64,000 bases of DNA from positions 1 through 64,000 of the forward strand of contig JAFXQV010000009.1 in assembly GCA_017526785.1 (NCBI GenBank), in the 5' to 3' direction. How positions within the stretch are numbered: position 1 is the first letter of the stretch; the number at the start of each line of letters is the position of its first letter. The stretch comes from Oscillibacter sp. GTDB taxonomy: Bacteria > Bacillota > Clostridia > Oscillospirales > Oscillospiraceae. The notes below the pieces were generated by a model. That model saw nothing but the letters and a program-made list of their open reading frames with translations. It had not been told where the DNA came from and ran no database searches. This document shows, piece by piece, positions 1-64,000 of the stretch. Position numbers and translations under genes: made by a program.

Positions 1-153
1 CCTTTTTCTCTCGGCCTGCCCGACCCGGACAGGGCGGTCTCTCTTCCTGCACGTTCCGGCAAAGTTACTCCTCTTTTTAATGCCCTGCGTCCTTTCTGAC
101 CCCTTGTCTTAAAATCCCTACAACAAAGTGATACCGACCGGACATGTGAGGTC

Positions 154-182
154 TTGCAAGCGTCCCCGAAAAGCGGTATAAT
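154..182 (+). promoter_or_regulatory. Promoter of the antitoxin/PIN-toxin operon
   Basis: A TTGCAA -35 box and a perfect TATAAT -10 box are separated by exactly 17 bases. They sit about 30 bases upstream of the first small gene of the operon. The bases before this promoter hold no gene that I can support. Confidence 0.7.
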
Positions 183-212
183 GCACCGCGACAGCGCGGG
201 AAAGGAGACTGT

Positions 213-437
213 ATGACGGTACACTATACGCGTGACGGCAATCGCGCCCTGACGGAAGCGGAATTGGAAATGCTCCGCAAGGCGGAGGCCATGCCGCCGA
301 ACTACGACGAGGACTGCCCGGAACTGACACCGGAAATGGAAGCGGCTTTCCGGGAGGCGCGGAGACGGAAACCGCTCCGCGTGTTCCGGGTCTCACGGCA
401 CGCAAACCCGGAACCGTATCTGAAAACCAACCCATAA
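213..437 (+). CDS. Small hypothetical protein, first gene of TA operon
   Basis: A 74-residue charged protein starting at an ATG with GGAGA just upstream. It is rich in Glu and Arg, has no membrane segment and matches no family I recognise. Only 9 bases separate it from the antitoxin gene, and it directly follows a clear promoter, so it is probably co-transcribed with the toxin-antitoxin pair. Its final residues (HANPEPYLKTNP) resemble the QYANPEL stretch of the next protein, which may be coincidence or a distant relationship. Confidence 0.7.
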   Translation: MTVHYTRDGNRALTEAELEMLRKAEAMPPNYDEDCPELTPEMEAAFREARRRKPLRVFRVSRHANPEPYLKTNP

Positions 438-446
438 GGAGGCACT

Positions 447-719
447 ATGGAGACTACGGTACAAATTCGCATGGATTCGGACGTAAAGGAAAAAGTCGAG
501 GCGTTATACGCAAACATGGGGACGACATTTGCCGAGGCGGTACGCATTTTCGCGGCGCAAAGTCTTCTCGTGCAGGGAATGCCGCTGACCATGCGCGCCC
601 ACCCGCGCAAGGGTACGGCGTTCGGAATGCTGTCCCAGTACGCAAACCCGGAACTTCGCAAGAAAGAAGCCGAACTGCTCTCGCTTTCGTCGGAGGAAAC
701 AGACGGTGACACTGATTGA
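447..719 (+). CDS. RelB/DinJ-type antitoxin
   Basis: A 90-residue protein with the ribbon-helix-helix start typical of RelB/DinJ antitoxins: a strand reading VQIRMDSDVKEKVEALYA, then a helix with GTTFAEAVRIF. This fold binds DNA as a dimer and usually autoregulates its operon, while the C-terminal half binds the toxin. An AAGGAGG site lies 6 bases before the ATG. The gene overlaps the PIN toxin gene by 14 bases, which supports translational coupling. RelB antitoxins more often pair with RelE-fold toxins, so a PIN partner is a mixed arrangement. Confidence 0.85.
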   Translation: METTVQIRMDSDVKEKVEALYANMGTTFAEAVRIFAAQSLLVQGMPLTMRAHPRKGTAFGMLSQYANPELRKKEAELLSLSSEETDGDTD

Positions 720-1083
720 CACAAATGTGATTTTGCGCTTTTTGCTCAATGACGTGCCGGAACAGGCGGAACAGGCCAAGGCCGTGATTGAAGCGGGGGC
801 GTTCACCACAATAGAGGTCATCGCGGAAGTTGTCTATATTCTCCGAAAGGCCTATCAGTCAGACCGCGAAAAAATTTATCTGGCCATTATGCAGGTGGCG
901 GACGAAGTTGTGATTCCCGAATATGACGTGCTGGCATGCGCAATGGACTATTTCCGGGTACGCAATCTGGATTTTGTGGACTGCGTTCTGGCGGCGCGGG
1001 TACTGCTGGAAGATGAGGACGTGTTCAGCTTTGACAAAAAACTCATGGCGCTGATACGGCAAATCCGTCAACCGCCCGAATAG
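706..1083 (+). CDS. PIN-domain toxin (VapC-like ribonuclease)
   Basis: A 125-residue single PIN domain. Acidic residues expected for the metal site are visible: Asp in LIDTNVIL at the N-terminus, Glu in TTIEVIAEVVYIL, Asp in LDFVDCVLAA, and Asp in FSFDKKL near the C-terminus. PIN toxins cleave RNA, often tRNA or mRNA, and are neutralised by the upstream antitoxin. Translation starts at GTG with GGAGG 9 bases upstream, inside the end of the antitoxin gene. A hairpin terminator follows 15 bases after the stop codon. Confidence 0.88.
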   Translation: MTLIDTNVILRFLLNDVPEQAEQAKAVIEAGAFTTIEVIAEVVYILRKAYQSDREKIYLAIMQVADEVVIPEYDVLACAMDYFRVRNLDFVDCVLAARVLLEDEDVFSFDKKLMALIRQIRQPPE

Positions 1084-1097
1084 CGCAAACAAGACGC

Positions 1098-1125
1098 GGC
1101 CTCCGGTTACCCGGAGGCCGTGTTG
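1098..1125 (+). terminator. Terminator after the PIN toxin gene
   Basis: A perfect 9-bp stem (GGCCTCCGG with CCGGAGGCC, loop of 4) is followed by a modest T-rich stretch. It separates the toxin operon from the convergent S-layer protein gene. Confidence 0.65.
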
Positions 1126-1130
1126 ATTAT

Positions 1131-1227
1131 CGCTGACGGAGTATCCGGGGAGACCGGACTTTCGTCACTGGGAACCGCTGACGGAGTATCCGGAGGCCGG
1201 ACTTCCGTCATACGGGCGGGGGAACCG
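1131..1227. repeat. Two-copy direct repeat downstream of SLH gene
   Basis: Two imperfect units of about 46 and 50 bases each start with CGCTGACGGAGTATCCGG, continue with CCGGACTT and CGTCA, and end in GGAACC. They lie between the two convergent genes, just after the stop codon of the S-layer protein gene. Their role is unknown. Confidence 0.6.
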
Positions 1228-1232
1228 GGGAA

Positions 1233-4200
1233 TTACTGAGCCTTCGCGGTAATCACGAACTTGAGTGCGCTTCCCTGCTGAATATCGGTGGGAATATTCA
1301 CAGTCCAGATAGTCGTGTTCTCGGTGGCCTCAACCGACTTGGTCGGGTTGCCATCGGCGCTGGAAGTGTATTCCAGTGTTACCGTAGTATCGGCAGCTGT
1401 TGCAGAGTTAACGCCATCGGGTTTCAATACGTTGAAGTTAAAGGTTTGACCGGCCTGAACCTGCGTCACGTCGTTGGTAAGAACCTGATAGCCTGCCGTA
1501 GTCGCGGCGCTCATATCAAGGTTATAAGTGGCCGCAGGTTGGGGAGTATTACCGCCATTGCCGGGATTCGCGGCGGCCTGCGGTACGCCATCATCATCAA
1601 AGTTCACGATGAAGATATAGGTCACAACGCTGTCATCGGTGATGAAGTAAATAGCGTCCTTGGTATCGTTGACGATATCCTCATAGTCAATCTGTTCCAC
1701 GTTGCCGCCTTCGCAGTAGTACACGCGGACATTCTCGGCCACGTCAAGCAGATAGCTGTTGGAGAAGTTGGTATCGAGCCGGACTTCGGTGTCACTGGCG
1801 CGGCGGATACCAATGGCTCTGCCGGGCAGGACTCTCCCGCTGACGAAACTGCCTTCCACAATGAGGTCGTTGGAGTCATAGGCGAGCTTGTTCAGAATGA
1901 CGCAGTTGCCTTCGTTGTCGGTGTTGTCGATACCACTGCCGGGCTCGAAGTAGCTTCCGGTCGCGGCGAACCAGGTACCAGCCTTCACTCTGAGCGTCTT
2001 GACAACATCCTTGTCAATGGCGGTGACATCGTAGTAGTCGCCATCATCGGAGCGAACGAGTTTAGAGACGGACGGAGCAATCAGGAATGTGACATCCTTG
2101 CTGGCGCTGGACACATCGGAGGCTCTGGTGATGAAAATCTGCTTGGCAAGCGCGCCACGGTGATAGATATACGCCATGGTCTGGCTGTCACCAGCCTTAA
2201 CTTCCGGTACGTTCTTGGTGCCGGTGTAGGCCTTGTAGGTGTCGTTGGTGGTATCCTGTACGGTGAAGTGGGTTTCGGAGTCGACAATCAGAGTTTCGCC
2301 ACCGGCGACAACTTTATTGTTGCTATCGGTGATGATAGGCGTTGTAATAGTGCCGTCATTGGCGACATCCGAAGACGCAGAATAGCGATTGTCATACGCC
2401 CGATATCCAGCCGCGCTACTCGAAATGTTCTTGCCGTCAATCATGAACTGAGGCACAGAGAACATATACTTGTCATCGAGCGCATGGAGGCGGTAGCCGT
2501 TGTTGTTACTGCTCAGGCGTACGATTCTACCAGCGCGGAAGGCGCGGGCAATAGCCGTCACATCATTGGCTCTCTCGTTGTTTTCATCGCGGTAGTTCTT
2601 GGAGTCATCAAGATTGTAAGTTCTGCGTGCGCCGCTGGTTGTACGAACCACGGCCTGCACATCAGACGGGGCGGTGCCGTTCAAACGATCGCTGACATAG
2701 ACGCCGTTCCGATTCTCAATAGTGATACGTTCAATTAAAACGTACTGGTCAACGGCGAATTCGTCCTCTTCAATCCAGAAGGTGTAATCATTGTCATCGT
2801 CTTCGTTGACAATGCGGCCTTCATACTGCGGGAGGCTACCCACGCGGAACGTATAGACAACGTAAGCGGACTTACCGCTCAGGTCATCTTCGGTCATTTC
2901 GTAGAACGCGTACTCTTTGGCGTACACATACCTGTCACCATCGAGTGTGAGGTTCTCCCCGCTGACACGGCTGCTCAAAGCGCCGCTTTCCTGTTTCATC
3001 AGAGCCATGCTCTTGATACCGGGGGCGCTGTCGGAGTAGGTGTAGACAACGTAATCTTCTTCTTCAAAGTCCTCGGTCTCGAACTCGTTGCGACCGGGGT
3101 TGGCAATGGTACCGGGGCGGTGTGCGGCCTGATTGTCATCAGCGTAAACGACCGTGACATAACGGTCTTTCTTGGCGGTGGCCTCCTTCACGGCGTCAAT
3201 CTTGCCGCCATAGAGAGAAATTACGCAAATGTCAACATGGTTGGTGGCCTCATTGCGGTAGCACTCAACAATCGTGCCGTTGCCGAAGCGGTCAACGCGG
3301 TGGTTGCCATCGCCGTACGCGTCGATGGAACGACCCACCATTGCCTGCGTAACTGTCGTGGCACCATTGGTCACACCGATAAAGTTAGCGCTGTTCGCGT
3401 ACCCGTTTCTGACCTGCGCGACGGTTTTGCCTTTCTTCACATCGTCATCGCTGTATCTCAGGAGGTTGGTGCCATGGTCAAGCGCCTTGTCATTGGCACG
3501 CGCCATATTCAAATCCGCGTTATTGGGGATATTGCTGTTGATATAGAGGTCAGCGCTGTCATCGCCCTCGGTCATGTGCAGTGCCGCGTAGATAGCGTTT
3601 ACCTTGGGGTTGCCAACGAAAACGGCGTCCGGTTCGCGGGAGTAGGTACCAATTTCAACGCCTTTCCAGAACCACTTAATGCACGGGCGGCCGAAGTCAT
3701 CCTGCGTGTACTCATCCCACACGTTCGGCTGACGCACAAGTTTGTCGAAGTAACGCTCAGCAAACTGAACGATAGGATAGCCGGTATATGTGCCGCCGAT
3801 AAATCCGGAAACGCCGGTGTCTCTGCGGCTGTTAATGTTGTTGGCGCTGGTGGTGGACGTTGTCCACGTCTGCGGGGAGGCCTTACCGCTACCCATGCTG
3901 ACGGTCACGCCGTTGATGTTGATGGAGTTCTGGGACGGATACTCCACAAGGTCGCCCTGAAGCGTGTTGAACGCGTAGATGGCGGCGTCTCCACGGGTCA
4001 CGCCCTTTTCAAGGTTTTCGCCTTTGGGGTCGGAGGTAATGCCCTTGTTGAGCTTAATACCGAGCGCGATTTTGGCGACATTGACTTTCCAGTTCGAACC
4101 TGTGAAGCCTTCGGCGTCAACGCTGTAACCGAGCGTACCGAGAAGCATTTTCAGGAAGGCGTATCCGGTCAAAGCTCCGGTCGGCTTAAAGGTGTTGTCA

Positions 4201-4562
4201 CTGTAGCCGTTGATGATTTTCTCGTGGGAGCAGTAGGCGATGTAGCCCGCCCACTCCGTATTAGGTGTGACGTCCGGGAAGGGGGCTTCGTTGGTGGGAA
4301 GCGCCTTCGCCGCGACGGGGCCAAGAATCATGTTGCAAATAATCTTGGCGGCGGCTTGACGCGTCAGGGTCGCTTCCGGCTTAAAGGTGTCGTCCTCATA
4401 GCCGGACATGACATCAATCGTCTGGACAACGTCGATGGCCTGCTTTGCGTACTGGGACAGCTCATCGGTGTCCGTGAAGGCGTCGGCTTCGGGTGTGGCG
4501 ACGAACGTGCAAAGAGAAAGCGTCATCACGAGAGCCAGCGCCATGGAAATGAACTTCTTCAT
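1233..4562 (-). CDS. S-layer homology (SLH) domain surface protein
   Basis: A 1109-residue exported protein. It opens with a signal peptide (MKKFISMALALVMTLSL, probable cleavage near residue 28). Two clear SLH modules follow at about residues 29-81 and 94-145, each with a GYxDxTFKP motif, and a degenerate third reaches about residue 205. SLH modules bind pyruvylated secondary cell-wall polymer, so the protein probably coats the cell surface. The remaining 900 residues are rich in Asp, Asn, Thr and Val, typical of extracellular beta-rich domains, and match no family I can name. The ATG is preceded by AAAGGAGG at ideal spacing. A promoter about 250 bases upstream implies a long, GC-rich leader. 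Confidence 0.9.
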   Translation of the reverse strand: MKKFISMALALVMTLSLCTFVATPEADAFTDTDELSQYAKQAIDVVQTIDVMSGYEDDTFKPEATLTRQAAAKIICNMILGPVAAKALPTNEAPFPDVTPNTEWAGYIAYCSHEKIINGYSDNTFKPTGALTGYAFLKMLLGTLGYSVDAEGFTGSNWKVNVAKIALGIKLNKGITSDPKGENLEKGVTRGDAAIYAFNTLQGDLVEYPSQNSININGVTVSMGSGKASPQTWTTSTTSANNINSRRDTGVSGFIGGTYTGYPIVQFAERYFDKLVRQPNVWDEYTQDDFGRPCIKWFWKGVEIGTYSREPDAVFVGNPKVNAIYAALHMTEGDDSADLYINSNIPNNADLNMARANDKALDHGTNLLRYSDDDVKKGKTVAQVRNGYANSANFIGVTNGATTVTQAMVGRSIDAYGDGNHRVDRFGNGTIVECYRNEATNHVDICVISLYGGKIDAVKEATAKKDRYVTVVYADDNQAAHRPGTIANPGRNEFETEDFEEEDYVVYTYSDSAPGIKSMALMKQESGALSSRVSGENLTLDGDRYVYAKEYAFYEMTEDDLSGKSAYVVYTFRVGSLPQYEGRIVNEDDDNDYTFWIEEDEFAVDQYVLIERITIENRNGVYVSDRLNGTAPSDVQAVVRTTSGARRTYNLDDSKNYRDENNERANDVTAIARAFRAGRIVRLSSNNNGYRLHALDDKYMFSVPQFMIDGKNISSSAAGYRAYDNRYSASSDVANDGTITTPIITDSNNKVVAGGETLIVDSETHFTVQDTTNDTYKAYTGTKNVPEVKAGDSQTMAYIYHRGALAKQIFITRASDVSSASKDVTFLIAPSVSKLVRSDDGDYYDVTAIDKDVVKTLRVKAGTWFAATGSYFEPGSGIDNTDNEGNCVILNKLAYDSNDLIVEGSFVSGRVLPGRAIGIRRASDTEVRLDTNFSNSYLLDVAENVRVYYCEGGNVEQIDYEDIVNDTKDAIYFITDDSVVTYIFIVNFDDDGVPQAAANPGNGGNTPQPAATYNLDMSAATTAGYQVLTNDVTQVQAGQTFNFNVLKPDGVNSATAADTTVTLEYTSSADGNPTKSVEATENTTIWTVNIPTDIQQGSALKFVITAKAQ

Positions 4563-5182
4563 TGGGATTCCTCCTTTGACAGATTTGCCGTGGCCGGACG
4601 GGTTCGACCGTCGCGCGCGTCGCGTTCCCGGGGAGGACGGACGCCATAGACGGCTCTAAGCCGTGGTGAGCGGCTCCGGACGCGTCCGGCGCGGCATGGT
4701 AAGAAGTTCCTTTGTGAATGCACGAAAGACTTCTTTCTGCCCCGGGTGTCCGGAGGCGTCTTCCCCTGTAAGTCGTGGTGCCGGGGAGGAAAGAGGCCTT
4801 CTGTGCTTCACGGTTGGGATGATAACAGATTCCGGCGGGAAATGCAAGGGGTTTCCGGCACTTGTAATGAAAGTGTAACATTACCGGAAAATACCGCATT
4901 TTTACGGGAATCGGGCATATGACAGGGGTTTCCGGCTGTAAAAATGGCGTAACAGAGTGACAGAGGCGTTACAGACGGTAACGAAAGCTGGAAAAAAATA
5001 ACGGCTTGGTAACAATTTTTGCCACGGGGCGGGCGGCCTGTCTGTGGAAAATCGCCATGGCGGCCGGAGACGCCGCGCCGCGCGGGGCGGCAATTCCTCT
5101 GTTGCGCGAAAATCAGGATTGTACTGGACGGGGAAACGTGGTATAATTCCGGGCGGAAACAGCCACTATCCGGGAAAGAGAG
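4563..5182. promoter_or_regulatory. Intergenic region between SLH gene and dnaA, with SLH promoter and leader
   Basis: No gene is seen. On the minus strand TTGCAT (4842-4847) and TATCAT (4819-4824) are 17 bases apart and would start the SLH transcript near 4812, leaving a leader of about 250 bases rich in GC hairpins. The stretch 4876-5015 contains several GTAAC/GTTAC words (for example GTGTAACATTACC) that could be binding sites. The dnaA promoter follows at 5119-5147. Confidence 0.6.
5119..5147 (+). promoter_or_regulatory. dnaA promoter
   Basis: TTGTAC and a perfect TATAAT are separated by 17 bases, about 45 bases before the dnaA start codon. No DnaA box overlaps it, unlike many autoregulated dnaA promoters. 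Confidence 0.7.
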
Positions 5183-5191
5183 GTGTTTTTT

Positions 5192-6544
5192 TTGAACTCA
5201 GTCGCGGACGTATGGGAGAACGTCCTAACGCAAATGCGGGGGGCGCTCTCGGACACGACCATCAACACATGGTTCGACGAAATAGACCCCGTGGACATTC
5301 AGGGGAACACGCTGGTTCTGCACTGCGGGAACGCGTTCAAGCGGGGCTACATCAAGTCCCTGTTCACGGAGAACATTCAGGAGGCCATGAAAAATCTGTT
5401 TTCGCGGGACTTCGAGGTGAGCGTGCTGGACGATGAGGAGTACCGCAAGTTTATGGGCAAGGGCGCGGACACGTTCGGGGTACACACCAGCGAGCGCTTC
5501 ACTTTTGACACGTTCGTGGTAGGTCCCTCAAACAAACTTGCGTGGGCGGCGTCAAAGTCGGTGGCGATGTACCCGACGCGGAACTATAACCCGCTCTTGA
5601 TTTACGGGGAATCGGGCTTGGGCAAGACACACTTAATCTACGCCATCAAGAACGAAATCCACCAGAATTTCCCGCGCTACCACACGATTTACGTCAAGGG
5701 GGACGAGCTGGCCAACGAGCTTGTGGACGCGATACAGGCCGGGCGAATGGCGACCGCCGAAATGCGCGACAAGTACCGCAAGGCGGACGTACTGCTTGTG
5801 GACGACGTGCAGTTTATCGCCGGGAAGAAGCAGACACAAGAGGAGTTTTTCCACACGTTCAACAGCCTGTACGAGTCGGGGCGGCAAATCGTGCTGACGA
5901 GCGACCGCCCGCCGCACGAAATCACGCTGTTAGAGGAGCGCTTGCGGACGCGCTTCGAGTGGGGGCTGATAGTGGACGTGGAGCCGCCGGACTTTGAGAC
6001 GCGCGTCGCCATTATCCGGTCGAAAGCGGCCAGTCTGGGCATTACCTTTCCGGACACGGTGTCGTCGTACATTGCGGAGAATGTCACGTCGAACGTCCGG
6101 CAGTTGGAGGGGACGGTCAACAAGGTGCTGGCCTACCGCGACCTGCTCAACGACCACACCGACAAGGCGACGGTGCGCCGCGCCATGCAGGACATTTTGA
6201 AGCAGACGACGGCGGAGTACGTCCCGACGCCGCAGAGCATCATACAGTATGTAAGCCACTGCTACGACCTCACGCCGGACGTGGTCACGGGGCAGTCCCG
6301 GAACCGGAACGCGGCGACGGCGCGGCAGGTGGCCATGTACCTTATCCGGAACATGACGAACCTTTCGCAGGACGAAATCGGGCAGAGGTTCAACGGCCGC
6401 GACCACTCGACGGTGATTTACTCCCTCCGCCAGACCGAACTCCGCATGCGCGACGACCCCGCGTTTGCGAACACGATACGGGAAATCAAGACAAACCTGC
6501 TTTCGGAGTTCGACGCCGAACGGCAGGGCGGCGGCGGCCTCTGA
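5192..6544 (+). CDS. dnaA: Chromosomal replication initiator protein DnaA
   Basis: DnaA binds DnaA boxes at oriC, forms an ATP-dependent filament and opens the duplex. The 450-residue protein has the N-terminal oligomerisation domain, a short linker, an AAA+ domain with Walker A GESGLGKTH and Walker B VLLVDDVQF, and the C-terminal box-binding signature FNGRDHSTVIYSL. I chose the TTG start because GAGAGGTG lies 6 bases upstream and the product then begins MNSVADVWENV, like other DnaA proteins. A GTG 9 bases earlier is possible but overlaps that ribosome site. The gene lies immediately upstream of the box-rich origin. Confidence 0.97.
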   Translation: MNSVADVWENVLTQMRGALSDTTINTWFDEIDPVDIQGNTLVLHCGNAFKRGYIKSLFTENIQEAMKNLFSRDFEVSVLDDEEYRKFMGKGADTFGVHTSERFTFDTFVVGPSNKLAWAASKSVAMYPTRNYNPLLIYGESGLGKTHLIYAIKNEIHQNFPRYHTIYVKGDELANELVDAIQAGRMATAEMRDKYRKADVLLVDDVQFIAGKKQTQEEFFHTFNSLYESGRQIVLTSDRPPHEITLLEERLRTRFEWGLIVDVEPPDFETRVAIIRSKAASLGITFPDTVSSYIAENVTSNVRQLEGTVNKVLAYRDLLNDHTDKATVRRAMQDILKQTTAEYVPTPQSIIQYVSHCYDLTPDVVTGQSRNRNAATARQVAMYLIRNMTNLSQDEIGQRFNGRDHSTVIYSLRQTELRMRDDPAFANTIREIKTNLLSEFDAERQGGGGL

Positions 6545-7033
6545 CACGCCAGAACAGTTCCCGGCGTGGGAAAAGGTACCCCGTGACGCCCCCGGCCGCC
6601 CTCGCGGGGCATGCCGGAAACACCCTCAAAAAGTTGCGAAAACCGACTTTTTCTGGAAAAGGCCGAAAATCGCGTTTTGCCGGAATTTGCAACTTTTCGG
6701 GCAAATTGAAAACCCCGTTTTTCAGAGGCTTAGTAAAAAAGTTTTTCTACTTTTCCACAAAAAAAATGTGGAATGTGGAATAAAAACCTGTGGAAAACTT
6801 TTTAGTAAAGAAGTTTTCCACAATTTCCACAATCTTTCAACATACCGATGTGGAAAACGGATTGGCTCTACGAGGGGCTTTGAGGCACTTTTCCACATTT
6901 TCCACATCCCTACTACTACTACTAATTAACTTTCTGTTTTTTTACGCGCGCGCGCCCAGTTTCTCAAAATCGGCTCCCCCAAAAAACGGTTTCCCGTTTT
7001 TATTCCAAACAAAACTTTCAGGAGGAACTTCCC
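6545..7033. other. oriC: Chromosomal replication origin (oriC, dnaA-dnaN intergenic)
   Basis: The 489-base gap contains at least eight DnaA boxes of the form TTTTCCACA or its complement TGTGGAAAA within 6751-6906, for example at 6751, 6789, 6814, 6823, 6849, 6889 and 6898. The last box touches a short CCC and then TACTACTACTACTAAT at 6911-6926. This matches the box, GC spacer and DnaA-trio layout described for the bacterial basal unwinding system, with the trios read on the complementary strand. An AT-rich stretch and a GC-alternating tract lead into the dnaN ribosome site. Confidence 0.92.
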
Positions 7034-8143
7034 ATGATTTCTTTTTTTTGTGAAAAAGTGTTATTGCAGAGTGCCATCAACCTTGCGGGGCGTGCTGTCT
7101 CCCCCAAGAGTAGCATACCTGCCCTTGAAGGACTGCTCCTCGACGCTGACACCGGAATCACCCTTTCGGGTTACAACATGAACACGGGCATTCGTTCTTC
7201 TATCCCGGCAGAGGTAAAAGAAAAGGGGCGTGTGGTTTTGTCCGCGCGGCTCTGCTCTGACATAGTACGTCGTATGCCGGACAATATGATATCCGTCACG
7301 GTGTCGGACAATCTGTCCGTCCGCATGACCTGCGGCGACGCGGACTTTGAAATCACGGGGCTTGACGCCGCCGACTTCCCGGAACTCCCCGGCGTGGAAG
7401 AAGAGGCGTCCCTGACCATCCGCCAGAACCTGTTCCGGGACATGATTGACCAGACCGTGTTCTCCGTGTCGACGAACGAGGCGCGTATGATTCATACGGG
7501 GGCGCTGTTCGAGACCGACGCCGGACGGCTGACCATGGTCGCCGTGGACGGGTTCCGGCTCGCCCTGCGCCGGGAGGAGTTGCTGTCCGGCAACGGCGGG
7601 AATATGTCCTTTGTCGTGCCGGGTGCGGCGCTCAACGAAGTGAAGAATATCTGCGCCGATATCGACGACCCGGCCGTTATCACGCTTGGGAAACGCCATA
7701 TCCTGTTTGAAATCGGCGGGACGGAGCTTATCTGCCGCCGTCTGGAGGGAGAGTTTTTGAACTACCGCCAGTCGATTCCGCGCGACAACCCCACCCGCGT
7801 GACGGTCGAGTGCCGCGACATGCTCAACAGCCTTGACCGCGTGTCGGTGGTGATTTCGGAGAAGCTCAAAGCGCCCGTCCGGTGCCGGTTCGAGCGCGAC
7901 AGGGTCTTTTTGTCGGCGCGGACGGGGAGCGGCGAAGCCCGCGACGTTTGCCAGACCGTCGGCGACGGCGGGAATCTGGAAATAGGCTTCAACAACCGCT
8001 ACCTGATAGACGCCCTGCGCCACGCCCCCGCCGACTCCGTGGAAATCCAACTTAACACGGGCGTTTCCCCGGCGATTATCGCCCCCGTGGACGGAACCGA
8101 CAACTTTTTGTACATGGTTCTGCCCGTCCGCCTGAAAGCCTGA
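7034..8143 (+). CDS. dnaN: DNA polymerase III beta subunit (sliding clamp)
   Basis: This 369-residue protein has the usual length for the beta clamp, the homodimeric ring that holds DNA polymerase III on DNA. Recognisable stretches include the N-terminal LLQSAINLAGRAVSPKSSIPALEGL and the C-terminal ending YMVLPVRLKA. The ATG is preceded by CAGGAGG. It lies directly downstream of oriC and upstream of yaaA and recF in the conserved order. DnaA boxes immediately after the stop codon probably belong to the next promoter. Confidence 0.97.
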   Translation: MISFFCEKVLLQSAINLAGRAVSPKSSIPALEGLLLDADTGITLSGYNMNTGIRSSIPAEVKEKGRVVLSARLCSDIVRRMPDNMISVTVSDNLSVRMTCGDADFEITGLDAADFPELPGVEEEASLTIRQNLFRDMIDQTVFSVSTNEARMIHTGALFETDAGRLTMVAVDGFRLALRREELLSGNGGNMSFVVPGAALNEVKNICADIDDPAVITLGKRHILFEIGGTELICRRLEGEFLNYRQSIPRDNPTRVTVECRDMLNSLDRVSVVISEKLKAPVRCRFERDRVFLSARTGSGEARDVCQTVGDGGNLEIGFNNRYLIDALRHAPADSVEIQLNTGVSPAIIAPVDGTDNFLYMVLPVRLKA

Positions 8144-8149
8144 CAAAAG

Positions 8150-8259
8150 TTTTCCACAAAGTTTCAAAACCTGTGGAAAGTTCCCGGCGGTTGTGCTACA
8201 ATGTCCCCCGCGACACATCACCGGAAACTTTCCACAACCTGTCAACAAATTGTGGAAAG
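8150..8259. promoter_or_regulatory. DnaA-box cluster and promoter upstream of yaaA-recF
   Basis: Four DnaA-type boxes lie at 8150-8158, 8172-8180, 8228-8236 and 8251-8259 in alternating orientation. A TACAAT -10 at 8197-8202 has its -35 position inside the second box. The layout suggests that DnaA controls transcription of yaaA-recF, or that this is a second part of a bipartite origin. Confidence 0.65.
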
Positions 8260-8281
8260 CTCTCCGCCGAAAGGAGTAGCC

Positions 8282-8503
8282 ATGCCCACTGAACTTGTCC
8301 GAATCCACACCGACTACATCACCCTGCAAGACCTCCTGAAGCTCACCGGAGCCGTCGACACGGGCGGAGAGGCCAAAGTCCGCGTGCAGAACGGGGAGGC
8401 GTCGGTCAACGGCGAACCGTGTACCCAGCGCGGGAAAAAACTCCGCCCCGGCGACACGGTCTCTTTCCGGGAGCGCCGCTTCACCGTCGGCCATGGAACT
8501 TGA
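8282..8503 (+). CDS. yaaA: S4-domain RNA-binding protein YaaA
   Basis: A 73-residue S4-like protein of the type encoded between dnaN and recF in Firmicutes. The pattern LQDLLKLTGAVDTGGEAK, then VNGEPCTQRGKKLRPGDTV, is the S4 fold that binds RNA. The ATG has AAAGGAG 6 bases upstream; an in-frame upstream extension lacks any ribosome site and crosses the DnaA boxes, so I exclude it. It overlaps recF by 11 bases, implying coupled translation. Confidence 0.88.
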   Translation: MPTELVRIHTDYITLQDLLKLTGAVDTGGEAKVRVQNGEASVNGEPCTQRGKKLRPGDTVSFRERRFTVGHGT

Positions 8504-9620
8504 GACGCTGGCGCTGACGCGTTTCCGCAACTACTCCGGCGCGGAGGCCGCCTTTCACCCGGACTGCAACGTACTCACGGGCGCGAACGCCCAAGGGAAA
8601 ACAAACCTGTTAGAGGCCATTGTGTGCCTGTCAGGCGTAAAGCCGCCGCGGGTGCGCGCCGACCGCGATATGATACAGTTCGACGCCGAAAGCGCGTCCG
8701 TTTCGGCGCGAATCCGCGCAAGAGGCCGGGCGTACGCCGTCGAAATCCGGCTGTCCCGCGACGGACGCCGCAGAATCACGGTCAACGGCGTACACATCCG
8801 AACCCCCGCCGAACTCCGCGAACGCTTCCACACCGTCCTGTTCCGCCCGGAAGACCTGCTGCTCATCCGCGACGCCCCCGCCACGCGGCGGCACTTCCTC
8901 GACACCGCCCTGTCACAGCTCCGCCCGCGCTACGCCGCCGCCCTCGCGTACTATCAGGCCGCGCTCGCCCGGAAGTCGCGCATCCTCCGCGACGCCGCCG
9001 AACACCCCGGCCTCTTGCGCGTACTCCCCGATTTCAGCGCCCAAATGGTGCGATACGGCGCGGTTCTGGTACGCTACCGCGCCTATTACGTGCAACGCCT
9101 GAACGAGTACGCCGCCCGGCACCACGCCGCCTGTTCCGGCGGAAAAGAACAACTGTTCGTGTCGTATCAGACCGTTTCGGCCGTGTCCGACCCGTCCGCG
9201 CCGGAGGCCGTCATACGGGAACAGCTCCAACGGCACATGGAAGCCCACGAACGCGCCGAACGCGCCGCCAAGCAGTGCCTCTCCGGCGCGCACAGGGACG
9301 ACCTGTCCATAACGCTCGACGGCCGCGACGCCCGCGCGTGGGCGTCGCAGGGGCAGACACGCACCGCCGCGCTTTCGCTGAAACTGGCCGAGCGCGAGAT
9401 TCTCCGCAACGCCTCCGGGGAGTACCCGGTTCTGTTACTCGACGACGTGTTAAGCGAACTTGACCCCGCGCGGCAGTCGTACGTACTGCGCGAAATCGAG
9501 GGCGGACAGCGCTTTTTGACCTGTTGCGAGGACGACCGCCTGTCGGACATGCCCCCCGGACAGGTGTACCGCGTGCGGAACGGGTGCCTGTCGCCGGAAA
9601 GCCGTCAGAACGGCCTTTAG
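8493..9620 (+). CDS. recF: DNA replication and repair protein RecF
   Basis: A 375-residue SMC-like ATPase that helps load RecA at single-strand gaps. Walker A is GANAQGKT at residues 30-37, the ABC signature is LSGAHRDD, and Walker B with its acidic continuation is VLLLDDVLSELD near the C-terminus. The length is normal for RecF. The start codon lies inside the yaaA gene. The stop codon falls at the first bases of a 92-bp repeat that recurs 200 bases later. Confidence 0.96.
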   Translation: MELETLALTRFRNYSGAEAAFHPDCNVLTGANAQGKTNLLEAIVCLSGVKPPRVRADRDMIQFDAESASVSARIRARGRAYAVEIRLSRDGRRRITVNGVHIRTPAELRERFHTVLFRPEDLLLIRDAPATRRHFLDTALSQLRPRYAAALAYYQAALARKSRILRDAAEHPGLLRVLPDFSAQMVRYGAVLVRYRAYYVQRLNEYAARHHAACSGGKEQLFVSYQTVSAVSDPSAPEAVIREQLQRHMEAHERAERAAKQCLSGAHRDDLSITLDGRDARAWASQGQTRTAALSLKLAEREILRNASGEYPVLLLDDVLSELDPARQSYVLREIEGGQRFLTCCEDDRLSDMPPGQVYRVRNGCLSPESRQNGL

Positions 9621-9938
9621 AGGCTCTGTGCGCGCCGTTTCTCCCGGGAGTGTCTGGATACCACCCGGCGCGGAAACGCCGCCACAGACCCCTTAAAACG
9701 CCGTACAGGCCGTTTTTGCGAAATTGCAGACAGCGCCGCGCGACCCTAACCCGCCCCACGCGAAAGTTTTCACAATCTTTTCCTCAACTGTGGAAAACTT
9801 CCGTTCTTCAAAAACGGCCAGAGGCTCTGTGCGCGCCGTTTCTCCCGGGAATGTCCAGATACCACCCCGCGCGAAAACGCCGCCACAGCCCCTTAAAACG
9901 CCGTGCAGGCCATTCCGCACCGAAAGGAAGTGATTCCC
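9619..9938. repeat. Gene-free region with a 92-bp direct repeat
   Basis: Copy 1 (about 9619-9711) and copy 2 (about 9820-9911) begin AGAGGCTCTGTGCGCGCCG, continue with TTTCTCCCGGGA, and end in CCTTAAAACGCCG followed by CAGGCC, with only scattered changes. Each copy is preceded by a small hairpin formed by CCGT(T) and its complement AACGG or ACGGC. A single DnaA box (TGTGGAAAA, 9789-9797) lies between them. Open frames across the repeat lack ribosome sites, so I see no gene here. Confidence 0.7.
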
Positions 9939-10346
9939 TTGTCATCGCCCCTCGACATTCACTACCTCTGGCAGGACAGAAAGCGCTATTTCGGACTGCC
10001 CGTCAGCTTCACGCGCTACCTCCTGAGCGACGACCGCCTTTTCATCCAGACTGGCGTCGTACGCTTTCAGGAAGAGGAAATCATGCTCTACAAAGTGCAG
10101 GACTTGCACTTGACTATCACGCTCGGACAGCGCCTTTTCGGCGTCGGAACCGTCAGCGTAATTTCCGGCGACCAGACCGCCCCCCGCGTCGACCTCGAAA
10201 ACATCGCACACCCAAAACGCGTCAAGGAGCTGATTTACCAACATATGGAAGATTCCAAGCGCCGACGCCGCGTCAGCGTCCTTGAATCCATGGGCGGCCA
10301 TTTCGACATGGGCGAACTCGAAAGCCTCGGCGACGGCTTCCTGTAA
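9939..10346 (+). CDS. PH domain-containing protein (bPH2-like)
   Basis: A 135-residue protein with the bacterial PH-like pattern: SFTRYLLSDDRLFIQTGVV, then EEEIMLYKVQDLHLT, then RLFGVGTVSVISGD, as in YdbS/YdbT-type domains. There is no membrane segment. The TTG start is chosen because AAGGAAG lies 8 bases upstream; an in-frame GTG 9 bases earlier overlaps that site. The function is unknown. It opens a short run of uncharacterised genes between recF and remB. Confidence 0.75.
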   Translation: MSSPLDIHYLWQDRKRYFGLPVSFTRYLLSDDRLFIQTGVVRFQEEEIMLYKVQDLHLTITLGQRLFGVGTVSVISGDQTAPRVDLENIAHPKRVKELIYQHMEDSKRRRRVSVLESMGGHFDMGELESLGDGFL

Positions 10347-10403
10347 GCCGCCAAACGCCGTCAAAACCACTCCGACACAAAGAAACATGAGGTGTTATTA
10401 CTT

Positions 10404-11132
10404 ATGGCTACTTGGAGAACCAACACCACCACCACCGACGACGCCGAAGCCGGGAAATTTGAACAAATCAAGGGCAGTTTCGTCGGATTGTGCTGGAAAA
10501 TTGTCAAATTCCTGCTACTTGCCATATTCCTGCTGGCGGAATTCTGCTCTGTCCCGAAACTCTCCAACACCCACGCCAACCCCGCCGACATCCGGCAGGA
10601 AATGGACGAACTCATCAGAACCGGAACCACCAGAGAAATCGAGTTCGACCTTGAAGCCGACCTCGAACTCTACAACACCATGATGAACCTTGTCAGCAAC
10701 ATGAAATACGGCGACTTCCGTCTGGAAGGTTCCAAAGCACAGGAGTTCTGGACGGCCTACGCCCCCGCCAAGGCCGACACGACCCTTGACTACATCCAGT
10801 TCCAGTCGGACGAGCGCCGCGTACTGCTCCGCTACACCAACGGAATCGCCGCCGACATTACCATGGAGTTCGACACGAACTATCTCTACAAGGCCGCCAC
10901 AATCCGCTACGGCGTATTCAACGGTAGCATTCTCCGCTGGGCGTACTGGAATCTGATTGGGCGTTTCGTCCAAGGCTATCCCTGCTACGTCACGGAGGCC
11001 GCGCTGGGCGGGAACGGTATCCGGGGCGACCTCTCGCTGAGAAAGTACACCATTCGGAATCAGGTGTTCAGTTGGAGTTTCCACCCGGGTCCCCGGAACG
11101 AACTCGAAAACGTCACCGAACACTGGAATTAA
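10404..11132 (+). CDS. Hypothetical single-pass membrane protein
   Basis: A 242-residue protein with one clear hydrophobic segment near residues 25-50 (CWKIVKFLLLAIFLLAEF). The N-terminus is therefore probably cytoplasmic and the 190-residue C-terminal domain extracellular. That domain has acidic stretches and alternating strand patterns but matches no family I recognise. The ATG has GAGGTG about 9 bases upstream. Its stop lies 4 bases from the next start, so it is probably co-transcribed with the remB-like gene. Confidence 0.8.
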   Translation: MATWRTNTTTTDDAEAGKFEQIKGSFVGLCWKIVKFLLLAIFLLAEFCSVPKLSNTHANPADIRQEMDELIRTGTTREIEFDLEADLELYNTMMNLVSNMKYGDFRLEGSKAQEFWTAYAPAKADTTLDYIQFQSDERRVLLRYTNGIAADITMEFDTNYLYKAATIRYGVFNGSILRWAYWNLIGRFVQGYPCYVTEAALGGNGIRGDLSLRKYTIRNQVFSWSFHPGPRNELENVTEHWN

Positions 11133-11136
11133 GGCC

Positions 11137-11439
11137 ATGTACCTTGACAGGCCGCGCCGTGACGCCATGTATCTTTACATCGGCCAAAATGAGCTTCTCC
11201 GCGCCGAAAGCGTCGTCGGCGTCTTCGACATCGACCACTGCACCGTCGACAAGCGCGCCCGCGAATACCTCCGCCGCGCCGACGCAGACGGCCTCATTGT
11301 CGACGCCTCCGGGCAGCTCCCGCGCTCGTTCGTGGTGTGTACGCACCCCTACCACCCGCAGATTGTACACCTCTCGCCGCTTTCGGCGTCGGCGCTGGCC
11401 TCGCGCCCCGAACCGTGGCGGACAGGCGAACAGTCTTGA
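11137..11439 (+). CDS. remB: RemB-like DUF370 regulatory protein
   Basis: A protein of about 100 residues related to RemB/YaaB, a small DNA-binding regulator linked to extracellular matrix genes in Bacillus. Family features are MYLYIGQNELLRAESVVGVFD near the start and the tail VHLSPLSASALASR. Homologues begin at the second Met (11167, MYLYIG), so translation may start there; neither start has a good ribosome site. Its position after recF is the conserved one, although gyrB does not follow. Confidence 0.82.
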   Translation: MYLDRPRRDAMYLYIGQNELLRAESVVGVFDIDHCTVDKRAREYLRRADADGLIVDASGQLPRSFVVCTHPYHPQIVHLSPLSASALASRPEPWRTGEQS

Positions 11440-11476
11440 CTATCGCCGAAATTACGCGTCTGTCAGGCGGGTTCGC

Positions 11477-11507
11477 TTTTCCACAAACTTTCAAACTTTG
11501 TGGAAAA
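11477..11507. promoter_or_regulatory. Inverted pair of DnaA boxes
   Basis: TTTTCCACA at 11477-11485 and TGTGGAAAA at 11499-11507 form an inverted pair separated by 13 bases, directly upstream of a terminator. It lies 4.6 kb from oriC and could titrate DnaA. Confidence 0.55.
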
Positions 11508-11512
11508 CGACG

Positions 11513-11550
11513 GCCGGAGAGGCCTTAAAACCTCTCCGGCGTTTTCGCTT
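11513..11550 (+). terminator. Terminator after remB-like gene
   Basis: A perfect 10-bp stem (GCCGGAGAGG with CCTCTCCGGC, loop of 8) is followed by GTTTTCGCTTTT. Confidence 0.75.
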
Positions 11551-11553
11551 TTG

Positions 11554-11592
11554 CCACAAGTCCCTGCGTTTCACAAGGGAAATTTTCAGGCC
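11554..11592. repeat. 39-bp copy of the trmO 3' end
   Basis: This stretch (CCACAAGTCCCTGCG onward, ending TTTTCAGGCC) matches 18904-18942 at 38 of 39 bases. The second copy lies in the last codons of the trmO gene in the same orientation. It may be a leftover of a lost gene or of recombination. Confidence 0.7.
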
Positions 11593-11597
11593 GCCCG

Positions 11598-11643
11598 TTG
11601 ACATTGGAACCAAACAATGATATCATGTACCGTGTCAGTACAC
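11598..11643 (+). promoter_or_regulatory. higBA promoter with inverted repeat
   Basis: TTGACA and TATCAT are 17 bases apart (11598-11626). A CGTGT/ACACG inverted repeat with a 4-base loop follows where transcription should begin. It is a plausible operator for the HigA-type antitoxin. Confidence 0.65.
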
Positions 11644-11678
11644 GAATGAGTTGTTACAGGTGGGGCGGTGGCGTTCCG

Positions 11679-12017
11679 TTGAAAATCACATACGCGAACA
11701 GGAAAGTAAAGAAATACTTTACTGACTATGCAAAAATGCAACAAAAACTCCCGTATCAGTGGGTCACAGCCATCAAAAAGTATATGGGATACTTGGAAGC
11801 GATGGAATGTTTCGGCGACTTTCTGAAAGCTGGCTATGGAAAGCCCGAACGGCTTTCAGGCTATCCAAAGTTGAGATACTCTCTGCATGTGACACCAAAC
11901 GTCCGGCTGATTCTTGAACCGAACGCGAAACAGGACACTGTCATGATTTGTACGGAAATTGAAGTGGAGGGAGTGACGGATTATCATGGCGACAAGGAAA
12001 ACTGGTATATCCGCTGA
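11679..12017 (+). CDS. higB: HigB-like (RelE/ParE superfamily) toxin
   Basis: A toxin of about 112 residues of the proteic killer (HigB) type. The pattern MKITYANRKVKKYFTDY at the start, ERLSGYPKLRYSLHVTPNVRLIL in the middle and a C-terminal DYHGDKENW fit this family of ribosome-dependent mRNA interferases. The start is uncertain: the TTG matches where homologues begin, whereas in-frame ATG codons at 11625 and 11646 lie at or before the likely transcript start or lack ribosome sites. It overlaps the antitoxin gene by 32 bases, in the toxin-first order usual for higBA. Confidence 0.82.
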   Translation: MKITYANRKVKKYFTDYAKMQQKLPYQWVTAIKKYMGYLEAMECFGDFLKAGYGKPERLSGYPKLRYSLHVTPNVRLILEPNAKQDTVMICTEIEVEGVTDYHGDKENWYIR

Positions 12018-12327
12018 TTTGCTGATTCATCCGGGCGAGGCCGTTGCCGACATTCTGGAACTGCGCCATATGACGCGGGACGAACTTGTGCTTGCCACGG
12101 GACTGCCTTCCGGTTATGTCAACGGCGTGATTGCCGGGCAACAGGATATTTCGGCGGAGTTCGCGGAGGCGCTGGAACGCGTTTTCGATGTGCCGAAATC
12201 CTTTTGGATGAATTTGCAGGCGAACTACAACGAGGAAGTGGAGGAAGTCCGGAGAGCGTCCGCCGCCCCGTCGCTGACGGCAGTCTTGAAACATTTTTTC
12301 GGACGTGTCGCCAAACATCCAGTCTAA
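11986..12327 (+). CDS. higA: HigA-like XRE antitoxin
   Basis: A 113-residue antitoxin with the HigA signature LLIHPGEAVADILELRHMTRDELVLATGLPSGYVNGVIAG, a helix-turn-helix that binds the operon promoter, followed by a segment that contacts the toxin (DVPKSFWMNLQANY). It probably represses higBA through the inverted repeat at the promoter. A hairpin terminator follows the stop codon. Confidence 0.9.
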   Translation: MATRKTGISADLLIHPGEAVADILELRHMTRDELVLATGLPSGYVNGVIAGQQDISAEFAEALERVFDVPKSFWMNLQANYNEEVEEVRRASAAPSLTAVLKHFFGRVAKHPV

Positions 12328-12335
12328 TCAACAGA

Positions 12336-12366
12336 CCGGAGCGGCGCAACGCCGTTCCGGCCGTTT
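12336..12366 (+). terminator. Terminator after higA
   Basis: CCGGAGCGGCG pairs with CGCCGTTCCGG around a 3-base loop and is followed by CCGTTTTC. It separates higBA from the cysK promoter. Confidence 0.7.
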
Positions 12367-12378
12367 TCAAATTTCCGC

Positions 12379-12434
12379 TTGACAGGAGCCGGACGCCGGA
12401 TTATAATACTACTTACCTGTCTAAAAGATAGGTT
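12379..12434 (+). promoter_or_regulatory. cysK promoter with downstream operator dyad
   Basis: TTGACA (12379-12384) and TATAAT (12402-12407) have ideal 17-base spacing. Directly after the -10, at the probable transcription start, lies a dyad of ACCTGTC, TAAAA and GATAGGT. A dyad at this place suggests repression of cysK; in Firmicutes an Rrf2-family regulator (CymR) controls cysK, but the assignment here is inference. Confidence 0.75.
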
Positions 12435-12458
12435 AATCTTTCGCGGGAGGGATTCCCC

Positions 12459-13421
12459 ATGAGCCACATCTACACATCCGCTGACCAGTTAATCGGCGGC
12501 ACGCCCTTACTCGAACTGTCCCATATCGAGGCCAAGGACGCCCTCAAAGCCAGACTTCTGGCCAAACTCGAATACTTCAACCCCGCCGGGAGCGTCAAAG
12601 ACCGCATCGCCAAGGCCATGATTGACGACGCCGAGGCCAAGGGCGTTCTGAAGCCCGATTCCGTGATTATCGAGCCCACGTCCGGCAACACGGGCATTGG
12701 CTTAGCGTCCGTGGCGGCGGCGCGGGGCTACCGTATCATCATTGTCATGCCCGAGACCATGAGTCTGGAGCGCCGCCAGCTTATGAAGGCCTACGGCGCG
12801 GAACTCGTACTCACGGAGGGGTCAAAGGGCATGAAGGGCGCCATTGCCCGCGCCGAGCAACTGGCAAACGAAATCCCGGGCGCGTTTATCCCGGGACAGT
12901 TCGTGAACCCCGCCAACCCCGCCGCGCACCGCGCCACCACCGCCCCCGAAATCTGGGACGACACCGACGGCAAAGTAGATATCTTCATAGCGGGCGTTGG
13001 CACGGGCGGCACGCTCACGGGCGTGGGGTCGTACCTGAAAGAGAAGAACCCCGCCGTAAAAATTATCGCCGTGGAGCCGGAGAGTTCCCCCGTGCTGTCA
13101 AAAGGCGTCGGCGGCTCCCACAAGATTCAGGGTATCGGCGCGGGGTTCGTCCCCGACGTACTCGACACGTCCGTTTACGACGAGGTCATAGCCGTCTCCA
13201 ACGACGCCGCCTTTGAGACCGGAAAGCGCGTCGGACGCGAGGAGGGCGTATTAGTGGGCATATCGTCGGGCGCGGCGCTGTGGGCGGCGCTCGAAGTCGC
13301 GAGGCGTCCCGAGAGCGCCGGAAAGAATATCGTCGTTCTGTTCCCCGACACCGGAGACCGTTACCTGTCCACGCCGCTTTTCTCCGAGTGGAAGCAGTCC
13401 GGCGCGGCCGTGATTGGCTAA
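12459..13421 (+). CDS. cysK: Cysteine synthase A
   Basis: A 320-residue PLP enzyme that makes cysteine from O-acetylserine and sulfide. The PLP lysine is in [11 protein letters not shown] (Lys47), the substrate loop is TSGNTGIG, and the phosphate loop is [10 protein letters not shown]. The length and the ending [10 protein letters not shown] are typical. A GGGAGGG ribosome site precedes the ATG. It is transcribed alone from a strong promoter with an operator-like dyad. Confidence 0.96.
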
Positions 13422-13512
13422 TCCCCCACATGTCAAAATTCCGCCGCGCGGAAATAAACTCTCCCAAGCAACGCTGTACGCGCACGACGCGGACAGCGTT
13501 ACAAATTTTCGC

Positions 13513-13541
13513 TTGTGTTTTGCGCGCCGCCGCGTTACAAT
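13513..13541 (+). promoter_or_regulatory. Promoter of the Uma2-yjdF pair
   Basis: TTGTGT and TACAAT are separated by 17 bases, 24 bases before the start codon. Confidence 0.6.
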
Positions 13542-13565
13542 GTTGCGCGGAAAGGGGTGGACGCT

Positions 13566-14141
13566 ATGCAAAGCAATCTGGCCTACGAATTCGAGGAGGA
13601 ACGGCGGGAGGAGATTATCAACGGCAAAGTGGTCATGATGGCGTCGCCGACGCTGAATCACAACTTTGTCGCCGGGAATATCTACGCGCTTTTCTTCAAC
13701 TATCTGGACAAGCGACCCTGCACGCCGTTTTCCGACAACACAAAAGTGATTTTGTCGGAGACCGAACGCTATATTCCGGACATGATGGTAGTCTGTGACC
13801 CGAACAAGTTCGGGAAAAACTGTATCAACGGCGCGCCGGATTTGGTGGTGGAGGTGCTGTCCCCCAAAACCGCCCGGAACGACAGAGGCTTCAAGAAAGA
13901 CGCCTACGAACGCCACGGCGTCCGGGAATACTGGATTGTCAGCCCCGCCGAACGCACCATAGAGCAGTATGTGTTACGGGACGGGCGCTTTGTACTGCAC
14001 AACGTCTACGCGCAGTTCCCGCAGTTCATGCTCGACGACATGACCGAGGAGGAACGCGCCGCCGTCGTGACGGAGTTCCAAAGCGTCCTGTTCGATGACT
14101 TGACTATCCGTCTGGAGGACGTTTTCAAGCGCGTCACATAA
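13566..14141 (+). CDS. Uma2-family (DUF820) putative endonuclease
   Basis: A 191-residue protein of the Uma2 family, which has a restriction-endonuclease-like fold. Visible core residues are Glu in the N-terminal REEIINGKVVMM, Asp in ERYIPDMMVVCDP, and the PDLVVEVLSPKTA stretch holding the Glu of a D-E-x-K-like site, followed by YERHGVREYWIVSP. The ATG follows AAAGGGGTGG. Uma2 proteins are widespread in cyanobacteria and some Firmicutes, and their substrates are largely unknown. One base separates it from the yjdF-like gene. Confidence 0.85.
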   Translation: MQSNLAYEFEEERREEIINGKVVMMASPTLNHNFVAGNIYALFFNYLDKRPCTPFSDNTKVILSETERYIPDMMVVCDPNKFGKNCINGAPDLVVEVLSPKTARNDRGFKKDAYERHGVREYWIVSPAERTIEQYVLRDGRFVLHNVYAQFPQFMLDDMTEEERAAVVTEFQSVLFDDLTIRLEDVFKRVT

Positions 14142-14142
14142 T

Positions 14143-14553
14143 ATGCAACTCTCGAAACTGACGGTGTATTTTGAGGAGCCGTTCTGGGTGGGGGTATTTG
14201 AGCGGGTGTCCGGGGGGAGACTGTCCGCGTGCAAGGTGACATTCGGCGCGGAGCCGAAAGATTACGAAGTCTGGGAATTTGTCCTGAAACACTATGACGC
14301 TCTGACGTTCAGTCCGGGCGTGGCGGCGGATGTCAAGCCCATGTCCGGCAATCCGAAGCGCCGACAGCGCGAGGCACAGCGGCAGGCACAGAAACCCGTT
14401 ATCAGCACGAAGTCACAACAGGCCTTGCAACTGCAACGCGAGGCGTCGAAAGTCGAACGGAAGCGCGTCAGCAGAGAGCAAAAGGAAGCCGAAGCGCAAC
14501 GGCAGTTTGACTTAAAGCGTCAGAAGCGCAAAGACAGGCACAAAGGCCGATAA
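14143..14553 (+). CDS. yjdF: YjdF-family (DUF2992) protein
   Basis: A 136-residue protein like Bacillus YjdF. The conserved opening KLTVYFEEPFWVGVFER and FGAEPKDYEVWEFVLKHY is followed by a highly basic, Gln/Arg/Lys-rich helical tail. In many Firmicutes yjdF is preceded by the yjdF RNA motif, which senses aza-aromatic compounds; here the upstream gene ends one base before, so there is no room for that riboswitch. The molecular function is unknown. Confidence 0.85.
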   Translation: MQLSKLTVYFEEPFWVGVFERVSGGRLSACKVTFGAEPKDYEVWEFVLKHYDALTFSPGVAADVKPMSGNPKRRQREAQRQAQKPVISTKSQQALQLQREASKVERKRVSREQKEAEAQRQFDLKRQKRKDRHKGR

Positions 14554-14581
14554 CCCGCGCCGACGCGGGCGCGGGTACGCT

Positions 14582-15049
14582 TCAAGTATCACGCGGAGCC
14601 TGTACGAGTGCCTCCTGAAAGCCGTTCGCGCCCGGACAGAAGATATCCCCCGCCACCGGAATCCCGTTGCACAAGTACAAGTTCGCCTGCACGCCCTTGT
14701 CACGGTTCGGATGGTTCGTGACTGTGTAGGTGTAGCGCGAGACCGTTTCGCCGCAATGCGGGTTCAGGTCGAAGCCCTGCGGAAGCTGCAGCGCGTTGTA
14801 ACTCAAATACGGCTCTTCCAGCGTCGCCGGAAGCAGAAACTCGTACGTCTCGACGGGTTCCTCCACGACTTCCCAGCCCAGTTCCCGGAGATACGCCACG
14901 CGCTCGGCGTTGGTCTCGAGTACGGGCGACGCGTCCTCCTGCGGGAGCGGCGGCACCCGCATTATCAGAAACGCCACGGCCGCCATGCCCGCCACAAGCA
15001 GAAGTATCAGCACCTTTAGCCCCGGAAATTTCGCCGTCCATATGAACAT
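14582..15049 (-). CDS. DUF4830-like membrane-anchored protein
   Basis: A 155-residue protein with one N-terminal membrane segment (LILLLVAGMAAVAFLIM) and an external domain. The patterns ERVAYLRELGWEV, YNALQLPQGFDLNPHCGETVSRYTY and the Cys pair near the C-terminus match the DUF4830 family found in clostridia. The function is unknown. It is transcribed towards the yjdF-like gene. Confidence 0.75.
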   Translation of the reverse strand: MFIWTAKFPGLKVLILLLVAGMAAVAFLIMRVPPLPQEDASPVLETNAERVAYLRELGWEVVEEPVETYEFLLPATLEEPYLSYNALQLPQGFDLNPHCGETVSRYTYTVTNHPNRDKGVQANLYLCNGIPVAGDIFCPGANGFQEALVQAPRDT

Positions 15050-15114
15050 AATACATCCCTCCCCCTGCGTTATATTCCGCGCGCGGGGGGATTATGACAT
15101 CACGGAGGCCTCGC

Positions 15115-15831
15115 ATGGAATCACAGCGACTTGACAAAATCTTAGCGTCCACGGGCAAATACTCCCGCAAGGAGGCGCGGGGGCTGATTCGCGCCGGACG
15201 CGTACTCGCCGACGGCGTACCCGTCCGCGACGCCGCCGCCAAGCTCGACGCCGAAGCCGTACATATCAGCGTCGACGGCGCGGACATCGCCTGCCGCCGC
15301 GTGACTTGGGTCATGCTCAACAAGCCCGCCGGGTACCTGTCGGCCACGGAGGACAGGCGCGCCCCCACGGTTCTTGACCTGCTCCCGCCGGAGTTGCGGC
15401 ACCTCTTCCCGGTCGGGCGGCTCGACAAAGATACCGTCGGGCTACTGCTCCTCACCGACGACGGCGCGACCGCCCACGCGCTGCTCTCGCCGCGCCACCA
15501 CGTCGAAAAGGTCTACATGGCGCGGGTCTCCGGGCGGCTGACCGACGCCGACGCGGCGGCGTTCCGGGAGGGCGTGACGCTCTCCGACGGGTTGCGCTGT
15601 CTCCCGGCGGGGCTGGAAATCCTCTCCGCCGACGACGCCGAAAGCCTCTGCCGCGTGACCGTGCAAGAGGGCAAGTTTCACCAAGTGCGGCGCATGCTCG
15701 CCGGACGCGGAAAGCCCGTGCTGTTTCTGGAACGGGTGAAAATGGGCAATTTGCCATTAGATGAGACACTCGGCCGGGGGAGTTTCCGCTTTTTGACAGC
15801 GGAGGAAATCGAAAATCTGCGCGTTTTTTGA
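15115..15831 (+). CDS. Pseudouridine synthase, RsuA family
   Basis: A 238-residue enzyme that converts uridine to pseudouridine in rRNA. An N-terminal S4 domain (LDKILASTGKYSRKEARGLI) is followed by the catalytic domain with the active-site Asp in VGRLDKDTVGLLLLTDDG. RsuA-type enzymes act on 16S rRNA; assignment to U516 is likely but not proven from sequence. The ATG is chosen over an upstream in-frame one because GGAGG lies 6 bases before it. Confidence 0.9.
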   Translation: MESQRLDKILASTGKYSRKEARGLIRAGRVLADGVPVRDAAAKLDAEAVHISVDGADIACRRVTWVMLNKPAGYLSATEDRRAPTVLDLLPPELRHLFPVGRLDKDTVGLLLLTDDGATAHALLSPRHHVEKVYMARVSGRLTDADAAAFREGVTLSDGLRCLPAGLEILSADDAESLCRVTVQEGKFHQVRRMLAGRGKPVLFLERVKMGNLPLDETLGRGSFRFLTAEEIENLRVF

Positions 15832-15891
15832 CGCCCGGGCAAATGTTCCACAAAAACATGGACTTTTTTTGTGAAAAAGAGAAAAAAGATA

Positions 15892-15920
15892 TTGCATTTT
15901 TCCGGACATGCCAGTATAAT
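15892..15920 (+). promoter_or_regulatory. Promoter of the CdaR-like regulator gene
   Basis: TTGCAT and a perfect TATAAT are separated by 17 bases. The transcript would carry a leader of about 90 bases. Confidence 0.65.
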
Positions 15921-16018
15921 AGGCCTGTTGACAAATTGCACAAAGCGCGGAAGCCTCACAAGGCAATGGAACGGGACAGGGTTTCCGTAAAGGCGGATTT
16001 GTGGTTAGGAGGATGTCC

Positions 16019-17110
16019 ATGTCCGGTCGGATGTTTCAAAACGTGGTACTCCAATTGAAGGAGAACACAAATCGCACCATCGGAGTGATTGACGGGGAAG
16101 GCATGGTTGTCGCGTGCAGCGAACTCCCCATGATTGGCCAGCACTGGGCGGAGTACGTCCCCCAGATTAACGCCGCGTCCGGAACCCTGCTGGCCACGGA
16201 CGGCAAGGTTTTCAAGGCCATGGGCGGCTGGGGCAACCAGTTCGACTACGCCGCCTTTACCTTCGGGGATAACGAGGTCAGCCGCGCCGTGTGCGCCATG
16301 GCCACGGTCACGCTCAACGCCGCCAAGGCCTACTACGAGGAGAAGCACGACCGCGGCGCGTTCGTCAAGGACGTGATTTCCGATAACATCATGCTCGGCG
16401 ATATCTACGTCCGGGCGCGGGAACTGCGCGTGAACACCGACGTTTCCCGGGGCGTGTTCGTGGTGCGCTCGCTCCGGAAAGTCGAGTCCGTGCCGATTGA
16501 CATTATCCAGAGCATGTACCCCGACAGGCAGAACGACTTCGTGTTAAGCGTCGGCGACGGCGACGCCGTGCTCATTCACCAAATGCAACACAACGCCACC
16601 ATTAAGGATCTGAACAAAATCGCCTTCGGGCTGGAGGAGTCCCTGCAAGTGGCCGGGGAAAGCGCCGTCGTCGTGGGCGTCGGGACTATCGCCACGCACC
16701 TGCGCGACTTGGCGCGCTCCTACAAAGAGGCGCAAATCGCAATTGAAGTCGGCAAGGTATTCGACACCGAAAAGTATGTCATCAACTACGAAAATCTCGG
16801 TATCGGCCGCCTCATCTACCAGTTGCCCACGACGCTTTGTGAGATGTTCCTGCAAGAGGTATTCAAGAAGAACCCCATTGACGCGCTCGAAAAGGAGACG
16901 CTCTTCACGATTCACCGCTTCTTTGAGAACAACCTGAACGTGTCGGAGACGGCGCGGAAACTGTTCGTACATCGTAACACGCTCGTCTACCGCCTCGAGA
17001 AAATCAAGAAGCTGACCGGGCTTGACCTGCGCGAGTTCGACGACGCCATAACGTTTAAAGTCGCGCTCATGGTCAAGAAGTACCTCACCTCCCGCGGCAT
17101 CGATTCCTGA
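16019..17110 (+). CDS. CdaR/PucR-type transcriptional regulator
   Basis: A 363-residue regulator with an N-terminal sensor region resembling the sugar-diacid recognition domain, a middle GGDEF-like fold, and a C-terminal PucR-type helix-turn-helix (FFENNLNVSETARKLFVH, then RNTLVYRLEKIKKLTGLD). Such proteins usually activate operons for uptake or breakdown of a small ligand. No target operon is adjacent, so the ligand is unknown. The ATG at 16019 has AGGAGG 6 bases upstream. A bidirectional terminator follows. Confidence 0.85.
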   Translation: MSGRMFQNVVLQLKENTNRTIGVIDGEGMVVACSELPMIGQHWAEYVPQINAASGTLLATDGKVFKAMGGWGNQFDYAAFTFGDNEVSRAVCAMATVTLNAAKAYYEEKHDRGAFVKDVISDNIMLGDIYVRARELRVNTDVSRGVFVVRSLRKVESVPIDIIQSMYPDRQNDFVLSVGDGDAVLIHQMQHNATIKDLNKIAFGLEESLQVAGESAVVVGVGTIATHLRDLARSYKEAQIAIEVGKVFDTEKYVINYENLGIGRLIYQLPTTLCEMFLQEVFKKNPIDALEKETLFTIHRFFENNLNVSETARKLFVHRNTLVYRLEKIKKLTGLDLREFDDAITFKVALMVKKYLTSRGIDS

Positions 17111-17117
17111 ACGCACA

Positions 17118-17150
17118 CCGGAGAGGCCTTACGGCCTCCCCGGCATTTTA
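17118..17150. terminator. Bidirectional terminator between regulator and DpnII genes
   Basis: CCGGAGAGGCC and GGCCTCCCCGG pair around a 4-base loop, followed by CATTTTATG. It lies between two convergent genes. Confidence 0.7.
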
Positions 17151-18002
17151 TGTCCGGAACAGCGCGCCAAAGACGCCGTTTTCCATGTCCGTAATATTGT
17201 AGAGCGTGTCCAGCGCTTGGAACGTCTCCTCGAGATTGCGCCGCGCGGAGTTCCAGCCGCCGCCGTCCGTAATCCACACAAACCGGAAACCCGGTATCGC
17301 CTTCGATTCCTCGGCAATCATCTTGTAACTTCGGGCGGTCTCGTTGAGCTTGGAGCCGCCGCTGGCATAGAAATTCGTCTCGATTCCGAACACGCCGGAC
17401 GGCGTTTTCACCACGAAATCAAAGCGTTTCGTCGACGTTCCCGCCGCCGATATCGCCGACAGGTTCAAGCCCCAGCGGCTTTCGATTTCCGTCAGATACA
17501 TTTCTTTGTAATATTCCACGCCGCACTTTTTCAGGTGGCTTTCGACTAAATCTTCCATCTGGTGGCCGCCCCGGTTCTTGCGCCCGTTGGAGTCCAAGCC
17601 CGCTTCCACGCCCGTTACGTAGTCGTACAGATTGCTGACAATGTGACGCCGCAACAGGTCGAAAAGCCCCGTCTCCCGCATAAAGTACGCGTACTCCGCG
17701 ACGCTGTGCGCGTTCCGGTCGAAGCGGTACCGGACAGCGCCGTTTTCGTCCTGACAGTAAATCTCCCACTCCCGCACGGCAAGCAGAATCGGGATTGCCC
17801 GCACACAGTCCGGGTACTTTCGCAAGAGCGCGGCAAAGTCCGCCTCTATCGTCTCCGAACCCACCAGAGAGTTGAGCAGATAGATTTCCGGTTTCAGCCG
17901 CGCCGCGTTCTCGTACACCTTCGGGAAGTCGGTGTAGTAGCCGTAGCCGTTTATCGACCGCCGGAACGTCGAGAACCATTCCGAAAACACGCGCTGTCGC
18001 AC
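17148..18002 (-). CDS. Type II restriction endonuclease, DpnII/MboI family
   Basis: A 284-residue endonuclease expected to cut unmethylated GATC. The signature stretch VFGIETNFYASGGSKLNETARSYKM and the preceding KRFDFVVKT carry the PD-(D/E)xK-like catalytic residues of this family. The GTG start has GGGAGGGG 5 bases upstream. It lies 14 bases after the methyltransferase gene in the same orientation, so modification is translated first. Length is near that of DpnII. Confidence 0.93.
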   Translation of the reverse strand: MRQRVFSEWFSTFRRSINGYGYYTDFPKVYENAARLKPEIYLLNSLVGSETIEADFAALLRKYPDCVRAIPILLAVREWEIYCQDENGAVRYRFDRNAHSVAEYAYFMRETGLFDLLRRHIVSNLYDYVTGVEAGLDSNGRKNRGGHQMEDLVESHLKKCGVEYYKEMYLTEIESRWGLNLSAISAAGTSTKRFDFVVKTPSGVFGIETNFYASGGSKLNETARSYKMIAEESKAIPGFRFVWITDGGGWNSARRNLEETFQALDTLYNITDMENGVFGALFRT

Positions 18003-18016
18003 AATAACCCCTCCCG

Positions 18017-18856
18017 TCAGTAGTTCAAAATCAGTACCTCTTTCCCGGTGCGGCGGCCGCCGTTACAGTTCATCATACGCCGCACGTCCAGCGACTGCGT
18101 ACGGTACCCCGCGTAGCGCGCGCGCACCCACGGGACATCGTTGTTAGAGAGCATGACCTTCGCGCCCAGAGCGTCCAGACGCCGGAACAGTGCCGCCAAA
18201 CGCTCGTGGTCGGACATGGTGAAGCCGCCCGCCGTGTAGTCCGTGAAACGCGCCGTGTCGCTTTCGGGTACGTACGGGCTATCGAAGTACACGAAATCCC
18301 CCGCCGACACGTCCGCGCATGCCTGCTCAAAGTCCGTGCAGGTCATGGTCACGTCCGCCTCGCGCAGATACGCCGATATCGCCCGCAAATTCGCCTCGTC
18401 CATGGATTTCAGATTTGCTTTCCGATTGTGGTTGTAGGGGACGTTGAAGCGCCCCGCCCGGTTCACGCGGTACAGGCCGTTGTAACAGCGCTTGTTCATC
18501 CAAATCAACAGCGCCGCGCACTCGGCGTCGAAGTCGCGGGCGGCCACTTTCGCGTTGTAGCGGTCGCGCGCGGCATAGTAAAATTCCTTGCCGACGGGCG
18601 CGGCGTCCAGAGCGCGTACGCGCTCTATGACGCTCTCCGCAGACGCTTTGAGCTGTGCGTACAGGTTCATAAGCGGCTCGTTGCGGTCGTTGACCGACGC
18701 CTGCGGCGGCCTCAGCCCGAACAGTACCGCGCCCCCGCCCAAGAACGGCTCAAAGTAGCGGTTACAGGCACGGGGCATGTTTTGCGCGATATGTTCCAGT
18801 AATTGTGTTTTCCCGCCCGCCCATTTCAGGACGGGGCATAATTTCCGTTCCGGCAT
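18017..18856 (-). CDS. DNA adenine methyltransferase, Dam/DpnM family
   Basis: A 279-residue D12-class N6-adenine methyltransferase that would protect GATC sites. The AdoMet motif is LKWAGGKTQLL, with EPFLGGGAVLFGL, and the NDRNEPLMNLY segment is typical of Dam. The catalytic motif, normally DPPY, reads DSPY here (VYFDSPYVP). GAGAGGTG precedes the ATG. It is the modification half of the pair with the DpnII-like nuclease and lies just downstream of trmO. Confidence 0.92.
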   Translation of the reverse strand: MPERKLCPVLKWAGGKTQLLEHIAQNMPRACNRYFEPFLGGGAVLFGLRPPQASVNDRNEPLMNLYAQLKASAESVIERVRALDAAPVGKEFYYAARDRYNAKVAARDFDAECAALLIWMNKRCYNGLYRVNRAGRFNVPYNHNRKANLKSMDEANLRAISAYLREADVTMTCTDFEQACADVSAGDFVYFDSPYVPESDTARFTDYTAGGFTMSDHERLAALFRRLDALGAKVMLSNNDVPWVRARYAGYRTQSLDVRRMMNCNGGRRTGKEVLILNY

Positions 18857-18892
18857 GCGCGGACACCTCTCTTTTGTGAACTGTCGGACGGC

Positions 18893-19612
18893 CTACGATT
18901 CTACCACAAGTCCCCGCGTTTCACAAGGGAAATTTTCAGGCCTTGCGATGTCGACGACCTCCAGACGCGTCCCGGACACCCGAAAGCGCACTTCCAGCCC
19001 CGCGAAGCCGAAGCCGTAGACGCGTCGCGGGTCGTGTTGATAGCGCGGCCGGGGGTCGTGGGACAGCACCCCGAAGAGTGCGGCGCGTTCCTGTTCCGGG
19101 ACGCGTTCCAGCAGGGGCGGGGCAATCTCCACGGACAGCGCCGCCTCCGGCGGCTCCGCCGCGAAGCCGCCCAGCGCCTCCGGGTGGGCGTCCGTGTAGG
19201 GCAGGTACGGCTTGATATCCAGAATGGGCGTACCGTCGGCCAAGTCCGCGCCCCGGACGTACAGCACATCCCCGTCGACGCGTTCCAGTTCCACGGACGA
19301 GAGCCCAACCGGGTTCGGCCGGAACGGCGAACGCGTCGCGAACACCCCCAAGCGCCGATTCCCGCCCAAACGCGGCGGGCGTACCGTCGGCGACCATGTG
19401 CCGCGCGCCGCGCGGTCAAAGACCCATATCAGCCACAAATGCGAGAAGCCGTCCAGACCGCGCAGGGCGTCGCGGTTCCGGTAGGGCGTCTCGAACACGA
19501 TTCGCGCCCGCAAATCGTTCACTAAGCCGCTCTGGCGCGGAACGCCGAATTTTGTCGGAAACGCGCTCTCTATACGCGCAATCACGCGCAGTTCGTACGA
19601 CGATGTATCCAT
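18893..19612 (-). CDS. trmO: tRNA (N6-threonylcarbamoyladenosine37-N6) methyltransferase TrmO
   Basis: A 239-residue TsaA/TrmO-family enzyme, which methylates t6A37 of tRNA-Thr. Motifs include the start IARIESAFPTKFGVPRQ, the dimer/AdoMet segments GFSHLWLIWVF, TRSPFRPNPVGLSSVEL and ILDIKPYLPY, and a C-terminal domain ending in VYGFGFAGLEVRF. A good AAAGGAG site precedes the ATG. The last codons lie in a 39-bp sequence also found at 11554-11592. It heads the trmO-dam-dpnII run. Confidence 0.92.
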   Translation of the reverse strand: MDTSSYELRVIARIESAFPTKFGVPRQSGLVNDLRARIVFETPYRNRDALRGLDGFSHLWLIWVFDRAARGTWSPTVRPPRLGGNRRLGVFATRSPFRPNPVGLSSVELERVDGDVLYVRGADLADGTPILDIKPYLPYTDAHPEALGGFAAEPPEAALSVEIAPPLLERVPEQERAALFGVLSHDPRPRYQHDPRRVYGFGFAGLEVRFRVSGTRLEVVDIARPENFPCETRGLVVES

Positions 19613-19688
19613 GTCACCACTCCTTTCGGCGTGATTGTACCCGAACGCGCCGCAAAGGTCAACGCCCGCCGTGGAGGCGGGCGTATCG

Positions 19689-20195
19689 TTAGCGGTTCAC
19701 GGATTCTCTGGCGTTCTCCACGCCGTTTTCGAGCGCGTCGGACGCCCGCTCCGTCACGGAACGCTTTCCGGTGTCGCCGTCATGTCCGGCGGCGGTGTCG
19801 TTCCAAGTGTCGGACGCGGTGCGGTGATTGTCCGTGGCGGTGCCGCCGGACGCGGTGCCGTTGCGGCCGCCCCAAGTGTCGGACGCGCCGCCGGACATGG
19901 TGCCGCCCCAGTTGCCGGACGTGGTGCCGTTGCCAGTGCCGCCCCAGTTGTCGGACGCGGTGCCGTTGCCAGTGCCGCCGGACGCGGTGCCGTTGCGGCC
20001 GCCCCAGTTGTCGGACGTGCCGCCGGACATGGTGCCGTCACCAGTGCCGCCCCGGTTGCCGGACGCGGTATTGTTCCGGCTGTCCGTGACCGTGCGGCCG
20101 CCGTCGCGGTCGATTCCGGCGCGGTTGCCCATCGTCGAACTCCCGCAGGCCGCCAGACTCAGCGCCACAAGCGCCGCCGCGCAGATTCTTTTCAC
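19689..20195 (-). CDS. Repeat-rich hypothetical lipoprotein
   Basis: A 168-residue protein with a lipoprotein signal peptide (ICAAALVALSLAACG, Cys at residue 17). Most of the mature chain is a low-complexity array of Gly, Asn, Thr, Ser and Trp with units like SDNWGGRNGTASGG and GTGNGT. A charged C-terminal helix follows (SVTERASDALENGVENARES). The GTG start has AAGGAAGGGA 6 bases upstream. The repeats also exist at DNA level, so the length may vary between strains. The function is unknown; a flexible surface spacer is one possibility. Confidence 0.75.
   Translation of the reverse strand: MKRICAAALVALSLAACGSSTMGNRAGIDRDGGRTVTDSRNNTASGNRGGTGDGTMSGGTSDNWGGRNGTASGGTGNGTASDNWGGTGNGTTSGNWGGTMSGGASDTWGGRNGTASGGTATDNHRTASDTWNDTAAGHDGDTGKRSVTERASDALENGVENARESVNR
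19790..20075. repeat. Tandem repeats inside lipoprotein gene
   Basis: Degenerate units containing GACGCGGTGCCGTTG and GCCGCCCCAGTTG or GCCGCCGGAC recur several times. They encode the Gly/Asn/Thr/Trp-rich peptide units of the lipoprotein. Confidence 0.7.
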
Positions 20196-20496
20196 AAAAA
20201 ATCCCTTCCTTTTCAGCTCGCCGCGATACCCACGCCTATTCTCCCACGGCCGCCGGACGCCATGCGCGGAAATTTACGGAAAGAATTTGCGCCGTTATTC
20301 CGCGTTTTGCACGAATTTTCCACGCCTTTTCTCGCACAAAATGTGAATTTCGTCAAACGAACCGCCCGCCCGCCCCGATTTTTTTAAAGTTTTTATCAAA
20401 TTGTTCTTGACGAACCCTAAAAAATAGGGTATGCTAAGGTTACTTTATTATTCGCGTTCACTACTGTGTTACCTTGTGTGGGAAGGAGCGTCAAGT
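20196..20496. promoter_or_regulatory. HPr promoter with operator inside the spacer
   Basis: TTGACG (20407-20412) and TATGCT (20430-20435) are 17 bases apart. The spacer and the first -10 base form a perfect inverted repeat, ACCCTA, AAAAA, TAGGGT. A protein bound there would block RNA polymerase. The rest of this 301-base gap is upstream sequence of the divergent lipoprotein gene, with no gene seen. Confidence 0.75.
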
Positions 20497-20760
20497 ATGC
20501 ATACACAGGTCATTACCATCAACAACGAGGTGGGTCTGCACGCGCGTCCGGCCACTTTCTTTATCCAGAGAGCCAACGAGTTCAAGAGCGGCATCTGGGT
20601 CGAGAAAGAGGAGCGCCGCGTCAACGCCAAAAGCCTGCTGGGCGTCCTGTCGCTGGGCATCGTAAAGGGTACGACCATTACCCTTATTGCCGACGGCAGC
20701 GACGAGGAGGAAGCGTTGAAGTCCCTTGTCGACCTCATCAATGACAACTTCGGCGAATAA
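20497..20760 (+). CDS. ptsH: HPr-family phosphocarrier protein
   Basis: An 87-residue HPr of the sugar phosphotransferase system. The active-site His is in VGLHARPATFFIQ, and the regulatory Ser is in NAKSLLGVLSLGIVKG, the site phosphorylated by HPr kinase in Firmicutes for catabolite control. The ATG with GGAAGGAG upstream is the correct start; a longer in-frame version would begin inside the promoter. No ptsI is adjacent. The spacer-embedded operator suggests tight regulation, unusual for the general HPr gene, so a specialised HPr or Crh-like role is possible. Confidence 0.93.
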   Translation: MHTQVITINNEVGLHARPATFFIQRANEFKSGIWVEKEERRVNAKSLLGVLSLGIVKGTTITLIADGSDEEEALKSLVDLINDNFGE

Positions 20761-21088
20761 TCCGGCACAACCCCGGGCGTTCACCGCCCGGAACGCGGAC
20801 AGAAACCCGGCTTCGGGCTTCCGTCCGCGCTTTTTTGCGGTAGCGCTGGTATTGGACTTGCCCGGCGCGGTTCCGCGAAAATTCCGCTTGTGATAATCAA
20901 AATCCGTCTTTCACATAGATAAAACAGGCCGCTTTTCGTGAAATATAAAATTTACACGCACTTTCCGGCCACTTCCGGCGTTTCCCCGCCGGAAAATTTA
21001 TCCGCTTTCATACTTGACAAACCCCTTGCGATACAGTAGAATGCCGTTATGGTAACCATTCCGATTCCGTAAAGCAGGAGGAGTAAAT
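20761..21088. terminator. HPr terminator and upstream region of the DHH gene
   Basis: GCGGAC at 20795-20800 pairs with GTCCGC at 20823-20828 around an inner CCCG/CGGG stem, followed by GCTTTTTT: a strong terminator. At the other end TTGACA (21014-21019) and TAGAAT (21037-21042), 17 bases apart, form the promoter of the next gene. No gene is seen between. Confidence 0.75.
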
Positions 21089-22027
21089 ATGGCACGGAAA
21101 CGCCTCGTCACGCGCAGCGACTTCGACGGCCTTGTGTGCGCGATGATTCTCAAGTTTCTGAGACAGGTCGACGAAATCAAGTTTGTACACCCCAAAGACG
21201 TGCAGGACGGGAAAATCGAGCTGTCCGAGAACGATATCACAACCAACCTTCCCTTTGACCCCCGCGTGGGCATTTCTTTCGACCACCACGAGTCGGAACT
21301 TATCCGCCTCCGCCAGCAGGGCATTCCGGTCGACCCCAAAAAGCTCATCATCGACCCCAACGCCCGGAGCGCCGCCCGCGTCGTGTACGACTACTACGGC
21401 GGCAAGAAGGTATTTCCCCACGTCTGGGACGATGTCATGTTTGCCGTCGACAAGGGCGACAGCGCCGACTACAGCGTCGACGAAATCCTCAACCCCAAGG
21501 GCTGGGTACTCATGAATTTCATCATGGACGCCCGTACCGGCCTCGGCCGCTTCCACGACTTCCGCATTTCCAACTACGACCTGATGATGGAACTCATCGA
21601 CTACTGTCTGGAACACAGCATTGACCAGATTCTGGAACTGCCCGACGTGAAAGAGCGCACCGATTTCTACTTCAAGGAAACCGAACTCTTCAAGGAACAG
21701 TTAAGGCGTCTGGCCAAGATTGACGGCAAAGTTGTCGTTATCGACCTGCGCAACGAGGAAGTCATCCACCCCGGCAACCGCTTCATGATTTACGCCCTCT
21801 ACCCGGAAACCGAAATTTCCGTACACGTCGCTTGGGGCTTCAAGAAGCAGAACACCGCCGTTATGATTGGCAAGTCCATTGTAAACCGCGCTTCACAGTT
21901 CGACATTGGCAAGCTCTGCCTCCAGTACGGCGGCGGCGGACACCGCAACGCCGGAACCTGTCAGCTTGACAACGACACCGTGGACAGTCAGCTCCCCGAC
22001 ATCATCAAAGCCCTGAACGAAGGCTGA
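21089..22027 (+). CDS. DHH-family phosphoesterase (exopolyphosphatase-like)
   Basis: A 312-residue protein of the DHH superfamily. The first metal site is in TRSDFDGLVCAMIL, the DHH motif is in ISFDHHESE, and the DHHA1 domain ends with the substrate-binding GGGGHRNAGTCQL. Relatives hydrolyse phosphodiester or phosphoanhydride bonds in oligonucleotides, cyclic dinucleotides or polyphosphate; the substrate cannot be told from sequence. AGGAGG precedes the ATG, and it has its own promoter and terminator. Confidence 0.88.
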   Translation: MARKRLVTRSDFDGLVCAMILKFLRQVDEIKFVHPKDVQDGKIELSENDITTNLPFDPRVGISFDHHESELIRLRQQGIPVDPKKLIIDPNARSAARVVYDYYGGKKVFPHVWDDVMFAVDKGDSADYSVDEILNPKGWVLMNFIMDARTGLGRFHDFRISNYDLMMELIDYCLEHSIDQILELPDVKERTDFYFKETELFKEQLRRLAKIDGKVVVIDLRNEEVIHPGNRFMIYALYPETEISVHVAWGFKKQNTAVMIGKSIVNRASQFDIGKLCLQYGGGGHRNAGTCQLDNDTVDSQLPDIIKALNEG

Positions 22028-22032
22028 TACTC

Positions 22033-22064
22033 ACGCCCTCCCGATTCCCCGGGAGGGCGTTATT
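22033..22064 (+). terminator. Terminator after the DHH gene
   Basis: An 11-bp stem, ACGCCCTCCCG with CGGGAGGGCGT around a 6-base loop, followed by TATT. Confidence 0.75.
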
Positions 22065-22090
22065 GCGCCTTGCGTACATATTCTATACCC

Positions 22091-22119
22091 TTGCAAAACG
22101 CCCGGAACCGCGCTATGAT
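22091..22119 (+). promoter_or_regulatory. uvrC promoter
   Basis: TTGCAA and TATGAT are separated by 17 bases, 30 bases before the uvrC start. No LexA-type box was recognised. Confidence 0.6.
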
Positions 22120-22148
22120 AGAGCAATCACAATCCGGGGGGCGGAGTT

Positions 22149-23969
22149 ATGACAAAAGACGAGTTGCGGGACAAGGCGAACGAATTGCCGTTGCTTCCCG
22201 GCGTATACCTCATGATGGACGGCGGCGGCACCGTCATTTACGTCGGCAAGGCGCGGAAACTCAAAAACCGCGTCAGCCAGTATTTTCAGGACAGCGCGAA
22301 CCACTCCGAAAAGACCCGCCGCATGGTCTCCATGATTGACCACTTCGACACGATTCTTGTCAGCAGTGAATTTGAAGCCCTGATTTTGGAAAACTCCCTC
22401 ATCAAGCGCCACATGCCGCGCTACAACATCCTCCTGAAAGACGACAAGGGCTATCCGTTCGTGCGCCTCGGCGGCGGCGAATACCCGCGCTTTACGATAG
22501 CCTCCAAGTACGCCGACGACGGCGCGCGTTACTTCGGCCCCTTCGGCGGGCGCAGTGAGACCCGCGCCGCGCTCGACGCCGTATTAGCCGCGTTGCGCCT
22601 GCCCAACTGCCGCCGCCAGTTCCCACGCGACATCGGCGCGGGGCGGCCGTGCCTGAACTTCGACATGGGGCGCTGTGACGGCTTCTGCCGCCCGGACATG
22701 TCCGCCGACGAGTACCGACGCCGTGTCGAACAGGCCGCGCGGCTCCTGAATGGCAAGTCGAAAGACCTCCTGAAAGAGCTGTCCGCCGACATGGCCGCCG
22801 CCGCCGACGCCTTGCGCTTTGAACAGGCCGCCCAGCTCCGCGACCGTATCCGCGCCATAGAGGCGCTGTCCAACAAGCAGAGCGTGATAGCCGGACTGTG
22901 CGCCGACACCGACGTGTGGGGACTGTGTACGGGAGAGGGCAAGAGCTGTTGTGCGATACTCCACATGGAGAACGGCAACTTAACAAGCCGCGAAACGTCC
23001 TTTTTCCGGACGCCGCTGGACGAAACGGAGGCCGAAACGCTGTCCGCACTGCTGGCGCAATACTATTTACCCCGCGCCGTACTGCCCCGCGAAATCCTGC
23101 TCCCGCTCGACACCGGGGACTTGGACGGCTTCGCCGACGCGCTCTCCCGCCGCGCCGGGTACAAAGTCCGGGTACACGTCCCGCAACGCGGCGAAAAGGC
23201 CGATTTGCGCGACATGGCGCGCCGTAACGCCTATGAAGAAGCCCGGCGCGTCACCACCGACGCCGAACGCGCCGCGCATACGCTCCAACTGCTCACGAAA
23301 ATGTTACGCCTCCCCGCGCCGCCGGAACGTCTCGAAAGCTACGACATCTCCAACACCGGGAAAAGCGACATTGTCGCGTCCATGGTCGTCTACCACGGGG
23401 CGCGGCCGCTCAAATCCGCCTACCGCCGCTTCCACATTAAAGAACTGTCCGACGCCCCCGACGACTATGCCTCCATGCGGGAAGTCTTACGCCGTCGCTT
23501 ACAGCGCGCCGCCGACGGAGACGAAAAGTTTCTGCCCCTGCCGGACGTGTTCCTAATCGACGGCGGCCAGACCCACGCCCAGACCGCCTTACAAGTTCTC
23601 GACGCGTTCGGCCTGCAAATCCCCGTCTTCGGCATGGTCAAGGACGACCGCCACCGTACACGCGCACTGGTCACGCCCTCCGGGGACGAAATCGGCATAG
23701 CCGCCGCCCCGGCCGTGTTCGCGCTGATAGGCCAGATTCAGGAGGAGACACACCGTTTCGCAATCACGTTCCACCGCCAGAGCCACCGGAAAAGCGCCCT
23801 GCAATCCGAACTGGACAGGGTTCCGGGCATTGGCGCGAAACGCCGCGAGGCCTTGCGTAAGCGCTTCGGAAGCCTGAAAGCAGTCCGGGAAGCGGACATA
23901 GAAACGCTGTCGGAAGTTGTGCCGCGCACAGCCGCCGAAAGCCTCTGGCGCTACTTCCACGAGACGTAA
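22149..23969 (+). CDS. uvrC: Excinuclease ABC subunit C
   Basis: A 606-residue subunit that makes both incisions in nucleotide excision repair. It has the GIY-YIG nuclease domain (PGVYLMMDGGGTVIYVGKA, residues about 18-95), a UVR motif for UvrB binding (LRFEQAAQLRDRIRAIEAL), the RNase H-like 5' nuclease domain (ESYDISNTGKSDIVASMVV) and C-terminal helix-hairpin-helix motifs (VPGIGAKRREALRKRFGS). Length is normal. The NACHT gene starts only 21 bases downstream and may be partly co-transcribed. Confidence 0.97.
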   Translation: MTKDELRDKANELPLLPGVYLMMDGGGTVIYVGKARKLKNRVSQYFQDSANHSEKTRRMVSMIDHFDTILVSSEFEALILENSLIKRHMPRYNILLKDDKGYPFVRLGGGEYPRFTIASKYADDGARYFGPFGGRSETRAALDAVLAALRLPNCRRQFPRDIGAGRPCLNFDMGRCDGFCRPDMSADEYRRRVEQAARLLNGKSKDLLKELSADMAAAADALRFEQAAQLRDRIRAIEALSNKQSVIAGLCADTDVWGLCTGEGKSCCAILHMENGNLTSRETSFFRTPLDETEAETLSALLAQYYLPRAVLPREILLPLDTGDLDGFADALSRRAGYKVRVHVPQRGEKADLRDMARRNAYEEARRVTTDAERAAHTLQLLTKMLRLPAPPERLESYDISNTGKSDIVASMVVYHGARPLKSAYRRFHIKELSDAPDDYASMREVLRRRLQRAADGDEKFLPLPDVFLIDGGQTHAQTALQVLDAFGLQIPVFGMVKDDRHRTRALVTPSGDEIGIAAAPAVFALIGQIQEETHRFAITFHRQSHRKSALQSELDRVPGIGAKRREALRKRFGSLKAVREADIETLSEVVPRTAAESLWRYFHET

Positions 23970-23990
23970 CCCACACAGAGGAGACACAAC

Positions 23991-26516
23991 ATGAACATAG
24001 CGAAACTTATTCTCTCCATGCTGGACGCGCCGGAACCGCTTCAAGAACTGCTGGACATGTTCCCGGAAGCGCTCGACAAGTATCAGGACGGGCGGAACGA
24101 GAAAGCGTTAGCGGATATCGACATCACGGGGCGCGAAATCGCCGAGACACTCATAGACGATTCCGCGCTCACGGAGAAACTCGCGCCCGACATGGCGCGC
24201 TATCTCCGAACCCTGAAAGCCGACGCCGACACGTTCTCCGAGGACGATATACAGGACTTCACGGAGGGCTTTCTGCGCCGGAATCCCTCTTTCGCGCACC
24301 GCCGGGACGACATCATGGAAAGTGTGCGCCGCCTGTTCCGCGAACTCGAAACCGTCCTGCGTGACACTTACTCCCCCGAACGGCGCGACATCCTGCGGAA
24401 CCAGCTCCAAAATCAGCGCGACTTGCGCGAAATCAAGGCCTTACTCCAAAAACTGCTCGAACTGGCGCGAACCTCCGACGCCCTGAAATCCTCCAACGAG
24501 GACTATCGAAAGGCCTTTGAAGCCTCCCTGTTTCTGCACAAGGAAAAAAATCCGAAAGTCACGCTCTCCCGAACGTATGTCTCCCCGCGCTACCGCGTCG
24601 GCGTCGGCAAAGAACCCGCCCCGGAACCCATTGAAGATTATCTGGCGCGGTTTCTCCAAGAGGGGGCGCAATTCCTGTTTATCGAGGGCGACGCCGGGTG
24701 TGGGAAAAGCTCACTGACCGCGTATTTGAGTTATCACTACCTCTGGGGCGGCGAGACCGCAAGCCGTATTTTCGGGAACACGGAACTGTTGACTGTCCGC
24801 CTCCGTGACATCGCAATCCCGGACGCCGACAAAAAGCCCGAACGCCTCCGCGCCGCGATTCTGCGTCACCTGTACGGCGACGCGGGAACCGACAGGGAAC
24901 GCCTTAACCGCTTCTGTAACGAAAATCCGGCGCGCCTGCTCCTGCTCGACGGCTACGACGAACTCTGTACGGCGGAGGGTGTCGAGAACCCGCGCCTGAT
25001 TCTGGACACGCTCGCAAGACTGAAATGCAAAATCATCATCACGACCCGTCCGCACTATTTGCGCCTTGAAGCCCCGAATCCGTCCTTTTGGCACATCACG
25101 CTGACGCATTTCGACGACGAACAGCGCCGGGACTGGCTCGACCGTTACAAGGCCTGCGGGGAGACGCTCCACGAGACCAACGAAAAGTATTTGAACGCGC
25201 ACACCGGGGACGAGAAAGACATCTGTGACACGCCCATGGGGCTTTACATGGTCGCGGCCGGAGACTTCGCCCCGGGCGAACTGGAAAACGAGTGGGCGGT
25301 CTACCGCCGGATTTTCGGCGCGGAACTGATGGAAAAGCGCTACAGCGCCGCCGAACACGCCGCCATGGAACATCAGGACGCGCTCTACCGGGTCAATGAG
25401 GAAATCGCGTGGCAGTTGTACCGGAAAAACAACCGGGAACTGTTCGTAACCCGGGAGGAAATTAAGGACATTATTGGGCGCTTGCGGCTGGACGACGAAC
25501 GGCAGAAATTTATTACGCGCTCTTACGCGCTCTGCGGCTACTGGAAAACCGACACGCAACGGGGTTACTTGGAATTTTATCACAACAACATCCGTGACTT
25601 TTTCCTGTGCGAGAAGCTGGCGCGGGAGTTAAACCGCCTGTATAGTGATAGTCAACACATGAACGCGCTGAACGATAAAAACGCCGACATCATCCCGTTT
25701 TTGCGGGAACTCTGCGAACTGTTCCGGCACGGGGAAATCAACGAAAAAGTGTTGTACTTTCTGGGACAACGGGCGCTGTATCAAAAGGAAACGGAAACCT
25801 GTGTCGTAGAGGAACGGCGGGAACATCACACGGCACGTATTTTTGAAGGTCTTCTGTTCGGGGGTGCGCCGTATTCCGTCTGCGCGGAGAGCATGGAACA
25901 GGAAAACCCCGTCAAGACGGTTGCCCGGATACTGGGAAACACGGTGGCGGTCTACCGCTATCTCTACAAGGCGATTTTACAAGACGGGGAACGTCTGCAA
26001 TGGTGGAACGATGTGGGAACTGTCAACATAGACGGCACATTTCGCAAACTGGCGGGAGATATCCTGAACTTTGCCGGGGCTTCCAATTTGCGTAGCGCGG
26101 ATTTGCGCGGCGCGTATTTGTGCGGCGCGGATTTGGGCGGCGCGTATTTGCGCGGCGCGTATTTGCGCGGCGCGGATTTGGGCGGCGCGGATTTGGGCGG
26201 CGCGGATTTGGGCGGCGCGGATTTGTTCGGCGCGGATTTGGGCGGCGCGGATTTGGGCGGCGCGGATTTGGGCGGTGCGTATTTGACCCGCGCGAAGTTG
26301 CGCGGCGCGGATTTGCGCGGCGCGAATTTGCGCGGCGCGGATTTGCGCGGCGCGAATTTGACCCGCGCGAATTTACAAAACGCGTATTTGCGCGGCGCGA
26401 ATTTAACCCGCGCGAATTTACAAGACGCGGATTTGCGCGGCGCGAAAGGGTACGATTTAAGGGGAACCATCGGGACGCCCATCCTTGACGACGACGACCC
26501 GGACGCGGCGGAGTGA
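23991..26516 (+). CDS. NACHT NTPase with C-terminal pentapeptide repeats
   Basis: An 841-residue STAND-type protein. A helical N-terminal region of about 210 residues matches nothing I know. The NACHT domain has Walker A GDAGCGKS at residues 233-240, the Walker B/NACHT motif LLLLDGYDEL at about 316-325 and the sensor IIITTRP at about 348-354, then a helical region. Residues about 698-830 are pentapeptide repeats of type A(D/N/Y)L(R/G)G, forming a square beta-helix. Bacterial NACHT proteins include antiphage sensors, and repeats at the C-terminus commonly act as the sensor. The effector would then be the unknown N-terminus. GAGGAG precedes the ATG. Neighbours include MNT and HEPN genes. Confidence 0.88.
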   Translation: MNIAKLILSMLDAPEPLQELLDMFPEALDKYQDGRNEKALADIDITGREIAETLIDDSALTEKLAPDMARYLRTLKADADTFSEDDIQDFTEGFLRRNPSFAHRRDDIMESVRRLFRELETVLRDTYSPERRDILRNQLQNQRDLREIKALLQKLLELARTSDALKSSNEDYRKAFEASLFLHKEKNPKVTLSRTYVSPRYRVGVGKEPAPEPIEDYLARFLQEGAQFLFIEGDAGCGKSSLTAYLSYHYLWGGETASRIFGNTELLTVRLRDIAIPDADKKPERLRAAILRHLYGDAGTDRERLNRFCNENPARLLLLDGYDELCTAEGVENPRLILDTLARLKCKIIITTRPHYLRLEAPNPSFWHITLTHFDDEQRRDWLDRYKACGETLHETNEKYLNAHTGDEKDICDTPMGLYMVAAGDFAPGELENEWAVYRRIFGAELMEKRYSAAEHAAMEHQDALYRVNEEIAWQLYRKNNRELFVTREEIKDIIGRLRLDDERQKFITRSYALCGYWKTDTQRGYLEFYHNNIRDFFLCEKLARELNRLYSDSQHMNALNDKNADIIPFLRELCELFRHGEINEKVLYFLGQRALYQKETETCVVEERREHHTARIFEGLLFGGAPYSVCAESMEQENPVKTVARILGNTVAVYRYLYKAILQDGERLQWWNDVGTVNIDGTFRKLAGDILNFAGASNLRSADLRGAYLCGADLGGAYLRGAYLRGADLGGADLGGADLGGADLFGADLGGADLGGADLGGAYLTRAKLRGADLRGANLRGADLRGANLTRANLQNAYLRGANLTRANLQDADLRGAKGYDLRGTIGTPILDDDDPDAAE
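26095..26450. repeat. Tandem 15-bp repeats encoding pentapeptides
   Basis: About 22 units of the type GCGGATTTGGGCGGC or GCGGATTTGCGCGGC follow each other in frame. The middle block of GADLG units is almost identical at DNA level, which suggests recent expansion by slippage or unequal recombination. Confidence 0.85.
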
Positions 26517-26528
26517 CCCACATACTTC

Positions 26529-26557
26529 TTGACGCGCGAAACGAAAAACGCTATAAT
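26529..26557 (+). promoter_or_regulatory. Promoter of the lone MNT gene
   Basis: TTGACG and a perfect TATAAT are separated by 17 bases, 30 bases before the start codon. Confidence 0.7.
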
Positions 26558-26586
26558 CAGAACACGCAAAGGGGGGATTTCGCGTG

Positions 26587-26883
26587 ATGTACACCATTCA
26601 GGAACTCAAAGACACCATTTCCCCGTTGGCGCGGACATACGGCGTCAAGAGTGTGTCGCTGTTCGGCTCCTACGCCAGAGGAACCGCACGCCCCGACAGT
26701 GACGTGGACTTGAAAATCGAAAAGGGCGCGTTACGTTCGTTATATCAATTATGCGGTTTCCGGCTGGCCGTCGAGGACGCTCTGCGCGTGTCGGTAGACC
26801 TTGTGACCAGTGAATCTTCCGACCGCGACTTCCTGAAACGCATTGCGCCGGAGGAGGTGTTGCTTTACGTGTTGCCGCGTTAG
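26587..26883 (+). CDS. MNT-type nucleotidyltransferase
   Basis: A 98-residue minimal nucleotidyltransferase. The signature GSYARG followed by DSDVDLKI supplies the Gly-Ser and Asp-x-Asp of the active site, and a third Asp lies in VSVDLVT. MNT proteins act as antitoxins that adenylylate HEPN toxins, but no HEPN gene follows here. A GTG just before the ATG could also start translation. It has its own promoter. Confidence 0.85.
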   Translation: MYTIQELKDTISPLARTYGVKSVSLFGSYARGTARPDSDVDLKIEKGALRSLYQLCGFRLAVEDALRVSVDLVTSESSDRDFLKRIAPEEVLLYVLPR

Positions 26884-26896
26884 TAGAAATCCGGCG

Positions 26897-26926
26897 TTGA
26901 CAAACGCCGCGCCCACGCTATAATGA
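26897..26926 (+). promoter_or_regulatory. Promoter of the helical hypothetical gene
   Basis: TTGACA and TATAAT with 17-base spacing lie about 45 bases upstream of the start codon. Confidence 0.65.
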
Positions 26927-26969
26927 ACCTTGCGAAACTCTCAATTCACTGTCGAAAGGGCGGATTGCT

Positions 26970-27413
26970 ATGGGACTGTTTGACGGTCTGAAACTCGCGG
27001 CGGACTTGGTCAAGGGCGGAATCGCGGCGTTCAAGGCGTCGGAGAAACTCGAAGAGCTTGTCAAGCGTTCGCGGGACGAGTGCAAGAACCTTGTCAAGCC
27101 CGAACAGGAACAGCTCTATCAGGAGTACGCGAACCTTGACAGCGCCAAGAGCAAGGAGACCGACACCGACAAGCAGAACGCGTTGACGGAGAAAGTCGAG
27201 GCGGCGGCGGTGGCGTATCTGGCGGCGCTGGCGGCCGACGCGTCTTTCCCGCAGGCGTTCCGCGCCGAGATTACGCAGGCACTCGCCGAGTACGCCAAAA
27301 CGAACGACATGCCTATGGACATTTTCGCCGAACACATGATGAAGCAGGCCAAGACCGAAGAGGAAAAGGCCGAAGTCCGCAAGACGCTGGAAGAAATCAA
27401 AGCCCAACAATAA
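26970..27413 (+). CDS. Hypothetical helical protein
   Basis: A 147-residue, mostly alpha-helical, acidic and Lys-rich protein with no membrane segment, beginning GLFDGLKLAADLVKGGIAAF. I recognise no family. It has a strong promoter of its own and a hairpin terminator, and sits between two nucleotidyltransferase genes in the defence-like cluster. The ATG follows GAAAGGGCGG. Confidence 0.75.
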   Translation: MGLFDGLKLAADLVKGGIAAFKASEKLEELVKRSRDECKNLVKPEQEQLYQEYANLDSAKSKETDTDKQNALTEKVEAAAVAYLAALAADASFPQAFRAEITQALAEYAKTNDMPMDIFAEHMMKQAKTEEEKAEVRKTLEEIKAQQ

Positions 27414-27424
27414 GCCACGCGAAA

Positions 27425-27452
27425 CGCCCTCCGGCTGTCCGGGGGGCTTGTC
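27425..27452 (+). terminator. Terminator after the helical hypothetical gene
   Basis: GCCCTCCGG pairs with CCGGGGGGC around a 4-base loop, followed by TTGTCTTTT, which is also the -35 region of the next promoter. Confidence 0.6.
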
Positions 27453-27476
27453 TTTTCCGCTCTCGTCTGGTATACT
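27448..27476 (+). promoter_or_regulatory. Promoter of the MNT-HEPN pair
   Basis: TTGTCT and TATACT are separated by 17 bases, 22 bases before the MNT start codon. Confidence 0.6.
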
Positions 27477-27498
27477 CTCTGGGAAAGGCGGTGGTGAC

Positions 27499-27828
27499 AT
27501 GGATACGTTGTCGGGTGCGCTGGACGAAGTGCGGGACGGCTTGCGCGTGATATTCGGGGACAGTCTCGAAAGCGTCCTCTTGTACGGCTCGTACGCCCGG
27601 GGCGAACAGGACGCCGAATCGGATGTTGACATTCTGGCGGTCGTGAATCTCCCCGCCGAAACGCTGGACGGGTACGAAAACGCGGTTTTGGATTTGTCTT
27701 TTGAGTTGGGACTGCGCTATGACGCGCTCTTTTCCGTGTTGCTTCAGGACGCCGACACGTTCCGGAAATACAATCGGGTCATGCCCTTTTTCGTGAACGT
27801 TCTCCGGGAGGGAATCAGCCTTGTATGA
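27499..27828 (+). CDS. MNT nucleotidyltransferase antitoxin (MntA-like)
   Basis: A 109-residue nucleotidyltransferase with GSYARG and ESDVDILAVV, and a third Asp in LGLRYDALFS. In characterised HEPN-MNT systems this protein transfers AMP onto the HEPN toxin and silences it. The gene overlaps the HEPN gene by 8 bases, which supports a functional pair. Only the domain order and pairing, not the chemistry, can be seen here. Confidence 0.87.
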   Translation: MDTLSGALDEVRDGLRVIFGDSLESVLLYGSYARGEQDAESDVDILAVVNLPAETLDGYENAVLDLSFELGLRYDALFSVLLQDADTFRKYNRVMPFFVNVLREGISLV

Positions 27829-28222
27829 CCAAGAACATGTTGACCTTGCGAAATACCGTATGGACAAGGCGGAGGAGGCGCTGACAGACGCCCGCGACGC
27901 GTTGCGGCAGGGCAAATACGCCAACGCCGCGAACCGTTCCTATTACGCTTTTTTCCACGCCGTCCGCGCCCTGTTCGCGCTGGAAGCGCGGGATTTCCGC
28001 AAGCATTCCGGCGTTATCGCCGGATTCCAGAAAGACTATATCAAGACAGGCCTCTTTCCCGTCGAAATGGGAAAGCAGTTGCAAAGCGCGTTTAACCTCC
28101 GCACACAGAGCGATTACCGGGACTTTTACGTGTTGACAAAAGAGAAAGTCTCCGTGCAGGTCGAAAACGCGGAAACGTTCGTGGACACCCTGAAACGCTA
28201 TCTTCTGTCCCTGATTGGCTGA
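27821..28222 (+). CDS. HEPN-domain toxin
   Basis: A 133-residue HEPN protein. The core NAANRSYYAFFHAVRALF carries the Arg and His of the HEPN RNase-type motif (R, six residues, H). HEPN toxins of this class are often RNases acting on tRNA or mRNA. Translation starts at TTG inside the end of the MNT gene, with GGGAGGG about 8 bases upstream. A terminator shared with the convergent pta gene follows. Confidence 0.87.
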   Translation: MYDQEHVDLAKYRMDKAEEALTDARDALRQGKYANAANRSYYAFFHAVRALFALEARDFRKHSGVIAGFQKDYIKTGLFPVEMGKQLQSAFNLRTQSDYRDFYVLTKEKVSVQVENAETFVDTLKRYLLSLIG

Positions 28223-28228
28223 CGAAAC

Positions 28229-28256
28229 GCCCTCCCGGAGAATCGGGAGGGCGCGT
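28229..28256. terminator. Bidirectional terminator between HEPN and pta genes
   Basis: GCCCTCCCG pairs with CGGGAGGGC around a 6-base loop, between convergent genes. Confidence 0.7.
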
Positions 28257-28259
28257 GTT

Positions 28260-29237
28260 TCAGTCGGCAAGTCCGGCGGTGATAAGCGCCATGGAATAGA
28301 CCTCTTGACCGTTACAGCCGCGGCTAAGGTCGTTAATCGGCGCGTTGAGGCCTTGCAGAATGGGGCCGTAGGCGTCGAAGCCGCCCAAGCGCTGGGCAAT
28401 CTTGTAGCCGATGTTCCCGGCGTTGATGTCCGGGAAAATGAACGTGTTCGCGTGTCCGGCGACGGGGGAGCCTTGGCACTTTGTCCGCGCCACGCGCGGG
28501 GACACCGCCGCGTCAAACTGTAATTCGCCGTCCATGGGGATGTCGGGCGCTTTGGCCTTGGCCAGTTCGCAGGCGTGGCGCATTTTGTCCACGTCCTCGC
28601 CGGAGCCGGAGCCGAGTGTGGAGTAGCTCAGGAACGCCACACGCGGGTCAACGCCGAAAAGTTTCGCGGTCTGGGCGGTCTGGATTGCGATGTCAGCAAG
28701 GTCTTCCTCTGACGGCTTAATCTGAATCGCACAATCCGCCATAGCCAGCACGTCGCGCTCGCCCGAAACGGCGTTACGTACCAGAATGAAGCAGGACGAC
28801 ACAAGGCGGTTGCCGGGCTTCGTCTTGACGAGTTGCAGGGCGGGGCGCACGGTGTCGGCGGTGGAGTAGGTCGCGCCGCCGAGGAGGGCGTCCGCGCAGC
28901 CCATTTTCACAAGCATGGTGCCAAAGTAGTTGGCGTGGGTCAAATGCTGGCGGCACTCTTCCTCACTCATCTTGCCCTTGCGGAGCTCGAACATCATCTT
29001 GACCATTTCTTCCATATGGTCGTAGTTCTGGGGGTCGCGGATGTCACAGCCCCGGATGTTGAAACCGGCCTCCTCCGCGGCGGCGAAAATCTCGTCCGGG
29101 TTGCCGACAAGCACGGGCGTCAGGAATGTTCCCGACAGCAGACGCGCCGTGGCTTCCAGAATGCGGGGGTCTGTGCCTTCCGTAAAGACGATGCGGCGGG
29201 GGTGGGCTTTCAGTTTCTTGATGAGAAATTCAAACAT
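28260..29237 (-). CDS. pta: Phosphate acetyltransferase
   Basis: A 325-residue enzyme that interconverts acetyl-CoA and acetyl phosphate, usually with acetate kinase to make ATP and acetate. Recognisable parts are RRIVFTEGTDPRILEA at the N-terminus, DALLGGATYSTADTVRPALQ, FLSYSTLGSGSG, and the end FPDINAGNIGYKIAQRLGG with GPILQGL. The chosen ATG has GGAGGG upstream; a 14-codon extension enters the promoter. No ackA is adjacent. Confidence 0.95.
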   Translation of the reverse strand: MFEFLIKKLKAHPRRIVFTEGTDPRILEATARLLSGTFLTPVLVGNPDEIFAAAEEAGFNIRGCDIRDPQNYDHMEEMVKMMFELRKGKMSEEECRQHLTHANYFGTMLVKMGCADALLGGATYSTADTVRPALQLVKTKPGNRLVSSCFILVRNAVSGERDVLAMADCAIQIKPSEEDLADIAIQTAQTAKLFGVDPRVAFLSYSTLGSGSGEDVDKMRHACELAKAKAPDIPMDGELQFDAAVSPRVARTKCQGSPVAGHANTFIFPDINAGNIGYKIAQRLGGFDAYGPILQGLNAPINDLSRGCNGQEVYSMALITAGLAD

Positions 29238-29267
29238 GCGGTGTCCCTCCTGTGTAGTGATAGCTCT

Positions 29268-29295
29268 ATTATACACCACAAATTTTTCCGGTCAA
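29268..29295 (-). promoter_or_regulatory. pta promoter
   Basis: On the minus strand TTGACC and TATAAT are 16 bases apart, about 30 bases upstream of the pta start. Confidence 0.65.
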
Positions 29296-29420
29296 GCGGT
29301 TTTCACAGAATCCGCCGCGCAAAACGGACGCGCTTTTGTGGAATTTCAAGAAAAGCAGGTATAATTTTCCGCGCGCGTGGAATCATGACAGAGGCGTTTT
29401 CGCGGATTGGAGGACAGAGC

Positions 29421-29693
29421 ATGGTAAAAGGCATTTCCAGACAAATCGTCGTGATTGATTCCCCCGACCAGAAACTCTTTGAAAAGGCGATTTTCATCGT
29501 ACGGAACGACGCCTTCCGGGAGGGCGTCACGGCGCGGGCGCTGGTGCAGGAGGCGCGGCGCGTCGCCCGGAACTGCGCCGGGGAACGGGCGCGGGACAGT
29601 CTTTTCAGCCGCTGTCTGCCGTGGATAACGGCGTTTATCGGCGGGGGCTTCGTGGCGGTGGCGTGGCTGATGACGGTGTTTTTCTCCCTGTGA
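29421..29693 (+). CDS. Small membrane-anchored hypothetical protein
   Basis: A 90-residue protein: a soluble N-terminal part beginning MVKGISRQIVVIDSPD and a C-terminal membrane segment (WITAFIGGGFVAVAWLMTVFF). The ATG has GGAGG 8 bases upstream. Similar small proteins seem common in related clostridia, but I know no function. A strong terminator follows. Confidence 0.75.
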   Translation: MVKGISRQIVVIDSPDQKLFEKAIFIVRNDAFREGVTARALVQEARRVARNCAGERARDSLFSRCLPWITAFIGGGFVAVAWLMTVFFSL

Positions 29694-29702
29694 GGCTCCA
29701 TA

Positions 29703-29738
29703 AAGTCCGCCCCAACGTTGACGGGGCGGACTTTTTCA
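29703..29738 (+). terminator. Terminator after the small membrane protein gene
   Basis: GTCCGCCCC pairs with GGGGCGGAC, followed by TTTTT; the flanking A and T runs let it work in both directions between convergent genes. Confidence 0.8.
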
Positions 29739-29753
29739 TAAGTTTATATAAAA

Positions 29754-30680
29754 TCACGCGTACTCGACGCGCAACGTTACGCCGTCGGAGGTCACGCGGA
29801 TGTTGCCGTTACGGGTGAGGAACGTTTCCGCGCCGAAACTCTCCAGCAGTTCCAGCGTTTCGGCGTCCTCCGGTTCGTCGTCCGAGGACGTGACCACGGC
29901 GTAGCGCGGCGCGACAGCGCCCGCCAGCAACATGAGGCTTTCCTGCCAGTGTCCGTGGTACGGGACTTTCAAGAAATCGTACGTCCCCCAGTCCAGCGCC
30001 ACAAATTCCTCTATACGTTCGTCCTGCGCGTCGCCCGTGAACAAAAGGCGGTTCGCGCCGTTCTCAACGGAGACTATCAGCGAAGAATTGTTGCTCGAAT
30101 CGCTGTTGTAGTTCGCGCGCTTGGGCGGGTTGACGGTGTAGGCCACGCCGTCCAGCGTGAAGGACAGATTTTCGCGTACGGTTTCCGGTTCCATTCCGGC
30201 GTTTTTCAGGGCTTTGACGTACTTTTCGTATTCCTCGCTGTCTTTCGGGGAATTGCTCTGCAGAACCCGCGCCACGGGGAAGTTGTTGAGAATCCGCGCC
30301 GCGCCGCCGACGTGGTCTTTGTCGAAGTGCGTAATTACCATCATGTCAAGCTGTCCGATTCCGCGCGCTTCCAGTTCGGCCAGAATTGTGCGGCCGAAGC
30401 CCTTTTCCCCGCAGTCAATCAGGACGGCGCTTTCGGGCGTGAGTAACAGGAACGCGTCGGCCTTCCCGGCCTGAAAGCAGATGATTTCCAAGTCCGCGCC
30501 GGACGTTGCGGTACTGGAATCCGTCGCGGTGCCGGAAACCGTTCCGGCGGCGGAATCCGTGCCGGACGTTGTGGCGGCGGCGGAATCCGCGCCGGACGTT
30601 GTGACGGCGGAATCGCCGGACGCCGCGCCGCAACCCGTCAAAAGTAGCAGTATCGCCGTCAATACCCGTGCCATACGCAT
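29754..30680 (-). CDS. Metallo-beta-lactamase-fold lipoprotein (ComEC-like hydrolase)
   Basis: A 308-residue lipoprotein: signal peptide with lipobox LLLTGC, a Ser/Thr/Ala/Gly-rich linker of TTSGADSAA-like repeats, then a metallo-beta-lactamase domain with THFDKDHVGG and a second metal ligand region FTGDA and VPYHGHW. This domain resembles the extracellular hydrolase part of ComEC-type proteins. It lies last in an operon after the VTC and DUF4956 genes, its ATG overlapping the upstream stop codon. A polyphosphate or nucleic-acid substrate is possible but unproven. Confidence 0.87.
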   Translation of the reverse strand: MRMARVLTAILLLLTGCGAASGDSAVTTSGADSAAATTSGTDSAAGTVSGTATDSSTATSGADLEIICFQAGKADAFLLLTPESAVLIDCGEKGFGRTILAELEARGIGQLDMMVITHFDKDHVGGAARILNNFPVARVLQSNSPKDSEEYEKYVKALKNAGMEPETVRENLSFTLDGVAYTVNPPKRANYNSDSSNNSSLIVSVENGANRLLFTGDAQDERIEEFVALDWGTYDFLKVPYHGHWQESLMLLAGAVAPRYAVVTSSDDEPEDAETLELLESFGAETFLTRNGNIRVTSDGVTLRVEYA

Positions 30681-31348
30681 TAGAGCGCCTCCTTTTCGGC
30701 AACCCGCCCGCACACAATGTTGAGGTTCCCGTTACGAACCCGCAGAGCGTCCAGAAACTCTTTCGGCACCCGCGCCGTTTTCAGGACAATATGGTATGTC
30801 AATTCGTAGAGCGTCCCCATGTTGCTTGTCTTGACGCGTTCGAGTTCCCAGCGCGACGCGTACTGGTTCAGCAAGTCGTCAAAGAGGCCGTCGTAGTCGA
30901 GGTTTTCGGCAATCGTGATTTTCAACTGCCGTTCGCACGCGTTCCCGGTGCCGAAGCCAAACGTGGTCAGCGCGGCGGCGTAGGCCGCGATAATCAGGAA
31001 GAACACGCCCGCCAGCACAACGTAACCCATGCCCGTGGCGATACCGAGCGTGACGGCAAGGAAAATCAGCCCGATTTCGCGGGCGCTTCCGGGAGCCGAA
31101 CGGAAACGCACCAGTCCGAACGCGCCCGCGACCGCCACGCCCGCGCCAATGTTGCCGTTGACCAGCATAATGACCACCTGCACCATAGCGGGGAGGAGCG
31201 CCAGCGTCAGCGCGAAACTCTGGGAGTATTTGTTATTCTTGTACATGCACAGCCCCGCCGCGCCGAGGCCTAAGAGCATGGAAACGGCCGTGCAAAGCAG
31301 GAACGCGGGGGCGGTGATTTCGGTTCCCGTAATGATAGAGTTAAGCAA
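30680..31348 (-). CDS. DUF4956 membrane protein
   Basis: A 222-residue protein with about four N-terminal membrane segments (such as FLLCTAVSMLLGLGAAGLCMY and VVLAGVFFLIIAAYAAAL) and a cytoplasmic C-terminal domain. The segment VAGAFGLVRFRSAPGSAREIGLIFLAV is typical of DUF4956, a family that commonly neighbours VTC proteins. TTG is chosen as start because AAAGGGG lies 9 bases upstream and it overlaps the VTC gene by 8 bases. Confidence 0.88.
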   Translation of the reverse strand: MLNSIITGTEITAPAFLLCTAVSMLLGLGAAGLCMYKNNKYSQSFALTLALLPAMVQVVIMLVNGNIGAGVAVAGAFGLVRFRSAPGSAREIGLIFLAVTLGIATGMGYVVLAGVFFLIIAAYAAALTTFGFGTGNACERQLKITIAENLDYDGLFDDLLNQYASRWELERVKTSNMGTLYELTYHIVLKTARVPKEFLDALRVRNGNLNIVCGRVAEKEAL

Positions 31349-32084
31349 CGCAAAGAACCCCTTTCTGAATTTCCGGCACCAGTTCGAGGACGGGCGCGGC
31401 CGGACGGGCGATATACCGCCGATAGTACGCGCCGTACTTGGAAAAGGACGTGGGAAAAACGCCGTTTTCACTCAACAGGCGCGAGAGCCATAGCGGAGCC
31501 GCGCCCGGTATTTTGACTTCCATCAGGACTTGGTTCCCGTCCAAAATCGGCTGGCCGTCGCCGCCGCGCCGCAGGTCGACGCGTTCGGTACGCCCTCTCA
31601 AGTTCGTGTCGAACGTGACGCGGAACTCCGGGTTGTCGCGCCCGGCGTACGCTTCGCGGTCGTAGGCGATAAAGACCTTGGGCGTCGGGCGGTACATCTG
31701 CGCGAACCAGTCGATTTCGCGGTGAATCTGGGAATCTCCGCCGGGTTCGTCGCCGTCGAGGTACGCGGCCGCGTCGGCGGCACTCATGACCACGCGCCGC
31801 TTGTACACCACGCCGTCATACTTCTTTTTGAGTTCCACGAACACGCGGCTGTCGTCTCGCGCCGCGCCGTAACTCCGGACGCGCAACTTCTCCTTGTAGA
31901 CGGGCTTTTCCAGTGACGCGCGAATCAGGCGGAAGTCGTCGGTATCGTAGTAGATATTGAAAATCGCGTAGTGGCTGTACTTATCGGGCGTGACATACGC
32001 CTCCATGCCCTCCCGTACGACCTCATACTGCGCCGGGGTGAGCAGGTACTTTTTCTCGTAACGCTCGAAACTGCATTGAATCAT
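31341..32084 (-). CDS. VTC-domain polyphosphate polymerase-like protein
   Basis: A 247-residue VTC domain, the fold of the catalytic domain of yeast vacuolar polyphosphate polymerase, in the triphosphate tunnel superfamily. Typical features are the opening FERYEKKYLLTPAQYE, a basic strand KEKLRVRSYG, FVELKKKYDGVVYKRR, and the late acid pair VLMEVKIPG with SFSKYGAYY. In bacteria these proteins accompany DUF4956 membrane proteins; polyphosphate synthesis is suspected but often unproven. Confidence 0.88.
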   Translation of the reverse strand: MIQCSFERYEKKYLLTPAQYEVVREGMEAYVTPDKYSHYAIFNIYYDTDDFRLIRASLEKPVYKEKLRVRSYGAARDDSRVFVELKKKYDGVVYKRRVVMSAADAAAYLDGDEPGGDSQIHREIDWFAQMYRPTPKVFIAYDREAYAGRDNPEFRVTFDTNLRGRTERVDLRRGGDGQPILDGNQVLMEVKIPGAAPLWLSRLLSENGVFPTSFSKYGAYYRRYIARPAAPVLELVPEIQKGVLCVA

Positions 32085-32268
32085 CGGGCGCTACCCCCTT
32101 TCTGGTTTCTTTTCCCGTTGACGTGGATTAGCTTACCAGAACCGGGGACGGAAATCCCCGAAAAAGCCCCGCAAATTATACGCAAAACTCACGAAAGCGG
32201 CTTTTGCCTATGGCGTTTCCCGAAAGTCTGTGGTAGAATCCGTACACAAGCGAAAGGGGGCGCGATAT

Positions 32269-32976
32269 ATGGACGCGCAAAAGAGCATTTACGTGGCGGA
32301 CGACGACGGAAACATCCGTCAGATTATCCGTACGTTTCTGGAGAGCGACGGATACGCCGTGGAGGACTTCCCCACGGGAGACCTCTTACTGGCGCGGTTT
32401 CTGGAAAAGCCGTGCGATTTGGTCATTTTGGACGTGATGATGCCGGGGAGCAGCGGCTTTGACATCTGCACCGAACTGCGGAAATCCAGCGCCGTCCCCA
32501 TTATCATGCTGACCGCCCGCGATTCCGAAAACGACTATGTCATGGGGCTGGGACTGGGCAGTGACGACTACATCACAAAGCCGTTTTCGGCCATGTCCCT
32601 GCTCATGCGGATACGCGCCATTTTCCGGCGGATTGAGTTCGAGAGCAAAAAGAACGCGACGCCCGAACAGGCGGAAACGGCCGTCGGGGCGCTGACGCTG
32701 GACGAACCCGGCCGCCATATCCTGCGGGACGGCGTTCCCATGCCGCTCAGCCCCACGGAATACGAAGTGCTCAAATATCTGATGTTGCGCGCGGGCAAGG
32801 CCGTCTCCAGAGAAGAACTGCTTAACCAAGTCTGGGGCTTTGGAAGTGCGGTAGAGACCCGCGCCACGGACGACACCGTACGGCGTCTGCGGCAGAAAAT
32901 CGACGGCAGTCACGCGACCATTGAGGCGGTCTGGGGCTACGGCTTCCGGCTGAAGGCGGAGGACAGCCCGTCATGA
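32269..32976 (+). CDS. OmpR-family response regulator
   Basis: A 235-residue regulator with a receiver domain (phosphorylated Asp in LVILDVMMPG; acidic pair VADDDGN near the start; Lys in YITKPF) and a winged-helix DNA-binding domain (LSPTEYEVLKYLMLRAGKAVSREELLNQVWG). The ATG has AAAGGGGG upstream. It overlaps the kinase gene by 4 bases. Its targets are unknown; the divergent VTC operon is an obvious candidate. Confidence 0.93.
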   Translation: MDAQKSIYVADDDGNIRQIIRTFLESDGYAVEDFPTGDLLLARFLEKPCDLVILDVMMPGSSGFDICTELRKSSAVPIIMLTARDSENDYVMGLGLGSDDYITKPFSAMSLLMRIRAIFRRIEFESKKNATPEQAETAVGALTLDEPGRHILRDGVPMPLSPTEYEVLKYLMLRAGKAVSREELLNQVWGFGSAVETRATDDTVRRLRQKIDGSHATIEAVWGYGFRLKAEDSPS

Positions 32977-34361
32977 AACGCTGGCTTGTCCGGGACAGAA
33001 TCCCCGTTATAAAGCGCTGGCGCATTCGGGACAGAATCCTCGTGACGCTGGTCATACTCACGGCGGCCATTTTGCTGGCGGTGGCGCTGACGTTTCACCT
33101 GTTCATCCGCGCCTACGTCTGGAACCGCGCCTCGGCGCAGTTGGACGCCATAGCGAAAAGTGTCACCCCCACGCGTCCGCCGAACGTCGCCACGCCGCCG
33201 CGCACAAGGCGTAAGTTCGACGGCGGACAGGACCGCGTGACGGGCGTCCGCGGCAACGTGGTCGCGCTGGACGCCAACGGGGCGATTGTGGACGCCGCAG
33301 AGGAGGAAACGGAGAGCGCGGAGGCGCTGTCCGCCTACTTCTCTTCGGGGCATGAGCTGAGCAGGCGCGTACGCCGGGAGTACGTCCGTTGGGACAACGG
33401 GGCTTATATTGTGTCCGTTCTCCGGGACGGCTCGCGGGAGGGCGTGTTTCTGGTCTGCTACGTCGACGTGACGGCGATTCAGGCCTTTTCCGGGCAGGTG
33501 AACCTTGTGTTGCTTGGGATTATCTGCGCGGCGCTGGTGCTGTCGGCGTTCCTGAGCCGCCGGATTTCCCGCGCCTTCGCCGACCCGGTACAGCGCCTGT
33601 CCGCCTTCGCGGAGGAAATCGGGCGCGGCGATTTCCGGCGGCGTGAGTTCCGCTTCCGTGACGAGGAATTCCACGCGCTGGCGGAGGCCATGAACCACAT
33701 GGCCGACGCCCTGAAAGAGGCCAACCGCAAACAGGAAACCTTCTTCCAGAACGTCTCCCACGAACTGCGCACCCCGCTGACATCCATTCGCGGCAACGCG
33801 GAGGGCATTGTCTACGGCCTGATGAATCCAACGGAATCCGCCAAGACCATTCTGACGGAGGCCGACCGCCTGACAGGCTTCGTGGAGGATATCCTGTACC
33901 TCTCCCGCATGGGGCGCGCCGCGCCGGAGGGCAGCGCACTGCCCCTCGACTTGCGCGACCTTCTCTCGCTGTGCGTGTCCGAACAGCGCGTGAACGCCGG
34001 GAAGCTCTCGTTTGAATTCGACTTCGACGACGCGCCCGTGATGTTCCCCATCCGGGAGCGCGACGCCCGCCAGCTCTTCGGAAATCTGATTTCCAACGCG
34101 ATTCGCTACGCCGCGAACACGGTTCGGCTCTCCTGCCACGCCCGGGAATCCGGGGTGTATGTCGCGGTGCGGGACGACGGCGCGGGCATCGCCCCGGAGG
34201 ACTTGCCGCACATCTTTGAGCGCTTCTACAAGGGCGCGGGCGGGAAGCACGGTATCGGGCTTTCCATCGCCCGGACGGTCGCCGACACGTATCACGGGGA
34301 AATCACGGCTAAGAGCGGAGACGGCGGCACAGTGTTTGAGGTACACTTTCCGTCGGCCTGA
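32973..34361 (+). CDS. Sensor histidine kinase
   Basis: A 462-residue membrane kinase. Two membrane segments (ILVTLVILTAAILLAVALTF and VNLVLLGIICAALVLSAFL) flank an extracellular sensor of about 120 residues. HAMP, then the phospho-acceptor His in FQNVSHELRTPLTSIRG, then the ATPase domain with N-box NLISNAIRYAA, G1 VRDDGAGIAPEDL and G2 KHGIGLSIA follow. It pairs with the overlapping response regulator. Confidence 0.93.
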   Translation: MKRWLVRDRIPVIKRWRIRDRILVTLVILTAAILLAVALTFHLFIRAYVWNRASAQLDAIAKSVTPTRPPNVATPPRTRRKFDGGQDRVTGVRGNVVALDANGAIVDAAEEETESAEALSAYFSSGHELSRRVRREYVRWDNGAYIVSVLRDGSREGVFLVCYVDVTAIQAFSGQVNLVLLGIICAALVLSAFLSRRISRAFADPVQRLSAFAEEIGRGDFRRREFRFRDEEFHALAEAMNHMADALKEANRKQETFFQNVSHELRTPLTSIRGNAEGIVYGLMNPTESAKTILTEADRLTGFVEDILYLSRMGRAAPEGSALPLDLRDLLSLCVSEQRVNAGKLSFEFDFDDAPVMFPIRERDARQLFGNLISNAIRYAANTVRLSCHARESGVYVAVRDDGAGIAPEDLPHIFERFYKGAGGKHGIGLSIARTVADTYHGEITAKSGDGGTVFEVHFPSA

Positions 34362-34531
34362 AATTCGCCGAAATGCCGGACAGGCCTATCATACCACGTT
34401 CGCCGGGAAAGTCTACATCATTTTTACATCATTTATCTTGCTAACCCTTGCTGTTCCGTGCTGGTTTTTGGCAAGGGGCAAATCTGACCCGGCAACTTTT
34501 GACGCGCAAAAAGTACGGGAACAAAGCAAGT

Positions 34532-34559
34532 CGCCGCGAAAGTTCAAACTTTCGCGGCG
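34532..34559 (-). terminator. Terminator downstream of tRNA-Pro 3' fragment
   Basis: A near-perfect 12-13 bp stem (CGCCGCGAAAGTT with its complement) is followed, on the minus strand, by a T-rich run (CTTGCTTTGTT). It fits the terminator of the original tRNA gene. Confidence 0.65.
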
Positions 34560-34566
34560 GTTCGTA

Positions 34567-34611
34567 TGGTCCGAGTGGCGAGACTTGAACTCACGACCCC
34601 TTGACCCCCAG
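34567..34611 (-). tRNA. tRNA-Pro(GGG) 3' half, prophage attachment remnant
   Basis: Read on the minus strand the 45 bases start in an anticodon loop CTGGGGG (anticodon GGG, followed by G37), then give the 3' anticodon stem TCAAG, variable loop GGGTC, T arm GTGAG, TTCAAGT, CTCGC, acceptor strand CACTCGG, A and CCA. The D arm and 5' acceptor strand (CCGAGTG) are missing, so this is not a working gene. It lies next to the integrase gene, so it is the remnant left when the phage inserted into the anticodon loop region; the rebuilt gene should be at the right prophage end. Confidence 0.8.
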
Positions 34612-34667
34612 TCGAACCAAAAAACCGACACGACGCCGCTTTCAGCGCGGTTTACATCATTTTTACA

Positions 34668-35768
34668 TCATTCCGCATTGTTCAGCTTCTCCGCCACATC
34701 GTCCCGACGCTTCGCCCGGATATGCGTGTAGGTATCCAGCGTCACGTCAATTTTGCTGTGGCCTAAAAGCTGCTGGGCGTCTTTCGGGGACACGCCCATT
34801 TCAAAACACACGGTCGCAAAGGCGTGGCGGAGCTGGTGCGGCGTTACGGACGGCTCCTTCACCTTTACCAATTTCTTCTTCCGGCCTTTCATGCGGGGAG
34901 CGTCCTTCCATCGCCACAGGCCGACATCCAGACAGTACCCCCGCCACCGACGCCGAAACACGCTCTTGCTCAGGGGCTTGGAGCCGCCGAAAATGTAGTC
35001 CTCCGGATTTCCCTGAATCGGTAAGAGCTTTTCCGCAAGACGCTCCAAGAGAAGCGCTTCGCGTTCCCCGGCCTTCGTTTTCGTGGACTTGATGACGGCT
35101 TGATTTCCGGTTTCGGAAAAGCTGGCCGATTTCGTCACGCGGATAATGCGGTTCTCAAAGTCCACGTCTTTCCACTGGAGCGCGAGAAGCTCCCCACGCC
35201 GCAAGCCCGTGTACAAGAGCATATAGGGGAACAGGCCGAATTTGTGCAGACTGGCGTTCTGACGAATGATTTCCAATTCGTCATCTTTCGGGCATTCGCG
35301 GGTAGCGGAAGCAAGTCCCTTCGGGAGGCGCACCGTTTCGGCGGGATTTGCCGCCACATCTTGCACCAGTATGGCATAGTCAAAAATCTGGCGCAAGAGG
35401 GAAAGATAAATTCCCACGCTGTGATGCGCGTACCCTTGGGAGGCCATCGCGTCCACGGCGCGTTTGACATCCAGCGGCGCAATATCCCGGACGCCAACGC
35501 CGGAGAAATCCGACAACGCCCGCTTCAAGGCCGGAGCGTAACAGGTCTGCGTACCCGCCGAAATTTCCTCCCAGTGCTTCCCGCGCCATTCCTCCGCCAC
35601 TTCCGCGAAAGAGCGTCCAGCGGCGCGTTTCTCCTGCCAGTCCATCATCTTCCGCTTGGCCTCCTGCTGGGTATGCCCGTAGAAGTACCTGCGCTTCTTC
35701 TCCCCTCCTTCCGTCACCGAAACGGAAATCTGGTAGAGGCCGTTAGCGCGTTTTTTCAGTTTTGACAT
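34668..35768 (-). CDS. int: Phage tyrosine integrase
   Basis: A 366-residue tyrosine recombinase. It has an N-terminal arm-binding region (RANGLYQISVSVTEGG), a SAM-like core-binding domain, and the catalytic domain with Arg in YTGLRRGELLALQW, HQLRHAFAT (His-x-x-Arg), LGHSKI and the nucleophile Tyr in TLDTYTHI. The ATG is chosen for the AAAGGAGA upstream; a 32-codon extension lacks a ribosome site. It lies beside the tRNA-Pro remnant, as expected for attachment-site-linked integrases. Confidence 0.96.
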   Translation of the reverse strand: MSKLKKRANGLYQISVSVTEGGEKKRRYFYGHTQQEAKRKMMDWQEKRAAGRSFAEVAEEWRGKHWEEISAGTQTCYAPALKRALSDFSGVGVRDIAPLDVKRAVDAMASQGYAHHSVGIYLSLLRQIFDYAILVQDVAANPAETVRLPKGLASATRECPKDDELEIIRQNASLHKFGLFPYMLLYTGLRRGELLALQWKDVDFENRIIRVTKSASFSETGNQAVIKSTKTKAGEREALLLERLAEKLLPIQGNPEDYIFGGSKPLSKSVFRRRWRGYCLDVGLWRWKDAPRMKGRKKKLVKVKEPSVTPHQLRHAFATVCFEMGVSPKDAQQLLGHSKIDVTLDTYTHIRAKRRDDVAEKLNNAE

Positions 35769-35789
35769 AAAATTTTTTTCTCCTTTCCA

Positions 35790-35945
35790 TTGCGTCCCGG
35801 CCCATTCCGTGATACAATGGAAGGGCAGGGTGATTGATACCTCGGCTGACACTTGGGTTTTCATGATTCCTGTATGGCTCCGACCGCTTGCAACGGTCTG
35901 AGCCTGCCGCCTCCGGTGTTGGTAGCGCCGGGGCGGTTTTTTTAT
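35790..35945 (+). ncRNA. Candidate small RNA beside the integrase gene
   Basis: TTGCGT (35790-35795) and TACAAT (35813-35818) are 17 bases apart and diverge from the integrase gene. Downstream is no credible reading frame, but two strong hairpins: GGCTC/GACCG pairing with CGGTC/GAGCC (35876-35904) and a terminator CCGCC, CCGG pairing with CCGG, GCGG, followed by seven T (35907-35943). A transcript of about 120 bases is implied. I know no matching RNA family. Confidence 0.5.
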
Positions 35946-36937
35946 TTTACTGCGTCCAAAACACGGTTTATCGCGTCCTGCGCGGAATCACACAAGAAAT
36001 AATTGGTTTTGCTTTCAGCTCCATTCGGATGGACAATTACAATGCCCTTTTCGCGCCCCATGAAATCATAGACGTAAAAACCGGAGTAGTCACCCACGGA
36101 CTGCGAGTTAAATTCCCAAAAAGAGCCGTGGTCGTAAAAAATAGCGGAAAGCCAACTTTTGACGTTCACATACCGAGCTCCTATAATTTCGCCGTCGCCG
36201 TCAAACGTCGCTTCCAAATAATCCCCAGAATCTGCATGGCGTTCAAACGTGACGCCCGGAGAATAGGCGATTTTATAGGCAATGTTTTCGTTTGAAGACG
36301 AATCGCTTTTTGTATAAGAAAGCGCACGGTTTTCGATGATTGCGTCCATTTCAACAGTTTTCAGACCGGAATGCAATCCAAGGAATATCTCTTGCAATGC
36401 GTCATAGTCATAGGTGGCGGGGGAAGCCGTACCCTCATTGTCTTGTAAAAAATCATAAATAACCGTATCACGGACAATGGAGAGCAACACGACGCTTTTG
36501 TCCAACTCGCTCAGAACATTGAATACCACGGAAATATTCTGGTAGCCGTTAGCGTCAAGGGCGGTTTGAATGGAGGCCGCCATAGACTGGAACGAATTAA
36601 CGATAGTCATCCACTGTTCAGGAACCCCAGCACCAGCGGCTACAATCGCGTTTGCGTTTGCCCCCAAGCCGTCACGCCATACGTTTACGCGAAGAAACTC
36701 TCCCTCCTGCGACAGAGAAAAATTTTCTCCAAAATTGTCTTCCATTGAGGATTGCAATGCCGCGATAATGTCATCAAGAGAGGCGGTAGCGGATTCAACC
36801 GTGGACGCTTTCTCGACAGGCGGCGTGGTATCTGTCACGGGATTTTCCGTTTCCTGATTCTTCTTCCCGCCGCACCCGGAAAGAAGAATCAGAGTTACAT
36901 ATAAAAGCAACAGAAAGACCCCATTCTTTTTACGCAT
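35942..36937 (-). CDS. Prophage-encoded hypothetical lipoprotein
   Basis: A 331-residue lipoprotein: signal peptide MRKKNGVFLLLLYVTLILLSGCGG with the lipid-anchored Cys, a Thr/Pro/Glu linker, and an extracellular domain rich in Asp, Tyr and Ser that I do not recognise. GAGGTG precedes the ATG; a longer upstream frame has no ribosome site. Located between integrase and repressor, it is probably expressed in the lysogen and may alter the host surface. Confidence 0.78.
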   Translation of the reverse strand: MRKKNGVFLLLLYVTLILLSGCGGKKNQETENPVTDTTPPVEKASTVESATASLDDIIAALQSSMEDNFGENFSLSQEGEFLRVNVWRDGLGANANAIVAAGAGVPEQWMTIVNSFQSMAASIQTALDANGYQNISVVFNVLSELDKSVVLLSIVRDTVIYDFLQDNEGTASPATYDYDALQEIFLGLHSGLKTVEMDAIIENRALSYTKSDSSSNENIAYKIAYSPGVTFERHADSGDYLEATFDGDGEIIGARYVNVKSWLSAIFYDHGSFWEFNSQSVGDYSGFYVYDFMGREKGIVIVHPNGAESKTNYFLCDSAQDAINRVLDAVK

Positions 36938-36988
36938 TTTGACACCTCTTTCGTATTCCTGCCTGCGAGGGCGTGAGCTTGCATGATT

Positions 36989-37017
36989 TTGTCTCTTGCG
37001 ACAAATTATGCTATAAT
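36989..37017 (+). promoter_or_regulatory. Promoter with TTTGTC/GACAAA dyad
   Basis: TTGTCT and TATAAT are 17 bases apart. The -35 region lies in a dyad, TTTGTC, TCTTGC, GACAAA, that may be a repressor site. A 12-bp palindrome CCTTGGCCAAGG follows at 37038-37049. Confidence 0.55.
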
Positions 37018-37070
37018 CCCGTTGCGCGTAGTAATGACCTTGGCCAAGGCGGAAAGGGGTAACAGACGCC

Positions 37071-37235
37071 ATGTCTGACCTTGACGCCTACTTGACTGAG
37101 CTTTTCAGTCTGCTTCCGACCGAACAGAAACGCTCTCTGCTTGCATTCGCCGGAGTGATGTCTCCAGAATACGCGCAAGAAGCCGTTTCTGCGGAACAGA
37201 AAGCGTCTCCTGAAACGCCTGAAACTGAGCAATAA
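37071..37235 (+). CDS. Possible small protein antisense to repressor gene
   Basis: A 54-residue frame, MSDLDAYLTELFSLLPTEQ at its start, with an amphipathic helix and a Pro/Glu/Thr-rich tail. AAAGGGG lies 10 bases upstream of the ATG, and a good promoter lies 54 bases upstream. It overlaps the 3' end of the minus-strand repressor gene by 131 bases. It may be real or a chance frame; the promoter and ribosome site argue for it. Confidence 0.4.
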   Translation: MSDLDAYLTELFSLLPTEQKRSLLAFAGVMSPEYAQEAVSAEQKASPETPETEQ

Positions 37236-37482
37236 GCTCATCATCCTCGTCCGTCTGCCCGTCCTCAAACATGGGGACGGGCGTTTCTTGTCCCCGCAGG
37301 ATGGTTTCAGCGGAAACGCCGAAATACTCCGCGAGTTTCAAGACAGTTTCGTTGTCCGGCTCACGGTTGCCGATTTCGTAGTTGCTGTACGCCTGACGGG
37401 TAATCCCCAGATAATCCGCGACGGATTGTTGAGGGACGCCCTTCTTTTTACGCAACATTTTCAGGTAGTTCAGCGGCTCCAT
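37105..37482 (-). CDS. XRE-family repressor (CI-like)
   Basis: A 125-residue regulator with an N-terminal helix-turn-helix (LKMLRKKKGVPQQSVADYLG, then ITRQAYSNYEIGNREPD) and an acidic C-terminal part. The ATG has GGAAGGGAGG upstream. It diverges from a second XRE gene across a 200-base operator region, the usual arrangement of a lysogeny switch. Confidence 0.88.
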   Translation of the reverse strand: MEPLNYLKMLRKKKGVPQQSVADYLGITRQAYSNYEIGNREPDNETVLKLAEYFGVSAETILRGQETPVPMFEDGQTDEDDELIAQFQAFQETLSVPQKRLLARILETSLRRMQAESVSVRSEAD

Positions 37483-37682
37483 TGCGTTTCCTCCCTTCCT
37501 TTCCCCGTTGTTGCCATCTCCCTTGTTGCATTGTAGCAACTATTTGTTGCTTTTGCAATACTTGTCAACAAATTGAAACATTACATTTGTGTAACATGGA
37601 GAAAAGTGCAACGAGTAGTTGACAAATTTTCAGGCAAGCGTTATATTTGTGTAAACATTTTGTTGCGGAAAGGGGTGAAAAT
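37483..37682. promoter_or_regulatory. Divergent lysogeny-switch operator region
   Basis: Rightward promoter: TTGACA (37619-37624) and TATATT (37642-37647), 17 bases apart. Leftward promoter: TTGCAA and TACAAT with 17 bases on the minus strand, near 37530-37560. Repeated GTTGC/GCAAC and CAACAAA words overlap the leftward promoter and probably bind the repressors. Confidence 0.65.
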
Positions 37683-37919
37683 ATGAAAAGGCAGTACCTC
37701 ATCGACATGAGAGCGCAACGAAATGAATCGCAACAAGACGTTGCGGACGGCATCGGCGTCAGTCGGCAGTATTATTCCCTCATTGAGGACGGCTCCCGAC
37801 AGAAGCGGATGGACATTTCCCTCGCGGCTATGCTGGCGGCGCATTTCAAATCCCCGATTGCGTCCATTGTCCAGCGAGAACAGGAATGGAATGCCGCCGC
37901 AAGTCTCGAAGGGGGGTAA
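37683..37919 (+). CDS. XRE-family regulator (Cro-like)
   Basis: A 78-residue protein consisting of one helix-turn-helix (DMRAQRNESQQDVADGIGVS, RQYYSLIEDGSR) with a short tail. The ATG at 37683 has GGAAAGGGG upstream. It is the first gene of the rightward early operon and probably acts as Cro opposite the CI-like repressor. Confidence 0.85.
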   Translation: MKRQYLIDMRAQRNESQQDVADGIGVSRQYYSLIEDGSRQKRMDISLAAMLAAHFKSPIASIVQREQEWNAAASLEGG

Positions 37920-37924
37920 TCGAC

Positions 37925-38131
37925 ATGGCAGGAGAAAAGCGGGACTACCGCGCCAATCTGGAAATCATCCGGGAGACGTTCCCGGACAAAGCGGCGCTTT
38001 CCATGCGGGAGGCTGCTGGATTCCTTCGCCGCGACCGCCGCACGTTGCTCAAAGACCGGACGTTCCCCGCGCAGATGATAGGCGGGAAGTACGCCATCAG
38101 CGTCGCCGCGCTTGCCCGGTATATGAGCTGA
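37925..38131 (+). CDS. Small helix-turn-helix protein, excisionase-like
   Basis: A 68-residue protein with the pattern SMREAAGFLRRDRRTLLKDRTF then GGKYAISVAALARYM, a winged helix-turn-helix like MerR-type excisionases. It may direct the integrase towards excision or act as a further regulator. It begins 5 bases after the Cro-like gene. Confidence 0.7.
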   Translation: MAGEKRDYRANLEIIRETFPDKAALSMREAAGFLRRDRRTLLKDRTFPAQMIGGKYAISVAALARYMS

Positions 38132-38199
38132 AAACAACATTAAGAAGTTTCCTCGCAAGGGGAGGCCGGAGCCAACGAACAGAAAGGATGGAATGCCCT

Positions 38200-38694
38200 A
38201 TGCAGGACAGCAAAGACAATCAGCAGACTGAGAAGCGCATGGATACCATGCCCCGGAGGGCTATGCCAGTCGATTATTTGCGGAGGCAAAGCCTTTCCGC
38301 ACAGCTTCGCGGTTCTATCGACGAAAGCGAATGCACCTACGGCGAGGTGCGGGCCGTTCTGCTCACGCTGGTGGACGAATACCAGAAAGCCTCCCAGCGC
38401 CAGAAGGTACGCAAAACGGAGGCGGAGGCCGAAACCCCCGACTCCATGCGTGAAGTTTACGCCGCCGCCGTTCGCAATTCCGCAATCCACGGCGACTACC
38501 TGACCGGATGTTGTCCGTTCTGCAAAAGCGCCCGCAACAACTTCTCTGCGGATTTAGCGACCGGGAAATGGCACTGCTTCGATGAGGGTATCGGCGGCAA
38601 TTACGCTGACTTCTTGAAGAGGCTGAACGCCCCTCCTGACGCCACTCCCGCCAACGACCCTGACGCTTCGCCGACCTTTGCGGAGCGCGGCTGA
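38200..38694 (+). CDS. Stand-alone CHC2-type zinc-finger protein
   Basis: A 164-residue protein. Its C-terminal half has a primase-type zinc finger: GCCPFCKSARNNFSADLA, then KWHCFDEGIGGNYADF. The same pattern opens the DUF927 primase-helicase at 47.8 kb, but no Toprim or helicase domain follows here. The usual fourth Cys ligand is replaced by Glu. The rest is charged and helical. The ATG has AAAGGATGGA upstream. It may help template recognition, or be a relic of a primase gene. Confidence 0.72.
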   Translation: MQDSKDNQQTEKRMDTMPRRAMPVDYLRRQSLSAQLRGSIDESECTYGEVRAVLLTLVDEYQKASQRQKVRKTEAEAETPDSMREVYAAAVRNSAIHGDYLTGCCPFCKSARNNFSADLATGKWHCFDEGIGGNYADFLKRLNAPPDATPANDPDASPTFAERG

Positions 38695-38701
38695 AGGATG
38701 A

Positions 38702-39124
38702 CTATAGCGGCTTGCCATTAGAGCCATAGGAAGCAAGGTCAAAATAGGTTTTTCCTGCTTTCATGGCTTCGCAGATTTCGTTCAGGAGTCCACAGGCTAT
38801 CTCGTAAGAATCGAAGATGCCCAATTCGGAAAAGTCAGAAACGGAACTCCCTTCGTTATCTCCGACTTGGATGACCCGCTTTGATTCAAGCGCGGAATCA
38901 ACCTTTTGTTCGCCTCCAAGCAGAAAACTCGACAAGGACTGAATCACTTCGTTTCCGTACATTTCCAGAATCTCAAATGTGGCGTCGCAGAGGGAAAAGC
39001 ACTCAATCGTCGAGCCGTTTTCCATGCGCACATTTCCTGCGGAGCGTATCGCAAAGTGCCGAACGTCCCGCAATTCAATCTGGTTCGTTCGAGGACTATG
39101 GAAACGAATATACACACATTTCAC
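38702..39124 (-). CDS. Hypothetical prophage protein
   Basis: A 140-residue acidic protein of mixed strands and helices, with no membrane segment. I recognise no family. GGGTGA precedes the ATG on the minus strand. It is the only leftward gene within the rightward early region, so it may be a cargo gene. Confidence 0.6.
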   Translation of the reverse strand: MKCVYIRFHSPRTNQIELRDVRHFAIRSAGNVRMENGSTIECFSLCDATFEILEMYGNEVIQSLSSFLLGGEQKVDSALESKRVIQVGDNEGSSVSDFSELGIFDSYEIACGLLNEICEAMKAGKTYFDLASYGSNGKPL

Positions 39125-39231
39125 CCCCTTTCCCCGCGAATTTCACAGACGCCATAGGCAACCGCCTCCTTTCGCCGCCGTAATTCTACCACAGCGGCGG
39201 GGAGAGAGGCAAGCAAAAAGAGGAATTTAGT

Positions 39232-39438
39232 ATGTACGGACAAAAGCCCAAAGAGGCGAAATTCTATGCCAGACAGGGCAGGTTCGAGATGGTCGTGTGG
39301 AACGACCCGCCGCCCGGAGACAGTCAATGCGTGGCCTTTTCGGGACGCACGGAAAACCAGCTCGTCCGGGACATTCTGGACGGCAAGTATAACCACCTGT
39401 TCAAGAACGGCCCCCGCATGGCGGACAGCATGGCGTAG
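39232..39438 (+). CDS. Small hypothetical phage protein
   Basis: A 68-residue basic protein starting MYGQKPKEAKFYARQGRF. AAGAGGAA lies a few bases before the ATG. No family is recognised. Confidence 0.65.
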   Translation: MYGQKPKEAKFYARQGRFEMVVWNDPPPGDSQCVAFSGRTENQLVRDILDGKYNHLFKNGPRMADSMA

Positions 39439-39471
39439 CGCCTGATTTCATGGCAAGGAAGGAATGCGGGA

Positions 39472-39846
39472 ATGAACGAACGCGCAAACGTAGCGGATGA
39501 CCCTCTCCTTTTTGTGAGACTGGTCACGCGCAAACGGGCGGAACAAGCCCTGCGTCTGGAGGCGGCTCTCCGGGAGGTCACGCTTCAGGGCGGACAGGTC
39601 AGGATTTGCCTTCCGGGAGAGATTGCCCCGGAAGCGGCAAAAACGAACCGCCGCATAAGGCGCATGGAGCGACGGCGGCGAATGTTCCAGCGGATTCTCC
39701 AGCGGCTGACGGTCGCCGGATTGATAGCGGTCATTCTGCTTCTGGCATTCTCCATCGGCGTGGAGATTGGCAGAGGCAAACAGGACGGCGGCGGGGAGGC
39801 TCCGCTTACCGCCGCCGCGAACGAATGGAGGCACGACAATGGATAA
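39472..39846 (+). CDS. Hypothetical phage membrane protein
   Basis: A 124-residue, very basic protein with a single membrane segment near residues 78-100 (RLTVAGLIAVILLLAFSIGVEI). The N-terminal part is Arg-rich and helical. It overlaps the next gene by 8 bases. The function is unknown. Confidence 0.65.
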   Translation: MNERANVADDPLLFVRLVTRKRAEQALRLEAALREVTLQGGQVRICLPGEIAPEAAKTNRRIRRMERRRRMFQRILQRLTVAGLIAVILLLAFSIGVEIGRGKQDGGGEAPLTAAANEWRHDNG

Positions 39847-40246
39847 GCAAGAAGTATTGGAACGGCTGGCGCAAGTCCAGTCCGTAGTGGAGCGGTTACC
39901 GGACGATGTGGAATGTATTCACATCTACCTCGAGAGCGGGTTGTCGTTGTATCGCGGTAATAGCTTCCCGGAAATCCATTTCTGCGGTGATGATTATTTT
40001 TTCCGCGCTACTTCCCTCTTCCACGCGAAACCGACCCGCGTACCGCGTGACCATGAGACATGGGACGCGGAGGAAGAATTTTATGTGGACGGCGTCCGGC
40101 TGTTCCGCTTGATAAACACCAAGGAGGAAAATGAACATGACGAACAGGGAAGCAAAATTTATGAGCATTCAGAAAACGCTCTGTCTGCTCCGTCTGACAA
40201 AAGACCTGATGGAGATGGCGTCGAACGGAGAACTGTTACAGGCTGA
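39839..40246 (+). CDS. Hypothetical phage protein
   Basis: A 135-residue acidic protein beginning MDKQEVLERLAQVQ. No family is recognised. The last third overlaps the next gene by 110 bases in another frame and has a low-complexity composition, so the true end of function may be earlier. Confidence 0.6.
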   Translation: MDKQEVLERLAQVQSVVERLPDDVECIHIYLESGLSLYRGNSFPEIHFCGDDYFFRATSLFHAKPTRVPRDHETWDAEEEFYVDGVRLFRLINTKEENEHDEQGSKIYEHSENALSAPSDKRPDGDGVERRTVTG

Positions 40247-40442
40247 CATTATGGCCAAAGGAAGCATTCTTCTGAATAGCGGCATTGACAGCCTCGCGGC
40301 GAAGCTCGGCCTTCCGGTCGAAACGGAACCGTTCACGTTCACGAATGACGCCGGGGAAACTCTGGACTGCGCGTTCAAGGTCATCCGCATGGGGGACGTT
40401 GAAATCCTTCAGGTAGAGGACGCCCCCGATGCGGAGGACTAA
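40137..40442 (+). CDS. Hypothetical phage protein
   Basis: A 101-residue protein with helices at the N-terminus and strands at the C-terminus. AAGGAGG lies 10 bases before this ATG and 4 before an in-frame ATG at 40131, so either could start. It overlaps the end of the upstream gene. No family is recognised. Confidence 0.6.
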   Translation: MTNREAKFMSIQKTLCLLRLTKDLMEMASNGELLQADIMAKGSILLNSGIDSLAAKLGLPVETEPFTFTNDAGETLDCAFKVIRMGDVEILQVEDAPDAED

Positions 40443-40445
40443 GCC

Positions 40446-40835
40446 GTGAAAATGCGTCTCATAGATGATGAGCGGCATACAGGCCCCTACCTGCAAATCA
40501 TCGACACGACCGAGCAACAGTACAGGCTCATCATCGGCTGGAGAAAGATGCGCTGGAACCGCGCAAAGAAATGGCTGGAGGGGTACGCCGACCTTGACCT
40601 TTTGAACAAGGTTCGCGGGATAGCGCAACTCCCGCCGAGCGTGGAGCGGCGGCGCGTGGAACTCCAGCGAGTGCAAGACGCAATCAACCGGGAACGGGCG
40701 AACGACGAGCCGGAAGCCTTCTACCCGTTCCCGGTCAAGATGAAGCTGTACGCCCATCAGGTCAGAGGCGCGAACATGGCGCTCCTGAACTTCGGATGGA
40801 TTCAGCCGGGGACGGATAAGGGAACGCCGCCATGA
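40446..40835 (+). CDS. SNF2-type helicase, N-terminal piece
   Basis: A 129-residue protein that is the beginning of a phage SNF2 helicase: the usual run-up FYPFPVKMKLYAHQVRGANMALLNFGW is present, after which Walker A should follow. Instead the frame ends five residues after IQPGTDKG, and its stop codon overlaps the next ATG. The rest of the helicase resumes 1.8 kb downstream with KGFGFLFEMG. The GTG start has GGAGG 8 bases upstream. This looks like a gene split by insertion; whether the two pieces work together is unknown. Confidence 0.75.
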   Translation: MKMRLIDDERHTGPYLQIIDTTEQQYRLIIGWRKMRWNRAKKWLEGYADLDLLNKVRGIAQLPPSVERRRVELQRVQDAINRERANDEPEAFYPFPVKMKLYAHQVRGANMALLNFGWIQPGTDKGTPP

Positions 40836-41652
40836 AAGAACACATTTTATCCCTGAGCTACGGGAAAGACAGCATAGCCGCCATCGGAGCCATTCAGGAA
40901 CTCGGCTGGCCTCTGGAGCATATCATCCACGTTGAAATTTATGCCACGCAAACTATCCCGGCAGACCTTCCGCCCATGATGTCGTTTAAAGCGAAAGCGG
41001 ACGAAATCATAAAGGCCATGACAGGATTGACGGTAGAGCGCGTCAGACCGGAAAAGACCTATGAGGAACAGTTTTATACGAAATATTCCAAGCCGGACGG
41101 CGTGAGGTATGGTCAAATTTACGGCTGGCCTATGGTTTGCCATGGACATAACTTCGGCGCATGGTGCAATTCACGATTGAAAGTCAGCGCATTGAAGAAA
41201 GCGCAAAAAGGCCGCATTGTCTATATTGGAATCGCCGCAGACGAACCCGCCCGGTTCCATAATCTGTCGGACACAAAGAAGTCTCCGCTTGTAGCGGCTG
41301 GATGGACGGAATCGGATTGCCTGAGATGGTGTAAAGAGCATGACCTTCTTTCTCCGATTTATGAAACCGAAATGCGTAGCGGTTGCTGGTTCTGCCAGAA
41401 CCAACGCGTTGACGCATTGCGACGGTTGAGAAAGACCTACCCTGAATACTGGGCTTTGATGTTGAAGTGGGACGTAGACAGTAAGCGTCACTTCAGGCCG
41501 GACGGACACAGCGTCCACGATTACGAGCGGAGATTCAGCATGGAGGAGGCCGGACAATTAAACCCCGATGACCGCTCTTTCAGATGGAAGCGAATCTCCG
41601 AAACCGGATGATTCAGCCGGGGACGGAACCGTAAGCCGTCCCCGGTCAGGGG
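40795..41652. repeat. Direct repeat flanking the PAPS-reductase-like gene
   Basis: GATTCAGCCGGGGACGGA occurs at 40800-40817 and again at 41609-41626, with GGAT just before both. The second copy forms a perfect 10-bp hairpin, CCGGGGACGG with CCGTCCCCGG, at its own downstream side. The repeat brackets the inserted gene. Confidence 0.7.
40832..41611 (+). CDS. PAPS reductase-family PP-loop protein
   Basis: A 259-residue protein of the phosphoadenosine phosphosulfate reductase/adenine nucleotide alpha-hydrolase group. The PP-loop ATP-binding motif is SLSYGKDSIAAI, and cysteines occur in FGAWCNSRLK and SGCWFCQNQ. Such genes are common in phages; roles may include DNA base or sulfur chemistry, but no Dnd partners are seen. 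It starts inside the stop codon of the helicase N-terminal piece and ends in the second copy of a flanking repeat, so it appears to be an inserted cassette. Confidence 0.82.
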   Translation: MKEHILSLSYGKDSIAAIGAIQELGWPLEHIIHVEIYATQTIPADLPPMMSFKAKADEIIKAMTGLTVERVRPEKTYEEQFYTKYSKPDGVRYGQIYGWPMVCHGHNFGAWCNSRLKVSALKKAQKGRIVYIGIAADEPARFHNLSDTKKSPLVAAGWTESDCLRWCKEHDLLSPIYETEMRSGCWFCQNQRVDALRRLRKTYPEYWALMLKWDVDSKRHFRPDGHSVHDYERRFSMEEAGQLNPDDRSFRWKRISETG

Positions 41653-41664
41653 AGGCAGGACAGG

Positions 41665-42420
41665 ATGTGCAGGAAAGTAGAGGAATGGCGGGACATTCCC
41701 GGCTTTGACGGATTCTATCAGGCAAGCGACTGGGGGCGGATACGGTCGTTTTACCGCAATAATGGCGGCAACGGCAACATCCCGACAAGAGCGGACAGGC
41801 CGCATTTTCTGAAACGGACGTTTACCAAAGCTCACGGAAAAATAGGTCAGGCCTATGTCGTTCTGAAGCGGAACGGCGTCCGGACGCCCATGACGGTGGG
41901 ACAAGCCGTGGCGTCGGCCTTTTTCGGGGAGCTTCCGCCCGGTACGGTGGCCTGTCACAAAGACGGCGACACTGCGAATGACTGCCTGTGGAATCTTGAA
42001 ATCCGGGACAGTTTAACGCAATTTCGTATGTATGCGCGGAATAATTTCACAAAGCAAAACCGGACGCCCGTCGTAAAGATTGACCGTAACCTTTTGGTCA
42101 TTGACGCCTATCCGAGCATTGCGGCGGCGGCAAGGGCTAACGGCTTTCGTCGCGGACAGATGTGGAAATTCTGCGCAATGCAAATTCAGTTTTCCGTATT
42201 CGCGCCGGACGATTGCATTTATACCTATGACGATGACGCGCACATCCGGGAGGCCGTGCGCAGGGCAATGGCGGAACTGGACGCCCTCGGCGCACGGTAC
42301 AACGACCCCGGAACGGAACGCTATTATGACCTTGAACCGGAGGAAACGCCAGAGCTTGACGGTTCCGCGCAATGGGAGGACGCCCCGCCGCTGGTCGGGG
42401 GGGGGTACTGCGGATATTGA
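41665..42420 (+). CDS. HNH homing-type endonuclease with NUMOD domains
   Basis: A 251-residue protein. It begins with a NUMOD4 motif (EEWRDIPGFDGFYQASDWGRIRS), has an HNH core (VACHKDGDTANDCLWNLE), and then a NUMOD1-like DNA-binding helix (IDAYPSIAAAARANGFRRGQM). Free-standing HNH endonucleases of this type spread by cutting intron-less or gene-less alleles. It lies between the two halves of the SNF2 helicase gene, which makes it a likely cause of the split. GGGGAGG precedes the ATG. Confidence 0.88.
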   Translation: MCRKVEEWRDIPGFDGFYQASDWGRIRSFYRNNGGNGNIPTRADRPHFLKRTFTKAHGKIGQAYVVLKRNGVRTPMTVGQAVASAFFGELPPGTVACHKDGDTANDCLWNLEIRDSLTQFRMYARNNFTKQNRTPVVKIDRNLLVIDAYPSIAAAARANGFRRGQMWKFCAMQIQFSVFAPDDCIYTYDDDAHIREAVRRAMAELDALGARYNDPGTERYYDLEPEETPELDGSAQWEDAPPLVGGGYCGY

Positions 42421-42438
42421 TGGGAAGGGGGTGAGGTC

Positions 42439-42561
42439 GTGATTGACATTTTGCGCGGCATTTTCGTGGCGACGGTCGCAAACGGATTTCTGCTGGCGGT
42501 TCTGATTTATCAGGTAGCCAAAATGCGGAAGCCGGAAAAGTCCGGCGAAAGCGCGGACTGA
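42439..42561 (+). CDS. Very small membrane protein
   Basis: A 40-residue protein with one membrane helix (GIFVATVANGFLLAVLIYQV) and a charged tail. The GTG start has GAAGGGGGTGAG upstream. A 10-bp GC hairpin follows the stop. The function is unknown. Confidence 0.55.
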   Translation: MIDILRGIFVATVANGFLLAVLIYQVAKMRKPEKSGESAD

Positions 42562-42699
42562 CCGCGACGCCGGGTTTACCCCGGCGTCGTATGTGGAAAG
42601 AAGGTGGTTTAATATGACATCTCAAAGTGGAAAAGGTTTCGGTTTTCTGTTTGAGATGGGCAGAAAACAGGCTGTGGAAAGACGCTGACGGCAATCGCC

Positions 42700-43989
42700 G
42701 TGACGGGAGCCGGATACCAGATGGGACACGTCAAGCGCGTTCTGATTATCGCGCCGACTTCGGTCGTAGCCGTCTGGCCTAAAGAGTTTGAGGAATACGC
42801 CGCGTTCCCGTACACCATCCGTACCCTGCTGGGAACCAAGGAAAAGCGCCTCAAGGAATTGCGCGACCTTGTCAGATTCCCCTACCCCCACCTGAAGGTA
42901 GCGGTCATCAACTACGAAAGCACATGGCGGGAGGGAATCTTTGAAGCCTTGGAGGACTACGACGCCGATTTGATTATCGCCGACGAAAGCCAGCGTATCA
43001 AGACGCCGGACGCCTCGCAAAGCAAAGCGATTCACCGTCTGGGCGACAAGGCCAGATACAAGATGATTCTCTCCGGGACGCCGATACAGAATGAGGCCGT
43101 GGACATTTGGAGCCAATACCGATTCTTGAGTATGCGCGTATTCGGAGACAACTTCTACGCCTTCCGAAACCGCTACTGCAACATGGGCGGCTTTGGGAAC
43201 AAGAAGGTGGTCGGCTACAAGAACATGGATGAGCTGATACGGAAAGAGCATTCCGTGGCCTATCGCGTCACGAAAGAAGAAGCCCTCGACCTGCCGGAGC
43301 AGACGTTTGTAAACCGCTACGTCGCCCTGAACCGGACGGAACGCGCCTTATACGACCGTCTGCGCCGGGACAGCTACGCGGAACTGGAGGACGGCGGCAA
43401 AGTGACCGCGACAACGGTTCTGACAAAGCTCCTGCGCTTACAGCAACTGACAGGGGGCTTTCTGGTGGAGGATGACGCCGTAAAAGGCAGACTTGTCAGC
43501 CGGGGGAAGCTCGACGCCCTCGCGGACATTTTGCAGGATTACGTAGTAGAGGGCAAAAAGAAGCTGGTCATTTTCGCCCGGTTCATTTCGGAGATTCACG
43601 AAATCGAAAGCCTGTGCGAAAAGACGCTGGCCAAGGCCGGAATGAACGCCGTCGCCATTTACGGCGAAATCCGCAAAGAGGACAGAGGCGGCATCGTCCG
43701 GCGTTTCCAGACAGACCCGGACACGACGGTTTTTATAGGTCAGATTGACACGGCGGGAACCGGAATCACGCTGACGGCGGCGGACACCTGCGTTTATTAC
43801 AGCGTCAACTTCAATTTCGCCACCTACGACCAAAGCAAGAGCCGCATTCACAGGATAGGCCAGCGCAACCGCTGTACCTACATCCACCTGATAGCGGAAA
43901 ACACCGTGGACGGGATGATTCTTGACGCCCTGCGCCGGAAGCAAGACCTCGCCAAAGCGGTCGTTGACAAATGGAGGGATTTTTTCTGA
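42700..43989 (+). CDS. SNF2-type helicase, C-terminal piece (frame broken at Walker A)
   Basis: Most of an SNF2 ATPase: motif Ia APTSVVAVWP, motif II IIADESQRIK, motif III ILSGTPIQNE, and the second RecA fold with DTAGTGITLTAADT and SRIHRIGQRN. The true start is upstream: a ribosome site AAGGTGG and ATG at 42614 begin MTSQSGKGFGFLFEMG, but that frame stops at 42688. Walker A (GCGKTLTAIAV) resumes in the -1 frame after what looks like an 11-base insertion near 42660. The first ATG of the long frame lacks a ribosome site. Frameshifting or inactivation are both possible. Confidence 0.75.
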   Translation: MTGAGYQMGHVKRVLIIAPTSVVAVWPKEFEEYAAFPYTIRTLLGTKEKRLKELRDLVRFPYPHLKVAVINYESTWREGIFEALEDYDADLIIADESQRIKTPDASQSKAIHRLGDKARYKMILSGTPIQNEAVDIWSQYRFLSMRVFGDNFYAFRNRYCNMGGFGNKKVVGYKNMDELIRKEHSVAYRVTKEEALDLPEQTFVNRYVALNRTERALYDRLRRDSYAELEDGGKVTATTVLTKLLRLQQLTGGFLVEDDAVKGRLVSRGKLDALADILQDYVVEGKKKLVIFARFISEIHEIESLCEKTLAKAGMNAVAIYGEIRKEDRGGIVRRFQTDPDTTVFIGQIDTAGTGITLTAADTCVYYSVNFNFATYDQSKSRIHRIGQRNRCTYIHLIAENTVDGMILDALRRKQDLAKAVVDKWRDFF

Positions 43990-44234
43990 TGGACCCGAAA
44001 GACGTAGAAAAGATGCTTGTCCGTTGCCGCCATTGCAATCGGTTTGAATACTGGGCGGAAATGCGCTGGCGTCATGGGTTTTGTTTTTGCCGGAAGTGCT
44101 ATAAAGCCGTCTACGAATCGGAGACAGGCAAGCTCTACGAATGGGATGACCTCGACGGCCCCACGCCCAGCGCGGAGGAAATCGCCGCCGCGACGGAGAC
44201 GGAGAAAGCCTACGCCGCAATCGGGAGGGGATGA
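43989..44234 (+). CDS. Small zinc-ribbon-like phage protein
   Basis: An 81-residue protein with two Cys pairs, CRHC and CFCRKC, spaced like a zinc ribbon, and an acidic tail. Its ATG overlaps the helicase stop codon. The function is unknown; a DNA-binding accessory is possible. Confidence 0.72.
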
Positions 44235-44235
44235 C

Positions 44236-45378
44236 ATGGGACGCCTGACGCACCTTTCCCTGTTCAGCGGAATCGGCGGTCTTGACCTTGCGGCGGAGGC
44301 GGCTGGCTTTGTCACAATCGGACAGTGCGAACAGGCGGACTTCCCCACCAAGATACTCGAAAAGCACTGGCCGGATGTTCCGCGCTGGCGGGACATCCGG
44401 GAGCTGACGCGGGAGAGCTTTTATGAAAAAACAGGTAGACGGACAGTTGACCTTATCTCAGGCGGGTTTCCCTGCCAGCCCGTATCTGTCGCCGGGAAGC
44501 GCAGAGGCCGTGACGATGACCGTTTCCTCTGGCCGGAAATGCTTAGAGTGGTACAGGAACTCCGACCCGCTTGGGTATGTGGTGAAAACGTTGCTGGAAT
44601 CGTCAGCATGGCACTCGACGATTGTATTGCTGGCTTGGAAAATTCGGGTTACGCCGTTGAAGTCCTGCTTCTTCCAGCTTGCGCCGTCGACGCCCCGCAC
44701 CAGCGAATGCGATGCGCAATTCTGGGCTACGCCGAACACAATGGACTATCTGCCTCAGAGGTCGCCGGAAGCATTGCTGAGGCAAGCCACGACAAGCCGA
44801 AAGGGGAGGACAAGACCCTCGAACCTTCGGGAGCAGGTATCGGAAGATACCATGAGGATGTGGCCTACGCCGACAGCGTCGGAAGCGACGCACGGCGGCC
44901 CGAATGCCAGATTGGGAAGCATGAAACTTTCCTCGGCGGCGGCAATGTGGCCCACCCCCAGAGCGAACAAAATCGGCGGGTACAGCAGTCCAGACTTCAG
45001 CCCGACGCTGGAGCAAGCGGTGATGTACCCGACGCCTACGACGGGAGCGGGGCTGTGCGGCGGGAGCGGGAACTTTCGCCAATTACAGGAATTGGAGGCC
45101 AGCGGGGAGATTACCCCGGAGGAAAGACGGAATATGGCGTCGGGGAGCGGAGGACAGCTCAACCCGGACTGGGTAGAAGCCCTGATGGGCTTTCCGGCTG
45201 GATGGACAGCGTTAGAGCCGGATGGCGGGACGGAAGCTGGGAAAACGGAATCCCCCGAATCGCAAAAGGCGTCCCGAACAGAGTAAGCCGCCTGAAAGCC
45301 CTTGGTAACGCCGTCGTACCCGCTCAATTTTATCCGATTTTCCGCGCAATCGCGGACAGTTATGAAAGGACGGATTGA
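44236..45378 (+). CDS. C5-cytosine DNA methyltransferase
   Basis: A 380-residue enzyme that methylates cytosine C5. Motif I is [10 protein letters not shown], motif IV is [10 protein letters not shown] with catalytic Cys80, motif VI is GENVAGI, PHQRMR resembles motif VIII, and the target/motif X end is [24 protein letters not shown] precedes the ATG. The middle-to-C-terminal part has unusual composition because a second gene is read in another frame over 864 bases. The recognition site cannot be told. It may protect phage DNA from restriction. Confidence 0.93.
44423..45286 (+). CDS. Overprinted gene inside methyltransferase gene
   Basis: A 287-residue frame lying wholly inside the C5 methyltransferase gene in a different frame. 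The ATG has GGGAGAGC 4-5 bases upstream. Features are [30 protein letters not shown], three MWPTP/MYPTP repeats and a conserved-looking end [21 protein letters not shown] have seen proteins with this last motif next to or within phage cytosine methyltransferase loci, which supports a true protein, but the match is from memory. The function is unknown. Confidence 0.6.
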
Positions 45379-45382
45379 TACC

Positions 45383-45595
45383 ATGAGCAAGGAAAAGAAA
45401 CCTGAGCGCCTCTGCCCGTTCAAGAAGATGACGGACGCGCTGACCGACTATAGCGACCCCACGAAAGAGAAAACCAAGACCGTCACGCACGAACTCTTTG
45501 AACCCTGCGCCGGGGAACGGTGCATGGCGTACTGCGAGGGCGACGCCGACGCCGGAATCCCGCCCTACTGTATGCGGATTGAGTCCATGAGCTGA
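45383..45595 (+). CDS. Small Cys-rich phage protein
   Basis: A 70-residue protein with five Cys (RLCPF, EPCAGERCMAYCEG, PYCM) that could bind a metal. AAAGGA lies 12 bases upstream of the ATG. The function is unknown. Confidence 0.65.
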   Translation: MSKEKKPERLCPFKKMTDALTDYSDPTKEKTKTVTHELFEPCAGERCMAYCEGDADAGIPPYCMRIESMS

Positions 45596-45624
45596 CACGC
45601 GCCCCGCGAAAACGGAAAGAAGGC

Positions 45625-45807
45625 ATGATGAGCATGAAACTGAGCGAACTGACAAGCCGCCCCCTGCAAGACGCGCTTCAGGACATGGAACTGGCGGAAA
45701 CCAAGTTTCACACAATGGAGGACGGGACTGTGATTTCCGTTGAACTGAAGTACGTCCCCAAAGACCGCACGAATCCGGGCAACGCCGGATATAACGCACG
45801 GAGGTAA
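45625..45807 (+). CDS. Small hypothetical phage protein
   Basis: A 60-residue protein starting MMSMKLSELTSRPLQDALQ; the first or later Met may be used. GAAAGAAGG lies upstream, and the next gene starts 4 bases after. No family is recognised. Confidence 0.6.
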   Translation: MMSMKLSELTSRPLQDALQDMELAETKFHTMEDGTVISVELKYVPKDRTNPGNAGYNARR

Positions 45808-45811
45808 CAGT

Positions 45812-46300
45812 ATGGACGAACGCATGAAAGCCCCGGACGCCGGACAGAGCGAACGCCCCCTTCTGGAACTCCTTCAGGATTACAGCCTTCTCCTTGAGGA
45901 CAAGGCGTTCCTGAAGAAACAGGCGGAGGATAACAGCGCCGCTATCAAGGCCAAGAAGGATGAGATTATGGAGGCCATGCGTCAGGCCGACATTCCCGCC
46001 ATTACCACGGGCGGCTTCAACTACAGCCTCAGCTTCAAGACCGCCTACAGCAAGAAATCCGACGCCGACCTGCAAGCGGCGAAGGTGGACTATTTCGCGG
46101 TTCTCCGGGAAGAAGGTCTGGGAGACATTATCGTGGAGCGCGTGGACAGCAAGACGCTCCAATCCGCCGTGGCGAATTACGCGGAGGAACACGACGGACT
46201 CAGCCCCGGCCTTGAGAGCATCGTAAACGCCTACGAGTACACAGACCTCTCCCGGACGAAAGAGGCGAAGCCGAAAAAGAAGGGAGGCGCGAAAAAGTAA
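45812..46300 (+). CDS. Hypothetical phage protein with helical N-terminus
   Basis: A 162-residue acidic protein with a coiled-coil-like N-terminal half (LLEDKAFLKKQAEDNSAAIKAKKDEIMEAM) and a Lys-rich tail. The helical start resembles phage Gam-like or nuclease-accessory proteins, but I cannot name a family. GGAGG precedes the ATG; the stop overlaps the next start. Confidence 0.68.
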   Translation: MDERMKAPDAGQSERPLLELLQDYSLLLEDKAFLKKQAEDNSAAIKAKKDEIMEAMRQADIPAITTGGFNYSLSFKTAYSKKSDADLQAAKVDYFAVLREEGLGDIIVERVDSKTLQSAVANYAEEHDGLSPGLESIVNAYEYTDLSRTKEAKPKKKGGAKK

Positions 46301-46800
46301 TGGAAAGCAAATGGGAACAGATGGAACTGGACACCCGCGACGAACTCAACCGCGCCCTTGACTTGCTGACCGTGGAAACGGTCGGAGAGGCGCAAGAGCT
46401 TATCGCCCGGTGCCGGGAGGCTCCGCCGATGGTGCGCAACCGCCACGAAGCCTATGGACACGCCGCCGAATGGCTCGGCAAATCCGCTCACGCCGTGGGG
46501 ATGGTCAAAAAGGACGTTTCGGAACTGCTCCTGAATTTGGGACGCCCGGAACAAAGCCCCATGGAGGCGGTCAGCTCCATTATGAACAGCTTCATGGACG
46601 CCGCTGGCGTTCTGAACCGCGCCGCCGCAGAGATGAAGCGCGTGATGAGCGACTTGTACGCTTCGGAGGAATTGGAACCGGAACGGACGCCAATGGACGA
46701 TTTCATGGACGGCGGCGCGGATTTTCAAGAGGCCGGGGAACGCCCCGACGATGCGCAGGATGACCCCGCCGACAACGGCGGCGAAGAATCGGAGGAATGA
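46300..46800 (+). CDS. Hypothetical phage protein
   Basis: A 166-residue, helical, strongly acidic protein whose last 40 residues are mostly Asp, Glu, Pro and Gly. No family is recognised. It is translationally coupled to its neighbours in the replication operon. Confidence 0.68.
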   Translation: MESKWEQMELDTRDELNRALDLLTVETVGEAQELIARCREAPPMVRNRHEAYGHAAEWLGKSAHAVGMVKKDVSELLLNLGRPEQSPMEAVSSIMNSFMDAAGVLNRAAAEMKRVMSDLYASEELEPERTPMDDFMDGGADFQEAGERPDDAQDDPADNGGEESEE

Positions 46801-46803
46801 CAG

Positions 46804-47724
46804 ATGGCAACCAAGAAGAAAAACGAACTGGCGACGGTAGAGGACTTCCGTTTCCGTTCCCGCTGGGACGGCGTGGACGAGGAAACGATGGCGGAAATCG
46901 CGGAGGAATTGGAAAGCCTCGGCGACAGCGCCGGAATCACCTGCCGGAAAATCAAGGTTCCCAGCGGCGGCGGTCTGGCCTACGAGGTCGAAGGCGAGGA
47001 CAAGGATGATGTCGAGTACAAGAAGGAAATCGACGCGGTCATTCTTTACAACCACCTGATGAACGCCTACTGGGAAAACCCCTACGGGGCCGGGAAAGAC
47101 GAACAGGGGAAAATTCCGCTCTGCTCCAGCCTCGACGGAAAGAGCGGCCTGAACACGGAAACCGGGGAAATCATTCAGTGCGACTACTGCCCCCATAACA
47201 AATTCGGAACCGCCACGGACGCCAGCGGCGCTCCCGCTTCCGGCAAGGCTTGCAAGAATATGCGCCGCGTTTACCTGATGATGTCCGGCGACCCCAATCT
47301 GTACCTGCTCACGGTTCCGCCCACGTCCCTGAAGGATGTCAAAGAACAGCTTGACAAGGCGTTAAGCAAGGCGCGTCAGCCGCTCTGGAAACAGGTCGTG
47401 CGCTTCACGCTGGAACGGGTACAGAATCGGGCGGGGACGAACTACAGCAAGGTTGTTCTGACGCCCTGCGGATTCCTGTCCCCGGAAGCCGCCGCCACCA
47501 GCAAGACGCTCCGCGCCGAAATCAGCCGCCAGTACAAAGAAATGGCAATCACGGTCGATGAGTACAACGCGCCGAAACAGGTCGGCTCCGGGACGCCCGG
47601 AACGCCCCCGGCGATTCCTCCCGCTCCTAATTCGGCCCCCGCGCCGGATGATGCCGACGCCCCCGCTTTCGAGGACGCCCCGTCCGCGTCCGGGGACGAT
47701 GAGGACGGCGACCTTCCCTTCTGA
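46804..47724 (+). CDS. Phage protein with SSB-like acidic tail
   Basis: A 306-residue protein. The N-terminal half holds a Cys cluster (CDYCPHNKFG, later GKACKNM) that could bind zinc, and alternating strands (LWKQVVRFTLERVQNRAGTNYSKVVLTPCGFL) follow. A Pro/Ala/Asp-rich linker ends in DEDGDLPF, the tip of the kind by which single-strand-binding proteins recruit replication proteins. It is probably a phage single-strand-binding protein, although I cannot confirm an OB fold. Confidence 0.72.
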   Translation: MATKKKNELATVEDFRFRSRWDGVDEETMAEIAEELESLGDSAGITCRKIKVPSGGGLAYEVEGEDKDDVEYKKEIDAVILYNHLMNAYWENPYGAGKDEQGKIPLCSSLDGKSGLNTETGEIIQCDYCPHNKFGTATDASGAPASGKACKNMRRVYLMMSGDPNLYLLTVPPTSLKDVKEQLDKALSKARQPLWKQVVRFTLERVQNRAGTNYSKVVLTPCGFLSPEAAATSKTLRAEISRQYKEMAITVDEYNAPKQVGSGTPGTPPAIPPAPNSAPAPDDADAPAFEDAPSASGDDEDGDLPF

Positions 47725-47732
47725 TTCTCTCA

Positions 47733-47764
47733 GCTCAGGCATGGACTCCGGTTCATGCCTGAGC
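47733..47764 (+). terminator. Inverted repeat before the primase gene
   Basis: GCTCAGGCATG and CATGCCTGAGC form a perfect 11-bp stem with a 10-base loop. No T run follows, so it may be an attenuator, an mRNA end or an operator. Confidence 0.5.
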
Positions 47765-47830
47765 GCGGCTGCCATAGGGCATAGGAGCCAACGCTATGGA
47801 AAATCTGCGTAAGACGGACGGTGATGACGG

Positions 47831-50521
47831 ATGGCGGAAAAGATAGACCTCGACAGGCTCGTAGATTACAAGGCGGAGTATACCGCCGTCATTGAACACG
47901 CCCAAATATACGGAAGCAATCTGGTCGGACGCTGTCCTTTCCACCAAGACGCCAAAAACAGCTTCTCCGCAGACCTTGAGAACGGGAAGTGGCACTGCTT
48001 CACGGAGGACATCGGCGGCAACTTCCTGAAATTCTGGGCGAAATACCACCATGACAACGACGATACCAAGACGGCCTACCGGGAGATTCTGGAGAAATAC
48101 GGCGTCAGCCGGGAGCCGCCGTCCAAGGCCAAGAGCGCCAAAAAGAAAAGCGATTCCGGTGGGAACTTGGAGCCGTACACGCTGGAACAGTACAGCCGGG
48201 ACAAGGGGCTTCCCGCCGATTTCCTGACGGACGTGTGCAAGGTCACGACCGGGGAGCGGAAAGACGGGACGGCCTACCTGAAAATCGCCTATCTGGGGGA
48301 GGACGGACAGCCGCCGCTTTATCGGCAACGGTACGCGAACAAAGAGTTTCGCTGGGGCTACGGCGCGAAAGGCGCAATCCGCCTGTACGGGGAATGGCGT
48401 CTGCCGGAATTTCGGGAACAGGGATGGATTCTCCTTGTGGAAGGCGAAAGCGACACGCAAAGCCTCTGGTACATGGGACTGCCCGGAATCGGCGTGGCGG
48501 GAGCGGTCAACTTCAAGCCGGAATACGTGGGACAGCTTCACGGAATCACAAAGATTTACATCCACCAAGAGCCGGACGGCGGCGGCTCGAAATTCGTGGA
48601 GAAAGTCTGCCGTTGCCTCAAGGAAAAGGGCTACGCCGGGGAGGTTTACATCTGGGAATGCAAAGCCCTCGGAGAAAAAGACCCGTCCGACCTGTTCCTG
48701 AAGCATGGGCGGGACCAAGCCCGGAAATTGATTTACGACGCCCTGCAAGCGTTGCCCCCCGCCGACATTGAGAAAATCATACTCCCGGAAGCCATTCCCG
48801 GAGCGCCGCTGAACCTGCGGATTCCCCCAAAATGGTTTTATTCGGATGACGGCATTTTCAAGATAACGGAACGCGACGATGTCATGATTTGCCGGACGCC
48901 CATCATCCTGACCCGGCGACTGGAAAACATCGTCACGCGGGAAGAAAAAATCGAGGTGGCCTTCAAACGGGATGGACGCTGGACACCCGCTACCTATGAG
49001 CGCGATACCATCTTCAAGAGCCAGAATATCACGATTCTTTCAAAGCTGGGCTGTACGATTACCAGCGAAAACGCGAAAAAGGTCGTGGCCTTTCTGGGGG
49101 AGCTGGAAGCGGAAAACATCGACCTGATACCAAAGGTCGAGGCCACAAGCGTATTCGGATGGCAGCCGGGGAACCGCTTCATTCCCGGATACGACGAGGG
49201 TATCACGCTGGACATTGACCCATCTATGGCAGGAATTGCGGCGGGATACCATCAAGCCGGAACGATAGAAGAATGGACAGAGCTAATGCGTCCGCACAGA
49301 GCGCGTGACAAATTCCGCTTCATCCTTGCCGCCAGTTTCGCCGCTCCGCTCCTGCGGATTGTCAGACAGCGGATATTCTTTGTGTATAACTGGGGGGATT
49401 CCAAGGGCGGCAAGACCGCCGCTCTTAAAGCGGCATTGTCGGCGTGGGGCGACCCGGAACGGCTTATGGTCAGTTTCAATGCCACGACGGTCGGCCTTGA
49501 ACGCACAGCGGAATTTTTCTGCGATTTGCCTCTTGGCATTGACGAGCGTCAGCTTGTAGGAAAAAATCAAGACCTTGCCCAACAGATTTATATGATTGCC
49601 AGCGGCAAAGGCAAGACACGAGGAAACAAGACGGGAGGATTACAGGTCACTCGGCAATGGCGCACGGTAGCTCTTGCCACGGGAGAAGAACCGCTCTCCA
49701 CGGAAACAACACAGACTGGTATCAGCACCCGGACGCTCGAAATTTACGGCGGGCCATTTGACAATGAAACGGACGCTTCCATTATGCACCAACGGGCGGC
49801 GGAAGTGTACGGTCACGCTGGCCCCGCTTTTATTCGGAAAATTCTCCAGACGCCGGAAAGCGGAATCGTCAAGGCTTACGAATCCATGCGGGAGTATGTG
49901 CAGGGAATCAGTAGCGGCAAGAACGGCTCCCACATCGCCGGGATTGCGCTGGTAGCCCTTGCCGACGCCATGATAGACAACTGGTTTTTCGGGGGAGAAT
50001 GGCAGGATTCATGGGCGGCGGCGCAACGCATGGCGGAAAGCATTCTGGTCAACCAAGTAGAGGTAAACGCCACAGATGTAAATGAAAATGCCGTACAGTT
50101 TATCGTTGACTGGGTATTGTCCAATAAGCCGTTTTTTTCGGGCGGCGACATCGGCATGGAATATGGACACTTCGACGCAAGCGGCAACACGGTCTATATT
50201 TTGCCATCCCTGTTTAATCAGGCGTTAGAAAAAGCCGGATTCTCATCCCCGCGAAAAGTCAGAAGCTATATGGCGGAACAAGGGCTAATCGCCACAAGCA
50301 CAATGGAGGTAGCCGGGAAACGGAAAAAACGCTTCACGGTAAAGCAATGGCACAAGGGACGTTCTACCGATTTTATAGAATTTCACATCGGCAAGTTCGC
50401 TGAACAGGTAGACCAGACCAACGATGCGACCATGTACCGTAACAATACCCCTGCCCCGCAAGAATGGCATCAGCAAACTTTCGCCGGGATTCCTGAAGAT
50501 GACAGCGATTTACCGTTTTGA
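47831..50521 (+). CDS. Phage primase-helicase with DUF927 domain
   Basis: An 896-residue replication protein. A CHC2-like zinc finger opens it (GRCPFHQDAKNSFSADL, KWHCFTEDIGG, residues about 34-66). A Toprim-like core follows (ILLVEGESDTQSLWYMG). The DUF927 ATPase has Walker A GDSKGGKT near residue 522. The C-terminus ends PEDDSDLPF, again like an SSB tail. It probably primes and unwinds at the adjacent candidate origin. The start codon has only a weak ribosome site. Confidence 0.87.
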   Translation: MAEKIDLDRLVDYKAEYTAVIEHAQIYGSNLVGRCPFHQDAKNSFSADLENGKWHCFTEDIGGNFLKFWAKYHHDNDDTKTAYREILEKYGVSREPPSKAKSAKKKSDSGGNLEPYTLEQYSRDKGLPADFLTDVCKVTTGERKDGTAYLKIAYLGEDGQPPLYRQRYANKEFRWGYGAKGAIRLYGEWRLPEFREQGWILLVEGESDTQSLWYMGLPGIGVAGAVNFKPEYVGQLHGITKIYIHQEPDGGGSKFVEKVCRCLKEKGYAGEVYIWECKALGEKDPSDLFLKHGRDQARKLIYDALQALPPADIEKIILPEAIPGAPLNLRIPPKWFYSDDGIFKITERDDVMICRTPIILTRRLENIVTREEKIEVAFKRDGRWTPATYERDTIFKSQNITILSKLGCTITSENAKKVVAFLGELEAENIDLIPKVEATSVFGWQPGNRFIPGYDEGITLDIDPSMAGIAAGYHQAGTIEEWTELMRPHRARDKFRFILAASFAAPLLRIVRQRIFFVYNWGDSKGGKTAALKAALSAWGDPERLMVSFNATTVGLERTAEFFCDLPLGIDERQLVGKNQDLAQQIYMIASGKGKTRGNKTGGLQVTRQWRTVALATGEEPLSTETTQTGISTRTLEIYGGPFDNETDASIMHQRAAEVYGHAGPAFIRKILQTPESGIVKAYESMREYVQGISSGKNGSHIAGIALVALADAMIDNWFFGGEWQDSWAAAQRMAESILVNQVEVNATDVNENAVQFIVDWVLSNKPFFSGGDIGMEYGHFDASGNTVYILPSLFNQALEKAGFSSPRKVRSYMAEQGLIATSTMEVAGKRKKRFTVKQWHKGRSTDFIEFHIGKFAEQVDQTNDATMYRNNTPAPQEWHQQTFAGIPEDDSDLPF

Positions 50522-50844
50522 AAATTCGCACAAGGCACAGTGCGAATGAAGTGAGAAGGGGAGTGCGAATGCCTCAAAACCCCGTAACCATGCGGGTTTC
50601 AAAGATTTCATTCGCACTATTCGCACTGTATTCAAGAAAGCACATCTTACAAAATCAAAATTTTGCAAGAAGCTAATGCGAAATTTCAAATTTTCAAAAA
50701 GCGTAGGGTACATTCCGAAAGAAGTGCGAATGTGGAATGAAAGCCCTCAACGCTTGAAGCCATGCGGGTTGTAGCCATTCGCACTATTTTTCCACAAAGT
50801 GCGAATCCAATGTGGAAAACCGCCCGAAAGAAGGGATACCGATT
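50522..50844. other. Iteron cluster, candidate phage replication origin
   Basis: At least eight copies of AGTGCGAAT or its complement lie in 320 bases (50524, 50539, 50562, 50609, 50619, 50723, 50776, 50799). Two blocks share one layout: AGTGCGAATG, then CCATGCGGGTT (50588, 50760), then CATTCGCACTAT. Between the blocks is AT-rich DNA (50630-50700). DnaA-type boxes lie at 50787-50795 and 50811-50819. This is the build of an iteron origin beside the primase gene. No gene is seen. Confidence 0.7.
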
Positions 50845-51798
50845 ATGGCGAATGTGGAAAGCATGGTCAGGAAGGCGCATTTTTACATTGCGCCGTGGTA
50901 TGCGGAGGGCGTGACGAAAGCCCCCGTCATGACCAGAGAGGAAAAAAAGGCGTGGTACGAAAAGTTTGAAGCGGATTTCGGAAGCCTCCAGCGGAACCGG
51001 GAGAAGCTGTCCGTTGAAACGCTCCAGACCAAATACGCCAAGAGCTATAACCGCCTGATAACCGACCTGAAGGCGGGAGTGGACACGCTTCTGGATTACC
51101 ATATTCAGACGTTCGTTGTGAACGGCTTACCCACGCACCCGCTCGACCGGGATGGGCTGGAACGGTTCGTAAAGCGGACGAACGGAATCATCCGGGAGGA
51201 AACCGCCCCCGGACGACTTCTGGAACAGGCTAAAGCCGCCCTCATTGACGGCTTGGACATGGAAAAATGCTGGGAGCTGGTCTATCGGATTTATGAGCGG
51301 ATAGAACAGGAAGCCTTCTACCCCTATTGGATGAGGCATTGCTTCCGGCGAAACGGACGCGTTTACAATGACATCATCGACAAGTGGTGGCGTCCGGTAC
51401 AGAGCGACGGAAGCGAACGCTGGACGAACGAGGACGGAACCCTCTATGACGTAACGCACAACGGACGGCATTTCCACGCGTTCAATTTTCCGCCGAAAGA
51501 AGCCGCCCCGTGGGAAAACGCGGCAATCGCGGAAATGCCCCGTTGCAAGGGCTGTGGCGCTCCCATCCTCTGGCACAAAACGGCGGCGGGGAAGCTCATG
51601 CCGTGCGACCCCGACCCAGTAGCGTACTGGGAACGTCCGGGAGCGACAGGAAAAGTCCTGACGGCGTGGACGCAATACAGCGAACGCGGTCGGCTTGCAA
51701 GCTGTGACTTCGCTGGCACCCCCGGAACGGAAAGCGGAATCGGATACGTCCCGCACTGGGCGACCTGCCCTAACTGGCGAGACTTCAAGAAAAATTAA
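50845..51798 (+). CDS. Hypothetical phage protein with zinc-ribbon-like C-terminus
   Basis: A 317-residue protein, helical in the first two thirds, with a C-terminal Cys motif (RCKGCGAPILW, later LMPCDP and ATCPNW) that may bind zinc. The ATG has GAAGGGA upstream and lies directly after the iteron cluster, so an origin-linked role is possible. No family is recognised. Confidence 0.7.
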   Translation: MANVESMVRKAHFYIAPWYAEGVTKAPVMTREEKKAWYEKFEADFGSLQRNREKLSVETLQTKYAKSYNRLITDLKAGVDTLLDYHIQTFVVNGLPTHPLDRDGLERFVKRTNGIIREETAPGRLLEQAKAALIDGLDMEKCWELVYRIYERIEQEAFYPYWMRHCFRRNGRVYNDIIDKWWRPVQSDGSERWTNEDGTLYDVTHNGRHFHAFNFPPKEAAPWENAAIAEMPRCKGCGAPILWHKTAAGKLMPCDPDPVAYWERPGATGKVLTAWTQYSERGRLASCDFAGTPGTESGIGYVPHWATCPNWRDFKKN

Positions 51799-51813
51799 CG
51801 GGAGGACAACGTC

Positions 51814-52521
51814 ATGATGAACGAAGAAAAGAGAATGCGCCTGATTGCCCGGTTTGAGGCCGAAATGGGCAAGGTCACGCGCCCCGGCACGGACAAACTG
51901 ATGGCCTACGTCAAACAGAGCGACTTCTACACGGCTCCGGCAAGCACCCGCTTTCATCTTTCCTGTCGGGGAGGACTTCTTCAGCACAGCTTGAACGTGC
52001 TGGACGCCATGCGCTCGGTTTTGCGTTACAACCCCACGGGGAAATGCTGGGAGTACATCGTCGCCGGGAAGATTTTGCAGACCGATATCCCGGATGAGAG
52101 CGTCACGATTATCGCCCTGCTTCATGACCTTTGCAAGACGTACTTCTACAGCGAATCCACGCGGAACGTCAAAAACAAGCAGACCGGGAAATGGGAGGAA
52201 ATGCCTTTCTACACGGTCAATGACCGTATGCCGCTCGGACACGGCCCCAAGAGCGCCATGATTATCAAGCAGTACGTTGCCCTGACGAATATTGAATTGT
52301 ACGCGATATGGCATCATATGGGCTTCACGGGCGGCGCGGATGATTTGACGTTCCGTAAAGCCGTAGAGGATTATCCCCTGATTTGGGCAACCCACACGGC
52401 GGACATGATGGCGTCCAGCTTCATGGAGGACGAGCGGGAAAACAAGTCGCTCTTCCGGGAACCCTCGCAGGCCACAGCGGGAGAGTGGGGAGAGCGGCTG
52501 GAAAGCGGGGAGGATGACTGA
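51814..52521 (+). CDS. HD-domain phosphohydrolase
   Basis: A 235-residue protein with metal-binding HD motifs: His in GGLLQHSLNVLD, the His-Asp pair in IALLHDLCKTYF, and later His in IWHHMGF and WATHTADMM. HD enzymes cleave phosphate esters of nucleotides. In phages they may alter nucleotide pools or destroy signalling nucleotides. GGGAGG precedes the ATG. Confidence 0.82.
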   Translation: MMNEEKRMRLIARFEAEMGKVTRPGTDKLMAYVKQSDFYTAPASTRFHLSCRGGLLQHSLNVLDAMRSVLRYNPTGKCWEYIVAGKILQTDIPDESVTIIALLHDLCKTYFYSESTRNVKNKQTGKWEEMPFYTVNDRMPLGHGPKSAMIIKQYVALTNIELYAIWHHMGFTGGADDLTFRKAVEDYPLIWATHTADMMASSFMEDERENKSLFREPSQATAGEWGERLESGEDD

Positions 52522-52990
52522 GGAAACCCGTCCGACGCCAGCGCGGAGCCGGAATTTGAAAACGCGCCCCCGATTCCGGCGCAGGAAAGCGAGGGCGGCG
52601 GCGATGCGTGACATGGAGGGAATCTACAAGGCGATGCGGCGGGACGGAGGCGGCTGGGTAGAGGGATACTTCTACCTTGACGGGAAGAAAACGCCTTGCA
52701 TTTCCAGCTTTTTATGCGACGATAAGTCCGACTGTACGCTGGAGCTTGAGATTGACCCCACCACGCTCTGCCGCCACGCCGACATGAAAGACCGGAACGG
52801 AACGCCGATTTTTGAAAATGACCTTATCCAGATTACCGGAAAAGGGGAACGGCTGGTGGAATGGAGTACGGAAAACCTCGGCTGGATGTACAGCGAAAAG
52901 CCGTATGACAATTATGACGGCTATCTTTCGGAGATTCCGCGCCGGAACATTACGGTAATCGGAAACCTGTTTTACAGAGCGGGGGAATGA
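52514..52990 (+). CDS. YopX-family phage protein
   Basis: A protein of up to 158 residues; homologues begin near the Met at 52604 (MRDMEGIYKAMRRDGGGWVEGYFY). The pattern MKDRNGTPIFENDLIQI and the ending RRNITVIGNLFY are typical of YopX, a widespread phage family of unknown role. If the first ATG is used, an Arg-rich 30-residue extension is added and the gene overlaps the HD gene. Confidence 0.85.
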   Translation: MTEETRPTPARSRNLKTRPRFRRRKARAAAMRDMEGIYKAMRRDGGGWVEGYFYLDGKKTPCISSFLCDDKSDCTLELEIDPTTLCRHADMKDRNGTPIFENDLIQITGKGERLVEWSTENLGWMYSEKPYDNYDGYLSEIPRRNITVIGNLFYRAGE

Positions 52991-52994
52991 CGCC

Positions 52995-53222
52995 GTGAAA
53001 AAGCGGATGTACGTTGACAAACAGGGACGGAAATACCGCGTCATGGGCGGCATCGGCCCGGACACGTTCAAGGCTCGCGTTCAGGCGGCGGACAAACACG
53101 GCGAAATGGGCTGGAGAGGCGTGAGTTTCCTGCCATGGAGAAAGAGCTTCCCAGAAGCCCAGCGCGACCTTGACGAAATCGCCGCCAAGAAAAAGTGGAG
53201 CGTCTGGTACGGGGAGGGCTGA
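52995..53222 (+). CDS. Small hypothetical phage protein
   Basis: A 75-residue basic protein starting at GTG with GGGGGAA upstream. No family is recognised. It lies within the tightly packed YopX-to-VRR-NUC run. Confidence 0.65.
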   Translation: MKKRMYVDKQGRKYRVMGGIGPDTFKARVQAADKHGEMGWRGVSFLPWRKSFPEAQRDLDEIAAKKKWSVWYGEG

Positions 53223-53224
53223 CC

Positions 53225-53557
53225 ATGCCGGGAAAAGCAAGCGGACTGCGCGAGCATAAGGAATCGTACTACCAGACAAAAATCATGGAGTGGCTCAAGG
53301 CGAATTATCCCGGCTCCGGTTTTTTCTGGAAAGTACAGGCCGGCCCCTACGCCAAAAGAGGAATCCCGGATATTTGCGGCGTGATTGACGGGCATTTCTT
53401 CGGATTCGAGGTGAAGCGCCCCGGAGGAAAGCCCACGCCGCTACAAGAGGAAACCATACGGCGAATTAACGCCGCTGGCGGCACAGCTCTTGTCGTGACA
53501 ACCGTCGAACAGGCACGGGAGGCAATCGAGACATGGAAAAAAGAGGCCGCGAAATAA
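53225..53557 (+). CDS. VRR-NUC domain nuclease
   Basis: A 110-residue VRR-NUC protein of the PD-(D/E)xK group. The catalytic core is GIPDICGVIDGHFFGFEVKRPGGKPTPLQ, with Asp and the Glu-x-Lys pair, after an N-terminal E-x-Y-containing helix. Single-domain VRR-NUC proteins are typical of phages and probably act as structure-specific nucleases such as junction resolvases. GGGGAGGG precedes the ATG. Confidence 0.9.
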   Translation: MPGKASGLREHKESYYQTKIMEWLKANYPGSGFFWKVQAGPYAKRGIPDICGVIDGHFFGFEVKRPGGKPTPLQEETIRRINAAGGTALVVTTVEQAREAIETWKKEAAK

Positions 53558-53811
53558 CCCCCGGTCAGGACGCCGGGAATGAGGCCGGAAATAACCCCGG
53601 TAAAACGCCCCCTGAAAATTCGCCCCAAGTCGCGGAAATACTGGCGGCGTTAGGAGCTTTAGCGGAAATGTCCCATGTTTTTTATACGGGGATGATTGGA
53701 GCGGGAGCTTCCCCTGCTGAGGCGGAGGCGGGAATGACGGCCTTTATTAGCGCGTACATCCAACACGCCAAAGGCGGTCAGGCGGGAGACAAGGACGCGG
53801 ACACGGGCTGA
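53533..53811 (+). CDS. Small hypothetical phage protein
   Basis: A 92-residue protein with an Asn/Pro/Gly-rich start and a hydrophobic helical middle (ILAALGALAEMSHVFYTGMIGAGASPAEAEAGM). It overlaps the nuclease gene by 25 bases. The function is unknown. Confidence 0.6.
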   Translation: MEKRGREITPGQDAGNEAGNNPGKTPPENSPQVAEILAALGALAEMSHVFYTGMIGAGASPAEAEAGMTAFISAYIQHAKGGQAGDKDADTG

Positions 53812-53945
53812 CGGAAACAGGCTCTCTCCCTGCCGGACGGCGGGGAGAGAGCGACGGACAAAAACCCACGGGCAACGCATGACAGGCAGGGCAAGACCAA
53901 GGCCAACGGACGGAGCAACCAGCGCGAACCATGGAGGCGACATTC

Positions 53946-54443
53946 ATGACGGACAACCAAACCAAACAAAGAGACTTGCTCAAAGCGTATCTTGACCAAT
54001 ACGGAAGAATGGGACGCCGCGTGGAAGCGCTGGAATGGCGTCTGAAGGCGGCAAGGGACGCGCTCTCCTGCGCCTCCATTCGGAGCGGCCTGTCGAACGG
54101 CATGACGCCGTGCGGGGGAGGCGTCAGCGCCGGAGCCGCCGCTCCTATCCTGAAAGAAGAATCGCTCTCCGAGCGACTTATGCGGATGAGAGATGAGCGC
54201 GCACGGATTATGACGGAAGTCATGGACATCATCTCTTTGCTTCCCGATTCGGACGAACGGGAAGTGCTGGAGTACAGACATATGGACGGTATGCGCTGGC
54301 GTGAGATAGGGGAACGCATGAGGATGAGCCGCTCCCCCTGCTTCCAGTGCTATAAGCGGGGGCTTGACCAGCTTCTAACCTTTCAGCGCGTCCGGGACGT
54401 TTTAGCGGATTTTGAGGCGAGGCGCAACCGGGGCGAACAGTAA
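53946..54443 (+). CDS. DUF1492/ArpU-like late transcription regulator
   Basis: A 165-residue protein with a long N-terminal helix and a C-terminal sigma-region-4-like helix-turn-helix (REVLEYRHMDGMRWREIGERMRMSRSPCFQCYKRGL). Proteins of this kind precede terminase genes in Firmicutes phages and activate late genes. The next promoter has five phased 10-bp repeats upstream, which are the natural candidate target. The ATG at 53946 has GGAGG 8 bases upstream. Confidence 0.82.
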   Translation: MTDNQTKQRDLLKAYLDQYGRMGRRVEALEWRLKAARDALSCASIRSGLSNGMTPCGGGVSAGAAAPILKEESLSERLMRMRDERARIMTEVMDIISLLPDSDEREVLEYRHMDGMRWREIGERMRMSRSPCFQCYKRGLDQLLTFQRVRDVLADFEARRNRGEQ

Positions 54444-54620
54444 GACGGCGGCGGGAGGGAAAACGGCGGTTTTTTCTTCTGGAAAAAACTTCGCCTGTGT
54501 TCGCTTTTTCGGGGAACGGCGGGTAAGTTTACCCCCGGACGAAAAAGCCCGCTGTGCGCCCCCTGTGAGCCGCGTGAAGCCCCTTTCGGTCGCGGGGCGA
54601 CGGACGCCCCGCGAAAAAAA

Positions 54621-54665
54621 GGACTAAAAAGGACTTAGCAGGACTAAAAAGGACTAAAAAGGACT
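54621..54665. repeat. Five phased 10-bp repeats upstream of late promoter
   Basis: GGACTAAAAA, GGACTTAGCA, GGACTAAAAA, GGACTAAAAA and GGACTT follow each other at exactly 10-base steps, close to one helical turn. The last unit touches the -35 box. Confidence 0.85.
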
Positions 54666-54692
54666 TGCAAAAACCTGTCAAGGGGCTATAAT
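54665..54692 (+). promoter_or_regulatory. Probable late promoter
   Basis: TTGCAA and a perfect TATAAT are 16 bases apart, directly after the phased repeats. It would transcribe the ParB-methyltransferase and head genes. Confidence 0.65.
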
Positions 54693-54970
54693 GATAGCAT
54701 GGGTATGAACCCGGACAGAGGAAAAGGCGCGTCCGCACAATCGGCGGGGGCGTCCTTTTGTTTTGAATGCCTCAAAAATCCGTATTTCTCACGATTTTTC
54801 CTCGCTTTTTGAGTTTCAAAAAGTTCAAAATTTGCAACTTTTCGAGTAGGTACTACCCACACATATGAGGGGTACGGGGCGGGGAAGGCGCGATATTTTT
54901 CCGCATAAGACTGAAAAATTCTTTCAGATTTCGTTACGCAAGCCCCAAAAAGGGCAACGGAGGGAAGCCA

Positions 54971-56320
54971 ATGAGCGAGATGAGGATGGAAACAAGAAAG
55001 CTGGCAGACTTAAAGCCAGCGGAGTACAACCCCCGAAAACGGCTGACCCCCGACGATACGGAATATCAGGAACTGCGCCGTAGCCTTGAAACGCTGGACT
55101 ATTCAGACCCCATTGTGATAAACAGCGACGGAACCATCATCAAGGGACACCAACGCTGTTATATCATGATGGACATGGGACGCACGGAAGCCCCGGTCGT
55201 GGTCTTGGATATCCCGGACAAGGCCAAGGAAAAAGCCCTCAACATCGCCCTGAACAAAATCACCGGGCAATGGGACGAAACCAAACTCAAAGAGGTTTTG
55301 ATTTCCCTTGACCTCGAAGGGTACGACTTCAGCGTGACCGGATTCCAGCGTCAGGACTTGGAGGATTTGATACAGCTTTCCGACATTCCCCCGGAAGCAA
55401 AGGACGATGACTACGACCCGGACAAAGAAGCGGAACAAATCGAAACCCCGGAAAGCCGCCCCGGAGACATCTGGCGTCTCGGACGGCATCGCCTTCTGTG
55501 CGGGGACGCCACGAACCCCGCCGACATCGCCCGTCTGATGGGCGGCGCAAAGCTCGACCTCTCAATCACAGACCCGCCCTATAATGTGGACTACGGCGAA
55601 AAGACAAAGTTTCTGGAAGCCTACACAGGCCACGCCGGAAGCCGCCGCAACAGCGACATTCGGAACGATAAGATGAGCGGTCAGGCGTTCCATGAATTTC
55701 TGCTCTCGGCCTTCCGCAACATGAACGAGGCCATGCGGCCCGGAGCCGCCGCCTACGTTTTCCACGCCGAAAGCACAGGCTCCATTTTCCGTCAGGCTTA
55801 CGCGGAGGCAGGGTTAAAGCTGGCGCAATGCCTGATATGGGAGAAAAACGCCCTTGTCCTCGGACGGAGCGACTACCAATGGCGGCATGAGCCGATTTTG
55901 TACGGCTGGAAAGAAGGGGCGGCGCACTATTTCATAAATGACCGGACGCAGGACACCGTTCTTCTGGAAGAGCCTCCCGATTTCCAATCCATGAAGAAAC
56001 AGGAATTGCTGGCCTTCATCGACAAGCTCTTCCGGGACAACGAAAACCAGACTTCCGTGCTGTACGAAAAGAAACCCTCCCGGAACGCCCTCCACCCCAC
56101 CATGAAGCCCGTGCCGCTTATCGGGAAACTGATGACCAATTCCAGCAAGCCCGGATGGGCGGTCGGAGACTTCTTCGCCGGAAGCGGCTCCACGCTGATA
56201 GCGGCGGAACAGCTTGGACGGACGGCGTACCTCACGGAATACGACCCCATCAACGCCGACGTGATTATCCGGCGCTGGGAGAGCTTCACGGAACAAAAGG
56301 CGGTGCGTTTGGATGAGTGA
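54971..56320 (+). CDS. ParB-like/DNA methyltransferase fusion
   Basis: A 449-residue protein. Residues 1-100 are a ParB/Sulfiredoxin-like domain (ADLKPAEYNPRKRLT, IIKGHQRCYIM). The rest is an N6/N4 amino-methyltransferase with DPPY in LDLSITDPPYNVDYG, followed in order by the AdoMet motif DFFAGSGSTLIAAEQLGR. It methylates adenine or cytosine amino groups in an unknown site. Such fusions commonly precede terminase genes. GGAGGG lies before the ATG. Confidence 0.93.
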   Translation: MSEMRMETRKLADLKPAEYNPRKRLTPDDTEYQELRRSLETLDYSDPIVINSDGTIIKGHQRCYIMMDMGRTEAPVVVLDIPDKAKEKALNIALNKITGQWDETKLKEVLISLDLEGYDFSVTGFQRQDLEDLIQLSDIPPEAKDDDYDPDKEAEQIETPESRPGDIWRLGRHRLLCGDATNPADIARLMGGAKLDLSITDPPYNVDYGEKTKFLEAYTGHAGSRRNSDIRNDKMSGQAFHEFLLSAFRNMNEAMRPGAAAYVFHAESTGSIFRQAYAEAGLKLAQCLIWEKNALVLGRSDYQWRHEPILYGWKEGAAHYFINDRTQDTVLLEEPPDFQSMKKQELLAFIDKLFRDNENQTSVLYEKKPSRNALHPTMKPVPLIGKLMTNSSKPGWAVGDFFAGSGSTLIAAEQLGRTAYLTEYDPINADVIIRRWESFTEQKAVRLDE

Positions 56321-56990
56321 CAGCCTGAACCTTGACGGCCTCGACCTCAGCGCCGCGCTCGGCGTCCAGCCGGAACCGGAAGCAAGACCCGACCAAGGCG
56401 GCATCCGGGTTTCCCATCGCATGGGAGCGAGACAGCTATGGCGCAAAGCCGCCTCCGAAAAGGCGCTGGAGGACGCTATCAACTGGCATTTCCGGGAGGG
56501 GGACTGTTACCATTGCTTCTCCTTCGGGGACGTGGACAGCTTCTCTTTCTTTAAGATGGTGCTTCGGCAACAGCCGATACGGTACGCCGCAATCTCGACG
56601 TGGTGCATGGCTGGGGAAGATGTTCTGGATTTAAGAAAGTGGCACGAGCGCGGTCTTGTGGGCAGGGTTGACTTTTTCCTTGGCGAGATTTTTAAGGGCA
56701 GTTATCCCGACGTATATGCCGCCGTCAAGGAATTTATCGCGGAATGCGGCGGACGCCTTGTCATTTTCCGCAACCACTCGAAAGTAATGGCGATAGAGGG
56801 CGAACGCTTCGACTGCCTGATTGAATCCAGCGCGAATGTAAACACGAACCCCCGGAGCGAAAACACCGTGGTCACGGTTGACCGGGAATTGACGGCGCAA
56901 TACATCCGGCTGTTTTCGGAAATCGTTCCGTTCAACAAAGACTGCGGCGCGGAACCGTATATAAAATCAGAGGGGAGGAAACCACCATGA
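56313..56990 (+). CDS. Phospholipase D-like phage protein
   Basis: A 225-residue protein with a single HxK-type motif, RNHSKVMAIEGERFDCLIES, and the following SSANVNTNPRSEN, as in PLD-like nucleases. It overlaps both neighbours by a few bases. PLD-like proteins at this place are common in Firmicutes phages; a nuclease or a packaging accessory role is possible. Confidence 0.78.
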   Translation: MSDSLNLDGLDLSAALGVQPEPEARPDQGGIRVSHRMGARQLWRKAASEKALEDAINWHFREGDCYHCFSFGDVDSFSFFKMVLRQQPIRYAAISTWCMAGEDVLDLRKWHERGLVGRVDFFLGEIFKGSYPDVYAAVKEFIAECGGRLVIFRNHSKVMAIEGERFDCLIESSANVNTNPRSENTVVTVDRELTAQYIRLFSEIVPFNKDCGAEPYIKSEGRKPP

Positions 56991-57559
56991 GCGAGGGCGG
57001 CATCGCTGGAAGCGCGGCGTATTACCGGGTGGAAATTATCGCAAAACTGTTCAATCTGACCGTGCGCCGCATTCAACAGCTCACGCAGGACGGCGTTCTT
57101 CCTACCGTGGAAACCCCGGAGGGGAGACGGTACGACCTTGTGCCGACTATCCAGCGATACGTTCAGTATCTTTCCGACAAAGCATACGGAAAGAACCATT
57201 CCGAAAAGGAACTGGAATTGAAGGAACAGAAAATGAGAGCGGAAATCGCCCTCAAGGAATCGCAGGGGGAGCTTCACCGACTCAAGACGGACATCGCGTC
57301 GGGGCGGTACATTTCCGTGGAGGAGGTCACGGTAGACTACGAGAAATTCTTCCTGACCTTCAAAAAATTCGCGCTGGCTCTCCCCGCAAGGCTGACGGAC
57401 ATGGTCAGCGCGAATATGGACCCGCTGGAAGCGCGGCGTACCGAGCGGGAAATTCAAGGGGAGGTCAACCAGCTCTTGACCGCCTTCGTTGTGGCCGGAA
57501 TCACGGAAAAAGACCTGAAGAAAGGCAAGGCCGCCCATGGCAAGGGTAACAAGGGGTAA
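56987..57559 (+). CDS. Terminase small subunit (Nu1-like)
   Basis: A 190-residue protein with an N-terminal MerR-like winged helix (AKLFNLTVRRIQQLTQDGVLP) that would bind the packaging site, then a long helical part with KELELKEQKMRAEIALKESQGEL. The layout resembles lambda Nu1. It overlaps the large subunit gene by 23 bases. Confidence 0.85.
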   Translation: MSEGGIAGSAAYYRVEIIAKLFNLTVRRIQQLTQDGVLPTVETPEGRRYDLVPTIQRYVQYLSDKAYGKNHSEKELELKEQKMRAEIALKESQGELHRLKTDIASGRYISVEEVTVDYEKFFLTFKKFALALPARLTDMVSANMDPLEARRTEREIQGEVNQLLTAFVVAGITEKDLKKGKAAHGKGNKG

Positions 57560-59390
57560 GGCGCGGAGATTCCGAAAATTTCTGGTGACGCCGTACCAGA
57601 AAGAAGCTCTCGCGTTATTGAAACCCCCGGAGAATATCACGGTATCCGAATGGGCGGAGAAATACCGCGTTCTGGATTCCAAGACATCCGCCACCCCCGG
57701 CCCGTGGCGGAACGATAAGACGCCGTATCTTGTAGGCGTCATGGATGAGCTGTGCAGTCCCGATACGGAAGAAATCATCTTTGTGAAACCCGCGCAGGTG
57801 GGCGGAACGGAAGCCCTGCTCAATATGATGGGCTACGCAATCCAGCAAGACCCGTCCCCTATCATGGCGGTTTACCCTTCGGACATCCTCGGCGCAAGCG
57901 TCGTAGCGAACCGTATACGCCCCATGATTTACGCCGCCCCTACTCTCCGGGAGCGTTACCATGAGATGGGAAGCTCCATATCGGAGCTTCAGTTTGACGG
58001 AATGTACATCAACATCGTGGGGAGCAACAGCCCCTCCCAGCTTGCCAGCAAGCCCATCCGGTTTCTGTTTTTGGATGAGGTGGACAAGTACCCCGGCGCA
58101 AGCAAAAAAGAGGCTGACCCCATATCGCTGGCGCGGGAACGAACCAAGACCTTCCGCAACCGCAAAATCTATGTTACCAGCACACCCACGCTAAAGATAG
58201 GCCACATTTGGAAAGCCCTTGAAGAAGCTGACCAAGTGCGGCATTTTTTCGTCCCCTGCCCCCATTGCGGAAAGTTTATAGAATTAAAGTGGGCACAGGT
58301 GAAGTTTCCCGACGAGGGCATGAGCTACGCGGACAGGGCGGAATTTGCCGTGTACGTCTGTCAGGAATGCGGAGCGATTATCACCGACCAGCACAAGCCG
58401 CGAATGTTGCGCTACGGCGAATGGCGCACGGTTCAGGAAAACACGAAATACAGTCGGAAAGTGGCCTTCTGGATTAACACGCTCTATTCTCCGTTCGTGC
58501 GCTTTTCGGAGATTGCCAAAGAATTTCTGAAAAGCAAGGATGACCCCGACGCTTTCCAGAATTTCACCAACTCATGGCTCGCGGAGCCGTGGGAGGATAC
58601 CAAGCTCAAAACCAACGCCGACACTGTGATGGACAGGCAGACGGAAACCGCGCAATACCTTGTGCCGCCGTGGGCGAAGCTCCTGACGGCTGGCGTGGAC
58701 GTTCAGGAGACAAGCGTCTACTGGACAATCCGCGCATGGGGAGACTACTGGACTTCGCAGAATATCGCGCACGGACAAGCCCTCTCTTTCCGGGAAATCG
58801 AACATATTATGAACCTTAAGTACAGCCGGGACGGGGAAGGAAATCCGCTGGTGGTGTCGCTGGCCTTGATAGACAGCGGCGACAATACCGATTCCGTTTA
58901 TGACTTCTGCGCCAACAATTCCGACTGGGCCGCCCCCAGCAAAGGCGCGTCCCACGCGATGGACACGCACTACAGAGTGACCAAGGTCAACAAGCCGGAC
59001 AGCAAAGCCTACGGAATCCCGCTGATTCTAATTGACACTGGGAAATACAAGGACATGATAGCGGCCCGGATGAAGCGCAAAAACGGAAACGGGAGCTGGA
59101 TGGTATACCAAGGATGTGACCGGGAGTACGCCGAACAGGTCACAGCGGAACACAAAGTTAATGTCAAATCGGGAACGCGCACGGTTCAGGAATGGGTTTT
59201 GAAAACTTCCCACGCCGATAACCACTATCTGGACTGCGAGGTTTACGCCATGTGCGCCGCCGATATGCTCGGAGCGCGGACATTCCATTTAGACGCCGTG
59301 GAGATAGAGCCGCGAAAAGAGGCCAAAGAGCCGCCGACGCCGGAGGAAAACTGGATAGGCCAGAACGAAGGATGGCTACAGGGGGAGTGA
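57537..59390 (+). CDS. Terminase large subunit, GpA family
   Basis: A 617-residue DNA packaging motor. The ATPase part carries PAQVGGTEALLNMMGY in place of a classical P-loop, as in GpA proteins, and Walker B FLFLDEVDKYP. A zinc-like FVPCPHCGKF motif and the C-terminal nuclease domain (TAGVDVQETSVYW, IDSGDNTDSVYDF) follow. It cuts and pumps DNA into the head. Length is normal. Confidence 0.95.
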   Translation: MARVTRGKARRFRKFLVTPYQKEALALLKPPENITVSEWAEKYRVLDSKTSATPGPWRNDKTPYLVGVMDELCSPDTEEIIFVKPAQVGGTEALLNMMGYAIQQDPSPIMAVYPSDILGASVVANRIRPMIYAAPTLRERYHEMGSSISELQFDGMYINIVGSNSPSQLASKPIRFLFLDEVDKYPGASKKEADPISLARERTKTFRNRKIYVTSTPTLKIGHIWKALEEADQVRHFFVPCPHCGKFIELKWAQVKFPDEGMSYADRAEFAVYVCQECGAIITDQHKPRMLRYGEWRTVQENTKYSRKVAFWINTLYSPFVRFSEIAKEFLKSKDDPDAFQNFTNSWLAEPWEDTKLKTNADTVMDRQTETAQYLVPPWAKLLTAGVDVQETSVYWTIRAWGDYWTSQNIAHGQALSFREIEHIMNLKYSRDGEGNPLVVSLALIDSGDNTDSVYDFCANNSDWAAPSKGASHAMDTHYRVTKVNKPDSKAYGIPLILIDTGKYKDMIAARMKRKNGNGSWMVYQGCDREYAEQVTAEHKVNVKSGTRTVQEWVLKTSHADNHYLDCEVYAMCAADMLGARTFHLDAVEIEPRKEAKEPPTPEENWIGQNEGWLQGE

Positions 59391-59393
59391 CGA

Positions 59394-59627
59394 ATGGCGA
59401 ACGATAACAGCGAATACACCGTGGCGCGGCGGCTTCTGGAAGTCAACAAGGCCATTGAAGCCGTTCTCCTTGGAGGACAGGCCGTCAAAATCGGAAGCCG
59501 GACAGTAACAAGAGCCGACCTGAAACAGCTTCGCGCCATGCGGGACGAATTAGAGGCGCAAATCGCCGCCGCCACGCCCTCCCCGCTTATGCCGGACACT
59601 TACGTGGCCTTCTTTGACGGGAGGTGA
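59394..59627 (+). CDS. Head-tail joining protein, gpW-like
   Basis: A 77-residue protein whose helical N-terminus and RTVTRADLKQLRAMRDELEAQI segment resemble small gpW/DUF6148 proteins encoded between terminase and portal genes. It probably helps to close the head. Three bases separate it from the terminase gene. Confidence 0.75.
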   Translation: MANDNSEYTVARRLLEVNKAIEAVLLGGQAVKIGSRTVTRADLKQLRAMRDELEAQIAAATPSPLMPDTYVAFFDGR

Positions 59628-59633
59628 GAGCGC

Positions 59634-61190
59634 GTGAACTGGTTAGACAAATTCATCGGATGGTTTAACCCAGAGGCGGCGTTCAGGCGGGAGGCGTGGC
59701 GTCAGGCCATGGACGAACAGCGCAACTACGACGCCGGAAGCCATAGCCGTATCAACAGCAACTGGAGAGCGGTCAACCAGAGCGCGGAATACACAGACCG
59801 CTACTATCGGGACATCGTCCGCGCCCGTGCGCGGGACTTGGAGCGCAACAGCGACTTGATGAACTCCGTGGTCGGCCCCTTCGTGCGGAACGTGGTCGGC
59901 AAAGGCTTTGTGCTTCAGGCGGAAACCGGGAACGATGAGCTGAACGAACAAATCGAAAAGCTCTGGAAGGTCTGGTGCAAGCCCCGGAACTGCGACGTGA
60001 CCGGAACGCAAAGCCTCAACCAGCTTCTTAGGATGGCCGTCCGGCGCAAAAAGGTGGACGGCGGCATTCTCTTTGTAAAATGCTATACCGGCGGCGGCGT
60101 CCTTCCGTTCAAACTTCAGATGATAGAGGTTGACGAACTGGACGCCTCGCAGGTAACGCCAAAACATAAGGGAAATCACGTCGTGGGAGGAATCGAATAC
60201 AACCGCTGGAACACCCCGGTCGGCTATTGGATTAAGCAATACGAAATTGACGGCATGAGCGTGATGGAGCCGACATACCGCAAGGCGCAGGATGTCATTT
60301 TTTACTTTTCCAAACGCCGCCCGTCCCAGTTACGGGAGATGTCGGACGTTGCCCAAACCATTACCCGTATCCGGGACGCAAACGAATTTATATCTGCCGT
60401 CAGTTTGAAACAGCGAATAGAGGCTTGCTTGTCCGTTTTTGTCAAGAAGCAGAATCCCACAAGCGGCCTCGGCAGAGCGGGAACCGCTGACCCGCACAAG
60501 AAAACCTACGACGGGAAAATGCTAACCCCCGGCATGATTTCGGAACTGAATCCGGGGGATGATGTCATTACCATTAACCCGCAGGGACAGGCCACCGACG
60601 CCGCCAGTTTTATCAAGCTCCTGCAACGCATGATAGGAGCCGGACAGGGCGTCAGCTACGAGGCCACGTCCAGAGACATGAGCCAAGCCAACTACTCAAG
60701 CGCAAGGCAGGGATTGATTGAGGACAGCATGACATACGCGGAAGAGGATGAGCTTCTGGCGGATGTCATGGACGAAATCTACGAGACGTTCCTGATTTCC
60801 GCCGTGCTTGCCGGGGAGGTTTCCATACCGGGTTTCTGGGAAAACAAGGACGCCTATTTTCCGCACCGCTTCGAGAAGCCGCCCAAAGACTGGATAGACC
60901 CCGTGAAAGAAGTGACGGCAACTAAGCTGGCGCTTCAGACAGGGCAAAAGACATTCAAACAGATAGCCGCCGAAAATGGAAGCGATTGGAGAAAACAAAT
61001 CGCGGATATATGCGAATCGCTGATGTATGCAAAAGAAAACTTCGGCGTGGACTTGGGAGGTGTTATCCTTGGACAAACGCAAGCGACCGGACTGTACGGC
61101 GGGGAGCCTCCTTCCGATGAGGACAGTGCTGCCAACGCCGGGAACGGGGAGCCTCCCGATGACAAGAGCGGCGACGCCGGGACAGAATGA
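59634..61190 (+). CDS. Portal protein, lambda family
   Basis: A 518-residue portal protein of the lambda gpB type, the dodecameric ring through which DNA passes. Family features are SRINSNWRAVNQSAEYTDRYYRDIVRARARDLERN, GKGFVLQAETG, and ATSRDMSQANYSSARQGL. The GTG start has GGGAGG upstream. The end overlaps the protease-capsid gene. Confidence 0.94.
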   Translation: MNWLDKFIGWFNPEAAFRREAWRQAMDEQRNYDAGSHSRINSNWRAVNQSAEYTDRYYRDIVRARARDLERNSDLMNSVVGPFVRNVVGKGFVLQAETGNDELNEQIEKLWKVWCKPRNCDVTGTQSLNQLLRMAVRRKKVDGGILFVKCYTGGGVLPFKLQMIEVDELDASQVTPKHKGNHVVGGIEYNRWNTPVGYWIKQYEIDGMSVMEPTYRKAQDVIFYFSKRRPSQLREMSDVAQTITRIRDANEFISAVSLKQRIEACLSVFVKKQNPTSGLGRAGTADPHKKTYDGKMLTPGMISELNPGDDVITINPQGQATDAASFIKLLQRMIGAGQGVSYEATSRDMSQANYSSARQGLIEDSMTYAEEDELLADVMDEIYETFLISAVLAGEVSIPGFWENKDAYFPHRFEKPPKDWIDPVKEVTATKLALQTGQKTFKQIAAENGSDWRKQIADICESLMYAKENFGVDLGGVILGQTQATGLYGGEPPSDEDSAANAGNGEPPDDKSGDAGTE

Positions 61191-63315
61191 CTTTCTGCGC
61201 ACCTTCGCCGACGCCAACCTTCAGCGTATGGAGGGCGACGGCAACGAGCGGAAATTTACGCTCTCTTTTTCTTCGGAAGCTCCGTATGACCGCCCGTTCT
61301 TCGGGAGGGAAATTCTTGACCATTCCCCGGAGGCCGTGGACTTGACCCGCCTGAACGCAATCGGGACGCTCCTGTTCAACCATAACCGGGACGCCGTGGT
61401 CGGCAAGATTCTGAGGGCTTGGATTGAAGAGAATCGCGGTCACGCGGAGGTCGAGTTTGACCCGGACGAACAGTCCGAAACCATTTACCGGAAAGTGAAG
61501 GGCGGGACGCTGAAAGGCGTTTCTATCGGATACAAAGTGGACGCCATAGAAGAAGTGCGGGAAGGAAAAGCAAGCACGGACGGACGCTTTACAGGCCCGT
61601 GCGTCATTGCGCGAAAATGGCAACCCTACGAAATTTCCATTGTATCCGTACCCGCAGATGATACGGTCGGCGTCGGGAGGTCGGCTGATTTTCCCGGAAG
61701 CGCCCCGCCCGTCACGCAAAAAAACAAAGGGGGAAACAACGCTATGAACGATAAGCAAACCCGGCTCGCGGAAAACATGGCGCGTCAAAAGACGCTAACC
61801 GAAACCGCCGCGAACGAAAACCGCGCCATGTCCTACGGGGAACAGGCCGAATACGACGCCCTGCAACGGGACATCGACGCGCTGATTTCGGAAATCGCGG
61901 CGGGACAGTCCGCGCAGAGGACACAGCCGGACAGCGCCGTCCCGGATGCCCAGCCTCCCGCCGCCGCTCCCGACGAACCCCAGACGGACGGCGTACAAAG
62001 GGCGATTGAGGCGGAGCGTCGCCGCGTCGCCGATATTACCGCCCTGTGCCGCCAGTTTGAGGTTGACCCGTTCGAGCATATCCGGGAAGGCCGGGACATG
62101 AACCAAGTCCGCGCCTTGATTCTGGACAAGCTGGCGCGGGAACATCCGCCCATCGGGAGTGGCGTCCGCGTGGAGGACACCGGGGAAAACGACTTCCGAC
62201 GCGATGCTTCCGACGCGCTCACGCTTCGGAGCGGACGCGTTGCCGTGGAACAGCCCAGCGACGGCGCAAGACAGCTCTCGTCCATGAGCCTCCGCGACCT
62301 CGCCATTGAGTGCCTGAGCCGGGAAGGGCGCAGCGCGAATGACCTTCTGCGCATGAACCCGGATGACCTGTACGTGGAGCTGACCCGTCAGTTCTATAAC
62401 CCCACGGCGGCGTTCCCGGCGATTCTTGACCAGACCATCCGCAAGAGCATCGTCCATCTTTACAACCGCGTTCCTACCACGTTCCAGAGAATCACGACCA
62501 AGGGCAGTCTGAAGGATTTCAAACAGACGGCTGACCATGAGTACGTCATCGGCGGCGTGGGAGATTTCCTACTGGTGCCGGAGAACGGGGAAATCAAGCC
62601 GGACAGCCCCCGGACGGAAATGCTCCCGCAACGCAAGCTGGACACCTACGGGAAGCAATTCAGCATGACCCGTCAGGCGTTCATCAACGACGACATCGGC
62701 TTCTTAACGGAGGTTCCCGGCCTCTACGCAACCGCCGCCAAAAAGACCATCGACAAACAGGTGTACAAGCTCCTGTTCGACGGCAAGACCCGGAAAATCT
62801 TTGACGATAAGCCCCTGTTTGACAAAAACACCTACCACAAAAACCTCGCCGCCACGGACGCCGCTCCCACAGCCGCCGCCATCCAGAAAATGATTCTCCA
62901 GATGCAGAGGCAGACGGACCCCTTCGGCGACGCCATCTACATGACGCCCTCGCTTATCTTGGTAGGCGTCGGGTATGAGTTTGACCTCGCCGTGATTTTC
63001 CATTCCGCGCAGGTGGTCGGCTCCAACAACAACGACATCAACCCGCTGTATAATTATCCCCTTGAGATTGTGCAGTCCCCGCTTTTGAACGCCATGACCG
63101 CAAGCGGCGCGAAAACCCCGTGGTTCATGTTCGCCGACACCGCGAGCGCAAAGGGCATTCAGGTGGACTACCTGAACGGACAGGAAACGCCTACCGTGCG
63201 CCGGATGGAAACGCCCGGTCAGCTCGGCTTCGTCTGGGATATTTACCTCGACTGGGGTATCAGCGTCCGCGACTGGCGCGGAATCTACCGCAACGACGGC
63301 GCGGTAATTGAGTGA
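61159..63315 (+). CDS. Prohead protease fused to major capsid protein
   Basis: A 718-residue fusion. Residues about 10-190 are a prohead protease: His in LLFNHNRDAVVGKI, Ser in LKGVSIGYKVD and YEISIVSVPADD. A linker of charged helices and a Pro/Ala-rich stretch, likely the scaffold, follows. The final 380 residues are an HK97-type capsid protein (NRVPTTFQRITTKGSLKDF, VIGGVGDFLLVPENGEIK, LDTYGKQFSMTRQAFINDD). The start is chosen for GGGGAG 7 bases before ATG, inside the portal gene. Confidence 0.9.
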   Translation: MTRAATPGQNDFLRTFADANLQRMEGDGNERKFTLSFSSEAPYDRPFFGREILDHSPEAVDLTRLNAIGTLLFNHNRDAVVGKILRAWIEENRGHAEVEFDPDEQSETIYRKVKGGTLKGVSIGYKVDAIEEVREGKASTDGRFTGPCVIARKWQPYEISIVSVPADDTVGVGRSADFPGSAPPVTQKNKGGNNAMNDKQTRLAENMARQKTLTETAANENRAMSYGEQAEYDALQRDIDALISEIAAGQSAQRTQPDSAVPDAQPPAAAPDEPQTDGVQRAIEAERRRVADITALCRQFEVDPFEHIREGRDMNQVRALILDKLAREHPPIGSGVRVEDTGENDFRRDASDALTLRSGRVAVEQPSDGARQLSSMSLRDLAIECLSREGRSANDLLRMNPDDLYVELTRQFYNPTAAFPAILDQTIRKSIVHLYNRVPTTFQRITTKGSLKDFKQTADHEYVIGGVGDFLLVPENGEIKPDSPRTEMLPQRKLDTYGKQFSMTRQAFINDDIGFLTEVPGLYATAAKKTIDKQVYKLLFDGKTRKIFDDKPLFDKNTYHKNLAATDAAPTAAAIQKMILQMQRQTDPFGDAIYMTPSLILVGVGYEFDLAVIFHSAQVVGSNNNDINPLYNYPLEIVQSPLLNAMTASGAKTPWFMFADTASAKGIQVDYLNGQETPTVRRMETPGQLGFVWDIYLDWGISVRDWRGIYRNDGAVIE

Positions 63316-63340
63316 TTTTCGGAAGGGAAGTGACAAAGAT

Positions 63341-63676
63341 ATGGCAACCGCAACGTATGTCCAGCGCGGGGAATCGCTGGACTACACAAACGCAACCGAT
63401 GAGACTATCCCCCATAACACGGTTGTCGCCATCGGAACCCGAATCGGCGTAACCGGATGTGAGATTCCGCCCGGTCAGGTCGGAAGCCTCCATGTGGTCG
63501 GCGCGTTCCGCATCGCAAAGACCGGAAGCGCTGCCATTGACATGGGGCAGACCGTCTATTTTGACGGGACGGGAATCACAGGGACAGCGTCCGGAGACAC
63601 CGCCATCGCCGCAGGATACGCCGCCGCCCCCGCCGCCGCGTCCGACACGGAAATTCTGGTGAAAATCAATGCCTGA
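63341..63676 (+). CDS. DUF2190 capsid decoration-like protein
   Basis: A 111-residue beta-rich protein: ATYVQRGESLDYTNATDETIPHNTVV, then PPGQVGSLHVVGAFRIAK and a tail ILVKINA. DUF2190 proteins are small head proteins encoded next to the capsid gene and probably decorate the capsid. GGAAGGGA precedes the ATG. Confidence 0.88.
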   Translation: MATATYVQRGESLDYTNATDETIPHNTVVAIGTRIGVTGCEIPPGQVGSLHVVGAFRIAKTGSAAIDMGQTVYFDGTGITGTASGDTAIAAGYAAAPAAASDTEILVKINA

Positions 63677-63817
63677 AGGCGGCGAACGCCCCGAATGCGC
63701 CGGAACGCTCCCGCCGATTCCCGGCCAATGGGGAACCGCCGTAGGCGGGGAATGCGCGGGAAATAACCTTGTGGGAAGGATACCGATAACGCCGCAAAGA
63801 CAAAGGGGGAAAAGGCC

Positions 63818-64000
63818 ATGGACATCCCCGGCTTCAAAGACATCTGCCACGCCGACATAACCCGCTCGTTCCTTGACCCGGAGGTATTCGGGGAGGAACA
63901 CACGATAAACGGAAAGACCATGGTTGTCGTGCTTGACGATATGGAAAATATCGAGCGGGAAAAAAGAATGCAGTCCCACATGGACGGCATCTACGTCAGG
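63818..64000 (+). CDS. Head-tail joining protein, partial at window end
   Basis: The frame starts MDIPGFKDICHADITRSFLD and runs 61 codons to the end of the window without a stop. The pattern FGEEHTINGKTMVVVLDD resembles lambda FII-like head-tail attachment proteins. GGGGGAAAAGG precedes the ATG. The product is truncated only by the window. Confidence 0.75.
   Translation, partial: MDIPGFKDICHADITRSFLDPEVFGEEHTINGKTMVVVLDDMENIEREKRMQSHMDGIYVR

Follow-up and report, generated by a model that had tools for sequence, protein, structure and literature searches.

Two overlapping genes in a phage region

The window, by which we mean the whole 64,000-nucleotide stretch of DNA analyzed here, is part of contig 18 in a bacterial genome of 2.34 Mb. 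The pair of genes at issue and their parts lie on its forward strand. The gene at positions 44236 to 45378, which we call alpha, encodes a predicted C5-cytosine methyltransferase (MTase) large subunit of 380 amino acids with motifs I to VIII and motif X. Alpha matched the Pfam family DNA_methylase (PF00145) over residues 6 to 179 (E = 3.7e-35) and phrog_363 (2.2e-74), and a profile of 40 alphas matched motifs I to VIII of HhaI (3.7e-37). The motif with the catalytic cysteine falls on invariant alignment columns at 44461 to 44487, and motif VIII (APHQRMR) occupies 44692 to 44712. These motifs are followed by a long insert with repeats of the VAYAD type and by a motif X segment at 45280 to 45327; the tails of 88 alphas aligned to canonical tails over this motif in hhalign with E = 2.1e-6 and a probability of 89%.

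A second frame is open within alpha, as the original prediction had stated, with its own ribosome site, an ATG and the motifs that the prediction quoted. This gene, beta (44423 to 45286; 287 amino acids), is read in the +1 frame relative to alpha and ends at motif X of alpha. Its Shine-Dalgarno-like sequence, GGGAGAGC (44411 to 44418), lies inside alpha, four bases 5' of the beta ATG. The N-terminal part of beta (44423 to 44722), which contains SGRKC, LAWK and FQLAPS, runs over motifs IV to VIII of alpha. It is followed by an array of four modules, each marked by a T-P motif (TP modules; 44723 to 45157, with starts at about 44723, 44861, 44948 and 45026), in which MWPTP, MWPTP and MYPTP were all found and a related WATP stands 5' of them. 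A segment of 17 residues at 45158 to 45208 comes next, which we tentatively assign to C5-MTase motif IX. Beta matched phrog_1008 (2.2e-27), as did all ten of the relatives tried. A Pfam search with beta gave no match, betas of the class called type B below gave weak unrelated Pfam matches only, and the Pfam and PHROG scans found no nuclease match in beta.

The neighbors of the pair are phage genes, among them an SNF2 helicase and, downstream, terminase, portal and head genes. Because these phage genes sit in a contig of a bacterial genome, the region is most likely a prophage; the alternative is a free phage contig that was co-assembled with the genome. The other PF00145 match of the host genome is a full-length single chain. 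No nuclease partner for the MTase was noticed among the genes scanned. Other genes of the region include, upstream of alpha, a PAPS-reductase-like gene (phrog_424) and a NUMOD4/HNH homing-type endonuclease (40832 to 41611 and 41665 to 42420). A single gene at 54971 to 56320 combines a ParB-like part with a DNA methyltransferase (phrog_498, 2.6e-149), which gives the phage region another gene for DNA modification.

Conservation of the overlap and the frame under selection

When the synonymous codons of alpha were permuted, a +1 stop-free run that reached the 292 codons of the actual sequence arose in 13 of 20,000 permutations. The length of the beta frame by itself is only moderately strong evidence, since the antisense frames of alpha, a gene with a GC content of 0.59, also hold runs of up to 207 codons. 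It is conservation that decides for beta being a real gene. We compared the window with 125 loci, comprising the best 80 of 140 relatives from a scan of viral contigs with beta, 39 from a scan of viral contigs with alpha, and six named phage loci found with beta. A +1-frame beta homologue sharing more than 150 nt with alpha was present in 122 of these 126 sequences, the window included. The exceptions are a locus in which alpha ends early (L008), a remnant without alpha (L061), a locus cut by its contig end (L079) and a shifted one (L124); by the start-codon rule, L069, whose alpha is cut by the contig end, and L146, whose alpha is itself split, also lack a long overlap. The original prediction had named a lack of independent homologues of the inner frame, or stop codons in it in close relatives with an intact methyltransferase, as observations that would count against it. 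The relatives do not refute it: among the 39 viral loci fetched with alpha alone, 38 have an overlapping +1 beta homologue, and the 39th (L124) has it in the frame of alpha; the same overlapping arrangement was found in all seven bacterial-genome loci fetched with alpha. The longest +1 run had a median of 247 codons in 108 relatives of the pair (with values as low as 19 in wrongly parsed or odd loci) versus 66 codons in 27 canonical single-chain C5-MTases. These controls, the parsable ones among 30 loci taken from the bacterial family to which the host belongs, are imperfect, with a mean GC content of 0.47 versus 0.53 in the relatives.

A start signal is also enriched. In type A loci, where beta ends inside alpha, a Shine-Dalgarno-like 4-mer precedes beta in 51 of 79 cases, compared with 386 of 1,561 later +1-frame start codons of the same genes; this count covers betas that start 140 to 225 nt into alpha, with starts picked by rule and near-duplicates included (without them, the 51 loci become 38). 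The enrichment is supportive of beta translation, though no proof of it.

L061 (2986 to 3681) holds a beta tail with TP modules, motif IX and motif X but no alpha, directly 3' of an open reading frame that, read by eye, resembles a recombinase; this tail has the appearance of a fragment left behind at a site of integration. In Mycobacterium phage Seabastian (L146), alpha is annotated as two overlapping coding sequences (1507 to 1878 and 1862 to 2266), with the break after the ENV of motif VI. Streptococcus phage P0092 (L150) has a canonical single-chain C5-MTase at 1501 to 2364, with motifs IX and X in frame, and an annotated overlapping coding sequence of 139 amino acids in another frame (1652 to 2071) that bears no likeness to the beta family.

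We then followed selection along the two frames in four regions: R1, alpha before beta; R2, the beta start to motif VIII; R3, motif VIII to the beta stop; and R4, the beta stop to the alpha stop. The 103 type A loci were reduced to 83 by removal of near-duplicates and to 63 by leaving out 20 in which a regular expression did not recognize motif VIII, and gave 23 disjoint pairs, including the window paired with L088. A rule set the beta start of each locus, and a pair was left out of any region in which it had too few sites. Substitution rates at alpha phases 1/2/3 were 0.146/0.096/0.395 in R1, 0.168/0.096/0.291 in R2, 0.345/0.165/0.182 in R3 and 0.178/0.122/0.441 in R4. The wobble position of beta is alpha phase 1, and the rate at this phase exceeded that at phase 3 in 2 of 21 pairs in R1, 0 of 23 in R2, 21 of 23 in R3 and 0 of 13 in R4. 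Divergence at alpha four-fold sites was 0.459, 0.281, 0.145 and 0.533 in R1 to R4, respectively; the difference between R2 and R1 plus R4 was significant (Fisher p = 1.8e-14, for sites pooled over the 23 pairs and treated as independent). A stricter set of 27 loci and 9 pairs agreed (R3, 7 of 9; p = 2.6e-11). Thus, the selected frame switches along the gene: R1 and R4 evolve as alpha, both frames are constrained in R2, and R3 evolves mainly as beta. The original prediction had held that neither half is a shadow; this is borne out over motifs IV to VIII, while from motif VIII to the beta stop selection acts mainly on beta. Its broader claim, that the two frames encode two real proteins, is supported by the overlap conserved in 122 of 126 sequences, the phrog_1008 match and the phase test.

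Type B loci served as a control. The part of type B betas over which there is no alpha evolves as an ordinary coding sequence (0.247/0.192/0.463 by beta phase in seven pairs, one of which includes L069, whose class is doubtful). The wobble of beta in R3 (0.345) is slower than this beta-only wobble (0.463), so residues of alpha in R3 may be under some selection. Under permutation of beta-synonymous codons over R3, the alpha frame would be expected to remain without stops in 2.7 of 63 loci (p = 0.003 for the window). Every one of these 63 has an open alpha because only type A loci were selected; type A is nonetheless the larger class. The share of order-promoting residues in alpha R3 is 0.203, against 0.36 to 0.38 elsewhere in alpha. 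Because this share equals that of the beta-synonymous permutations (0.205 versus 0.203; below the permutation mean in 28 of 63 loci), we saw no selection on composition beyond the avoidance of stops. R3 of alpha is most likely a hydrophilic linker that is mainly kept free of stops.

Motifs IX and X and the module array

In 117 of 126 sequences, the +1 frame contains a motif-IX-like segment; five yielded no motif IX. Motif X lies in the frame of alpha in 96 sequences and in that of beta in 19, of which L113 and L115 are doubtful by the start-codon rule. The window and all of those 96 have a layout like that of M.EcoHK31I, with motif X in the large-subunit frame and the IX-like segment in the other. 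In type B loci (L007, L021, L024, L036 and others), alpha stops soon after motif VIII, and beta extends past the IX-like segment and takes in motif X. The regions around motif X in type A alphas and in type B betas are homologous (hhalign E = 2.3e-25), so the same segment is read in either frame. As a side observation, motifs IX and X are frame-shifted relative to alpha in four of the 126 sequences (L092, L094, L095 and L124), which may be decaying or shifted copies or may reflect sequencing errors.

The columns of the IX-like segment are nearly invariant, and the segment resembles the canonical RLQGFPDxF as seen in the single-chain controls. Its hhalign probability against canonical motif IX was 2%, however, and type B tails aligned to canonical tails over motif X only. 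Three type B betas matched the MTase profiles phrog_116 and phrog_363 near the IX-X end (8.5e-5 to 1.5e-8), in profile columns that may not be those of motif IX. An AlphaFold model of beta alone was of poor quality (pLDDT, 62; pTM, 0.31) and gave no convincing PDB match. Motif IX is thus a putative assignment and the weakest link of the interpretation given below.

To define modules, betas were cut at T-P motifs into pieces of 14 to 70 residues, a rule that also catches some N-terminal TP sites and makes the counts rough; 130 of 137 betas have one to six modules, 355 in total, and the window beta has four. In a first count, 37 of 2,951 pairs of loci with alpha identity below 40% have a common module at 65% identity or more, compared with 0 of 224 in a shuffled-residue null. 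A stricter count excluded N-terminal TP sites and required a complete alpha N-terminal part by rule, which dropped 26 of 130 loci; it found a common module in 19 of 1,557 distant pairs, involving 24 of 85 loci. In these 19 pairs, mean identities were 0.34 for alpha, 0.21 for the N-terminal part of beta, 0.73 for the shared module and 0.32 for the best other module pair, and in 15 of the 19 the position of the module within the array differs between the two betas. Single modules are therefore common to a minority of distant pairs, clearly above chance, a pattern that modules passing from one enzyme to another would produce. The modules may bind DNA and serve in target recognition, and the array hints at multispecificity.

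A probable methyltransferase in two polypeptides

The reading that we favor, and consider highly probable, is that the product of the locus is a single C5-cytosine DNA methyltransferase composed of two polypeptides, each encoded in its own frame of the same DNA, with motifs I to VIII and X (the catalytic domain) on alpha and the recognition region and motif IX (the small domain) on beta. Two findings lowered our confidence in it very slightly: motif X is the only part over which type B tails can be aligned to canonical tails, and the beta wobble in R3 is partly slowed. Translation from 44236 would give alpha as the large catalytic domain, with motifs I to VIII, a hydrophilic linker of about 190 residues and motif X at the end. 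Beta would have a separate ribosome site and start within alpha (44423), with about 100 N-terminal residues over motifs IV to VIII, then the four TP modules for target recognition and the motif-IX-like segment, and would stop where motif X begins. The two products would then assemble, beta acting as the small DNA-recognition domain; the original prediction that the inner product is a partner of the enzyme is supported to this extent, beta being very probably a subunit. For the phage, the pair would be an orphan modification enzyme, probably one that protects against host restriction.

An improbable alternative is that alpha is a complete enzyme whose long insert contains the recognition domain, beta being a regulatory or accessory protein that arose by overprinting. 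The repeats such as VAYAD in the insert, the slowed beta wobble there (0.345 versus 0.463) and the placement of the predicted target recognition domain (TRD) of M.EcoHK31I in its large subunit, in the passages of PMC3404938 that treat it, fit this view. The dominant selected frame from motif VIII to the beta stop is beta in 21 of 23 pairs, however, the order-promoting share of alpha there equals that of beta-synonymous permutations, and alpha of type B ends after motif VIII with motif X going with beta. Slightly less probable again is a single protein made by programmed frameshifting, in which translation starts in alpha, moves to the frame of beta past motif VIII and, for type A, returns before motif X. 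Such a product would account for the canonical order of I to VIII, TRD, IX and X, which is spread over the two frames in just that order. It would need two shifts in type A and would leave the N-terminal part of beta over motifs IV to VIII untranslated, yet this part is constrained and has a ribosome site 5' of it; alpha is also held open over the recognition region far beyond chance. That beta is a non-coding shadow, open through base composition, is very improbable: antisense runs of up to 207 codons show that open frames do occur in this gene, but the overlapping +1 homologue in 122 of 126 sequences, the Shine-Dalgarno signal, the short runs of the canonical controls and the phase test in relatives all contradict it.

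As to origin, the suggestion of the original prediction that a gene born by overprinting later became independent is not supported by the 126 sequences, where no intact separate beta stands beside an intact alpha. Neither gene as a whole appears to have been simply overprinted on the other. Over motifs IV to VIII, the frame of alpha would have to be the older and the N-terminal part of beta the newcomer, since these motifs are common to canonical C5-MTases; over R3, the informative frame is probably that of beta. The simplest history may be that a frame change after motif VIII broke a single-chain MTase, which internal initiation then rescued, motif X being kept in one frame or the other. Type B is scattered on the tree of alpha motifs I to VIII, with 11 label changes, at least 6 of them forced by well supported branches; the bootstrap is unsettled, several branches are long, and the doubtful labels of L113 and L115 could mean one change fewer. 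L008, a type B locus, lies in the same open eight-row fork as the window.

More tentatively, and at somewhat less than even odds, we propose that beta is an interchangeable rack of recognition modules. TP modules, mostly about 25 to 45 amino acids long, would be swapped between distant enzymes, up to six per beta and perhaps each for a methylation target of its own; in the other frame, the same DNA would be read as a linker of the catalytic subunit, and lineages would have switched repeatedly to and from the state with a short alpha and motif X in beta. If so, swapping must keep two frames open at once. The result suggests which polypeptide sets target specificity, and the locus offers a natural case in which, over about 1.1 kb, purifying selection acts first on one frame, then on both, next on the other alone and finally on the first again.

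Distribution in phages and comparison with known systems

The original prediction called such an overlap rare, which the searches do not support. Beta homologues occur in hundreds of phage records, namely 77 with the window beta as query, 572 with a mycobacteriophage beta and 197 with the N15 beta, in sets that may overlap and of which few records were opened; in the loci opened, the 572-record set has mostly a short-overlap, M.AquI-like form. The division of motifs was already described for M.EcoHK31I, whose large subunit has motifs I to VIII and X and whose small subunit has motif IX (PMC3404938, in the passages concerned). Two-subunit C5-MTases are given there as two exceptions, M.AquI and M.EcoHK31I, against which an overlapping layout of this type is common in phages. 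Some phages have both alpha and beta annotated, as overlapping methyltransferase or methylase genes, and the relevant passages of a Paenibacillus larvae phage paper list two DNA-cytosine methyltransferase genes without discussing an overlap. Others, such as N15 (gene 58 only; beta at L151, 1556 to 2200) and SEN5, annotate alpha only, so a probable gene is absent from the annotation of well-studied phages.

The small subunit of M.EcoHK31I (YGGCCR) is reportedly encoded within the large-subunit gene in a different frame. The window layout (type A) has, by description, the same division of motifs. It differs in that the published prediction puts the TRD in the large subunit, whereas selection in relatives points here to the small one, and in that M.EcoHK31I is part of a restriction-modification system, as a table in PMC6456624 shows, whereas no nuclease partner was noticed among the genes scanned. 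Type B, with motif X in beta, resembles by description M.AquI, a two-polypeptide C5-MTase (CYCGRG); the window differs from it in having motif X in alpha. A split between motif VIII and the TRD gives approximately the two domains, as described for circularly permuted variants with the C-terminal helix joined to the large domain (in part of PMC5944983). Alpha would correspond to the large domain and beta to the small, DNA-reading one. The profiles matched by beta and alpha, phrog_1008 and phrog_363, are both named DNA methyltransferase, and the names mention neither overlap, subunit role nor modules.

The second frame in the ShiLan element, where a second protein (HNH) lies out of frame in a phage methylase gene according to the passage describing it, is a homing nuclease in an inserted element, whereas beta lacks a nuclease match in the scans noted above. 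The multispecific C5-MTases of Bacillus phages are single chains, unlike the pair described here. Those of SPR, SP-beta, phi3T, rho11 and H2 carry several recognition domains in tandem per enzyme (PMC8936443, in the part concerned), a layout that the putative recognition modules of beta resemble by description. Two-part enzymes were known already; less expected is the apparent make-up of the hidden half as a row of recognition modules that can be exchanged.
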